A stretch of 42,161 nucleotides of DNA from Candidatus Peribacteria bacterium RIFCSPHIGHO2_02_FULL_53_20 (GTDB taxonomy: Bacteria > Patescibacteriota > Gracilibacteria > Peribacterales > Peribacteraceae), in NCBI GenBank assembly GCA_001787585.1, contig MFXW01000047.1, positions 1 to 42,161 on the forward strand, given 5' to 3'. Positions 1 to 42,161 of this stretch are shown piece by piece (position 1 is the first letter of the stretch; the number at the start of each line of letters is the position of its first letter). The translations under genes and the position numbers were made by a program. The notes beneath the pieces are model-generated. The model saw only the letters and a program-made list of their open reading frames with translations, ran no database searches and was not told the DNA's origin.

Positions 1-730
1 GACCTCCCACAATGCAGTACTTCACGAACGTGAGCGGGATCCAGTTTCCGAGACTCACGTCATAGAGGTATTCCAGAAATTCCAGCTGCACTCTGCGCGA
101 GAGCTTGCTTTCCCCATGCCGACGCGTGGCAAACGTGAACGGCAATTCGGAAACATGCGTCGTCTTCGGAACATGCACGAGGAGATCAAGAAGAATTTTG
201 AAGCCTTTGGGATTGAGCCGCGGAAGAACTTCTTCAAATGCCTTGCGGTCAATCGCGAAAAAACCACTCATGGGATCTTTGGCTTTCACAGCGCAAAGAG
301 AAAGCGCCATCTTTGTCGCGATCCGGCTGAGCATGTACCGACGCTCATCCCACTCTCCCACACTCCCCCCGGAAACATAGCGTGACCCGATGGCAATGCC
401 GGACCGCTGCTTCACCGCACCATGAAGTTTTTGTAGCAGTCCCGTGTCATGCTGCCCATCGGCATCCATGACCGCAAGCACATCGCCCTTCGCTGCGAGA
501 AACCCCTCGATGACCGCGGAAGAAAGACCTCTGCGACCCATGCGACGGATGACATGAACATCGCCAAGCTGCTGCGAAAGCTCTTGCGCTACTTTCCATG
601 TGCCATCCGGAGAGTCGTCGTCGACAACGATGATCTCATGGGGAACATGTGAAAGAGCAGCACGGATCTTCGGGAGAAGTTCCGGCAGATTTTCCGCTTC
701 GTTGAATGTGGGGAGAATGAGGGAGAGCAT
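1..730 (-). CDS. GT2 glycosyltransferase, dolichyl-phosphate mannosyltransferase (DPM1)-like; 3' end runs off the window, possibly into a GtrA domain
   Basis: Manual reverse translation from ATG at 730: MLSLILPTFNEAENLPELLPKIRAAL...EIIVVDDDSPDGTWKVA...GDVLAVMDADGQHD...IGSRYVSGGS...FVKYCIVGG. No stop in the window, so it is absent from the ORF track. The end resembles the start of a GtrA helix. Confidence 0.9.
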   Translation of the reverse strand, partial: MLSLILPTFNEAENLPELLPKIRAALSHVPHEIIVVDDDSPDGTWKVAQELSQQLGDVHVIRRMGRRGLSSAVIEGFLAAKGDVLAVMDADGQHDTGLLQKLHGAVKQRSGIAIGSRYVSGGSVGEWDERRYMLSRIATKMALSLCAVKAKDPMSGFFAIDRKAFEEVLPRLNPKGFKILLDLLVHVPKTTHVSELPFTFATRRHGESKLSRRVQLEFLEYLYDVSLGNWIPLTFVKYCIVGG

Positions 731-742
731 GCCATGACATTG

Positions 743-769
743 TAGAGACGCACTGGCAGTGCGTCTCTA
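743..769. repeat. Perfect hairpin TAGAGACGCACT-GGC-AGTGCGTCTCTA
   Basis: 12-bp perfect inverted repeat with 3-nt loop read directly. Confidence 0.9.
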
Positions 770-785
770 TGAAAAAACCATAATC

Positions 786-817
786 CCGTAGCGGAGGTTC
801 CTAAACCTCCGCTACGG
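786..817. repeat. Perfect hairpin CCGTAGCGGAGGTT-CCTA-AACCTCCGCTACGG upstream of the epimerase gene
   Basis: 14-bp perfect stem with 4-nt loop read directly. Confidence 0.9.
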
Positions 818-825
818 TATGTGGG

Positions 826-1740
826 ATGAAAATCTTGGTCACTGGTTCATCAGGAACGATTGGCACCCGCCTCTGCGAAACGCTCCTGCAAAAAGGCTAC
901 GACGTTGCCGGTGTCGACTGGGTACCCAATAAATGGCAGCCGGCTGTGCAAAAAATCACCACGATCCTCGACCTCCGGGACAGAGAAGCTCTCATAGCGC
1001 ATAGCTCACAGCTCACAGCTGACGTGATCATCCACCTCGGCGCCAATGCCCGCGTCTATGAACTTGTGGAAGATCCTCCACGTGCGCTGGATAATTTCAT
1101 CACGCTTTTTAATACGCTGGAATTCGCACGCAACAATGGTATCAAAAAATTCTTCTTCGCTGGTTCTCGTGAAGGATATGGCAATATCCAGGTCGACAGA
1201 CTCACAGAGGACTTGGTGCGCGTCGAAAACTGCGAGAGCCCCTACACCGCAAGCAAAGTCGGCGGCGAAGCGCTCGTTCATGCCTACACACGCTGCTACG
1301 GAATTGATCATGTGATCATCCGCTTTAGTAATGTATACGGCGCCTACGACGATTCCGTCCGCGTCGTGCCCCTCTTCATCCGTCAGGCGCGCAAGAATGA
1401 AACGCTGAAAATCTTCGGCAAAGACAAATGTCTCGACTTCACCTACATCGACGACGCCGTCTCCGGCGTGATCAAGGCACTTGAAAAATTCGATGCTGTG
1501 AAAAATGACACCTATAACCTCGCATTTAGCGAAGGCACGACAATCCTGCGACTCGCGGAGATGATCATCGAACTCACGGGATCGAAGTCGAAAATTGAAC
1601 TTGGGGAGTCGCGAACGGGAGAAGTCATCCGGTATGTGGCGGATATTTCAAAGGCGAAGAAGGCCTTCGGATATGATCCCAAAACACCGTTTGCAGAAGG
1701 AGTGAAGAAGACGGTGGAGTGGTATGCCAAACATACATAG
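826..1740 (+). CDS. NAD-dependent epimerase/dehydratase (extended SDR, GalE-like)
   Basis: MKILVTGSSGTIGTRLCETLL Rossmann motif; SPYTASKVGGEALVHAY (YxxxK); RFSNVYGAYD; C-terminal GEVIRYVADISKAKKAFGYDPKTPFAEGVKKTVEWY. Confidence 0.9.
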   Translation: MKILVTGSSGTIGTRLCETLLQKGYDVAGVDWVPNKWQPAVQKITTILDLRDREALIAHSSQLTADVIIHLGANARVYELVEDPPRALDNFITLFNTLEFARNNGIKKFFFAGSREGYGNIQVDRLTEDLVRVENCESPYTASKVGGEALVHAYTRCYGIDHVIIRFSNVYGAYDDSVRVVPLFIRQARKNETLKIFGKDKCLDFTYIDDAVSGVIKALEKFDAVKNDTYNLAFSEGTTILRLAEMIIELTGSKSKIELGESRTGEVIRYVADISKAKKAFGYDPKTPFAEGVKKTVEWYAKHT

Positions 1741-1780
1741 AACAGAAGTTTCTGTTGTTAGAAATGGAGCATAGAGCAAT

Positions 1781-1808
1781 TTGACAAATATAATAAATGA
1801 ATTATAAT
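1781..1808 (+). promoter_or_regulatory. Putative sigma70-type promoter TTGACA-N16-TATAAT
   Basis: Both hexamers match consensus at 1781-1786 and 1803-1808 in an AT-rich intergenic stretch. Confidence 0.6.
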
Positions 1809-1939
1809 AATATTATAGATAAGGATCGAGAGGATGATTTGGAGATCAGAACTGCGGACATCGACGCATTTTTGGCACCACTCCTAGAAAACCGAACTTG
1901 GAGAAAACCTTGAATCCTGTACTTTCATAACTAAACCTT

Positions 1940-2194
1940 ATGACCAACAATCTTCCGACTGAAGATATTGATACTGCATTCATTGATCCGCAATTTGCGA
2001 ATGTCGTTGCAGATGCGACAATGCGACAGGCAGTGACAGCATTGCATAATGAGGGGCTTCAGGAACTGCAAAAGATTTTTGATGAAAAAATACCAAAGAA
2101 ACCAGGTGATACAAGTCCTTGCACTGATATTGCTCAAACTTTTCCAGGACATATGGCAGAGAAAGGTTGGGGATTTAGGAGAAGAAGAAAATGA
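1940..2194 (+). CDS. Small hypothetical protein (84 aa)
   Basis: ORF MTNNLPTEDIDTAFIDPQFANVVADATMRQAVTALHNEGLQELQKIFDEK...; no recognised family; follows the 1781-1808 promoter. Confidence 0.4.
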   Translation: MTNNLPTEDIDTAFIDPQFANVVADATMRQAVTALHNEGLQELQKIFDEKIPKKPGDTSPCTDIAQTFPGHMAEKGWGFRRRRK

Positions 2195-2305
2195 AAGTGA
2201 TCCGCTACATAGCGGATATTTCGAAGGCGAAGAAAGCCTTTGGGTTTGATCCAAAAGTACCGTTTGGGGAGGGAGTGAAGAGGGCGGTGGAGTGGTATCA
2301 AAAAA
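2191..2305 (+). pseudogene. Duplicated 3' fragment of the upstream epimerase (copy 2)
   Basis: VIRYIADISKAKKAFGFDPKVPFGEGVKRAVEWYQK versus VIRYVADISKAKKAFGYDPKTPFAEGVKKTVEWYAK at the end of 826-1740; no catalytic domain. Confidence 0.85.
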
Positions 2306-2343
2306 AATGTATTAATGGCTTAATGAAACAAATGGGAAGATAC

Positions 2344-2372
2344 TTGACAAATTTGAAAAATAAATTTAAATT
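2344..2372 (+). promoter_or_regulatory. Putative promoter TTGACA-N17-TAAATT, ending 6 nt before ATG 2379
   Basis: Consensus -35 at 2344-2349 and -10-like hexamer at 2367-2372; predicted start site coincides with the start codon. Confidence 0.6.
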
Positions 2373-2378
2373 TGCTTT

Positions 2379-3407
2379 ATGGATAGTATTACCCCTATGG
2401 AACGCTCCACTGCGGCAAGGGGCCGACTCACCTTCGCATTCAATAACTTCGTCAATGCAGAGACCACCGACATGCGAAATGCTGCCAGACAACACACGCA
2501 TTTTGAAATATTGAATTATACGAATGATGCAATACAAACCATCCCGGGTGCGCTGCCCCTACTAGCGATGCAAGAAGCAAGCGGGGATGTACGACGACTC
2601 ATTAAAAATGTAAATGAAGTTGATGAGAACCAGACTGCGAATCAAATTTCCTTATACAGAGAGGCTGCTCGAATGGCACACCTGGAAGCAGTTGCAGAAG
2701 AAGTTAGCCACAATCGATGGGATATCCTCCTTCTCATCAACTCCTCAGGTGGAGACATCGAAGCTTCATTGTTGATTGAGACTCTCATTGCCAACCAAAA
2801 AAAGGAAGCGACAATTACCAGTCTTGCGACAACACACGCGGAGAGTAATGCGGCATATCTTTTCCAATTTGGAAAACAGCGAATTGCGAAGCCAGATACG
2901 AGATTTACATTGCACTATCCACTGATGGGAAACCAGATTGTATCTCCTGCTTCCATGCAACCAGGCATGTTACGTAATCACATTCGCGCTTCATATGCTT
3001 TCGTAGCGGATCAGGTTAGAGGAGAAAATGCCGTACTCGCATGGCAATTGGAACAAGCAGCAATAACTCCTGGCGAAGATGGAAGAGGAACGATGACATG
3101 GCAAGGACAGGAAAGTCCCGGGTATGTCACAGAATTTTTTGACGCACGATCATCTATACGTGATCAATTAGAAATTCTTGTTGGAAGAAAGGTGGATTTC
3201 CAAAATTTTCAGACAGATGTTGTTGCGCGATTTGCATTGGAATCAATCATTGAGCAGAAATTACAGACTGCAGGTTGGGATCCACAAACAACTGTTTCAT
3301 CACTCGGCGGACAATTTCATGTGCCCTACACAGGTCAAGGCACTTATATGGTGGAAGATATTATCCCAGAACTTTTTGGAGATTCGGCTCTCATAACACA
3401 CAATTGA
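2379..3407 (+). CDS. ClpP/crotonase-fold serine protease-like protein
   Basis: DILLLINSSGGDIEASLLIETLI...TTHAESNAAYLFQFGKQRIAKPDTRFTLHYPL resembles ClpP INSPGG / ASMGAFLLAAG / RxMIHQP blocks, with Ser and His retained. Confidence 0.65.
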   Translation: MDSITPMERSTAARGRLTFAFNNFVNAETTDMRNAARQHTHFEILNYTNDAIQTIPGALPLLAMQEASGDVRRLIKNVNEVDENQTANQISLYREAARMAHLEAVAEEVSHNRWDILLLINSSGGDIEASLLIETLIANQKKEATITSLATTHAESNAAYLFQFGKQRIAKPDTRFTLHYPLMGNQIVSPASMQPGMLRNHIRASYAFVADQVRGENAVLAWQLEQAAITPGEDGRGTMTWQGQESPGYVTEFFDARSSIRDQLEILVGRKVDFQNFQTDVVARFALESIIEQKLQTAGWDPQTTVSSLGGQFHVPYTGQGTYMVEDIIPELFGDSALITHN

Positions 3408-3454
3408 CACTAAAAAATTCTGAAGCCATGTCCGAAGCAGTTCCCAGTTTACAG

Positions 3455-3497
3455 CAGTGGTAAAAAAGACGTGGAGCGGTATAAGGCACATACACAG
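3455..3497 (+). pseudogene. Short degenerate third copy of the epimerase 3' end
   Basis: cagtggtaaaaaagacgtggagcggtataaggcacatacacag aligns with ggagtgaagaagacggtggagtggtatgccaaacatacatag (1698-1740). Confidence 0.65.
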
Positions 3498-3610
3498 TTT
3501 TTCAGCGTGGTTTGCAGATATTTGTTAATATACGTTTTTATGATATAATAGTATATTCATGGGTGACGCTCTCCCCATGCTCATCACACACATCCTTTTC
3601 CACTATCCAC

Positions 3611-6600
3611 ATGAAAACCGCACACAACGCGTGTTTCAAACGTCCGGTCAGCACGATCACCATCGTCGGTCTCACGCTCGTCGCATCGGTTTCCGTACGT
3701 TTATGGCACAGTGCCGCTACGGGGCAAGTCGCCCAAAGCTGCGGGGACAGTATTACCGTTGCACCGGAGCAGTGTGACGATGGCAATTATGACGCCCGGG
3801 ACGCATGTGCAAGCTGCCGCTGGACGTTTACGTGTGGTGATCGCAGTCTTTCCAATTACGAAGAGTGTGAAGACGGCAACACAGCAGACGGTGACGGATG
3901 CAACAGTGTATGTGTAAGGGAGAATGCCCCCGCAGGGCTTTCCCTGTCTTGGAATCCAGAACCAAGTTTGCCTACGACCGGAGGGGAATTCGCCGCTACC
4001 GTTGCACTTGGGAAGATGTGGATTATTGGCGGCACAGCACCGGGAGCCGGCATCTCAGACAAAGTATTTGCATCAGCGGATGGAGCAACGTGGCCGCAGA
4101 TAGGCACACTGCCCTATAAAGTCTACGGAGCATCAGCAATCGAATGGAATGGAGAGTTGTGGGTGATCGGGGGTGCGGGCTGCGGACAGAACTGCTACTA
4201 CAAGACGACATATCACTCTTCCGACGGAATAATCTGGTTGCCGGGACCAACTCTCCCCACTACCGCCATCGCATACAATGCCCCCATCTACATATACAAT
4301 GGAACGCTTTTTGCTCCGACAAGTTCAGCGACGGGTCTCCGCAAGACATACGGTCTGGCAAATGCCTCAGCTCAATGGACCCATCTTGCTTCCTGGTACG
4401 GCGGATCGATCACCACATTCCAAAATGCCTTATGGGGAATCAGCGGACGCATGATCTCCACCTCCACAAATGGAACGAGCTGGCAGTCTGCGAGCATTTT
4501 TCCTTCCTGGCTCAGTACGGGGCGCTATGTGGTGAACCCCGGTCAGCTCGTGGCACATGGGGGATATCTTTTCGCTATCGGCAATGCGAATGATCCGAAT
4601 GCCACGATGAGGAGCCCCAACTGTTTCAAGGTGATATTGTCTTCAGTCGATGGCAGGAACTGGGGGAAAACAGCCACATCACCATGTCAAAAACCCATTG
4701 CCAATCACCAGCTTCTTTCTTTTCACGATCGTCTTTGGATGATCGGGGGAGGATTGGCATTTTCAGCCACTGTTCCAAGTAGCAATGCAGTGTGTGGCAA
4801 TGGAGCTATGGAAAGCAATGAGCAGTGTGATGATGGTAATCGAGATACTAGTGACTCTTGTAGTAACGATTGTCGGCGCTTGGGCTGCGGCGACGGTATC
4901 GTTCAAGGCGGAGAACAGTGTGATGACGGAAACCAGGTGAATACCGACACCTGTACAAATGTCTGCCAATCCGCACGATGCGGCGACGGTATCAGGCGCC
5001 CTTCCGAACAATGTGACGATCAAAATATCATCGCCGGAGATGGCTGCTCTGCTCTGTGTACCGTGGAACCGGGATTCAGCTGCACTGGGGAAACACTGAG
5101 TACCTGCGTACGGATGTGTGGTAATGGAACACTGAATTCCGGCGAAACATGCGATGACCGGAATTTCACGGGTGGTGACGGATGTTCTGCGGCATGTGGA
5201 CTGGAATTCGGCTTCACTTGTAACGGTACCCCCAGTGTGTGCACTCCTCTTCCGCAGGGAACTTGTCTTCTCAATCGTCTGGTGAGTCACTGGAAACTTG
5301 ATGAACCGATGACCAGCGGTGCTCAGTTTCACCCACGGTCGCACAAAGATAGCCACGGATCGATCTCTCTCATCGAAGAAACAAGCGACGCGGCAAACGG
5401 CATTGGGACAGGGCCTGGACAGATCAATCTGGGGCTCGGTCTCGAAACAAGCTACTCCGGTGAGCGCCTTCGCGCGGAATCCCCTCTACTGTCACTCGGA
5501 GATACTCGTACAAGCGGATTCACCTTCGCGCTGTGGATCTATCCTTCTCTACGAATGAACAACCAGTCGTACGCACAGGGAATCGCGGAGAAGCCAGGAG
5601 AATTTAAGATCGCCATGACGAATAGCAATGTTATCTTTACCGTCATGAACGGCGCGCAAAGCCAAACAGTATCAACACCAATCACGCCCATCAATGGGAC
5701 ATACAAATACTCGCTCCTGACGGTATGGATGGATCCGCAGACACAGACCATCGGTATCCAAACGGGCAGGTCTGATCTGCAGTGGAACCCTGCTGTGACC
5801 GCATCATGGAACGGAGGAATAGGAGATAGAACGCAGCCCATGAAAATCGGTGCTGTTGCCGGTCAACCGCAGTATGGAGGATCTGTGGACTCGATCAGTC
5901 TCTGGAAGCGGACACTCACATCCGAAGAGCGCAGTAAGCTTTTTGCATTCGGAGCAGGTCTCGATTATGCATCCTTCGGTCATGTATGCAGTGCGACTCC
6001 CATCTGCGGCGATGCCATCGTTCAGGTTGGTGAGCAATGTGACGAGGGCGCGATGACGGATACAGGAAGGTGTACAAGAAACTGTCGCCTGGCTGTCTGC
6101 GGTGACAGTCTCACACGCACAGGAACGGAAGAATGCGACGACGGCAACCAGGTAAATACCGATGCATGCACGACTACCTGCAAGCGAGCTGCATGCGGAG
6201 ATAGATTCATTCAGCCGGGTGAAGAATGTGATGACGGGAATACGACGGCAACCGATGCCTGCACGCGAACGTGTAGAAACGCCCGCTGTGGTGATGGAGT
6301 CGCGCGCGCCGGCGTCGAGCAATGTGATGACGGAAATGCCGTAAGTAATGATGGTTGCGACGCACAGTGCAGATTCGAAACGATGACCCGCGACCGCTGT
6401 CTGCAGAACGTCAACAAACTCTGGGATCTCGCGCGCGGATGCATCGACAAAATCCGCTGCTACGAATACAACCGCAGCACTTGCCCGTCCTTTATTCCGT
6501 CCAACTACAAACCATGCAAAGTGGTGGGACAAACGTGCGCAGACGATTTCTCCCGCAACGGCCCAGGGGCGCCGAAGCGCTGCAATCAGATGAATCAACA

Positions 6601-6907
6601 GGAATGCGGCAATCGCGATACCAACGGCAATTTATGTATCTGGAATGGGGCGGTCTGTATCGCGGCGACCTACCAGGATCGATGCCTCCCTATCCGGGAT
6701 ACCGCGCAGTGCCTGCAAAATGATTTGTGTGTCTTCGGAAAGACGCGCAGCGGTCCCTATTACACTGGCTATCCGTACTGCTCGGAAAAATATACCTGCT
6801 CAGCAATCCGCACACAGGCAAACTGCACAAACGGGTTGCGCGCCAATATCTTCGCGCGCTGCCGTTGGAGTGCGGGAGCGAACAGATGCGAGAATACACC
6901 GCGGTAA
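3611..6907 (+). CDS. Large secreted multidomain Cys-rich protein: signal/TM helix, Kelch-like region, DUF4215-type repeats, LamG-like domain, Cys-rich C-terminus
   Basis: N-terminal hydrophobic segment VSTITIVGLTLVASVSV; Kelch-like WIIGG/LWVIGG; repeated CGDGxxxxxEQCDDGNxxxxDxCxxxC in three blocks; LamG-like VSHWKLDEP...FTFALWIYPS...SISLWKRTLTSEE. Confidence 0.85.
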   Translation: MKTAHNACFKRPVSTITIVGLTLVASVSVRLWHSAATGQVAQSCGDSITVAPEQCDDGNYDARDACASCRWTFTCGDRSLSNYEECEDGNTADGDGCNSVCVRENAPAGLSLSWNPEPSLPTTGGEFAATVALGKMWIIGGTAPGAGISDKVFASADGATWPQIGTLPYKVYGASAIEWNGELWVIGGAGCGQNCYYKTTYHSSDGIIWLPGPTLPTTAIAYNAPIYIYNGTLFAPTSSATGLRKTYGLANASAQWTHLASWYGGSITTFQNALWGISGRMISTSTNGTSWQSASIFPSWLSTGRYVVNPGQLVAHGGYLFAIGNANDPNATMRSPNCFKVILSSVDGRNWGKTATSPCQKPIANHQLLSFHDRLWMIGGGLAFSATVPSSNAVCGNGAMESNEQCDDGNRDTSDSCSNDCRRLGCGDGIVQGGEQCDDGNQVNTDTCTNVCQSARCGDGIRRPSEQCDDQNIIAGDGCSALCTVEPGFSCTGETLSTCVRMCGNGTLNSGETCDDRNFTGGDGCSAACGLEFGFTCNGTPSVCTPLPQGTCLLNRLVSHWKLDEPMTSGAQFHPRSHKDSHGSISLIEETSDAANGIGTGPGQINLGLGLETSYSGERLRAESPLLSLGDTRTSGFTFALWIYPSLRMNNQSYAQGIAEKPGEFKIAMTNSNVIFTVMNGAQSQTVSTPITPINGTYKYSLLTVWMDPQTQTIGIQTGRSDLQWNPAVTASWNGGIGDRTQPMKIGAVAGQPQYGGSVDSISLWKRTLTSEERSKLFAFGAGLDYASFGHVCSATPICGDAIVQVGEQCDEGAMTDTGRCTRNCRLAVCGDSLTRTGTEECDDGNQVNTDACTTTCKRAACGDRFIQPGEECDDGNTTATDACTRTCRNARCGDGVARAGVEQCDDGNAVSNDGCDAQCRFETMTRDRCLQNVNKLWDLARGCIDKIRCYEYNRSTCPSFIPSNYKPCKVVGQTCADDFSRNGPGAPKRCNQMNQQECGNRDTNGNLCIWNGAVCIAATYQDRCLPIRDTAQCLQNDLCVFGKTRSGPYYTGYPYCSEKYTCSAIRTQANCTNGLRANIFARCRWSAGANRCENTPR
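3740..3911 (+). repeat. DUF4215-type Cys-rich repeat block 1 (two units)
   Basis: CGDSITVAPEQCDDGNYDARDACASC / CGDRSLSNYEECEDGNTADGDGCNSVC. Confidence 0.75.
4792..5222 (+). repeat. DUF4215-type Cys-rich repeat block 2
   Basis: CGNGAMESNEQCDDGN.. CGDGIVQGGEQCDDGN.. CGDGIRRPSEQCDDQN.. CGNGTLNSGETCDDRN... Confidence 0.75.
6004..6372 (+). repeat. DUF4215-type Cys-rich repeat block 3
   Basis: CGDAIVQVGEQCDEG.. CGDSLTRTGTEECDDGN.. CGDRFIQPGEECDDGN.. CGDGVARAGVEQCDDGN... Confidence 0.75.
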
Positions 6908-6924
6908 ATTTTGCTCTCGATACG

Positions 6925-8679
6925 TTATGTAGCTCTTTTACGGTCTTCTTCGCCGACCTCACTCTGTCCTTTCTCCTCGTGATACACCCGATCAGCATTC
7001 ACATTCCAGACATTAAGATTATCCGATGATCCAGCGACAATATTATCCACCGCCGTCATCGCTGTGAGCATGCTGTGATCCTGATTATTATAGCGATGCA
7101 TGCCGTTGCGACCAATGAGATAGAGATTGGGAATGGTGAGCGTGAAGTCCCGCACGACGTCGAGTTGATCGTAGCTACCGAAGTACGCAGGATACGCCTT
7201 GGGCATCCGGAGCACGCAGGCATCGAGGATGTCCGCTTTTTGGGCAAAGCCAATCTTCTCCATCTCCCCTACCCCGAGATCAATGAGATCCTTGTCGGGC
7301 ATGACCCAGAGCTTGTCCCCTTCGTTCACAAAGTACTCGAGCCCGATCCAGACGGAATTCTTGCGGTCCGCGACCATGTAGGGGCTCCAATTATTGAAAA
7401 TCTGAATGCGCCCGACATGCACGCCACCATCTTGTACGTAAATCCAGTTGTCGGGCACTGTTGATGCAGGCTTCTTCCCTGTTTCCTGCACGTGCAATTG
7501 TTTGAGGAGCAATCCAACCGTCAAAAAATCGCGATAAACCAATCCCTCGGCAACTTCGCACACCCGATCATTCGGCTTCGGATGCATCATCGTCACCAGA
7601 TGCCTTATCGGCATTGTGGAGAAGAAATAATCACACGGTATTTCTTCTGTTTCGCCGGTTTCTACATTTTCAACAGTAACAGAGACAATATTGGAAGTAT
7701 TGCGCCCTTGCGCCCTTGTGTCCTTGCGCCCTTCTTCCCATCGAAGACCAACTACTCTTCTCTTGATACGTACTTCTCCCCCGCACGCCCGTATCTGCTC
7801 CGTCACCGTCTCCCACATCTGTCCCGGACCGAACTTAGGATAGAAAAATCGGGTAATGAGACTCGTCTCGCGTTCCTCCTGGGCTTTTGTAAAATTACTC
7901 GTGAGAAGATCTTTTACAGCATGAACCACGGCTCGTTTCAGCGATAATCCCTTGATCCGTTGCGCTCCCCAGTCCGCACGAATTTGATTGCAGGGAACTC
8001 CCCAGACCTTCTCAGTGTAATCCTTGAAAAAGGTTTCATAGAGTCGCCGACCAAAACGATTGATGAAGAATGCGTCGAGGTAGGTTTCATCCTTTAGAGG
8101 GAAAAAATGGGATTTGATATAGCTGAAGCCAATGAGCATAGTGTTAAACACACCCAATCGTCTCGCAACTGTGAAGGTAATCCCGATGGGATACGGAAAG
8201 AAATTCTTATGATAGTAAATGCGACTCAGACGCGGGCGCTGGAGCATGACAAGATCGGTCTTTTCGGGATCAGGAGCTGGAAAAACCACTTGTTGCAAGT
8301 TGCAGGTTGCAGAATCGCTTTTTTGTAACCTGCAACCTGCAACCTGCAACTCTTCCGGAATGCAATCTTTGCAAAGATATCCGACGATCGCCTCCGCCGC
8401 CAAATCCACCTCATGTCCCTTCTCAATATCGTCTGCCGAAGGTGCCCCCTGACGTGGCAGAATGTTGAACCACCAATCCATCACGCGCTTGCTCTTTGAG
8501 AAAAACCTGTGCCCTCCAATGTCGATGCGATTGCCTTTGTAGTTGAACGTCTGCGCTATACCTCCGATTGCCTGCGTCGATTCCAGAACGATCGGATGAA
8601 CATCCGTACGCTTGAGCAATTCATACGCAGCAGTTAATCCCGCGGGACCGGCTCCGGCGATGATGGCGATCTTGACCAC
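6925..8679 (-). CDS. FAD/NAD(P)-dependent oxidoreductase (amine-oxidase / UDP-galactopyranose mutase-like)
   Basis: [23 protein letters not shown]...[27 protein letters not shown]-terminal [35 protein letters not shown] start. Confidence 0.85.
8290..8352. repeat. Heptamer-based palindromic element, copy A, inside the oxidoreductase CDS
   Basis: TTGTTGCAAGTTGCAGGTTGCAGAATCGCTTTTTTGTAACCTGCAACCTGCAACCTGCAAC; translates in frame as [21 protein letters not shown]. Confidence 0.9.
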
Positions 8680-8697
8680 AGGAAAAGCTTACAGGTT

Positions 8698-9102
8698 TTA
8701 ATGAAATACGTAGATTTTTCGCATGCCAAAATTCCATAGGAGTACCAGCACCTGCGAAACCATCTTCGCTACGACTTCATGCATTCCCAAGATGTCGATC
8801 ATGATATAGAGAAGAAGCCACGTCCAAAGAAGACCTCCGACGGCAATGCCAAAGACAATCAGAAGCTCCTTGTGCCGTACGTGCTTGCTTGCCTTAAAGA
8901 CCCAAAGCACGCTGAGAAGATGATTCCAGACGAGCCCGAGCATATATCCCACAAACGCGGCGATTGCATAGTGCAGATCGAACGCGGTGACGAGGATTGT
9001 GTATGCGACGAGATCGACAACGGCTGAGCTGCCACCGACGAAAAAATAGCGGAAGAACTGCACATGAGCGGATTGGGTCCGACCGAAAACAAGGTGACGC
9101 AC
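8698..9102 (-). CDS. GtrA-family membrane protein
   Basis: FFRYFFVGGSSAVVDLVAYTILV...AAFVGYMLGLVWNHLLSVLWVFK...VSQVLVLLWNFGMRKIYVF; four hydrophobic segments. Confidence 0.85.
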   Translation of the reverse strand: MRHLVFGRTQSAHVQFFRYFFVGGSSAVVDLVAYTILVTAFDLHYAIAAFVGYMLGLVWNHLLSVLWVFKASKHVRHKELLIVFGIAVGGLLWTWLLLYIMIDILGMHEVVAKMVSQVLVLLWNFGMRKIYVFH

Positions 9103-9113
9103 GCGGGAAACTC

Positions 9114-9188
9114 TAGGCAGGAAAGCTTAGAAAGGCAAAAACGTTTCTGCCCTTTCTGCCTTTCCTGCCCTTTCTTACCTTCCTGCCC
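9114..9188. repeat. Imperfect inverted/tandem ~9-bp repeat (TTTCTGCCC units opposite AGGCAGGAA units) between divergent genes
   Basis: taggcaggaaagcttagaaaggcaaaaacgtttctgccctttctgcctttcctgccctttcttaccttcctgcccc. Confidence 0.7.
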
Positions 9189-9206
9189 CTCCCCTACACT
9201 CTTCCT

Positions 9207-10475
9207 ATGAAACCACTCCCGACCGTCTGTATCGTTGGTCTCGGCTACGTGGGACTTCCCCTCGCTCACGGATTTGCAAAAAAAGGCTATCCCACTATCG
9301 GATACGACATTGATGCTGGGCGCATCGGCGAATTGCAGGCGGGACAAGACCGAACGAAGGAATTGAATGCGAAGGAATTGAAAGAAGTGGAGATGCGCCT
9401 GAGCAGTGACCCAAAGATCATTGCTGAAGCGGCTATCGTGATTGTCGCGCTTCCGACCCCAGTCGACGAACGGAACAAACCGAATATCTCGATCCTCAAG
9501 GCGGGCTCGAAGACTGTCGGGGAGAATATGAAAAGTGGCACAATCGTCGTCTTTGAATCTACCGTCTGGCCGGGAACCACCGAAGAAATCTGCGGTCCGA
9601 TTTTGGAGAAGGTCTCTGGGATGAGGTGCGGCAAAGATTTCTTCCTTGGATACAGCCCGGAGCGCATCAACCCCGGAGATAAGAAACACCGACTGCATAC
9701 GATCGTAAAAGTTGTCTCCGGACAAACGCCGGAAGTGCTTGAAACGCTCGCCACGCTTTATGGATCAGTGGTGAAGGCGGGCATCCACAAAGCGCCGAAT
9801 ATCAAAGTCGCGGAAATGGCGAAGGCGATTGAGAATGCCCAGCGTGATTTGAACATCGGCTATATCAACGAGATCGCAATGCTCTGCGGTAAAATAGGCA
9901 TCGCAAGCAAGGACGTGCTCGACGCGGCATCAACGAAATGGAACTTTCTCCGCTTCACCCCCGGTCTCGTCGGAGGGCACTGCATCGGCGTAGATCCGTA
10001 CTATCTTGTGGAAAAGGCAAGGTCGATCGGTATGAATACTCAAGTGATCACTGCAGGGCGCGCAGTGAATGAGGGCATGGCGCAGTTCGTTGCAAAGCAA
10101 GTTCAAGACGCCATAGGGGCAAGCGAGAAACGGATATTGGTCCTTGGACTCACATTTAAAGAAGATGTGCCAGATACTCGAAACAGTAAATCTGGCGATG
10201 TTATTCGTACCCTGGAAAAAGAAGCACACGCGGTGTTGGTGCACGACCCGTACATGTCATCTGCGACAATTAAACGCAACGGATGGAAGCCGGGAACACT
10301 GGAAGAAGGACCGTATGACGCGATCGTTCTCCTCGTGCCGCACAAGGAATATCTCGCACTCGGAACCGAAGGACTACTCGGAGCGACAAAAAACGGAGGA
10401 TTGATCTACGATTTGAAATCAGTGTTGGATGGAAAGGCGATTGCGAAAGCGGGGAGAAAATATCTGGCGTTGTAA
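9207..10475 (+). CDS. Nucleotide-sugar dehydrogenase (UDP-HexNAc 6-dehydrogenase, WbpA/TviB-like)
   Basis: VCIVGLGYVGLPLAHGFAKKG; VFESTVWPGTTEE; FFLGYSPERINPGD; GLVGGHCIGVDPYYL with catalytic Cys. Confidence 0.92.
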   Translation: MKPLPTVCIVGLGYVGLPLAHGFAKKGYPTIGYDIDAGRIGELQAGQDRTKELNAKELKEVEMRLSSDPKIIAEAAIVIVALPTPVDERNKPNISILKAGSKTVGENMKSGTIVVFESTVWPGTTEEICGPILEKVSGMRCGKDFFLGYSPERINPGDKKHRLHTIVKVVSGQTPEVLETLATLYGSVVKAGIHKAPNIKVAEMAKAIENAQRDLNIGYINEIAMLCGKIGIASKDVLDAASTKWNFLRFTPGLVGGHCIGVDPYYLVEKARSIGMNTQVITAGRAVNEGMAQFVAKQVQDAIGASEKRILVLGLTFKEDVPDTRNSKSGDVIRTLEKEAHAVLVHDPYMSSATIKRNGWKPGTLEEGPYDAIVLLVPHKEYLALGTEGLLGATKNGGLIYDLKSVLDGKAIAKAGRKYLAL

Positions 10476-10625
10476 TAACCTCCTCCCCTACCCCCTCCTC
10501 CTTCGGAGGAGGGGAATGTGTGCTGTGTGTTGTCTGCATGCAACAAGGAAAACCATACTTATTCACTCTTGAAACAAAGCTCTCTCTCCTCCGAAGGAGG
10601 AGGGAGCCGGAGGGAGGAGGTAATA
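10475..10625. repeat. ~150-bp element with ~43-bp imperfect terminal inverted repeats, each arm containing CTCCTCC(T)TCGGAGGAG
   Basis: Left ATAACCTCCTCCCCTACCCCCTCCTCCTTCGGAGGAGGGGA; right arm reverse complement TATTACCTCCTCCCTCCGGCTCCCTCCTCCTTCGGAGGAGAGAGA. Confidence 0.75.
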
Positions 10626-10642
10626 CCAGAGAATGTGAAATA

Positions 10643-13270
10643 TCACTCCACCGCCACCACTCCCCCACTCTCTTCCTGCATCTCTTCCCCATTATCCACA
10701 AACACCGTTCCATTCGCGACGATGGATCCAGGACCGAATGCGGGAGAACCGCCACCCGCAGAAAATCCGATCTGATTTCCGACTAACGTGACATTCTTGG
10801 CAACCACATGCCCGCCATCTTCAGAAAGAATTCCCACTGCGCATCCCTGTAATCGTGAATCCTCGATCAATGGTGCAGAGCGATCGGCGACATGAATGCA
10901 GGCTGACGAGGATCCCTCTACGACAACATTACGGATGACAATCGGGGAACCGCGAAGATCAATCGCATGACCGGAAGATGTAGAGACCGCCACGGATTCC
11001 ATGCGACCGGCGAGGGCAGACTCCACGAGCACTCCCCTGCCCGCACTCCCGCGGATCACCGTATCGCGCATATCGACAAATATCTGTGAGAGAGCAATCG
11101 CGCTATCCCCCTCCGCATGATCGACGGTCACGTTGGTAATACTGCCGGGGCTTCCCGCAAGCGTAATAGAACCTGGGAGTTTCTTTCCGCCCGCTCTTCC
11201 TCCTCTTCCTCCAACAACTGTCACAAAATGCAGGTCGCTCGGTTCAGAGGCATCGATAACGGCGATGGTTCCCCATGTGACACCTTCCTTTGCAGGAAGA
11301 ATGCGAATCGGCAGAGCCTCTTCCCCGAGCATCGTCACGGATCCGTAGGAAAGAAGTATCGCACCGCTGCCCATTCGCATCTGCGTTCCCGGCGCGACAT
11401 GCAAGGAGATTCCCGTCGGGATCGCAATGGTGCCCTCGAGCGTCACGGAACCCTTGAGCAGCACGCCACTGCTCCCTTGAGCGGTAAATTGCGGATTACG
11501 ACTGAGGAATTCCGGGCGTTTCATCTGTAGGGGCAATATCGTCCCGTACACGCGATCATCGACGAGAGCCGTGCCGAGTACTTGTCCGTCTCCGCCGGTC
11601 ACCGCATTGCCGATGCCCACCGGCAGAGGCAGCGCGTCCATCGTGATACGAGGCATCGCCGGCGTTCCGACGAGGAAGAACCTGTGCCGGCGGTGCGGCG
11701 GACGCAGCAGTTCACCTTCGGAAGTAACCGCAGGATTGCCCGGCCACAGAAGCCGCTCCTGACCTTCCAAAAATTGCAGCGTGCTTCCGGAAGCGATCAT
11801 AGGGATAGGCAAATCTCCTTCTCCGTAGACTCCATCACCGGTATCGCGAAACACGTGAATCTGACCGCTCGAAAGAATCTCTGCGTACCGTGGCGGAAAG
11901 GTGATCGAAGAAAGCAGACCTGCAACCGGACCGCGGGCATTGGCGTCGATAACGAGCAGTACTTCGCTTTCCTCTGCGGGAATGCGTTCGTTGATCAGCA
12001 CTTCGGCCGAGGCCAATTGCGCGCGGATAGCATCAAGGCTTTTTTTCAATAGATCCTGTTGAGTATTGAGTGCATTACGGACGATGCGGTTGCTCGGCAG
12101 TTTCCACTGATCGCTGTAGAACGGCGCCTCGATATTTCTACGGGTTGTCTGAAAAGATTGCAGATCGGTGCTGGCTTCGATTTGGAGATATTCCTGGAGT
12201 TGTGCCTGTGCACGACTGCGAAGTGCTGGCACGCGCGATGCGGCATCGAGAAGAGGGATACCCGCTGGTGCCAGAATTGATCGCGGTTCGCTGAGGGCGA
12301 TATTCCACGGCACCGGTTCAAAACGTCCGTTGACACTGCGGTAAAGCAGTCGCATTTCATCCGCACGGGCAACGGGATTGCCCATCAGCAACCGCAATGC
12401 CATATACGAGGAAAGCCGGTCGAGATCCATCACCTGGCTGAGTTTTGTCAGATAATCCGGATCAGTTTCTGCTCCTGGACGGGAAAGTTCTATGAGGAGT
12501 CCCAGTGCATCATCAGAAGCGCGAACTTCGGAAGACCCCGACCTTTCCCAATAAGCCGCATCCGGTAACGATTCGGATCCTGCTCCTTGCAGAGAAATCC
12601 TGTAGAGCGCGACATCACCACCCCTCCCCTGACGCTTCGCTGAATCTTCCGACCATCCTTCGCTGCTCAGATAAATCATCGGTCCGCGACCGTTGAGGTG
12701 GAGATCAATGAAAGAAACTTCGGGATGCACGAGCCCCATCATGCGGCTGCGGCGCATCCGGAGGAGATCATTCACCCATTCGCGTTCCTCAGGTAGAAGA
12801 AGTTGCAGCTGCCGCATTCCGTGAAACGGAGCATCATCGGCAAAGCGCACTTCATAGGATTTTTTTGGCCACAACCAATGCGCAGGGGTTTCCCCATGCA
12901 CACGTACATGTACTTCCCACTGCTTTCCTTCGGCAGAAAATACTGCAGGAACCCACGGCGCAAGATCTTCGTTAAATGCGGTCTCCGGCGTGGGAAGGCT
13001 TTGCAATAATCGACCCCACTGATCAGGAGAAATATCCAATGCGTACTGCGGCAATGTCTCTTCGGGCGTTGGTCCCTTGTAAAATGCACTAACCCACCGA
13101 TCAACTGTTCGACCAAACTCCAGAAACGGAGAAAGCCTGCTTGATGTTTCCGCGGAAGGAATCGTCGCAAGCTCCGTACGCAGGAGAACGACTGCATATC
13201 CCGACAGAATAAGAAGCTGGACAACGACCAGTGCAGCTATCCCTCCGATGATTGCCGCTTTTCGGCGCAT
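10643..13270 (-). CDS. Membrane-anchored CotH-like protein with C-terminal right-handed beta-helix
   Basis: N-terminal TM MRRKAAIIGGIAALVVVQLLILSGYAVVLL; CotH-like VRVHG..KKSYEVRFADDAPFHGMRQLQLLLP...FIDLHLNGRGPMIYLSSEGW...LLYRSVNGRFEPVPWN; C-terminal beta-helix-like repeats. Start moved from the ORF-track 13339 to ATG at 13270. Confidence 0.6.
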   Translation of the reverse strand: MRRKAAIIGGIAALVVVQLLILSGYAVVLLRTELATIPSAETSSRLSPFLEFGRTVDRWVSAFYKGPTPEETLPQYALDISPDQWGRLLQSLPTPETAFNEDLAPWVPAVFSAEGKQWEVHVRVHGETPAHWLWPKKSYEVRFADDAPFHGMRQLQLLLPEEREWVNDLLRMRRSRMMGLVHPEVSFIDLHLNGRGPMIYLSSEGWSEDSAKRQGRGGDVALYRISLQGAGSESLPDAAYWERSGSSEVRASDDALGLLIELSRPGAETDPDYLTKLSQVMDLDRLSSYMALRLLMGNPVARADEMRLLYRSVNGRFEPVPWNIALSEPRSILAPAGIPLLDAASRVPALRSRAQAQLQEYLQIEASTDLQSFQTTRRNIEAPFYSDQWKLPSNRIVRNALNTQQDLLKKSLDAIRAQLASAEVLINERIPAEESEVLLVIDANARGPVAGLLSSITFPPRYAEILSSGQIHVFRDTGDGVYGEGDLPIPMIASGSTLQFLEGQERLLWPGNPAVTSEGELLRPPHRRHRFFLVGTPAMPRITMDALPLPVGIGNAVTGGDGQVLGTALVDDRVYGTILPLQMKRPEFLSRNPQFTAQGSSGVLLKGSVTLEGTIAIPTGISLHVAPGTQMRMGSGAILLSYGSVTMLGEEALPIRILPAKEGVTWGTIAVIDASEPSDLHFVTVVGGRGGRAGGKKLPGSITLAGSPGSITNVTVDHAEGDSAIALSQIFVDMRDTVIRGSAGRGVLVESALAGRMESVAVSTSSGHAIDLRGSPIVIRNVVVEGSSSACIHVADRSAPLIEDSRLQGCAVGILSEDGGHVVAKNVTLVGNQIGFSAGGGSPAFGPGSIVANGTVFVDNGEEMQEESGGVVAVE

Positions 13271-13300
13271 CGGAGAAAAGAGTAGCACGAGACTTGTTTT

Positions 13301-13357
13301 TGGTTGCAGGTTGCAAGTTGCAGAAAAGCGATTTTGCAACCTGCAACTTGCAACTTT
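13301..13357. repeat. Heptamer-based palindromic element, copy B (opposite orientation to copy A)
   Basis: TGGTTGCAGGTTGCAAGTTGCAGAAAAGCGATTTTGCAACCTGCAACTTGCAACTTTG; its reverse complement aligns with 8290-8352 including the centre AATCGCTTTT. Confidence 0.9.
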
Positions 13358-13360
13358 GTC

Positions 13361-14401
13361 TCAGAGAGAGATCCCCTGCTCCCTACAATCCGCCTCCAAC
13401 ATGATCCTCGCTAATTCTTCGATGGTCGTCTTCGCCTCCCATCCCAGCTTTCTCTTCGCTTTCGATGCATCCCCGAGCAAGAAATCCACTTCCGCAGGGC
13501 GGTGATACAGCGGATCGAGCGCAACGATGGTCCTTCCTGTTTTCGTATCGGTGTACGTTTCGTCTTTGCCGGATCCTTTTCTCTCGTAGCGGATATGCAA
13601 GTGCTTCATGCACAGCTCCAGGAAATCACGAACCGATGCCGTGCGACCGGTCGCGAGTACGTAATCCTCCGGCTCCGGCTGCTGCATGATCTTCCACATG
13701 CCCTCGACAAATTCGGGAGCGTATCCCCAATCGCGTTTCGCTTCGAGATTTCCCAGATAGAGACACTCCTGTTTGCCCGCGAGAATGTTTGCGAGACTCA
13801 GGGTGATTTTGCGCGTAACGAAGTTCTCTCCGCGACGAGGGGATTCATGATTGAAGAGAATGCCGTTCACCGCATACATGCCGTAACTCTCGCGATAGTT
13901 TCTCGTGAGGTAGTACGCGTACGCCTTCGCACACCCATAGGGACTCCGCGGATAAAACGGCGTTTCCTCGTTTTGCATAGGACTCGTTGTCTTCCCGTAG
14001 AGCTCGGAGCTGCTGGCTTGATAAAACTTCGCAGGAAGTTTGCTCGTGCGCAGCGCTTCGAGAAGACGTGTCGTTCCGAGCGCAGTGATGTCTCCTGTGT
14101 ATTCCGGCATATCAAAGCTCACGCCGACGTGACTTTGCGCGGCGAGATTATAGATTTCGTCGGGTTTCACATCACTCAGAATACGCAGGAGCGAGTTGCT
14201 GTCGCCGAGATCACCGTAGTGCAGGTAAATAGCAGCATCCGGATGCCCCACATCGGAACAGAGATGATCAATGCGTCCACGGTTGAAGGTAGAAGCGCGA
14301 CGAACCACTCCATGGACTTCGTAGTCTTTCTGGATAAGGAGCTCTGCCAGGTACGAGCCATCTTGCCCTGTAATGCCCGTAATGATCGCTCTCTTTTTCA
14401 T
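13361..14401 (-). CDS. gmd: GDP-mannose 4,6-dehydratase
   Basis: [107 protein letters not shown]. Confidence 0.96.
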
Positions 14402-14412
14402 AAGACTGCGTA

Positions 14413-14482
14413 AGTATTACGTATTATGTATGAAGTATCATGTATATCTATACTTAATACGTAATACATCATACGTAATACT
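14413..14482. repeat. Heptamer-periodic AT-rich palindrome between divergent genes; ends form divergent AATACT -10-like hexamers
   Basis: AGTATTACGTATTATGTATGAAGTATCATGTATATCTATACTTAATACGTAATACATCATACGTAATACT: about five GTATNNN heptamers then about five ATACNNN heptamers. Confidence 0.8.
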
Positions 14483-14494
14483 TGATGCACTGCT

Positions 14495-15193
14495 ATGCAA
14501 TTCCTCACTTCCTGGGACGACGGCTATGTTCTCGACCTCAAGGTCGCAGATCTCCTTGATCGGTATAACACAAAGGGAACCTTCTATATCTGTCCCCATG
14601 CCCAGCACAGTGCGGAGATGATGACCGAAAAACAGATCCAGGATCTTTCTCACCGTCACACCATCGGCGCACACTCTCTTTCGCATCCTCATTTGACGCT
14701 GATCTCCAAAGAACGTGCGACCGAAGAAATTCGTGGAAGTAAACAATGGGTGGAAGAAGTGACCGGCAAACCATGCACAATGTTCTGCTATCCCTATGGA
14801 GCGGTGAATCCGCAGATACGCGATCTAGTAAAAGAATCGGGATTCACTGGAGCGCGTACGACGAAAGATCTGGAATTTTCTGCACCCGATCCTTTTCTAC
14901 AGCCGATCACCTTACAAATCTTCCCCTTCCCATATCGCAGGCGTTTGCAGTTGAGCTGGAAAGTGCTCGACCCTCTCGGACCGCTACGAGCCCGTTATTT
15001 GCGCTTACAGAGATTGAAAACGCCGCATAGCGCGATGGGGTCGTGGATGGCGCTCGCAAAATATTTGTATGGGTACTCGAAGGAGACGAACCAGCCGTTC
15101 TTTCATCTCTACGGGCACAGTAGAGAAATCGAGATGTATGGAATGTGGGGGGAGTTGGAGGAGTTTTTGTCGTATGTACATAAAAATTCCTGA
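14495..15193 (+). CDS. Polysaccharide deacetylase (NodB homology domain)
   Basis: FLTSWDDGYVLD; GAHSLSHPHLT; FCYPYGAVNPQIRDLVKESGFTGARTT. Confidence 0.9.
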   Translation: MQFLTSWDDGYVLDLKVADLLDRYNTKGTFYICPHAQHSAEMMTEKQIQDLSHRHTIGAHSLSHPHLTLISKERATEEIRGSKQWVEEVTGKPCTMFCYPYGAVNPQIRDLVKESGFTGARTTKDLEFSAPDPFLQPITLQIFPFPYRRRLQLSWKVLDPLGPLRARYLRLQRLKTPHSAMGSWMALAKYLYGYSKETNQPFFHLYGHSREIEMYGMWGELEEFLSYVHKNS

Positions 15194-15270
15194 TGATGAG
15201 ATCCTGTTGTATGTATTACTGTATTAATACAGTTCCACAAATATGACCCGAGAATTTCTCCATTGGTCAA

Positions 15271-16314
15271 TCACACTCCATAAAACTTCTCCAGCATCTC
15301 CCTATTCTCCTGTAACCAATCATTCAACTTCTTCAATCCCTCTCGTACGGGCGTCTGCGCCTTCCATCCCGTATCCGCCGCAAATTTCCCATTATCCGCA
15401 ATAAAGATCGGCTGGTCTCCCGGGCGTTCCGGAGAGTGCGCCGGAGATAATTTCTGCCCGAAGTCCTTTTCGAGAATCGCGAAGAATTCCAAGAGTGATA
15501 ATGCATTCTCGGATCCTCCTCCGAGATTATAGGCTTGCCCCGAGCACTTATCGATGTGGGCAATCGCCTGAACGTACGCTTCGATCAGATCATCGACGAA
15601 CAGAAGATCGCGCACTTGTTTGCCGTTACCATAAAGCGTCACCGACCGCCTGAACATCGCCGCAATCATGAACCACGCGACCCAACCCTGATCTTCAATG
15701 CCGAGTTGCCGAGTGCCGTAGATGCATGATTGCCGGAACACGACGGTCTTGAGACCGTAGATGCGGCTGTAATCACGCACGTACTGATCCGCTGCTCCTT
15801 TGCTACAGCCATAAGGCGAGTGGAAATCGAGTGGTTGAGATTCATCCACAGCGCGCAACCCTCCCCCGAATGTGTATCGGTTTTTCTCTTCAATCACCGA
15901 GAGATGCTCCAATGAACCGTAGACCTTGTTTGTCGATGCGTAGATCACGATGGGTTTTTTGCCACTTGCCCGCACCGCTTCGAGGACATTAAAAGTCCCG
16001 AGCGCATTGATAGCGAAATCCGTCCGGGGATCGGAGACAGACGTGGTGACAGCGACTTGCGCGGCAAGGTGCAGAACGACATCTGCCTTTTTACAAAGCT
16101 TCACGAGGAGATCCTGATCTTTCCGAACGTCGCCGCGGTGAATCGTAAGCTGCTTCGCATTTGTAACACCCTGAAGATATTGCTCATTGAGTTCTACTCC
16201 CCTTCTTGAAAAGTTATCGAAGATATCGACCTGCCAGCCTTCACGCAGGAATCGTTCCGCGGCATTCACGCCGATGAAGCCGACACCACCGGTAATAAGA
16301 ATATTCTTGGGCAC
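15271..16314 (-). CDS. NAD-dependent epimerase, CDP-paratose 2-epimerase-like
   Basis: NILITGGVGFIGVNAAERFL; YASTNKVYGSLEH; SPYGCSKGAADQYVRDY; FRQSCIYGTRQLGIEDQGWVAWF; YNLGGGSENALSLLEFF; RPGDQPIFIAD. GTG start at 16314 or TTG at 16320. Confidence 0.85.
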   Translation of the reverse strand: MPKNILITGGVGFIGVNAAERFLREGWQVDIFDNFSRRGVELNEQYLQGVTNAKQLTIHRGDVRKDQDLLVKLCKKADVVLHLAAQVAVTTSVSDPRTDFAINALGTFNVLEAVRASGKKPIVIYASTNKVYGSLEHLSVIEEKNRYTFGGGLRAVDESQPLDFHSPYGCSKGAADQYVRDYSRIYGLKTVVFRQSCIYGTRQLGIEDQGWVAWFMIAAMFRRSVTLYGNGKQVRDLLFVDDLIEAYVQAIAHIDKCSGQAYNLGGGSENALSLLEFFAILEKDFGQKLSPAHSPERPGDQPIFIADNGKFAADTGWKAQTPVREGLKKLNDWLQENREMLEKFYGV

Positions 16315-16384
16315 GGGCAAATCGTAGCCGACTGGTGCTTATTTGTCTCTTGTATCTTGTTTCTTCAGCCTGAATACTCTGCCT

Positions 16385-17272
16385 ATGTCGCTCCGTTCCT
16401 CTTTGGGATCACTCTGGTCCAAAGTCAGAGTGCGCGGGAGCCCTTTCCGCGTCATCCGCTGCTATGCAATGCGCATCGCTCATCCACTTGCATACTGTAA
16501 GAGACGGCGCATCGCGAAACGGAAAATCGCGGAGCTGACCCCGGAACAGCAAACACGCCTGCCGGGATTGATCCAAGACGGCTGCGGACCCGCTGGACCA
16601 GATCAAAATTCTGCGATGCTTCAGGAGCTCTGTGCGGAGTTGCGCAGGCGCGCGCAGGAAGTGGAAATCGACATGCAGCAACGACCGGGGAAGAACTTCT
16701 GGGAACGGTTGCAGACGCCGGAGGATCTGCGGAGTGACAGCCTCTTCATCCGTTTCGCCATGCAGCCTGCAGTGCTCAAAATGATGTGCGGCTACTTTGG
16801 CGAGCTGCCGTATTTATCCAGGATTTCCGTGTACCGGTCGCACGGGACCAATAATGCCTCCTGGCAGGATTCACAGTTGTGGCACCAGGATTACGATGAC
16901 CGCAAGATGCTCAAACTCTTCGTGTACTGCACCGATGTGCGCGATGAGCAGGACGGAGAATTCACTTATATCCCGAAAACCATCTCGCAACGCATCAAAA
17001 ACACGTTTTTCCCTGGACGCATTTCCGACGAGGAAATGACGCGACAGGGAGGTACGCAACATGTACGGAAAATCCGCGGTCCAGCCGGTTCCACGTTCTA
17101 CATCGATACGCGCGGCTGTTACCACTTGGGCAGTCGCATGGGAATGGGGCACACCCGCATCGCGTTTGTTGCGAGCTTCATCACGCACGCAAGTCCCCAG
17201 CCGTTCTTCAATGACATTACAATCGTGCATCCGCTTACGGACGTGGAAAAGATGGTACTGCGGTGTCCGTGA
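16385..17272 (+). CDS. Phytanoyl-CoA dioxygenase-like Fe(II)/2-oxoglutarate oxygenase
   Basis: QLWHQDYDDRKMLKLFVYCTDV (HxD), GEFTYIPKT, and distal YHLGSRMGMGHTRIAF. Confidence 0.7.
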   Translation: MSLRSSLGSLWSKVRVRGSPFRVIRCYAMRIAHPLAYCKRRRIAKRKIAELTPEQQTRLPGLIQDGCGPAGPDQNSAMLQELCAELRRRAQEVEIDMQQRPGKNFWERLQTPEDLRSDSLFIRFAMQPAVLKMMCGYFGELPYLSRISVYRSHGTNNASWQDSQLWHQDYDDRKMLKLFVYCTDVRDEQDGEFTYIPKTISQRIKNTFFPGRISDEEMTRQGGTQHVRKIRGPAGSTFYIDTRGCYHLGSRMGMGHTRIAFVASFITHASPQPFFNDITIVHPLTDVEKMVLRCP

Positions 17273-17283
17273 CGCAGTTGAGC

Positions 17284-18315
17284 TTACGATGCCTGTCCGG
17301 ATTTCTCAGCTTCCGCTTGTTCCAGCTTTGCAAGAATCTCCGTAAACACATCGCCCTTCACCGCCGTTGCTCCATCTTTGGCGATGGTAGTAGTGGAAAG
17401 GTAGATGGGATTGGCTCGCAGCACCGCCATCATCTGGCGTGCGAGAGCAAGATCTCCTTGCAAACCGGCAATCTTCATCAGGTGCATGGCATTGTTCGAC
17501 TCCACGCGATCAAAGTTCTTTCGATCAGGTGTGTCCTCAGCAATCTGTGCCTGTGTCGTTTGTAAATCCTCTTCGAGCACCGGACGACCTTCGTTGATAA
17601 GAGTTGCATATTTCGGATCGCCAGCACCAAGAGACTTCGCCCATGTGTACCGGAACGACCCCGCGACATTCCCGCGAGCCTGAAGAACACCATAGAGATC
17701 CCCCGCACGCTCGCAAAGTGCGATCGATTCTTCGGCAATGGCAATGGCTTGCTCATAGTCTCCCTCATTGAATGCGTGCATGGAAAGTTCATAGGCAACT
17801 TTGCCCTGCTGACCGAGTGCCAGAGTGTCATTCTCCGCCACGCGCTCCCGGAGTTCATTGGTCACCCGCTCTGCGAACGCGCGCATTTGATTTTCATTCC
17901 TGCCACGACGGTGATGCTCTACCAAACGAATGAGCACAGGAAGTTTTGCCATTTCTGCAAGCTCAGGTTCCTTGTCCGTCAGTTCTCCCATGCGCCTTAT
18001 TACTGCAGCAAAAAATGAACTTCCACCCGCGAGTAGCGAAGATTGAAAGTTGAAATCTGTGAGTACGTCCGATTGCTGGAAGAGTCGCCGCGCAGTTGTC
18101 TCAACAAATGTATTGGTCAAGGAACCAGCTTCCTTGTACAACTCGTCGAGTTTCTGCAATTCTTGAACAGAATTTGCTTTCTTTGTGAGGAATGCCACAA
18201 GAACGCGATCGAGCTGCATCCCAATATCCACAGACGTAGCTGCCATATCTGGCGCTGCATGTCCTTCCGGCAGTGCGTCCGGTGTTGAGTTTACTTCTGG
18301 AGGCTGTGCAAACAT
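17284..18315 (-). CDS. Hypothetical protein with TPR-like helical repeats
   Basis: VAYELSMHAFNEGDYEQAIAIAEESIALCERAGDLYGVLQARGNVAGSF resembles TPRs; no family assigned. Confidence 0.6.
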   Translation of the reverse strand: MFAQPPEVNSTPDALPEGHAAPDMAATSVDIGMQLDRVLVAFLTKKANSVQELQKLDELYKEAGSLTNTFVETTARRLFQQSDVLTDFNFQSSLLAGGSSFFAAVIRRMGELTDKEPELAEMAKLPVLIRLVEHHRRGRNENQMRAFAERVTNELRERVAENDTLALGQQGKVAYELSMHAFNEGDYEQAIAIAEESIALCERAGDLYGVLQARGNVAGSFRYTWAKSLGAGDPKYATLINEGRPVLEEDLQTTQAQIAEDTPDRKNFDRVESNNAMHLMKIAGLQGDLALARQMMAVLRANPIYLSTTTIAKDGATAVKGDVFTEILAKLEQAEAEKSGQAS

Positions 18316-18323
18316 AGAACCAT

Positions 18324-18350
18324 ATTATAAATAATATGCATATTTGTCAA
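18324..18350 (-). promoter_or_regulatory. Putative promoter for the 17284-18315 gene: TTGACA with overlapping TATAAT (15-nt spacer) or TAATAT (17-nt spacer)
   Basis: Reverse complement GAACTTGACAAATATGCATATTATTTATAATATGGTTCTATG. Confidence 0.6.
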
Positions 18351-18392
18351 GTTCTCCAAGCGCAGTGATTGGTCGGCTGGTATTGTTTTTGT

Positions 18393-19385
18393 ATGTACAT
18401 CATTGCCGAAATGGCATGCTCCCACGAGGGGGATCCAGCTCTCGCTCAGGCGATCATTGATGGCGCCGGGAAAGTCGGAGCAAATGCGATCCAATTTCAG
18501 ATCTGGCGTCTTGAACTTGCATCGGCTCCCAGTCTCCCAAACTACGCCGTGCTGCAGAATCTCGAGATGTCTTTTGATGTATGGCGCGATCTCCATACCT
18601 ACAGTAAAAAACACTACCCTGAGATGGAGATCATCGCCTGTGTGAGCGAGCGCGAGAGCCTTGCATTTGCCGAGACACTCGGGGTGGACGCATACAAAAT
18701 TCATGCGAGCGATCTGGAGAATCCCGTGTTCATCTCTGCGGTCGCGAAAACGGGCAAACGCATTGATCTTGCCGTGGGCGCAACAACGAAAGAAGAAATC
18801 ACCCGGGCGATCGGATGGATCCGCGAGACATCCAGTTCGCCGGTATGGCTGATGTACGGCGTGCAGAATTTTCCCACGCGCAGTGCGGACGCCCACCTGC
18901 TGCACATGCTGCAACTCCGGGAGGATTTTGCGCTCCCGGTGGGATACCAGGACCACAGCGACGCTGAAACCCACGCGGCATTCTGGATTCCCGCGGCATC
19001 GGTGGGCATGGGCATCGACATTCAGGAAAAGCACATTACCCATGACCGATCCAAGAAAGGCATCGATCACGAGGCGGCACTCAATCCCGATGAATTTACT
19101 GAGTTTGTCCGCATGTGCAACGAAGTGCAGGCTGCACGCGGCAAGAAAGAGTGGCGCCCCTTCTCCCCAAATGAAGAAAAATACCGGGCATACGCGCGAA
19201 AAAGCATTGTCGCGGCGCGAGATCTCGCTAAAGGGACGGTGCTCATGGAGGACGACCTTCTCGCGCTCCGCGCCTCTCCGCCAGGACTGCCTCCTGTCGA
19301 TCTGCCACGTTTTTTGGGCAAGACGCTGGAATGTGCAAAGTCACGGTACGAACACCTGATATCCGATGATGTGCGTGGAGACTGA
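18393..19385 (+). CDS. NeuB-family nonulosonic acid synthase paralogue 1 with C-terminal SAF domain
   Basis: YIIAEMACSHEGDPALAQAII; VGYQDHSDAETHAAF; IQEKHITHDRSKKGIDHEAAL; SAF-like ARKSIVAARDLAKGTVLMEDDLLALR. Confidence 0.85.
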   Translation: MYIIAEMACSHEGDPALAQAIIDGAGKVGANAIQFQIWRLELASAPSLPNYAVLQNLEMSFDVWRDLHTYSKKHYPEMEIIACVSERESLAFAETLGVDAYKIHASDLENPVFISAVAKTGKRIDLAVGATTKEEITRAIGWIRETSSSPVWLMYGVQNFPTRSADAHLLHMLQLREDFALPVGYQDHSDAETHAAFWIPAASVGMGIDIQEKHITHDRSKKGIDHEAALNPDEFTEFVRMCNEVQAARGKKEWRPFSPNEEKYRAYARKSIVAARDLAKGTVLMEDDLLALRASPPGLPPVDLPRFLGKTLECAKSRYEHLISDDVRGD

Positions 19386-19415
19386 AAAATTGTTGCTATA
19401 CTCCGCCGTGCTTCC

Positions 19416-20243
19416 ATGTCCGACCTCTTCACTCTCTCCGGCAAAGTAGCACTCGTCGTGGGTGGACGGGGCTACCTGGGGCAACGGTTCTGCACTGTAA
19501 TGACTCAAGCCGGAGCAACGGTATTTTCCGCGGATCTTCCCAAGCAGTCTTTGGCCGCGAAAAAAGCCGGGAAAGGTACAGAACCCCCCGCCATCACGCA
19601 GAAAAATGTGGATGTGACCGATGCGTCATCGGTCTCTACGCTGGTCGCAGATATTGTCGCGGAGACCGGCAGACTTGATGTCCTCGTGTATGCCGCCACG
19701 GCGAAAGCTAAAGACTTTTTCGCGCCGTTTACCGAGTGTTCCTTGGAGGGATGGAAAAGGGTTTTGGCCGCCGAACTCGACGGCGCATTTCTGGTCGCGC
19801 AGGCGACGGGGAAAATTATGGAGAAACAGAAAAAAGGTTCTATCATTTTCCTCTCGTCTATCTATGGCATAGTGGGAAATGATCAACGTATCTACGAGGA
19901 CTCCAATCTGGCCAGCCTGTACGCGGACGACGATCAGAGAAAAGGGGAAATTGTTTCTCACGGCGCGTATAACACCGCCAAAGGAGGCATTATTGCGTTC
20001 ACGCGGTATCTTGCGGCGTACTGGGGTCATATCGGCATTCGCGTGAACTGCATCAGCCCAGGGGGCATGTGGCATCCCGGCGAGAGCGAGGATTTCGTGC
20101 GCAAGTACTCCCTGAAGGTACCGATGGGACGCAAGGGGAAGACCGAAGAACTCGACGGCGCACTCCTCTACCTAGCGTCGGACGCATCGAGCTACGTGAC
20201 CGGCCACAATCTCATCGTTGATGGTGGATGGACCGCCTGGTAA
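19416..20243 (+). CDS. Short-chain dehydrogenase/reductase
   Basis: GKVALVVGGRGYLGQRF; YNTAKGGIIAFTRYLA; GIRVNCISPGG; SYVTGHNLIVDGGWTAW. Confidence 0.92.
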   Translation: MSDLFTLSGKVALVVGGRGYLGQRFCTVMTQAGATVFSADLPKQSLAAKKAGKGTEPPAITQKNVDVTDASSVSTLVADIVAETGRLDVLVYAATAKAKDFFAPFTECSLEGWKRVLAAELDGAFLVAQATGKIMEKQKKGSIIFLSSIYGIVGNDQRIYEDSNLASLYADDDQRKGEIVSHGAYNTAKGGIIAFTRYLAAYWGHIGIRVNCISPGGMWHPGESEDFVRKYSLKVPMGRKGKTEELDGALLYLASDASSYVTGHNLIVDGGWTAW

Positions 20244-20259
20244 TTCCTTTCTCTTTGCC

Positions 20260-20979
20260 ATGAATCTTTTGATCACCATCTGCGCCCGCGGCGGTTCCAA
20301 AGGAATCCCCGGGAAGAATGTCCGGTTGGTGAATGGAACGCCGCTCATCGTCTACACCATTCGCCATGCGCTCGCCTATGCGAAAAAGACCGGCGCGGAC
20401 GTGGAACTCTCTACTGACGATGCAAAGATCAAACAGATAGCCGCAGAGGTCGGTCTAGCCACGGACTACACACGGCCACCGGAACTTTCAACGGATACCG
20501 CGGGCAAGCTCGAAACGATCCAAGATGCTGTCTTGCATGCGGAAAAAAAACATGGCAAGCGGTACGACTACATTCTCGATCTGGATGTGACTTCTCCGCT
20601 GCGCACCATGGAAGATCTCGATAAAGCCTTCCGGATGATTGATGGAAACCTGGGTGCCCGCAATCTCTTCTCCGTCAGTTTTCCCAAGCACAATCCCTAC
20701 TTCGACATGGTGGAGCTGAAAGAGGATGGTTTTGTGGATCTGGTGAAGAAGCCAGGAAAACAGATGGTGACGCGCCAGCAGGGACCGCGCGTGTACGACA
20801 TGAATGCGTCGTTCTACTTCTACCGCCGGGCATTTTTCGATGAAGTTCCCCTCATCATTATCAAACAGACCCTTGCCTACGAGATGCCCCACATGTGCTT
20901 TGAGCTGGATGATATGATGGAGTACGAGCTGCTCGATTATCTGCTGCGGGAGAAGAAGCTGGATTTCCTATTTTCATAA
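20260..20979 (+). CDS. Acylneuraminate cytidylyltransferase (CMP-nonulosonate synthetase, LegF/PtmB-like)
   Basis: LLITICARGGSKGIPGKNVRLVNGTPLIVYTI; DYILDLDVTSPLRTMEDLDKAF; VYDMNASFYFYRR. Confidence 0.92.
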   Translation: MNLLITICARGGSKGIPGKNVRLVNGTPLIVYTIRHALAYAKKTGADVELSTDDAKIKQIAAEVGLATDYTRPPELSTDTAGKLETIQDAVLHAEKKHGKRYDYILDLDVTSPLRTMEDLDKAFRMIDGNLGARNLFSVSFPKHNPYFDMVELKEDGFVDLVKKPGKQMVTRQQGPRVYDMNASFYFYRRAFFDEVPLIIIKQTLAYEMPHMCFELDDMMEYELLDYLLREKKLDFLFS

Positions 20980-20987
20980 GAACATTC

Positions 20988-21527
20988 ATGGATTTTGCAA
21001 AGACAACAATGGCGTTTGAGGGGTCTAGAGTCACCCTGCACACCATGGAAGACCGTGATGCGACGGAGCAGTACGTCGGGTGGCTCAATGATCCGGAGGT
21101 CAACCGATATTTGGGTACCAAGCATGCGACCATTCAGGAGTTACGTGACTACATCGGGCAGAAAGATCTCCAGCCCAATGCCCTGTTTTTCGGTATTTTT
21201 TTGAAGCAGGACGGCATGCACATCGGCACGGTGAAGCTCGAACCCATCGAACCGGAAAAAAAATGCGCGACAATCGCCGTACTGATCGGAGAAAAAACCT
21301 GTTGGGGCAAAGGATACGCCGCTGAGGCGATGCAGGTCTTGATCGACTGGTGCTTCCGTACACTAGGATTTGATGAAATGAATCTCGGAGTGATCGCAAA
21401 AAATGCTGCGGCGATCCGGGCATACCAGAAATTGGGGTTCCGGGAAGTGAAACGGGACCTCGGATATGTGCGCTACGGCGATGAATTGCACGATCAAGTG
21501 TGGATGACGCTGACATGCCCGGCATAA
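20988..21527 (+). CDS. GNAT-family N-acetyltransferase
   Basis: VTLHTMEDRDATEQYVGWLNDPEVNRYL; GEKTCWGKGYAAEAMQVLIDWCF; NAAAIRAYQKLGFREV. Confidence 0.9.
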   Translation: MDFAKTTMAFEGSRVTLHTMEDRDATEQYVGWLNDPEVNRYLGTKHATIQELRDYIGQKDLQPNALFFGIFLKQDGMHIGTVKLEPIEPEKKCATIAVLIGEKTCWGKGYAAEAMQVLIDWCFRTLGFDEMNLGVIAKNAAAIRAYQKLGFREVKRDLGYVRYGDELHDQVWMTLTCPA

Positions 21528-21537
21528 GCTTGCCTTT

Positions 21538-22716
21538 GTGGCCAAGAAAAGGGCAAAATGCGGCCCTATGCGACGCTGTACGAAATGCGTGATGCTTGAA
21601 ACACAGGACATGATCAGCTTTGACGAGGCGGGCGTCTGTGCCACGTGCCGCCAGATCGAATTCAAACAAAACAAGATCGATTGGAAGACGCGGGACCGCG
21701 AGTTCCGGGAAATTCTGGAGCAGAGCCGCGGCAAAGGACCATATGACTGCATCGTCCCATTCAGTGGCGGAAAAGACAGTACGTTCACCGCGCTTGCGCT
21801 CGTGAAGGATTTCGGATTGAAACCTCTCATCGTTTCCTTTGACCACGGCTTCTATCGTCCGAAGGTACTCGCAAATAACGAGCGTACTGTAAAGAAGCTA
21901 GGCGTGGACTATCTGAAATTCAAATCGGACTGGCAGACGGTGAAAAAACTCATGCGCGAATCGTTGATCCGCAAGGGAGACATCATGTGGCACTCACACT
22001 GCGGGATTTACGCGTATCCCATGCATGTTGCCGTCCAACTCAACGTCCCTCTACTCATCTGGGGCGAACCCACGTCCGAATACGTGAGCTACTACAGCTA
22101 CGAAGAGAACGAACAGGTCGACGAGAAGCGATTCAACCGCGTGGTGAACCTCGGCATCAACGCCGAAGACATGGTCGGCATGCTCGATGGGTCGGTCACC
22201 GCACGCGACCTCCTCCCGTACACGTATCCGAAGGCCGCCGACTTGCGGGGGATCGGTTACCGCTCCATTTGTCTGGGAACCTACATTCCATGGGACACGC
22301 GCGAACAGTCCGAACGGATCCGCAAGGAATTGGGGTGGGAAGGAGACCGTGTCGAGGGCATCCCCTATGAACGCTACTGGTACGAAAAAGTGGAAGATGC
22401 CTTCCAGGGCATTCAGGATTATTTGAAATGGCTGAAGCGCGGGATGTCACGGATGACGCATCTGGCCTCGATCGATATCCGCAACGGTCGCATGACCAGA
22501 GACGAGGGATTGAAGATGATCGAGAAGTACGAAGGATACCGCCCGGCAAGCCTCGACGTGTTCCTCAAGGCGATCGATATGAGTGACAAAGAATTCCATG
22601 AAATTGCAGCGCTGCACGTGGTGAGCCCGCATGTCTTCCCCGACTGGCGCACACTCCCCCGCGGACCGGAGTTACCCGACCAGAAAGACTGGATGATCAA
22701 TATTGATCTGGAGTGA
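21538..22716 (+). CDS. N-acetyl sugar amidotransferase (PseA/WbpG/LpsA-like, PP-loop)
   Basis: MRRCTKCVMLETQDMISFDEAGVCATCRQIE (CxxC pairs); DCIVPFSGGKDSTFTAL; WHSHCGIYAYPMHVAV; next to HisH/HisF homologues. GTG start. Confidence 0.9.
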   Translation: MAKKRAKCGPMRRCTKCVMLETQDMISFDEAGVCATCRQIEFKQNKIDWKTRDREFREILEQSRGKGPYDCIVPFSGGKDSTFTALALVKDFGLKPLIVSFDHGFYRPKVLANNERTVKKLGVDYLKFKSDWQTVKKLMRESLIRKGDIMWHSHCGIYAYPMHVAVQLNVPLLIWGEPTSEYVSYYSYEENEQVDEKRFNRVVNLGINAEDMVGMLDGSVTARDLLPYTYPKAADLRGIGYRSICLGTYIPWDTREQSERIRKELGWEGDRVEGIPYERYWYEKVEDAFQGIQDYLKWLKRGMSRMTHLASIDIRNGRMTRDEGLKMIEKYEGYRPASLDVFLKAIDMSDKEFHEIAALHVVSPHVFPDWRTLPRGPELPDQKDWMINIDLE

Positions 22717-22718
22717 TG

Positions 22719-22752
22719 CTATAGCACGGCGTTTGGAAACGCCGTGCTATAG
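22719..22752. repeat. Perfect palindrome CTATAGCACGGCGTTT-GG-AAACGCCGTGCTATAG
   Basis: 16-bp perfect inverted repeat with 2-nt centre between the amidotransferase and hisH-like genes. Confidence 0.95.
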
Positions 22753-22759
22753 TCTTCGC

Positions 22760-23377
22760 ATGATCGTCATTGTCGATTACGGCTTGGGCAACCTCTTTTC
22801 TGTGCAAAAAGCATTCGAGATACTTGGAGCGCCGGTAAAGATTTCAGGTACGGCGGAGGATATCCATACGGCAGAGCGCATTGTGCTGCCTGGTGTGGGT
22901 GCCTTTGGCGACGGAATGGAGTTTCTGCGCACCAAGGGACTCGACCGTGCGTTGACGGAGGAAGTGATCGGAAAGAAAAAGCCGTTTTTGGGAATCTGTC
23001 TCGGCTTGCAATTTCTTGCGGAAACGGGCGAGGAACATGGGGAGCACCGTGGTCTTGGTTGGATCAAAGGCCGCGTCCGAAAACTCGCTGCGGAGAAACA
23101 AGGTCTTAAGATTCCACACATCGGATGGAACGAACTCACGATGGTGCGCGCAAGTCCGATGTTTACCGGCATCAACCCCGATGCCGATTTCTACTTCGTC
23201 CACAGTTTCCAGTTGCAGTGCGCAGACCCAACAGATCTTGTCGCGACCGCGACCTACGGCGAGAAGATCACGGCCGCCGTGGAGCGTGGGAATATTTTTG
23301 CAACGCAGTTTCATCCCGAAAAAAGCCAGGATAACGGATTGAAGCTTCTTGAAAATTTTATCCAGTGGAATCCCTGA
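22760..23377 (+). CDS. hisH: HisH-like glutamine amidotransferase subunit
   Basis: MIVIVDYGLGNLFSVQKAFEILG; FLGICLGLQFLAETGEEH; ATQFHPEKSQDNGLKLLENF. Start moved from the ORF-track 22703. Confidence 0.94.
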   Translation: MIVIVDYGLGNLFSVQKAFEILGAPVKISGTAEDIHTAERIVLPGVGAFGDGMEFLRTKGLDRALTEEVIGKKKPFLGICLGLQFLAETGEEHGEHRGLGWIKGRVRKLAAEKQGLKIPHIGWNELTMVRASPMFTGINPDADFYFVHSFQLQCADPTDLVATATYGEKITAAVERGNIFATQFHPEKSQDNGLKLLENFIQWNP

Positions 23378-23379
23378 TT

Positions 23380-24138
23380 ATGCTCAAAGTCCGCCTCATC
23401 CCCACCATACTTCTCAAAGACGGTCGCATGATTAAAACGCGGCAGTTTAGCGAATACCGCGACGTAGGAAATCCCCGCACGGTCGCTAAAGTCTACGACG
23501 CCCAGCGCGCGGATGAACTGATTTTTCTGGATATCACTGCCACTGTGGAGAACCGGCATTTTCTGTTCGATATCATCGCCGCCGTAGCACAGGAGTGCTT
23601 CATGCCGCTCACGGTTGGCGGCGGCATCCGTGATGTCGCGCAGGCGCGCGCAATCCTCACGCACGGCGCCGACAAAGTGGCGATCAATACTGCCGCAGTG
23701 GAGCGACCGGCATTCATCACGGAGCTGGCCAAGAAATTCGGCAATTCCACGGTGGTGGTTTCTATCGATTATAAGAAGAATGCAAAGGGCAAGAATGAAG
23801 TCTTCACACACCGTGGCACACATCCCACGGGACTCGATCCGGTTGCGTGGGCCAAAGAAGCGCAGAAACTCGGAGCTGGCGAAATACTCCTCACTTGCGT
23901 GGATCGCGAAGGCATGATGACGGGCTACGACTTGGAGACGCTAAAGCAGATAACCTCCAGTGTTTCAATCCCTGTGACCGCCTCGGGAGGAGTGGGGACC
24001 ATCCAGGATCTGGTGGATGGAATTGTTATTGGAGGCGCTTCGGCGGTCGCTGCTGCGAGTATTTTTCACTTCACCGATCAGAGCATCTTCAAAGCACACT
24101 CACATATGAAACAGAAGGGGCTTTCTGTGAGGAAATAA
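23380..24138 (+). CDS. hisF: HisF-like cyclase subunit
   Basis: MLKVRLIPTILLKDGRMIKTRQFSEYRDVGNP; DELIFLDITATVENR; LTVGGGIRDVAQARAIL; VTASGGVGTIQDLVDG. Confidence 0.94.
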   Translation: MLKVRLIPTILLKDGRMIKTRQFSEYRDVGNPRTVAKVYDAQRADELIFLDITATVENRHFLFDIIAAVAQECFMPLTVGGGIRDVAQARAILTHGADKVAINTAAVERPAFITELAKKFGNSTVVVSIDYKKNAKGKNEVFTHRGTHPTGLDPVAWAKEAQKLGAGEILLTCVDREGMMTGYDLETLKQITSSVSIPVTASGGVGTIQDLVDGIVIGGASAVAAASIFHFTDQSIFKAHSHMKQKGLSVRK

Positions 24139-24174
24139 ATTGGCACTAAAAAACAGGAACGGTATGCTGCCGCT

Positions 24175-25488
24175 ATGGAAGGCACCGGACAATCTCTCTA
24201 TCGGCACGCGAAGAAGCTGATCCCCGGGGGAACACAACTCCTTTCCAAGCGCCCCGAGTTTCTACTGCCGGAGCAGTGGCCAGCGTACTTTAGCCGCATC
24301 AAGGGCGTGGAGGTGTGGGATCTGGACGGGAAAAAATACATCGACATGTGCCAAAACGGCGTTGGTGCCTGCGTACTCGGAGCGGGCGATCCAGATGTGG
24401 ATGCAGCGGTACTCGGTGCTATCGCCAATGGAACGATGTCCACGCTCAACTGCCCGGAAGAGGTGGAACTCGCGGAGCTTCTTATAGAGCTGCACCCCTG
24501 GGCGCAGATGGCGCGGTTTGCGAGATGTGGAGGCGAAGCGATGGCGATCGCCGCACGCATCGTACGCGCCGCAACCCGCAAGGAGGTGATCGCCTTTTGC
24601 GGCTACCACGGCTGGCACGACTGGTACCTCTCGGCAAATCTCGCCGATGATCGTACGCTCGACGGGCATTTGCTTCCTGGGCTACACCCACTCGGGGTAC
24701 CGCGGGGGCTCAAAGGCACCACGTTCCCTTTTCGGTACAACCACTTGGAAGAATTGGAGGCTATTGTGAAACTGCATGGCAACAATCTGGCTGCAATCAT
24801 TATGGAGCCGTTCCGAAGCAAATATCCCGATCCCGGTTTCCTGGAGAGCATCCGTGCGATTGCATCCAAAACGGGTGCTGTACTTGTCTTTGATGAAGTC
24901 ACATCCGGATTCCGGGTCTGCCCCGGCGGTGTGCATACAACCCTCGGAGTAGAACCGGACGTCACGGTATTCGCGAAAGGGCTCGGCAACGGGTACCCGA
25001 TGGCCGCCATCATCGGTCGGGAGAAGGTGATGACGGTGGCGCAGGATACATTCATCAGCAGCACGAACTGGACCGAACGCATCGGACCCACGGCGGCACT
25101 GGCAATGATCAAGAAATTCCGAAGAGAGAACGTCCACAAGCATCTGATCCGGATAGGCACCACAGTGCAGCAAGGATGGAAGGATGCAGCCACAAAGAGC
25201 GGGATTTCCGTGCACGTGGACGGCCTTCCTCCTCTGGCGCATTTCACGGTGCAAACGGAGCAGCAGCCCGCGGCACACACATTCTTTGCACAAGAAATGC
25301 TGAAACACGGATTTCTGGCCGGCCAGGTCTTCTACGCAACATACGCGCATACCGATGCGCATGTTCAGGCGTACCTGGATGCCGTCAAAGAGATCTTTAC
25401 TGACCTAGGTCGTTGCATCGCCGATGGATCGCTCCTACAAAAACTTGAAGGTCCCATCATGCATACGGGGTTCCATCGACTCACCTGA
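24175..25488 (+). CDS. Glutamate-1-semialdehyde aminotransferase-like class III aminotransferase
   Basis: LIPGGTQLLSKRPE; EAMAIAARIVRAATRKEVIAFCGYHGWHDWY; VLVFDEVTSGFRV; VTVFAKGLGNGYPMAAIIG. Confidence 0.9.
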   Translation: MEGTGQSLYRHAKKLIPGGTQLLSKRPEFLLPEQWPAYFSRIKGVEVWDLDGKKYIDMCQNGVGACVLGAGDPDVDAAVLGAIANGTMSTLNCPEEVELAELLIELHPWAQMARFARCGGEAMAIAARIVRAATRKEVIAFCGYHGWHDWYLSANLADDRTLDGHLLPGLHPLGVPRGLKGTTFPFRYNHLEELEAIVKLHGNNLAAIIMEPFRSKYPDPGFLESIRAIASKTGAVLVFDEVTSGFRVCPGGVHTTLGVEPDVTVFAKGLGNGYPMAAIIGREKVMTVAQDTFISSTNWTERIGPTAALAMIKKFRRENVHKHLIRIGTTVQQGWKDAATKSGISVHVDGLPPLAHFTVQTEQQPAAHTFFAQEMLKHGFLAGQVFYATYAHTDAHVQAYLDAVKEIFTDLGRCIADGSLLQKLEGPIMHTGFHRLT

Positions 25489-25494
25489 AACATC

Positions 25495-26541
25495 ATGTCC
25501 TTCCGACTGCCAAAGGACCGCGCCTACATCATCGCCGAGGCGGGGGTAAATCATGACGGAAAGGTAGCCAAGGCACGGCAACTCATTGACGTTGCGGCTG
25601 ATGCCAAGGCTGATGCCGTAAAATTTCAACTGTTCACGACCGATGAGATCATTTCCAAAAATGCGCCGCTCGCGGAATACCAAAAGCGTTCCGGTGAGCA
25701 ATCGCAGTACGCAATGGTGAAACGATTGGAGCTTCCCTACGAAGCGTTCCGCGATCTCAAAGCGTATGCGGAAAGCAAAGGACTCGATTTTATCGTCACA
25801 CCTTTTGATGCCACATCGGCACAATTTCTTGCGAGTCTGGGTGTAAAGACCATCAAGATTCCCTCCGGAGAAATCACCAACATCCCGTTTCTTCGGCAAG
25901 TCGCTGATCTGCATCTTTTCACCATTATCTCCACCGGCATGTCCACATTGGAAGAGGTCGCTGAGGCGGTGGAGCCGTTCCAAACCGCGGGTACGCCGTA
26001 TGCACTGCTACACTGCGTCAGTGCCTATCCCGCTCCTATAGAGCAGATCAACCTGCGTGCAATGAAGACGCTGGAAGAAACCTTCCATGTTCCCGTGGGG
26101 TACTCAGATCACACCGAAGGGATAGAGGTAGCAATTACGGCGGTGGCGCTCGGCGCACGGATCATCGAGAAACATTTCACGATCAACAGAAACGATACCG
26201 GACCGGATCATGCGGCATCACTGGAACCTGACGCATTGAAAACTATGATCAGCATCACCAGGGATAAAAATGCGTTGCAAAAAGCGAAGACAGTGCAAGA
26301 GGCATTGGGCACGGGTGAGAAACAATGTCAACCTTGCGAGAGAAACACGCGCGACGTGGTCCGCAGAAGCCTCGTGCTTTCCCGCAATGCCCGTGCGGGA
26401 GAAAAATTGAGCGCGGAAATGATCGCGCTCAAGCGCCCGGGAACGGGTTTGCCCCCGAAGATGCTCCAGGGAATTCTCGGGAAAACCCTTAAGCGGGATC
26501 TGGACGCAGGAGAGCTGCTGGCGCAGGATGACGTGGCATGA
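25495..26541 (+). CDS. neuB: NeuB-family nonulosonic acid synthase paralogue 2 (LegI-like) with SAF domain
   Basis: AYIIAEAGVNHDGKVAKARQLIDVAADAKADAVKFQLF; TIKIPSGEITNIPFLRQV; VGYSDHTEGIEVAI; IIEKHFTINRNDTGPDHAASL. Confidence 0.95.
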   Translation: MSFRLPKDRAYIIAEAGVNHDGKVAKARQLIDVAADAKADAVKFQLFTTDEIISKNAPLAEYQKRSGEQSQYAMVKRLELPYEAFRDLKAYAESKGLDFIVTPFDATSAQFLASLGVKTIKIPSGEITNIPFLRQVADLHLFTIISTGMSTLEEVAEAVEPFQTAGTPYALLHCVSAYPAPIEQINLRAMKTLEETFHVPVGYSDHTEGIEVAITAVALGARIIEKHFTINRNDTGPDHAASLEPDALKTMISITRDKNALQKAKTVQEALGTGEKQCQPCERNTRDVVRRSLVLSRNARAGEKLSAEMIALKRPGTGLPPKMLQGILGKTLKRDLDAGELLAQDDVA

Positions 26542-27659
26542 AAAAGCGCAGGATTCTGGCTATAACGGGCACACGAGCGGACTACGGGATTTACCGTCCG
26601 ATCGCCAAAGCCATCGCCGCCTCGGAGTATCTTTCCCTCGGATTCATTGTCATCGGCATGCATCTGCGGTCGGAGTTTGGACATACCGTTGATGCCATCA
26701 ACGAGGACGGTTTTCTGATTGTCTCGGAGATCGATTCTCTCGACACGGAAGATACGCCGGAGGCGACGGTCGCCTACATCGGGCGCACGGTGATTGCCTG
26801 TGCGGATGTTCTCAAAAAAATACGACCCGATATCCTGCTCTTGCTTGGAGACAGAGGGGAGCAACTGGCAGGAGCTATCGCCGCAGCGAGCATGGGCATC
26901 CCCATCGCGCACCTGCACGGCGGCGAATCTTCAGGAACCATCGACGATGCCTTTCGACACAGCATTACCCACATGGCGAACCTCCATTTCACATCCGCGC
27001 AGGTGCATGCAGATGCCGTAGTGCGCATGCGCGGCGACGATAAAGGAGTATTTGTTGTGGGTGCGAGCGGTCTCGATACCATTCGTCCGTTGAAACCGAT
27101 ACCGAAGGACATTCTCTTCGCACAAACGACGTTCGATGCTGCCTTGCCGCTGCTCATCTTTGTGCAGCATCCGGACACTCTTGATCCTCTGCCTACGCAT
27201 GAGCAGATCGCCTGTTCATTGAAAGCATTGGAAAGCTTTGCGGGAAATATCCTTCTGCTTGGTGCAAACGCCGACCCGGGAGGAAGGCAATTCAACGACA
27301 TGCTGCATGCATTCACATCCGAAGGAACACACCGGACATTTTGCATGAGTGTGCCGCATGAGACATTTCTCTCCTGGCTCAGTGTTGCGGATATTCTCGT
27401 GGGCAACAGCAGCAGCGGCATCATCGAGGCCGCATCGTTTCATCTGCCCGTCGTCAACATCGGTGACCGCCAGCGCGGCAGGCTGCAGTCGGGAAACGCG
27501 ATCGATGTCCCGTACGATACGGCGCGCATCGAGGAGGCGATTTCACGCGCTCTCACGGATGAAACGTTCAAGACAAAGATACGTTCTATCCAAAATGCCT
27601 ATGGCGATGGGCACACCGCTGACAAGATTGTTGCTATCCTCTCCAAGACTCCTCTATGA
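26538..27659 (+). CDS. neuC: UDP-N-acetylglucosamine 2-epimerase, hydrolysing (NeuC/LegG-like)
   Basis: RILAITGTRADYGIYRPIAKAI; LLLGDRGEQLAGAIAAASMGIPIAHLHGGESSGTIDDAFRHSITHMANLHF; VGNSSSGIIEAASFHLPVVNIGDRQRGR. Confidence 0.95.
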   Translation: MKKRRILAITGTRADYGIYRPIAKAIAASEYLSLGFIVIGMHLRSEFGHTVDAINEDGFLIVSEIDSLDTEDTPEATVAYIGRTVIACADVLKKIRPDILLLLGDRGEQLAGAIAAASMGIPIAHLHGGESSGTIDDAFRHSITHMANLHFTSAQVHADAVVRMRGDDKGVFVVGASGLDTIRPLKPIPKDILFAQTTFDAALPLLIFVQHPDTLDPLPTHEQIACSLKALESFAGNILLLGANADPGGRQFNDMLHAFTSEGTHRTFCMSVPHETFLSWLSVADILVGNSSSGIIEAASFHLPVVNIGDRQRGRLQSGNAIDVPYDTARIEEAISRALTDETFKTKIRSIQNAYGDGHTADKIVAILSKTPL

Positions 27660-28297
27660 AGACACGGCAATCCATTCTCCTCTACGGTGCGGGCGGACAC
27701 GGCAAAGTCGTCGCCGATATGATCGAAACGGGAGGAAAATATACCATCGCGGGATTTGTGGATGATCACAGAAACGGAAATTTTTACGGGTATCCGATCT
27801 TGGGAACAGGTGACGATCTCTCGTCAATTCTCGCAAAAGGGGTGAAAACCGCAATCGTGAGTATCGGTGATGCTGCGGCGCGCATGGACGCGGAGCGGCG
27901 TCTGCGGATAGCGGGTTTTCTGATTGCCACAATCATCCATCCCTCGGCACAGATCGCACGCACTGCAATATTGGGGGAAGGAACCGTCGTTATGCCACAC
28001 GCGGTGGTCGGTCCGGACACGCATGTGGCTGCCGGATGCATCATCAATACTGCGGCAACCGTGGATCATGACTGCACTCTTGGAGAAGGCGCTCACATCG
28101 CTCCGGGGGCACACCTCGCCGGCGGCGTTACCGTCGGGCGGGAATCCCACATTGGGATCGGATGCTCTGTGAAGGAAGGAATCTCCATCGGCAAACGTGT
28201 TATGGTGGGCGCCGGATCGGTGGTGGTGGAATCTCTACCAAGCGACTGTATTGCCTATGGAGTGCCCGCGAAACCTGTGCGCGGGAAGAGTGCGTGA
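27656..28297 (+). CDS. Left-handed beta-helix sugar O/N-acetyltransferase (NeuD/PglD/LegH-like)
   Basis: ILLYGAGGHGKVVADMIE; hexapeptide repeats; AATVDHDCTLGEGAHIAPGAHLAGGVTVGRESHIGIGC. Confidence 0.92.
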   Translation: MKTRQSILLYGAGGHGKVVADMIETGGKYTIAGFVDDHRNGNFYGYPILGTGDDLSSILAKGVKTAIVSIGDAAARMDAERRLRIAGFLIATIIHPSAQIARTAILGEGTVVMPHAVVGPDTHVAAGCIINTAATVDHDCTLGEGAHIAPGAHLAGGVTVGRESHIGIGCSVKEGISIGKRVMVGAGSVVVESLPSDCIAYGVPAKPVRGKSA

Positions 28298-28314
28298 GGT
28301 ATCATCCTTGCTCC

Positions 28315-29433
28315 ATGCCTATCCCCCTTTCCTGTCCGGATATTTCCGAAGACGACGTCCAAGCGGTCGTTGCCGTACTCATGACCCCTCAGCTCTCTCT
28401 TGGACCTAAGCTTGCGGAATTTGAGCAGAACATGGCCGAATTTGTCGGTGCAAAGCACGCAGTAGCCGTCAGTAGCGGCACGAGCGCGTTGCATCTGTGC
28501 ATCCGAGCGCTCGGAATCGGACTAGGAGACGAAGTCATTACCACTCCCTTCAGCTTTGTGGCTTCAGCCAATTGCATGCTCTTCGAACAGGCAATCCCCC
28601 GCTTCGTGGATATTGAGCCTCGTACGTTCTGCATCGATCCAGCTCTGGTGGAGCGTGCCATCACGAAGAAAACAAAAGCAATCCTCGCGGTAGATGTCTT
28701 TGGGTACCTCGCTGACTGGGACGCCTTGCGAACTATCGCAAAGAAACATCGTCTCGCCCTCGTTGAAGACAGCTGTGAATCGCTTGGCTCTGCACGAGGG
28801 AAGAAGAAGGCTGGCACATTCGGTGACTGCGGCACGTTCGCGTTCTATCCGAATAAGCAAATGACGACTGGCGAAGGCGGGATGATCGTGACCGACCGCG
28901 ATGATATAGCTGCCCAGGCACGCATGGAACGAAACCAAGGACGCGACCCAAGTAGCACCTGGCTGGAGCACCGTACACTCGGCTTCAATTACCGCATCAG
29001 CGACATCAATTGCGCACTGGGATTAAGCCAGCTGAAGCGACTGCCGGACTTCGTAAAGCAGCGGCAGCAGATAGCGGAATGGTACCGCGAGGAATTGAGC
29101 CCGCTTGCAGAGCACATCACGCCCGCACCGGACCAAGAAGACGTGGATATCAGCTGGTTTGTGTACGTTGCCCATATGAGTTCGCAGCATTCTGAAAAAG
29201 ACCGTGACGCGCTCCTCGAACATCTACGCAGTAATGGCATCGGCTGCAACAACTACTTCCCGCCCATCCACCTGCAGCCCCTCTACAAAAAACAAGGCTT
29301 CAACAAGGGGGATTTTCCTGTTACGGAGAGGATTGCAGAGCGTACGGTCGCGCTGCCGTTTTCTTCGCATCTTTCGCGCACAGAGGTTGCGACTGTGTGT
29401 AGAATCGTGAAAGATGGCATTCTTCGCCTCTAA
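28315..29433 (+). CDS. DegT/DnrJ/EryC1/StrS aminotransferase (LegC/PglE-like)
   Basis: AVAVSSGTSALHLCIRALGIGLGDEVITTPFSFVASAN; LALVEDSCESLG; FAFYPNKQMTTGEGGMIVT; NYRISDINCALGLSQLKRL. Start moved to ATG 28315. Confidence 0.94.
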   Translation: MPIPLSCPDISEDDVQAVVAVLMTPQLSLGPKLAEFEQNMAEFVGAKHAVAVSSGTSALHLCIRALGIGLGDEVITTPFSFVASANCMLFEQAIPRFVDIEPRTFCIDPALVERAITKKTKAILAVDVFGYLADWDALRTIAKKHRLALVEDSCESLGSARGKKKAGTFGDCGTFAFYPNKQMTTGEGGMIVTDRDDIAAQARMERNQGRDPSSTWLEHRTLGFNYRISDINCALGLSQLKRLPDFVKQRQQIAEWYREELSPLAEHITPAPDQEDVDISWFVYVAHMSSQHSEKDRDALLEHLRSNGIGCNNYFPPIHLQPLYKKQGFNKGDFPVTERIAERTVALPFSSHLSRTEVATVCRIVKDGILRL

Positions 29434-29443
29434 ACCTGTTCCT

Positions 29444-30502
29444 ATGACTTCCCTTTTCCGTGACAAGACGATCCTCGTCACGGGTGCCACCGGCTCGATC
29501 GGTTCGGAAATCGTGCGACAACTACTCGCCTTGAACCCCAAGACTGTCCGCATCTTCTCTCGAGATGAGCACAAGCAGTTCATCATGCGCCAGAAGATCG
29601 GCGATATTGATGCTATTCGCTACCTGCTCGGAGACGTGCGCGATTTCCCGCGGCTGCTGAGAGCTATGGAAGATGTAGATTTTGTGTTTCACTGTGCCGC
29701 ATACAAACATGTGCCACTGTGCGAGTACAATTCCTTTGAAGCGGTAAAAACCAATGTTATCGGCACGCAAAACGTTATCGAAGCGGCACAGCAACAAGGA
29801 GTCAAGCGTGTGCTCTTCATCAGCACAGACAAGGCAGCCAGTCCCAGTAATGTCATGGGCGCGACGAAGCTTCTCGCGGAGCGTCTGATGACCTCAGCCA
29901 TGTACTCGCGCGGTCAGCACCCGATCATCTTCAGCAGTGTCCGCTTCGGAAACGTCTTAGGGTCACGCGGATCCATGATCCCCACATTCTGCGAGCAGAT
30001 CAAAGACGGCGTCCCCGTGACCATCACCGATCCAGCGATGACGCGCTTCATCATGTCCATCCCCGAAGCCGTCAGCCTCACGTTTGCCGCCATGGAGCAG
30101 ATGCAAGGAGGAGAACTCTTCATTTTGAAGATGCCGACCTTCCGTTTGAGCGATTTCGTGGCTGTTCTCATAGAGGAAGTTGCTCCGCTCTACGGTAAGA
30201 AGCCGTCTGCCGTGAAGACAAAAACCATCGGCATTCGCCCGGGCGAAAAAATGCAGGAGCTGCTGATGACTGCGGAAGAAGCGCAGTACGCGGTGGAAAG
30301 CGACAGGATGTTCATCGTCCGTTCATCGCTCGATCCGTTCAAAGAGGATCCCTCGGTCCCGCATCGCGTTGCGCCAAAAGCCTACAATTCCTCCGAGCTC
30401 CCTCCGATGGACCGCGACAGTATGCGCAAGATTATCAGAGAATACTTCACCACATCTCCTTTGCCGCTTGCCATGACACATGCAAATGAGAGTATGGAAT
30501 AA
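29444..30502 (+). CDS. UDP-GlcNAc 4,6-dehydratase (PseB/LegB/CapD-like)
   Basis: LFRDKTILVTGATGSIGSEIVRQLL; VFHCAAYKHVPLCEYN; FISTDKAASPSNVMGATKLLAE; FGNVLGSRGSMIPTF. Start moved to ATG 29444. Confidence 0.93.
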   Translation: MTSLFRDKTILVTGATGSIGSEIVRQLLALNPKTVRIFSRDEHKQFIMRQKIGDIDAIRYLLGDVRDFPRLLRAMEDVDFVFHCAAYKHVPLCEYNSFEAVKTNVIGTQNVIEAAQQQGVKRVLFISTDKAASPSNVMGATKLLAERLMTSAMYSRGQHPIIFSSVRFGNVLGSRGSMIPTFCEQIKDGVPVTITDPAMTRFIMSIPEAVSLTFAAMEQMQGGELFILKMPTFRLSDFVAVLIEEVAPLYGKKPSAVKTKTIGIRPGEKMQELLMTAEEAQYAVESDRMFIVRSSLDPFKEDPSVPHRVAPKAYNSSELPPMDRDSMRKIIREYFTTSPLPLAMTHANESME

Positions 30503-30525
30503 TATAGTGTTGCCACGTACAACCG

Positions 30526-31971
30526 ATGCCTGCTCCCCTGAATATCCTTCTCAAAGCATTTGACGGCCCCCGCATCCGACCGATGCTCAAGGCTGCTTTC
30601 GCCGGAAAAGCCATCGGGACGTGCATCTCCATCGTCAACCGCAATGAGCCGGCGCCGGACATTCAGGCTGCACGGCATGTGTGGATGCCGGCAAACCCCT
30701 TGCGAGCAGGACAATACCCAAATGTCGACTGGAATACCATTGCGCCGCTCGATGCAGAGCTGATCGAACGCATGGTGCATTGCGAGACGATGTTTTTGGC
30801 TATGATCGAGCGCTACGCTTTGAATGCGGATATTCCGTATGCGGAGCGCAAGCGTCAGTATCTGGCGCACCTGCGCTACTGGAACCACTTGCTCCGCACG
30901 GAGAAGATCGGGCTGTATCTGCTCAATCACGGACCACACCAGGGATACGATTACGTGATTTATGAACTCTGTAAGTTGAAAAATATCCCCACCTATCATC
31001 TGGAACGCTGTTGCAATGTGGATGGCGTTTTTCTTGTGAAAGACTATGAGAAATCCGCTGAACAACTCATACCAGCACTTGCAAAATTAAAAGCGGAATA
31101 TGGGAATCCGGAAAAAGAAGTGCCGCTTTCGCCAGCATACGAGAATTTTTTCACCATGCAGACGACGCAGATGGTGCCCGCCTGGTCCGCAGGAAATCGG
31201 GATCAACATCTGACAAAGAAAACCTTTGTCACCAAATGGCTTGGAAAATCGCTGGAGTTCTTGCGCCACAAGCCCCTACGATTCTTTAAGGCAATCTCTT
31301 CTCCCAATGTCTGGTCGCGGAAAGTTACCCAGCACCGCACCGCACGATTCTATGATGAGCATGCCACAGAGCCCGACGTATCGAAGCCCTACGTGTATCT
31401 GCCACTCAGCAAACAGCCGGAGGAGGGCGTACTGCCGCGAGGAGGCGCATTCGCCAACCAGGAACTGATGGTTCAGTTGCTTGCCACATATCTTCCACCG
31501 GATGTGCACATCTACATCAAAGAACATCCCAGTCAGGGGGAAGCCTTCCGCAGCGAGGTGTTCTACCGAACATTGCTTGCATTGCGCTCCGTACGGTTCG
31601 TTCCGCGCGGGTATGACACCTTCCGACTGATGCAGCATGCAAAAGCTATCGCCACGATCACAGGTACAGCAGGATTCGAGGCAATTTTCCGCGGCAAACC
31701 CGTGCTGATGTTCGGACACCGGTTCTGCCAGTACGCTCCGGGGACGCATATGATCCGGACGGCTGCCGACTGCAAAGATGCCATAGACCGGATATTCAAA
31801 AAAAGCGATGTGCCTTCTTTGCGCAATCTGCGGCTGTTTCTGAAAGCAATAGAAGACATCACCGTGCCGATGGAAGGCGGTCCGCTACGATCGGACCAGT
31901 CTCCTCGCGAAGAGCGCGCACGTGTCATGGGGGAAATGGTCAGCAACATCCTTGCACCACTTTTCCAGTAA
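30526..31971 (+). CDS. Capsule polysaccharide biosynthesis-like protein; paralogue of 33175-34656
   Basis: YVYLPLSKQPEEGVLPRGGAFANQELMVQLLATYLPPDVHIYIKEHP; ITGTAGFEAIFRGKPVLMFGHRFCQYAPG. Confidence 0.65.
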   Translation: MPAPLNILLKAFDGPRIRPMLKAAFAGKAIGTCISIVNRNEPAPDIQAARHVWMPANPLRAGQYPNVDWNTIAPLDAELIERMVHCETMFLAMIERYALNADIPYAERKRQYLAHLRYWNHLLRTEKIGLYLLNHGPHQGYDYVIYELCKLKNIPTYHLERCCNVDGVFLVKDYEKSAEQLIPALAKLKAEYGNPEKEVPLSPAYENFFTMQTTQMVPAWSAGNRDQHLTKKTFVTKWLGKSLEFLRHKPLRFFKAISSPNVWSRKVTQHRTARFYDEHATEPDVSKPYVYLPLSKQPEEGVLPRGGAFANQELMVQLLATYLPPDVHIYIKEHPSQGEAFRSEVFYRTLLALRSVRFVPRGYDTFRLMQHAKAIATITGTAGFEAIFRGKPVLMFGHRFCQYAPGTHMIRTAADCKDAIDRIFKKSDVPSLRNLRLFLKAIEDITVPMEGGPLRSDQSPREERARVMGEMVSNILAPLFQ

Positions 31972-31975
31972 AACT

Positions 31976-33112
31976 ATGCGCGTCGCCCTCTTCTCCTCCA
32001 CCATCGAGCCGAAGGACGGTTACGGCAATATCACCTTTGAACTCACGAAGGAATTGCATGCGCAGGGCATTGACATCACGCTCTTTCTTCCAAAGAATCA
32101 GCAAAATGCCGTGGCTGCGATGTCACTGCCTTGCACAACCATCTGCGCACTTCCGAAATACGTGTACCGAATATTTGAGAGAAATGGACCCGGATACTTT
32201 CGCACAGTAAATGTCTCTTCGTTCGATCTTGTCCATGATCTTTTCGCTTTTCCGTACTGCATTGTCGCAGCGCGATCTGCAAAAAAAGCGGGTAAACCTC
32301 TTGTCATGGGAGCTCAGGGAACACACGGCGTCCGACCGCTCGCATACTGGCCGGAACGATGGCTTTTGAAAAAATGCTACAAGAGTGCTTCTGCAATCGC
32401 TGTGCCAAGCCAATACACGAAAAAACGGATCCTAGAGGAAACCAAAGAAGATTGTGCCATTGATGTGATTCATAACGGTGTCCGGTTCGACCGGTTTCAG
32501 AAAAGTGTGGATACATTGTCCGTTCGCAATCGGTATCCTGGAAAAAAAATTCTTCTGACAGTCGGTGGTCTTTGGGGAAGAAAAGGACATGATCTTGTGC
32601 TGCGTGCACTTCCCGAAGTTCTCAAGAAACATCCAAATGTTGTGTATGTCGTCGTCGGAGATGGGAATGCACGAGCCGATCTAGAGGCGCTCGCAACGGA
32701 TCTCGGCATGCGGGCAAACGTCGATTTCGCGGGTCGCAAGTCGGGAGATGAACTGGTCGCCTACTTCCAAGCATGCGACATCTATGTCCACACGCCGAAA
32801 ATCGTTGATCAGAATAAATTTGAAGGATTCGGCATCGTCTATCTCGAAGCGAGTGCCTGTGGTAAACCGATTGTTGCAACAGATGCCGGTGGGATACGTG
32901 ATGCTGTTCTCGACAATGAAACCGGACTCATTGTTCCCGATGGAGACATCGCCGCCATCGCCAATCGCATTATTCGCTTATTGGATGATGAAGGCCTCGC
33001 GAAGCGACTCGGAGAGAGAGGGCGGGCGTATGCAAAAGAGAATGACTGGAGTGTGATCGCAAAGAGATTTATAGGGATGTACGAAAGAGTGTTAAAGGCA
33101 AATGCTGAATAA
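31976..33112 (+). CDS. GT4-family glycosyltransferase
   Basis: VIHNGVRFDRF; KILLTVGGLWGRKGHDLVLRALPEVL; VVGDGNARADLEAL; KFEGFGIVYLEASACGKPIVATDAGGIRDAV. Confidence 0.93.
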   Translation: MRVALFSSTIEPKDGYGNITFELTKELHAQGIDITLFLPKNQQNAVAAMSLPCTTICALPKYVYRIFERNGPGYFRTVNVSSFDLVHDLFAFPYCIVAARSAKKAGKPLVMGAQGTHGVRPLAYWPERWLLKKCYKSASAIAVPSQYTKKRILEETKEDCAIDVIHNGVRFDRFQKSVDTLSVRNRYPGKKILLTVGGLWGRKGHDLVLRALPEVLKKHPNVVYVVVGDGNARADLEALATDLGMRANVDFAGRKSGDELVAYFQACDIYVHTPKIVDQNKFEGFGIVYLEASACGKPIVATDAGGIRDAVLDNETGLIVPDGDIAAIANRIIRLLDDEGLAKRLGERGRAYAKENDWSVIAKRFIGMYERVLKANAE

Positions 33113-33181
33113 CCGTAACGGCAGGCGTCCCGCCTGCCTCCGACCAAGTGGAAAGGCAGCCGGGACAGCTGCCGTTACGGT
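33112..33181. terminator. Long hairpin between convergent genes, candidate bidirectional terminator or REP-like element
   Basis: ACCGTAACGGCAG...CTGCCGTTACGGT 13-bp perfect outer stem; inner GTCCCGCCTGCC/GGCAGCCGGGAC with one mismatch. Confidence 0.65.
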
Positions 33182-34656
33182 GCATATAGCTGATCCAGTT
33201 CTTTGATGATCGCCTCGCTATTATTCTTCACATGCTCCTCTTCCGCCATATGCGATACTTTCATATGCCACGGATTCAGAATGCCGCGTATGCCCGTCTC
33301 CTCCATCGCCTGCAGATACAAACGCGCTTCGACGAGTGACGGCTTTTTGCCTTCCACAAACACTGCCCTAATCGCCGACTTCATGTCTTCTGCCGTGCGG
33401 ATGCGATAGACACCACGCGCATACTGGTAGAAGCGATACCCGAAAAGAAATACCGGCTTGCCGCGGAATAATCCTTCGAACCCGGCCGTGCCCGTCACCG
33501 TTGCAACAGCAATACACTTCTCACGTAAGGTAAAAGTATCTGCACTTCGGCGAATAAATCGCACTTTGTTCATAGCGAGCAATTCCTGGTACATCGGCAC
33601 CGTTCGCGCAAGCCAGCTGCTCGCTCGAGGATGTTCCTTCACATAGATGAAAACATCATCAGGAAGATGCGCATTAAGAAGGGCAGCGACCATGTTCTGA
33701 TCGCTGAATGCTCCACCCATAGGCACCGTGGATGCTTCGGGCTGGAAGTGGAGAGGCAGATAGACGAACCGCGCCGTGAGATCCGGGTCGATGGCATGTG
33801 CATCGTAATACGCATCACGCGCACGAATCATCCGGGAACGCTTGATTCCTTCCACGGCACGCCTGAGTCCGCCCGGTGTGCAATATCCGGCAATGAATCG
33901 AAGTCCGGACACCGGAGAGAGACACAGCGTCTTTCGCACCTGTCCCCAGTAGCCTAATCGCTTAACGCCCTCAACAGGAGGTTTTTGTCCTGCGGGAACC
34001 GAGAGCGCTTCGAAGCGCGCGGCAAACTCTTCTCCCAGTGGCATCTGTGCCAGATCCGTGACACCGCTGTATTCCCGGAGCAATTCCTCATATCGTTTCC
34101 CAATTTGCTCCGCAGATTTCTCAATGTCATGCTCGGCAAAAGAGTTGTCGCGGATGGAGGACGTATGAAAATAGAGAGCCGGAATCTTCTTCAGCTTGCA
34201 GAGATGATAAATGACGATATCCGGTATTTCGTGCGGCAGCCACGCCGCGATGTACAAATTGATCTTCTTTTTATCAATGTAATCGTTCCAGAATTGCAGA
34301 TGCCGCAGGTACCACTGTTTGCGCAAGCTATAGGAAATGGACCGTTTCCACTCCAGCCGACTCACCATCTCCAGAAATACCACTTCGCACGGTCTCATCT
34401 CCTCAACGAGAGCTTCATCGAGCGGAGAAATTGTGCTCCAATCCACTCCTGCATAATCGCATCCGCGGATTTCACTGGAAGAAAACCATTCCTGGAGGTC
34501 GCGGGGTACGTGGCTATAAAACCGCGGCTCGCCCGTGGAAATGATGCCACAAAACGCAAAAGGACATCGTTCAAAAACCGCCTCAAGCGATCGCTCGGAA
34601 AACGGAAACGAGAAGCGGGCGACGATGGCACGGATGGAAGGGGCTTGAGGAGTCAT
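33175..34656 (-). CDS. Capsule polysaccharide biosynthesis-like protein; paralogue of 30526-31971
   Basis: FVYLPLHFQPEASTVPMGGAFSDQNMVAALLNAHLPDDVFIYVKEHP; VTGTAGFEGLFRGKPVFLFGYRFYQYARG. The ORF-track start (35136) overlaps the divergent gene; ATG 34656 preferred. Confidence 0.7.
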   Translation of the reverse strand: MTPQAPSIRAIVARFSFPFSERSLEAVFERCPFAFCGIISTGEPRFYSHVPRDLQEWFSSSEIRGCDYAGVDWSTISPLDEALVEEMRPCEVVFLEMVSRLEWKRSISYSLRKQWYLRHLQFWNDYIDKKKINLYIAAWLPHEIPDIVIYHLCKLKKIPALYFHTSSIRDNSFAEHDIEKSAEQIGKRYEELLREYSGVTDLAQMPLGEEFAARFEALSVPAGQKPPVEGVKRLGYWGQVRKTLCLSPVSGLRFIAGYCTPGGLRRAVEGIKRSRMIRARDAYYDAHAIDPDLTARFVYLPLHFQPEASTVPMGGAFSDQNMVAALLNAHLPDDVFIYVKEHPRASSWLARTVPMYQELLAMNKVRFIRRSADTFTLREKCIAVATVTGTAGFEGLFRGKPVFLFGYRFYQYARGVYRIRTAEDMKSAIRAVFVEGKKPSLVEARLYLQAMEETGIRGILNPWHMKVSHMAEEEHVKNNSEAIIKELDQLYAP

Positions 34657-34726
34657 TCTTTGTGAGTATTGGCTGAGGAAAACGGTATTGCAAGGAAGTC
34701 CCGTGCGATATACTTCCCCAGCTCTC

Positions 34727-36436
34727 ATGCATAAACGCCTCGCAGCAATTACGATCGGCCCAAAAGAAAGCATCCGAAAGGCGATGGAGAAGATTGATGC
34801 TGCACCGAGACAAAGCCTTCCAGCACCCGCAGGAATCATTCTTGTAATGCACAAAAGTAAATTCCTAGGGATAGCGACGGACGGTGATATTCGCAATGCC
34901 ATCCTAAAAGGTAAAAATCTGGAGGAACCGATCGAGAGCATCATGACCAGAAAACCGCTGACGGTGATGCATGATGAATCCCCCGATGTGATTCTTGCCC
35001 GCTTCCACGATGTCCTTCGGGAACGGAAGCTTCCCGAAAGCCGCTTCCACCACATTCTCACCGTGGACGAAAACGGTAGCCTCGTCGATATCTTCTCGCC
35101 CTTCGAGCTCTGGAGAAGGAGTGAGGTGAAGATCAAAACGGTTTCGGTGATCGGACTCGGCTATGTCGGTCTCACACTCGCCCTCACGCTCAATGAGTTC
35201 GGCATTCGCGTCATTGGCGTGGATACCAACAATACAGTTATCAAGAAATTGAAAGGCGGCGTGCCGCACTTCTATGAAAAAGGTCTCGATCAGCTAGTGA
35301 AAAAACACGCTAACAAGAGCCTGATTCTAAGTAATTCGCTTTCCGAAAACCAGAGCGATATTTTTGTCATCTGCGTGGGGACGCCGGTTTCGGATCAGGG
35401 CAAAGTAATGTCTAAGTACCTGACGGATGCTGTAAAAGAGGTGGGCAAAGTCCTGAAACCGCATGATCTCGTCATTCTGCGATCCACGGTACCCATCGGC
35501 ACCTGCCGCGAAACCGTGATTCCCCTTCTGGAAAAGGTTTCTGGGCTGAAGGCTGGAGAAACATTTATGGTGAGCTTCGCGCCGGAACGGACAGTAGAAG
35601 GGAAAGCGCTCGAAGAGCTCCGCACGTTGCCGCAGATCATTGGGGGATGGAACAAGCAGAGCCTGGATGAAACCAGCAAATTCTTCCGGATCTTCGCCCA
35701 CACCATCGTCGCCGTCGATAATCTCGAAGAGGCCGAGGCGGTGAAGCTTCTCAATAATACGTTCCGGGATGTGAGTTTCGGATTCGCCAACGAGGTTGCA
35801 TGGTCATTGCATGGCTACGGTCTCAACGCCCGCAAAGTGATCCGTGCAGCCAATGAGGGGTACACGAGGAATCCCATCCCGGCGCCGAGTCCAGGGGTAG
35901 GCGGCATGTGCCTTGTGAAAGACCCGTATCTCTTTGTCGCATCTGCAAAAGAGAAGGGGTATCAACCAAGATTGCCGGTCATCGCCCGCGATATCAATGT
36001 ATCGATGATCAGGTTCATCGCGAATCAGGTGGATACATTTGTGAAGAAGCACAAAAAGACTCCAGGAAGAACACGTCTCTTCCTTGCCGGCATGGCATTC
36101 AAAGGCTCTCCGGAAACATCAGATCTGCGCTACTCCACATCCGTGGAAATCCTGCAGCAGCTCCAGAAACGCTATAAGCATATCGCCATTTTCGATCCCG
36201 TGGCATCCAAGGAAGGGCTCCGCACCCTCAATGCAAAAGTCGTACGTTCATTGAAAGAAGGATTCCAAGATAGTGACTGCGTCCTCATGCTCAATAATCA
36301 CCCATCATTCCGAGAAGCGAATATTTTCGCACTCGCATCGACCATGAAAACGCCGGGATTTCTCTTTGACCCATGGGGAAGCTACCGGGAAGAGCAGCTC
36401 ACGGGAGTGGAAGGTATTTTTTACGCCGGACTCTAA
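34727..36436 (+). CDS. Fusion protein: N-terminal CBS-domain pair plus UDP-ManNAc dehydrogenase (WecC-like)
   Basis: CBS-like KLIGIATDGDIRNAIL-type stretch (FLGIATDGDIRNAILKGKNLEEPIESIMTRKPLTVMHDE...HILTVDENGSLVDIFSPFELW), then VSVIGLGYVGLTLALTLNEFGIRVIGVD; VILRSTVPIGTCRE; APERTVEGKALEELRTLPQIIGG; GVGGMCLVKDPYLF. Confidence 0.88.
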   Translation: MHKRLAAITIGPKESIRKAMEKIDAAPRQSLPAPAGIILVMHKSKFLGIATDGDIRNAILKGKNLEEPIESIMTRKPLTVMHDESPDVILARFHDVLRERKLPESRFHHILTVDENGSLVDIFSPFELWRRSEVKIKTVSVIGLGYVGLTLALTLNEFGIRVIGVDTNNTVIKKLKGGVPHFYEKGLDQLVKKHANKSLILSNSLSENQSDIFVICVGTPVSDQGKVMSKYLTDAVKEVGKVLKPHDLVILRSTVPIGTCRETVIPLLEKVSGLKAGETFMVSFAPERTVEGKALEELRTLPQIIGGWNKQSLDETSKFFRIFAHTIVAVDNLEEAEAVKLLNNTFRDVSFGFANEVAWSLHGYGLNARKVIRAANEGYTRNPIPAPSPGVGGMCLVKDPYLFVASAKEKGYQPRLPVIARDINVSMIRFIANQVDTFVKKHKKTPGRTRLFLAGMAFKGSPETSDLRYSTSVEILQQLQKRYKHIAIFDPVASKEGLRTLNAKVVRSLKEGFQDSDCVLMLNNHPSFREANIFALASTMKTPGFLFDPWGSYREEQLTGVEGIFYAGL

Positions 36437-37501
36437 ATGAAAAGCATCATCTGCAATCCCAGTTACGGAAATAATCCGTACATCCGGACAACGGAAATGG
36501 CTCTAAAGTTAAGCGACAAGCTCGGAGAGAATATTTCCGTGGTCGTTCCGCATCTGTATGGTGAAAAGCAGACACGCATCCTCCGCGAAACCTTCGGGGA
36601 AGATCCTCGTATTATTCTCGATGAAACATTCGGAATAATTCTCCGAAAAATATTCTTCGAGGGTACTTCGTATGCTGCGTTTCTAGAACAATGGATGGGT
36701 GAGTCAGATGCAATCAGTGAGGAAGCGCAGGAATATCTGCATGCAACGTATGACATTCTTTGTGAAATCAGCCGCTCCCCTCTTCTGAATCTCGGGATTT
36801 CACCAGCATTTTACAACTCCTGGTTCCGCACATCAGTCATTCTCGAGAGAGCGGCAACCGAACCCGCAATCGCGATCGATAAGACGCTCTTACAAACCGC
36901 AGCGGAAAAATTCCGTGCCTTGGAATCCCGATACCAGCTTCATATGATCAGCGTGCCGGGCACATTCGATCCCGGAAAAGACGATACGCCTATTCCTCTC
37001 GGCGTTTCCCTGCCCGTGGTCGATGAACAGGTTGTGCAGCACGGCGTATATGTCACCGTCAGTGGTATTCCGGATGTCGGTCCCCTGCAAAGTATCGCCG
37101 ATCGCCTGGGAATCAAAATCTACGCATCCGATTCTGCAAAGATCCAGAGGTCTGTACATGCCCTTCCCGGCATTCTCGCGCATCAGGAAATTGTTGCGCA
37201 CATCGCGCGCGCCGGATGGGGAGCCATTGGTACTTCCCTCGCCACCGGCACTCCACTGATTGTTCCCGCATATCAGAAAGACGAAGATCCGGAGATTTTC
37301 TTCAACATCCGCCGCATTGAAGAACTTGGACTTGGCGTGGAATTCCGTAATCAGACGGCAACCGAACTTTTGGCAATGATGAAGATTTTGCGACCAAGAA
37401 TCGCGGAATACCGTGAAAAACTATTGGAGCAATTCGGAACGCTGGATGGGGCACAAATGGCTGCAAACATCATTGCTGAGAAATTATTGGAAAATTATTG
37501 A
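36437..37501 (+). CDS. Putative GT-B glycosyltransferase-like protein
   Basis: C-terminal HIARAGWGAIGTSLATGTPLIVPAYQKDEDPEIFFNIRRIEELGLGVEF resembles the donor-site region of GT28/MurG-like enzymes; N-terminus not assigned. Confidence 0.5.
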   Translation: MKSIICNPSYGNNPYIRTTEMALKLSDKLGENISVVVPHLYGEKQTRILRETFGEDPRIILDETFGIILRKIFFEGTSYAAFLEQWMGESDAISEEAQEYLHATYDILCEISRSPLLNLGISPAFYNSWFRTSVILERAATEPAIAIDKTLLQTAAEKFRALESRYQLHMISVPGTFDPGKDDTPIPLGVSLPVVDEQVVQHGVYVTVSGIPDVGPLQSIADRLGIKIYASDSAKIQRSVHALPGILAHQEIVAHIARAGWGAIGTSLATGTPLIVPAYQKDEDPEIFFNIRRIEELGLGVEFRNQTATELLAMMKILRPRIAEYREKLLEQFGTLDGAQMAANIIAEKLLENY

Positions 37502-37509
37502 AGTAGGTG

Positions 37510-37744
37510 GGTGGGTTCCGCGCGCCACGGGGGGTGCCGGGGAAGACCCTGTTTTCCGCCCGCAGGCGGAAGTCGAGATGGAAACGCCGAATCCTTGCAG
37601 GCGTTTCCATCGAGACACAGGGTCGAGTAGTTCGAAAAACTCACTACAGGCTCCGGGGCTTGGCGCGGCCTGCCCTGAGCTGGGTCGAAGGGTGGGCTTT
37701 TCTTTGCTACTTTACTTTTGTCCGGCAGACAAAAGAAAGTAGAT
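37510..37744. repeat. Structured intergenic element, copy 1 (multi-stem with terminal CTACTTT...AAAGTAG hairpin)
   Basis: Shares GGTTCCGCGCGCCACGGGGGGTG, CCCTGTTTTCCG, GCCGAATCCTTGCAGGCGTT, GAGACACAGGG and TTTGTCCGGCAGACAAAAGAAAGTAGA with 39507-39703. Confidence 0.9.
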
Positions 37745-37771
37745 ACTGTTAGCATCGACCCAACTCAACCT

Positions 37772-38740
37772 ATGGTAAAAATTATCGCCGAACTCTGCCA
37801 AAACCACTGCGGCGACCGCTTGCTTCTTTCGGAAATGATTGCTGCTGCAGCCGAAAACGGCGCGGACATCGTCAAATCCCAGATTATCTTCTCCGAAGAC
37901 CTCATGCATCGACCACAGTTTGATGAAGGAAAAATCCTCTCAGACGGCACCGTTATTACGATCAAGCGCCCATATGCCGCGGAATATGAACGACTGAAGG
38001 TGCTCGATCTCGCAGAGGACGACCATCGGTTCTTCATCGATGAATGCAAACGCAGGAAAGTCCTTCCGATGACTACTATCTTCAGCCGCAATCGTATTCT
38101 GTTTGCCGCTTCCCTGCCCTGGCCGCGTCGCATTGTAAAAGTCGCCAGCTATGACTGTGCAAGTTTTCCGATGCTCGAGGAGCTTGCAGAGCGCTTTGAC
38201 CATGTCTACATTTCCACAGGCGCAACGTTCGACGAAGAAATCGCGAAGACTGCGGATATCATGCACAAAGCCGGAAGAACATTCTCACTGCTCCACTGCG
38301 TGACGAGTTACCCGAATACGATGGAGATGTGCAATCTCCGCCGCATGCAGTGGCTCAAGCAATTCACGCCCTCCATTGGTTGGTCTGACCATACGCTTGT
38401 GAAGCGTGACGGTCTCAAGGCGAGCAAAGCGGCAATCGCCCTTGGAGCGGATGTGATTGAGCGGCACTTCACCATCCTTCCCGAAGACAAAACCAAAGAT
38501 GGTCCTGTTTCGATCACACCTGCGATGCTGAAGGAATTGAAAGAATTTTCTGCGCTTGATGTCGCGACCCAGACAAAGGAAATCCGGAAAGAGATCCCCG
38601 ATTGGGAAACGATCCTCGGTACTGAAACACGACCATTAACGCCGACAGAGCTGCTGAATCGCGATTATTACCGTGGGCGGTTTGCGAGCAAGGTGAATGA
38701 CCAATGGGTGTATAACTGGGAACGCGCAGCGATCATATAA
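37772..38740 (+). CDS. NeuB-family nonulosonic acid synthase paralogue 3, no recognisable SAF domain
   Basis: VKIIAELCQNHCGDRLLLSEMIAAAAENGADIVKSQIIF; SLLHCVTSYPNTMEMCNLRRM; IGWSDHTLVKRDG; VIERHFTILPEDKTKDGPVSI. Confidence 0.85.
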   Translation: MVKIIAELCQNHCGDRLLLSEMIAAAAENGADIVKSQIIFSEDLMHRPQFDEGKILSDGTVITIKRPYAAEYERLKVLDLAEDDHRFFIDECKRRKVLPMTTIFSRNRILFAASLPWPRRIVKVASYDCASFPMLEELAERFDHVYISTGATFDEEIAKTADIMHKAGRTFSLLHCVTSYPNTMEMCNLRRMQWLKQFTPSIGWSDHTLVKRDGLKASKAAIALGADVIERHFTILPEDKTKDGPVSITPAMLKELKEFSALDVATQTKEIRKEIPDWETILGTETRPLTPTELLNRDYYRGRFASKVNDQWVYNWERAAII

Positions 38741-38792
38741 CGGAGATTCCCGATACACCGATACACCGATATCCGATATTCTCATCGCAGCA

Positions 38793-39503
38793 ATGACACG
38801 CACGCCCTCTGTCCTCGGCATCATTACTGCTCGCAGCGGCAGCAAAGGCATCCCGAATAAAAATATCGCGCCGCTCAAAGGCAAACCCCTCATCGTCTAT
38901 ACGATTGAAGCGGTACAGAACAGTAAACTCCTCACGCGTACCGTTGTTTCCACAGATAGCGAGGAGATCGCCTCGATCGCAAAGAAGCATGGTGCGGAAG
39001 TGCCGTTCCTGCGCCCTGCGGAACTCTCGACGGACAGCGCCCTCGCTCTCGACGTTCTCGCCCATGCGATCACACACTGCAAGGAACACGACGACCAATC
39101 GTATGATTACGTCATGATGCTCCAACCGACTTCTCCGCTGCGGACGGGCGAAGACATCGACGCCTGCATTCGCATCGCCGCCGAAACCGACGCCGACTCC
39201 GTCTTCAGTATGAAAGAGCTGCCCGACTTCGCTCCGCAGAAGATCAAGACGATTGAGAATGGCGAGATCAAGCCCTTCATTGCGGAGGAAAAAGGACAGT
39301 CCGCTCCACGTCACAAAGCCAAAAAAGCCTATAAGAGAAACTGTGCCGTGTACCTCACGCGCACAAATCTGATTCTCAAGGGTGATCAGTTCGGCAAGAA
39401 ATCGATGGCGTACGTGATGCCCCAGGAACGCAGTATCGACATCAATGATCCTGTGGATCTGGAACTGGCGGAGTTTTGGATGAAGAAACTCAACATGCTC
39501 TAA
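38793..39503 (+). CDS. Acylneuraminate cytidylyltransferase (CMP-nonulosonate synthetase), second copy
   Basis: VLGIITARSGSKGIPNKNIAPLKGKPLIVYTI; DYVMMLQPTSPLRTGEDIDACI; YKRNCAVYLTRTN. Confidence 0.93.
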   Translation: MTRTPSVLGIITARSGSKGIPNKNIAPLKGKPLIVYTIEAVQNSKLLTRTVVSTDSEEIASIAKKHGAEVPFLRPAELSTDSALALDVLAHAITHCKEHDDQSYDYVMMLQPTSPLRTGEDIDACIRIAAETDADSVFSMKELPDFAPQKIKTIENGEIKPFIAEEKGQSAPRHKAKKAYKRNCAVYLTRTNLILKGDQFGKKSMAYVMPQERSIDINDPVDLELAEFWMKKLNML

Positions 39504-39506
39504 GCC

Positions 39507-39703
39507 GGTGGGGTTCCGCGCGCCACGGGGGGTGAAGGGGGAGGCCCTGTTTTCCGTCCGCCTCAGCGGACGGAAGTCGAGCCGGGAATGCCGAATCCTT
39601 GCAGGCGTTCCCGGCGAGACACAGGGCCGGGCGGAGGGGTTCTGGCGCGCGGTGGGCTTTTCTTTGCTACTTTCTTTTGTCCGGCAGACAAAAGAAAGTA
39701 GAT
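39507..39703. repeat. Structured intergenic element, copy 2
   Basis: Nested inverted repeats: 39516-39525/39643-39652, 39543-39550/39621-39628, 39552-39561/39566-39575, 39581-39592/39604-39615, 39667-39681/39687-39701. Confidence 0.9.
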
Positions 39704-39761
39704 CTCGAATACATGGCAAATGCGGTTTAATTATCACTGCGTACGCTACAATTTCTTCGCA

Positions 39762-40709
39762 ATGCCTCTAAAAATTTTATGCACCGTCGGCGACGCCTAC
39801 CCCGCAGAAGCTAAAAGCATTCTGGAATCCATCGGCACCGTTGACTACGCACTGCCTACGCAAAAACAGATTGCCAAAATCATCGGCAAGTACGATGCCG
39901 TCGTCGCACAACTTGGAGTGACTTTCAGTGAGGAAGTCCTGAAGCATGCGAAGAAACTCCGTGTCATCGCAAGCGCCACGACGGCGACGGACCATATCGA
40001 CCATGCAGCAGCGAAGAAACGCGACATCAGGGTCATCAGCCTCAAAGGGGAAACCGCATTCCTGAAAACCATCCCCTCTACGGCAGAGCACACATGGGGA
40101 CTGCTCCTTGCGCTGCTGCGTCACATCGTCCCCGCATCGAACGCTGTTATAGGGGGAACATGGAACGGAAAGCCTTTTGCAGGTACGGAGCTTCAGGGAA
40201 AGACTCTCGGAATCATTGGCGTAGGGCGACTGGGGACGATTGTTGCCGGCTACGGAAAGGCATTCGGATTGCATGTCATCGGTTGTGATCTGAAGAAAAT
40301 CCCGCAATCGGTATGCAAGCAGGTGCCGATGGATATGCTTCTGCGCACGAGCGACATCGTCTCTTTGCATGTGCACCTCACGCCGGAAACAAAGAACATG
40401 ATCGGAGCTGCCGAACTCAACAAGATGAGACCAACCGCGGTTCTCATCAATGCCGCCCGCGGCGGCATCGTCGATCACGATGCACTCTTGCGGGCACTCA
40501 AATCTAAAACAATAGCGGGCTACGCCGCCGACGTGCTTGCGGGGGAAATGCAATTCGGCACAGATAGTTCCGCGCATCCTCTGGTGCGGTACGCCAAAAC
40601 ACATGCCAACGTTCTTCTGACGCCGCACATCGGTGGGCGCACAACAGAAGCTAGGAGGAAAACCGACGTCTTTATCGCAGAGAAACTCAGGATTGCGCTC
40701 ACTCCATAA
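39762..40709 (+). CDS. D-isomer-specific 2-hydroxyacid dehydrogenase
   Basis: LQGKTLGIIGVGRLGTIVAGYGKAFGLHVIGCD; SDIVSLHVHLTPETKNMIGAAELNKMRPTAVLINAARGGIVDHDALLRAL; LLTPHIGGRTTEA. Confidence 0.93.
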   Translation: MPLKILCTVGDAYPAEAKSILESIGTVDYALPTQKQIAKIIGKYDAVVAQLGVTFSEEVLKHAKKLRVIASATTATDHIDHAAAKKRDIRVISLKGETAFLKTIPSTAEHTWGLLLALLRHIVPASNAVIGGTWNGKPFAGTELQGKTLGIIGVGRLGTIVAGYGKAFGLHVIGCDLKKIPQSVCKQVPMDMLLRTSDIVSLHVHLTPETKNMIGAAELNKMRPTAVLINAARGGIVDHDALLRALKSKTIAGYAADVLAGEMQFGTDSSAHPLVRYAKTHANVLLTPHIGGRTTEARRKTDVFIAEKLRIALTP

Positions 40710-40841
40710 CAGAGAGAAATGCCTGCCTGAAAGAGGCAAGATGAATGCATTTTTTTCTCTATCCATAGCCATTTATTGCTTTTACTTCTCCGTGCAATCT
40801 TCTGTTGCATTCACTATGGCAACCTGACAAACTGCAGCCTC

Positions 40842-41603
40842 ATGGAGCAAACGAAACCGGCTACGGCCACGTCCGTTCACGAACACGCCCTTCTGAAAAA
40901 AGTACTCCGCACACTGCACTTGTGGGAGTTTGGTTATCACGTTCGAGAATTTTTCTGCCAGTTGCTTCGTGTGGATTACATCCGACGCCTTGTGGACATT
41001 GTTCGATACCTGTATTACGCAGGTCTTCTGCGCCGCATGAGAATATTGGAACCCGATGGTCTGCGCGTGGATGCAGTGAAGCACAATATGGCACAAATGA
41101 GGAAGTGGATGGGAGTTTCACGGTCCAATCATTTGCTGTACCCGCTCTCGGCTCTCCATCTTAGTAAGGCCTCTCCGGTGCTCAGTATCGGTCCGCGCAC
41201 AGAGGGGGAGATTTTAAATCTCATGGCGATGGGATTTCACAACGTTCGGGCCGTTGACCTTATTTCTTATTCGCCATGGGTCGATCTTGGGGATATGCAC
41301 GCGATGCCTTACAAAGATCATGAGTTTGCAATCGTCATCATGGGATGGGTGCTCGCGTACAGTCTTACGCAGGAAAAAGCAGCTCAGGAGGTTATCCGCG
41401 TCACGCGCAACGGCGGCATCATCGTAGTGGGGGTTCAGTATCACACAAAGACTCTGAAGCAATTTTACAAAAAACTGGAATCTGTGCAGGAGATTCTTGC
41501 GCTTTTTGCTCCTCATGTCGATCGTGTCCTTTTTTCGCAGGATCTCCCCGATCATCCCTGCACCAAATGGGAACTCATGGTGATGTTTTCCATCAAGAAA
41601 TGA
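40842..41603 (+). CDS. SAM-dependent methyltransferase-like protein
   Basis: PVLSIGPRTEGEILNLMAMGFHNVRAVDLISYSPWVDLGDMHAMPYKDHEFAIVIMGWVLAY...EVIRVTRNGGIIVVGV follows class I MTase topology. Confidence 0.65.
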   Translation: MEQTKPATATSVHEHALLKKVLRTLHLWEFGYHVREFFCQLLRVDYIRRLVDIVRYLYYAGLLRRMRILEPDGLRVDAVKHNMAQMRKWMGVSRSNHLLYPLSALHLSKASPVLSIGPRTEGEILNLMAMGFHNVRAVDLISYSPWVDLGDMHAMPYKDHEFAIVIMGWVLAYSLTQEKAAQEVIRVTRNGGIIVVGVQYHTKTLKQFYKKLESVQEILALFAPHVDRVLFSQDLPDHPCTKWELMVMFSIKK

Positions 41604-41658
41604 CCACAACCGCAGCGTGGTCATGTTCATCATGAAGCCGTATGGTTATACTCCGCAC

Positions 41659-42161
41659 ATGGCACTCGATATTTCGCTTGTAGAAAGCATTCCCGGATGG
41701 CTCACACGGAGAGAGGCAAATCTCCTGTATAACTTTGCCCGGCGGTGCACCGGCAAAGGAGTGATCCTCGAAATCGGGTCATGGAAAGGAAAATCCACCG
41801 TCTGCCTCGCACAGGGATCGCGCGACGGAGCCGGGGTACCGGTACATGCCGTCGACCCGTTCACCGGCTCCTCCGAGCATGGACAGGTCTTCACCTTCCC
41901 GGAATTCCAAGACAATATTCAGCGCTCGGGAGTCTCATCACTGATTGTTCCTCACAAAAAAACGTCAGAGGGAGCGGCACAAGGATGGACGAAACCCATA
42001 GAGCTTCTATGGATTGATGGAGCACACGAGGAGGAATTCGTCCGGCTGGACTACACCCTATGGGCACCCCACCTCGTACAAGGCGGCGTCATCGCCTTTC
42101 ATGATTCCACCGATCCCGGCGTCTGGCCGGTTATCGATGCGTTCCTCTTCATGGGGAATTC
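41659..42161 (+). CDS. Class I SAM methyltransferase (Methyltransf_24-like), 3' truncated by the window
   Basis: Manual translation MALDISLVESIPGWLTRREANLLYNFARRCTGKGVILEIGSWKGKSTVCLAQ...VHAVDPFTGSSEHG...IELLWIDGAHEEEFVRLDYTLWAPHLVQGGVIAFHDS; open to window end, absent from ORF track. Confidence 0.85.
   Translation, partial: MALDISLVESIPGWLTRREANLLYNFARRCTGKGVILEIGSWKGKSTVCLAQGSRDGAGVPVHAVDPFTGSSEHGQVFTFPEFQDNIQRSGVSSLIVPHKKTSEGAAQGWTKPIELLWIDGAHEEEFVRLDYTLWAPHLVQGGVIAFHDSTDPGVWPVIDAFLFMGN

Follow-up and report, generated by a model that had tools for sequence, protein, structure and literature searches.

BOX, RUP and SPRITE of Streptococcus pneumoniae are repeats of modular build that lie between genes, have extensive predicted secondary structure and optional internal modules, turn over slowly and are occasionally put to coding use (PMC3049150). 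Rickettsia palindromic elements, as described in PMC10969869, are palindromic, about 150-200 bp long, often intragenic, and can be inserted in frame into protein genes. REPs, each of them one palindrome of 20-40 bp that has a foot of the GTAG type, and the BIMEs are dispersed between genes and thought to be mobilised as single-stranded DNA, in association with RAYT/TnpA_REP proteins (PMC6006769, PMC3733652). In the IS200/IS605 family (IS608, ISDra2), orientation follows the direction of replication, and the lagging-strand template is involved (PMC5371812). For uncultured CPR bacteria, which have very small genomes, such repeats have been little described. Here, we report a previously undescribed interspersed palindromic repeat family of Candidatus Peribacteria with well over 100 copies, for which a literature search found no describing paper. 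Two of the copies lie in the window, i.e. the whole stretch of 42,161 nucleotides that was analysed.

A first-pass annotation had pointed to two related structured copies between same-strand genes. All stems that it quoted are present, and the copies were recovered independently as direct and inverted repeats (Table 1). Both are situated between plus-strand genes of a surface-sugar cluster (NeuB-family synthase, cytidylyltransferase, D-2-hydroxyacid dehydrogenase). The gene upstream of copy 1 ends at 37501 and the one downstream starts at 37772; for copy 2, which begins 3-4 nt past the stop codon of the upstream gene, the corresponding positions are 39503 and 39720. For the second of the annotated hairpins, we likewise found the three two-sided changes and the single C-G to T-G wobble around an identical loop, GAATCCTTGCA. 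Chance falls far short of explaining the observation. With the core covariance model, copy 2 reaches 133 bits and copy 1 (37513-37660) 90.2 bits. Two of the annotated details have to be modified. The outermost stem noted for copy 2 does pair, but it is not specific to this copy, since the same stem (P1) is general to the element. The extra segment of copy 1 at 37625-37690 is indeed there, but it lies outside the standard element and substitutes for part of the 3' side of P1.

Table 1. Coordinates of the two window copies of the repeat and of their parts
Feature	Position	Strand	Remarks and basis
Copy 1 of repeat	37513..37742	+	type A tail; 3' side interrupted, chimeric; blastn 37513-37744
P1 5' arm CCGCGCGCCA, copy 1	37518..37527	+	sequence
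P2 5' arm GACCCTGT, copy 1	37545..37552	+	sequence and family pairing
P4 hairpin, 11-nt loop GAATCCTTGCA, copy 1	37572..37616	+	inverted repeat I2; P4 covariation
P2 3' arm ACAGGGTC, copy 1	37617..37624	+	sequence and family pairing
Segment foreign to standard repeat, contains CCTGCCCTGAGCTGGGTCGAAGGG, copy 1	37625..37690	+	absent in such form from other aligned copies
Terminal AT-rich hairpin, copy 1	37707..37742	+	inverted-repeat search, blastn
Copy 2 of repeat	39507..39701	+	complete, type A tail; sequence, genome search, relatives' sites
P1 5' arm CCGCGCGCCA, copy 2	39516..39525	+	sequence and family pairing
P2 5' arm GGCCCTGT, copy 2	39543..39550	+	sequence and family pairing
P3 (TTCCGTCCGC/GCGGACGGAA), copy 2	39552..39575	+	hairpin with greatest length variation; sequence, alignment
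P4, copy 2	39576..39620	+	GTC/GAC, GA/GA internal loop, long stem, fixed loop GAATCCTTGCA at 39593-39603
P2 3' arm ACAGGGCC, copy 2	39621..39628	+	sequence and family pairing
P1 3' arm TGGCGCGCGG, copy 2	39643..39652	+	sequence and family pairing
Terminal hairpin CTACTTTCTTTTGTC-CGGCA-GACAAAAGAAAGTAG, copy 2	39667..39701	+	inverted repeat I3, 100% complementary

The anatomy of the repeat was read from an alignment of 64 copies and from later sets. A short, G-rich 5' end (GGNGG) runs into the long-range stem P1, which is either CCGC(GC)GCCA/TGGC(GC)GCGG or GGCGCGCCA/TGGCGCGCC and encloses a three-way junction of P2, P3 and P4; a separate terminal hairpin follows. Inside P1 come, in this order, a conserved CGGGGGGTGAAGGGGAAG, P2 (GGCCCTG/CAGGGCC), the hypervariable hairpin P3, which the alignment shows to be swapped wholesale between copies, P4 with its fixed loop GAATCCTTGGA, and GGGCGGAGGGG. 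At two adjacent positions of P4, 24-25 of 40 copies have the tandem mismatches G.A and A.G, and some others form Watson-Crick pairs there. The terminal hairpin is either AT-rich (type A, CTTTCTTTTGTC..GACAAAAGAAAG) or of a CCACC type (type B, CCACCTTTGTC-GCCG-GACAAAGGTGG). We considered the terminal hairpin as an intrinsic terminator and rejected this, as the sequence 3' of it has no U tract. On that side, GATACT-like -10 boxes occur 6-10 nt before the start codon, at 37743-37790 of the window and next to several other copies of the genus, hinting at leaderless promoters beside the repeat.

Not all copies have the complete layout. Short forms, among them those of G026, have P1 and the tail, with P2-P4 missing, and in chimeric copies the middle is replaced by other small palindromic repeats. 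Such a replacement probably accounts for the extra segment of copy 1 as well, judging by its resemblance to a small palindromic repeat, CCTGCCCTGAGC..GTCGAAGGG, that interrupts other copies too. Comparable inserts are found in one G001 copy, and one G000 copy has its middle replaced. More generally, small palindromic repeats (CCCTGAGC..GTCGAAGGG; GCCTGCCTGCCGGTAGGCAGG; CCTGCCCGTCCGTAGT..) are nested in copies of the larger one, in many cases at one and the same place inside it; we located them at 37640-37690 of the window, in L077 (G001), in L074 and L076 (G004) and in L029 (G000). In G016-like genomes, a second repeat, GCCCTGCGAGCCGCCGTGGTACGAC, lies directly beside or within several copies (L140, L168, L178, L195, L201, L310).

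The further copies that the first-pass annotation had proposed to look for exist, both in the same genome and in relatives. A search with copy 2 detected six long copies in its own genome of 1.13 Mb in 81 contigs (E 1e-99 to 6e-31), along with partial and short forms, and eight genomes of the same family have between 1 and 35 core matches each. According to a core covariance model built on 55 copies, the element is present in 39 of the 353 genomes of the class, all of them belonging to a single family, Candidatus Peribacteria, and its distribution is patchy even within genera. A pattern scan of 85,462 species returned records of Candidatus Peribacteria/Peregrinibacteria and two others. One of these two, in a record labelled merely 'bacterium', reaches 80 bits with the core model; the other, in an actinomycete, has no profile match. 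The viral contigs, phage and plasmid collections that we searched contain no match to the element. The proposed comparison with Rfam gave no match at the gathering score and nothing below E 0.8 at relaxed thresholds, where the weak matches were mostly to microRNA hairpins.

The multi-branched fold, originally proposed from two copies, has strong support from more than 110. In the alignment of 55 copies, we counted 309 two-sided changes, where shuffles gave 123 and slid controls 44-77; for 111 distinct copies, in which 85.6% of cells are paired in the proposed fold, the numbers are 678, 235 and 79-145. As the copies are related to one another, these counts are not probabilities, but the contrast with the slid structures is large. 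P1 (94.7% of cells paired across the family) and P2 (91.6%, with two-sided changes at seven of the eight pairs) covary although their arms are far apart.

Covariation by itself is no proof of RNA, and the Peribacteria repeat may serve as a warning in this respect. For the nature of the pairing, we used 28 curated, reliable pairs, because the RNAalifold structure of the element holds doubtful G.U pairs. These comprise 2959 Watson-Crick, 48 G.U and 29 A.C cells. The G.U excess is mild (P=0.04), which leaves room for an RNA fold. In the element, G.U makes up 1.6% of canonical pairs; for RNase P RNA from these genomes, a rough control with an only partial RNAalifold structure and 52% identity, the figure is about 16%. 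As wobble is hardly used and G.U barely exceeds A.C, its scarcity is mild evidence for a DNA fold over an RNA fold. In single-stranded DNA folding, the top strand came out more stable than the bottom strand for 112 of 112 cores, so that the fold is predicted to have a preferred strand, the top one.

Comparison of related genomes revealed filled and empty sites, which together with the dispersed non-autonomous copies is a feature of MITEs. The folK|folE junction is filled in G000 and empty in G002, G004 and G010; the site of window copy 2 is empty in the relatives G001 and G002. The site of copy 1 is filled in G001, but G002 has no such repeat there. At this orthologous site (L252), G002 carries a different short palindrome, CCCTCTCCCAACGGGAGAGGGTAGGGTGAGGG, where G000 carries the repeat, suggesting an insertion hot spot. 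The copies of G016 that we examined in L085 and L094 are absent from its close relative G230. One of the G016 copies is in frame within an O-antigen-ligase (Wzy_C) gene (L085:699-2291, minus strand, contig C6). As compared, the protein has 531 aa in G016 and 475 aa in G230, with homology on both sides of the insert, and the element encodes a stretch of about 60 residues of the G016 protein. No target-site duplication was visible at the compared sites, the flanks of which are only about 75-90% identical, and we found no clean terminal inverted repeat. The idea that the window copies bound neuB-neuA as a composite cassette was dismissed, since G002 has neuB-neuA-dehydrogenase without either copy.

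Other sites keep an element across species, namely folB|folK, the region upstream of groES, and gltX-murB. Depending on the genome, the divergent intergenic region upstream of groES-groEL (L030, L071, L073, L223, L118) is occupied by a short copy, by a long one of type A or by one of type B; in G003 there is none. Copies at the same site are no closer to one another than to other copies, suggesting conversion, module exchange or repeated insertion.

Copies sit closer to the 3' ends of genes than to their starts (68 of 109 versus 44 of 112 within 60 nt, P=0.0008, with gene calls from a simple hexamer caller). In genus g1, to which this genome belongs, 21 of 23 copies have an upstream gene of the same strand, often with its end at a distance of 3-16 nt; outside g1, gene orientation relative to the element is random. 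With respect to GC skew, by contrast, orientation is biased. Of 72 copies mapped in four genomes, 56 have the top strand on the strand of negative skew (P=2e-6). The same holds for 45 of 60 local loci, which measure up to 8 kb and partly overlap with the 72 copies (P=1e-4), and, by local skew, for all 23 copies of genus g1. The polarity was first noticed in G032, which therefore does not count as independent evidence; when this genome is left out, 45 of 59 copies conform. GC skew does not track coding direction in the sampled genomes. We use it as a proxy for replication direction, with the replication arms derived from the skew only; in G032, dnaA as a marker of the origin is not at a skew switch. 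With this proxy, orientation follows replication direction, as it does in IS200/IS605, and by the usual skew convention the bottom strand would be on the lagging-strand template.

No known enzyme that might move the repeat was found in the carriers searched. The Y1 transposase profile (Y1_Tnp, PF01797) has no match in G016, G017, G022, G026, G032 and G033, although a divergent Y1 could be missed, and it matches frequently in G025, G030 and G031, where the repeat was not found. Reverse transcriptase (RVT_1, PF00078) has no match in G032, a single-contig carrier genome, G026, G022, G010, G014 and other carriers, and TnpB is nearly absent from the family. Going by these profile matches, none of the three tracks the element. 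No TnpA or TnpB gene lies inside the element, and the 5'-only and 3'-only fragments in the loci examined include no gene-bearing autonomous parent between element ends. A GTAG/GGAG tetranucleotide at the 5' foot is not general, as GTAG is found only in some genus g1 copies and what the ends share is GGNGG. By eye, we saw no integron attC boxes (GTTRRRY/RYYYAAC) at the element ends.

The first-pass annotation had left the choice between a structured RNA and a REP-like mobile element. The mobile reading fits better, given the dispersed copies, the empty sites, the short and chimeric forms, the insertion within a gene and the orientation bias relative to GC skew; the RNA reading is weaker, as wobble pairs are rare. 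We favour, with moderate confidence, a family-specific, non-autonomous, replication-polarised palindromic mobile DNA repeat of the REP/MITE/BOX kind. A functional structured RNA, be it a cis element (3' or inter-cistronic) or an sRNA encoded in multiple copies, would comprise the three-way junction and a putative protein- or RNA-binding loop, GAAUCCUUGGA. It would agree with the strong covariation, with the conservation on one strand of unpaired purine-rich segments and of the tandem G.A motif, with a median RNA folding z of about -3, and with the close same-strand upstream genes of genus g1. However, gene orientation is random elsewhere, no promoter-like sequence is conserved upstream, the terminal hairpin is not followed by a U tract, only 48 G.U against 29 A.C are seen in about 3000 cells, short forms do without the entire junction and are the form present in G026, and Rfam is silent, so that we consider an RNA rather unlikely. 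If the repeat were instead a passive palindromic parasite with no selection on the fold, its compensatory changes would stem from template switching in inverted repeats and from gene conversion between copies. Template switching is reported to make and maintain hairpins with compensatory changes (PMC8794818), and could yield some of those seen here in hairpins. The wholesale exchange of P3, the near-perfect Watson-Crick pairing with similar frequencies of G.U and A.C, and the failure of copies to group by locus are also in keeping with such an origin. Yet P1 and P2 covary too, despite whole hairpins between their arms, the cores GGGGGTGAAGGGGAAG, GAAUCCUUG and GGGCGGAGG, which are unpaired, show conservation between genera, and the G.A/A.G internal loop is left imperfect in most copies. 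This speaks against purely passive maintenance, which we regard as distinctly unlikely.

Two further explanations start from the polarity. A canonical REP element, moved by a RAYT/TnpA_REP (Y1 HUH) transposase of the same genomes, would be palindromic, mostly intergenic and, like the IS200/IS605 family, replication-polarised (PMC5371812, PMC6006769), and some copies have GTAG near their start. This foot is not general, though, the element is far larger than a REP, and Y1_Tnp is missing from the six carriers named above and frequent in the three apparent non-carriers; a canonical REP is thus disfavoured and very improbable. The strong polarity relative to GC skew and the G-rich motif would also suit a polarised host site serving replication or chromosome segregation, similar to KOPS. 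But copies are few (about 1-35 per genome), many sister genomes gave no match, and the G-rich strand of the element is on the C-rich strand, opposite to the polarity of KOPS, which makes a host site of this kind hardly credible.

While the family, its fold, its insertion and its polarity with respect to GC skew are established by the data, we infer for the favoured mobile DNA repeat that single-stranded DNA, as laid bare at the replication fork, is the form in which the fold acts. The polarity may have either of two causes. Insertion may have used the bottom strand on the lagging template, in a peel-and-paste manner like that of IS200/IS605; alternatively, copies in the opposite orientation may have been lost because in them it would be the top strand, the more stable of the two, that folds on the lagging template. 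As none of the three enzymes searched for tracks the element and no gene-bearing parent turned up, we propose that the mobiliser of this non-autonomous repeat, coupled to single strands, has been lost or has escaped recognition, or else that the polarity reflects survivorship. Copies may persist and become alike through gene conversion, and template switching (PMC8794818) may contribute to the perfection of the hairpins. A bolder version, speculative and in our judgement quite unlikely, is a replication-polarised DNA element, branched by a three-way junction when folded as a single strand, that moves, or once moved, without the known enzymes of single-strand mobility (Y1 HUH, reverse transcriptase, TnpB systems), by a route that would be new in reduced CPR genomes.

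The Peribacteria repeat has well over 100 copies and covaries strongly; its core is optional, other repeats nest in it, one copy is inserted in frame in a gene, and its polarity relative to GC skew is clear. This makes it a tractable case for studying the spread of palindromic repeats, and the upkeep of their fold, where no transposase is resident. It shares with IS200/IS605 an orientation that follows replication direction (PMC5371812), but not a transposase or TnpB gene inside the element or tracking it. Like REPs and BIMEs, it consists of palindromes scattered between genes, for which mobilisation in the form of single-stranded DNA is presumed (PMC6006769, PMC3733652); at about 190 bp, with no constant foot and no matching Y1 gene, it differs from the single REP palindrome. 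It resembles the Rickettsia palindromic elements in its palindromic nature, its size and the possibility of in-frame insertion into a protein gene (PMC10969869), but one clear intragenic case among about 115 copies examined contrasts with their often intragenic location. The likeness to BOX, RUP and SPRITE (PMC3049150) lies in the modular intergenic build, the predicted secondary structure, the optional internal modules, the slow turnover and the occasional coding use; what sets the Peribacteria repeat apart from them is the three-way junction within a long-range stem, the polarity relative to GC skew and the occurrence in one CPR family.
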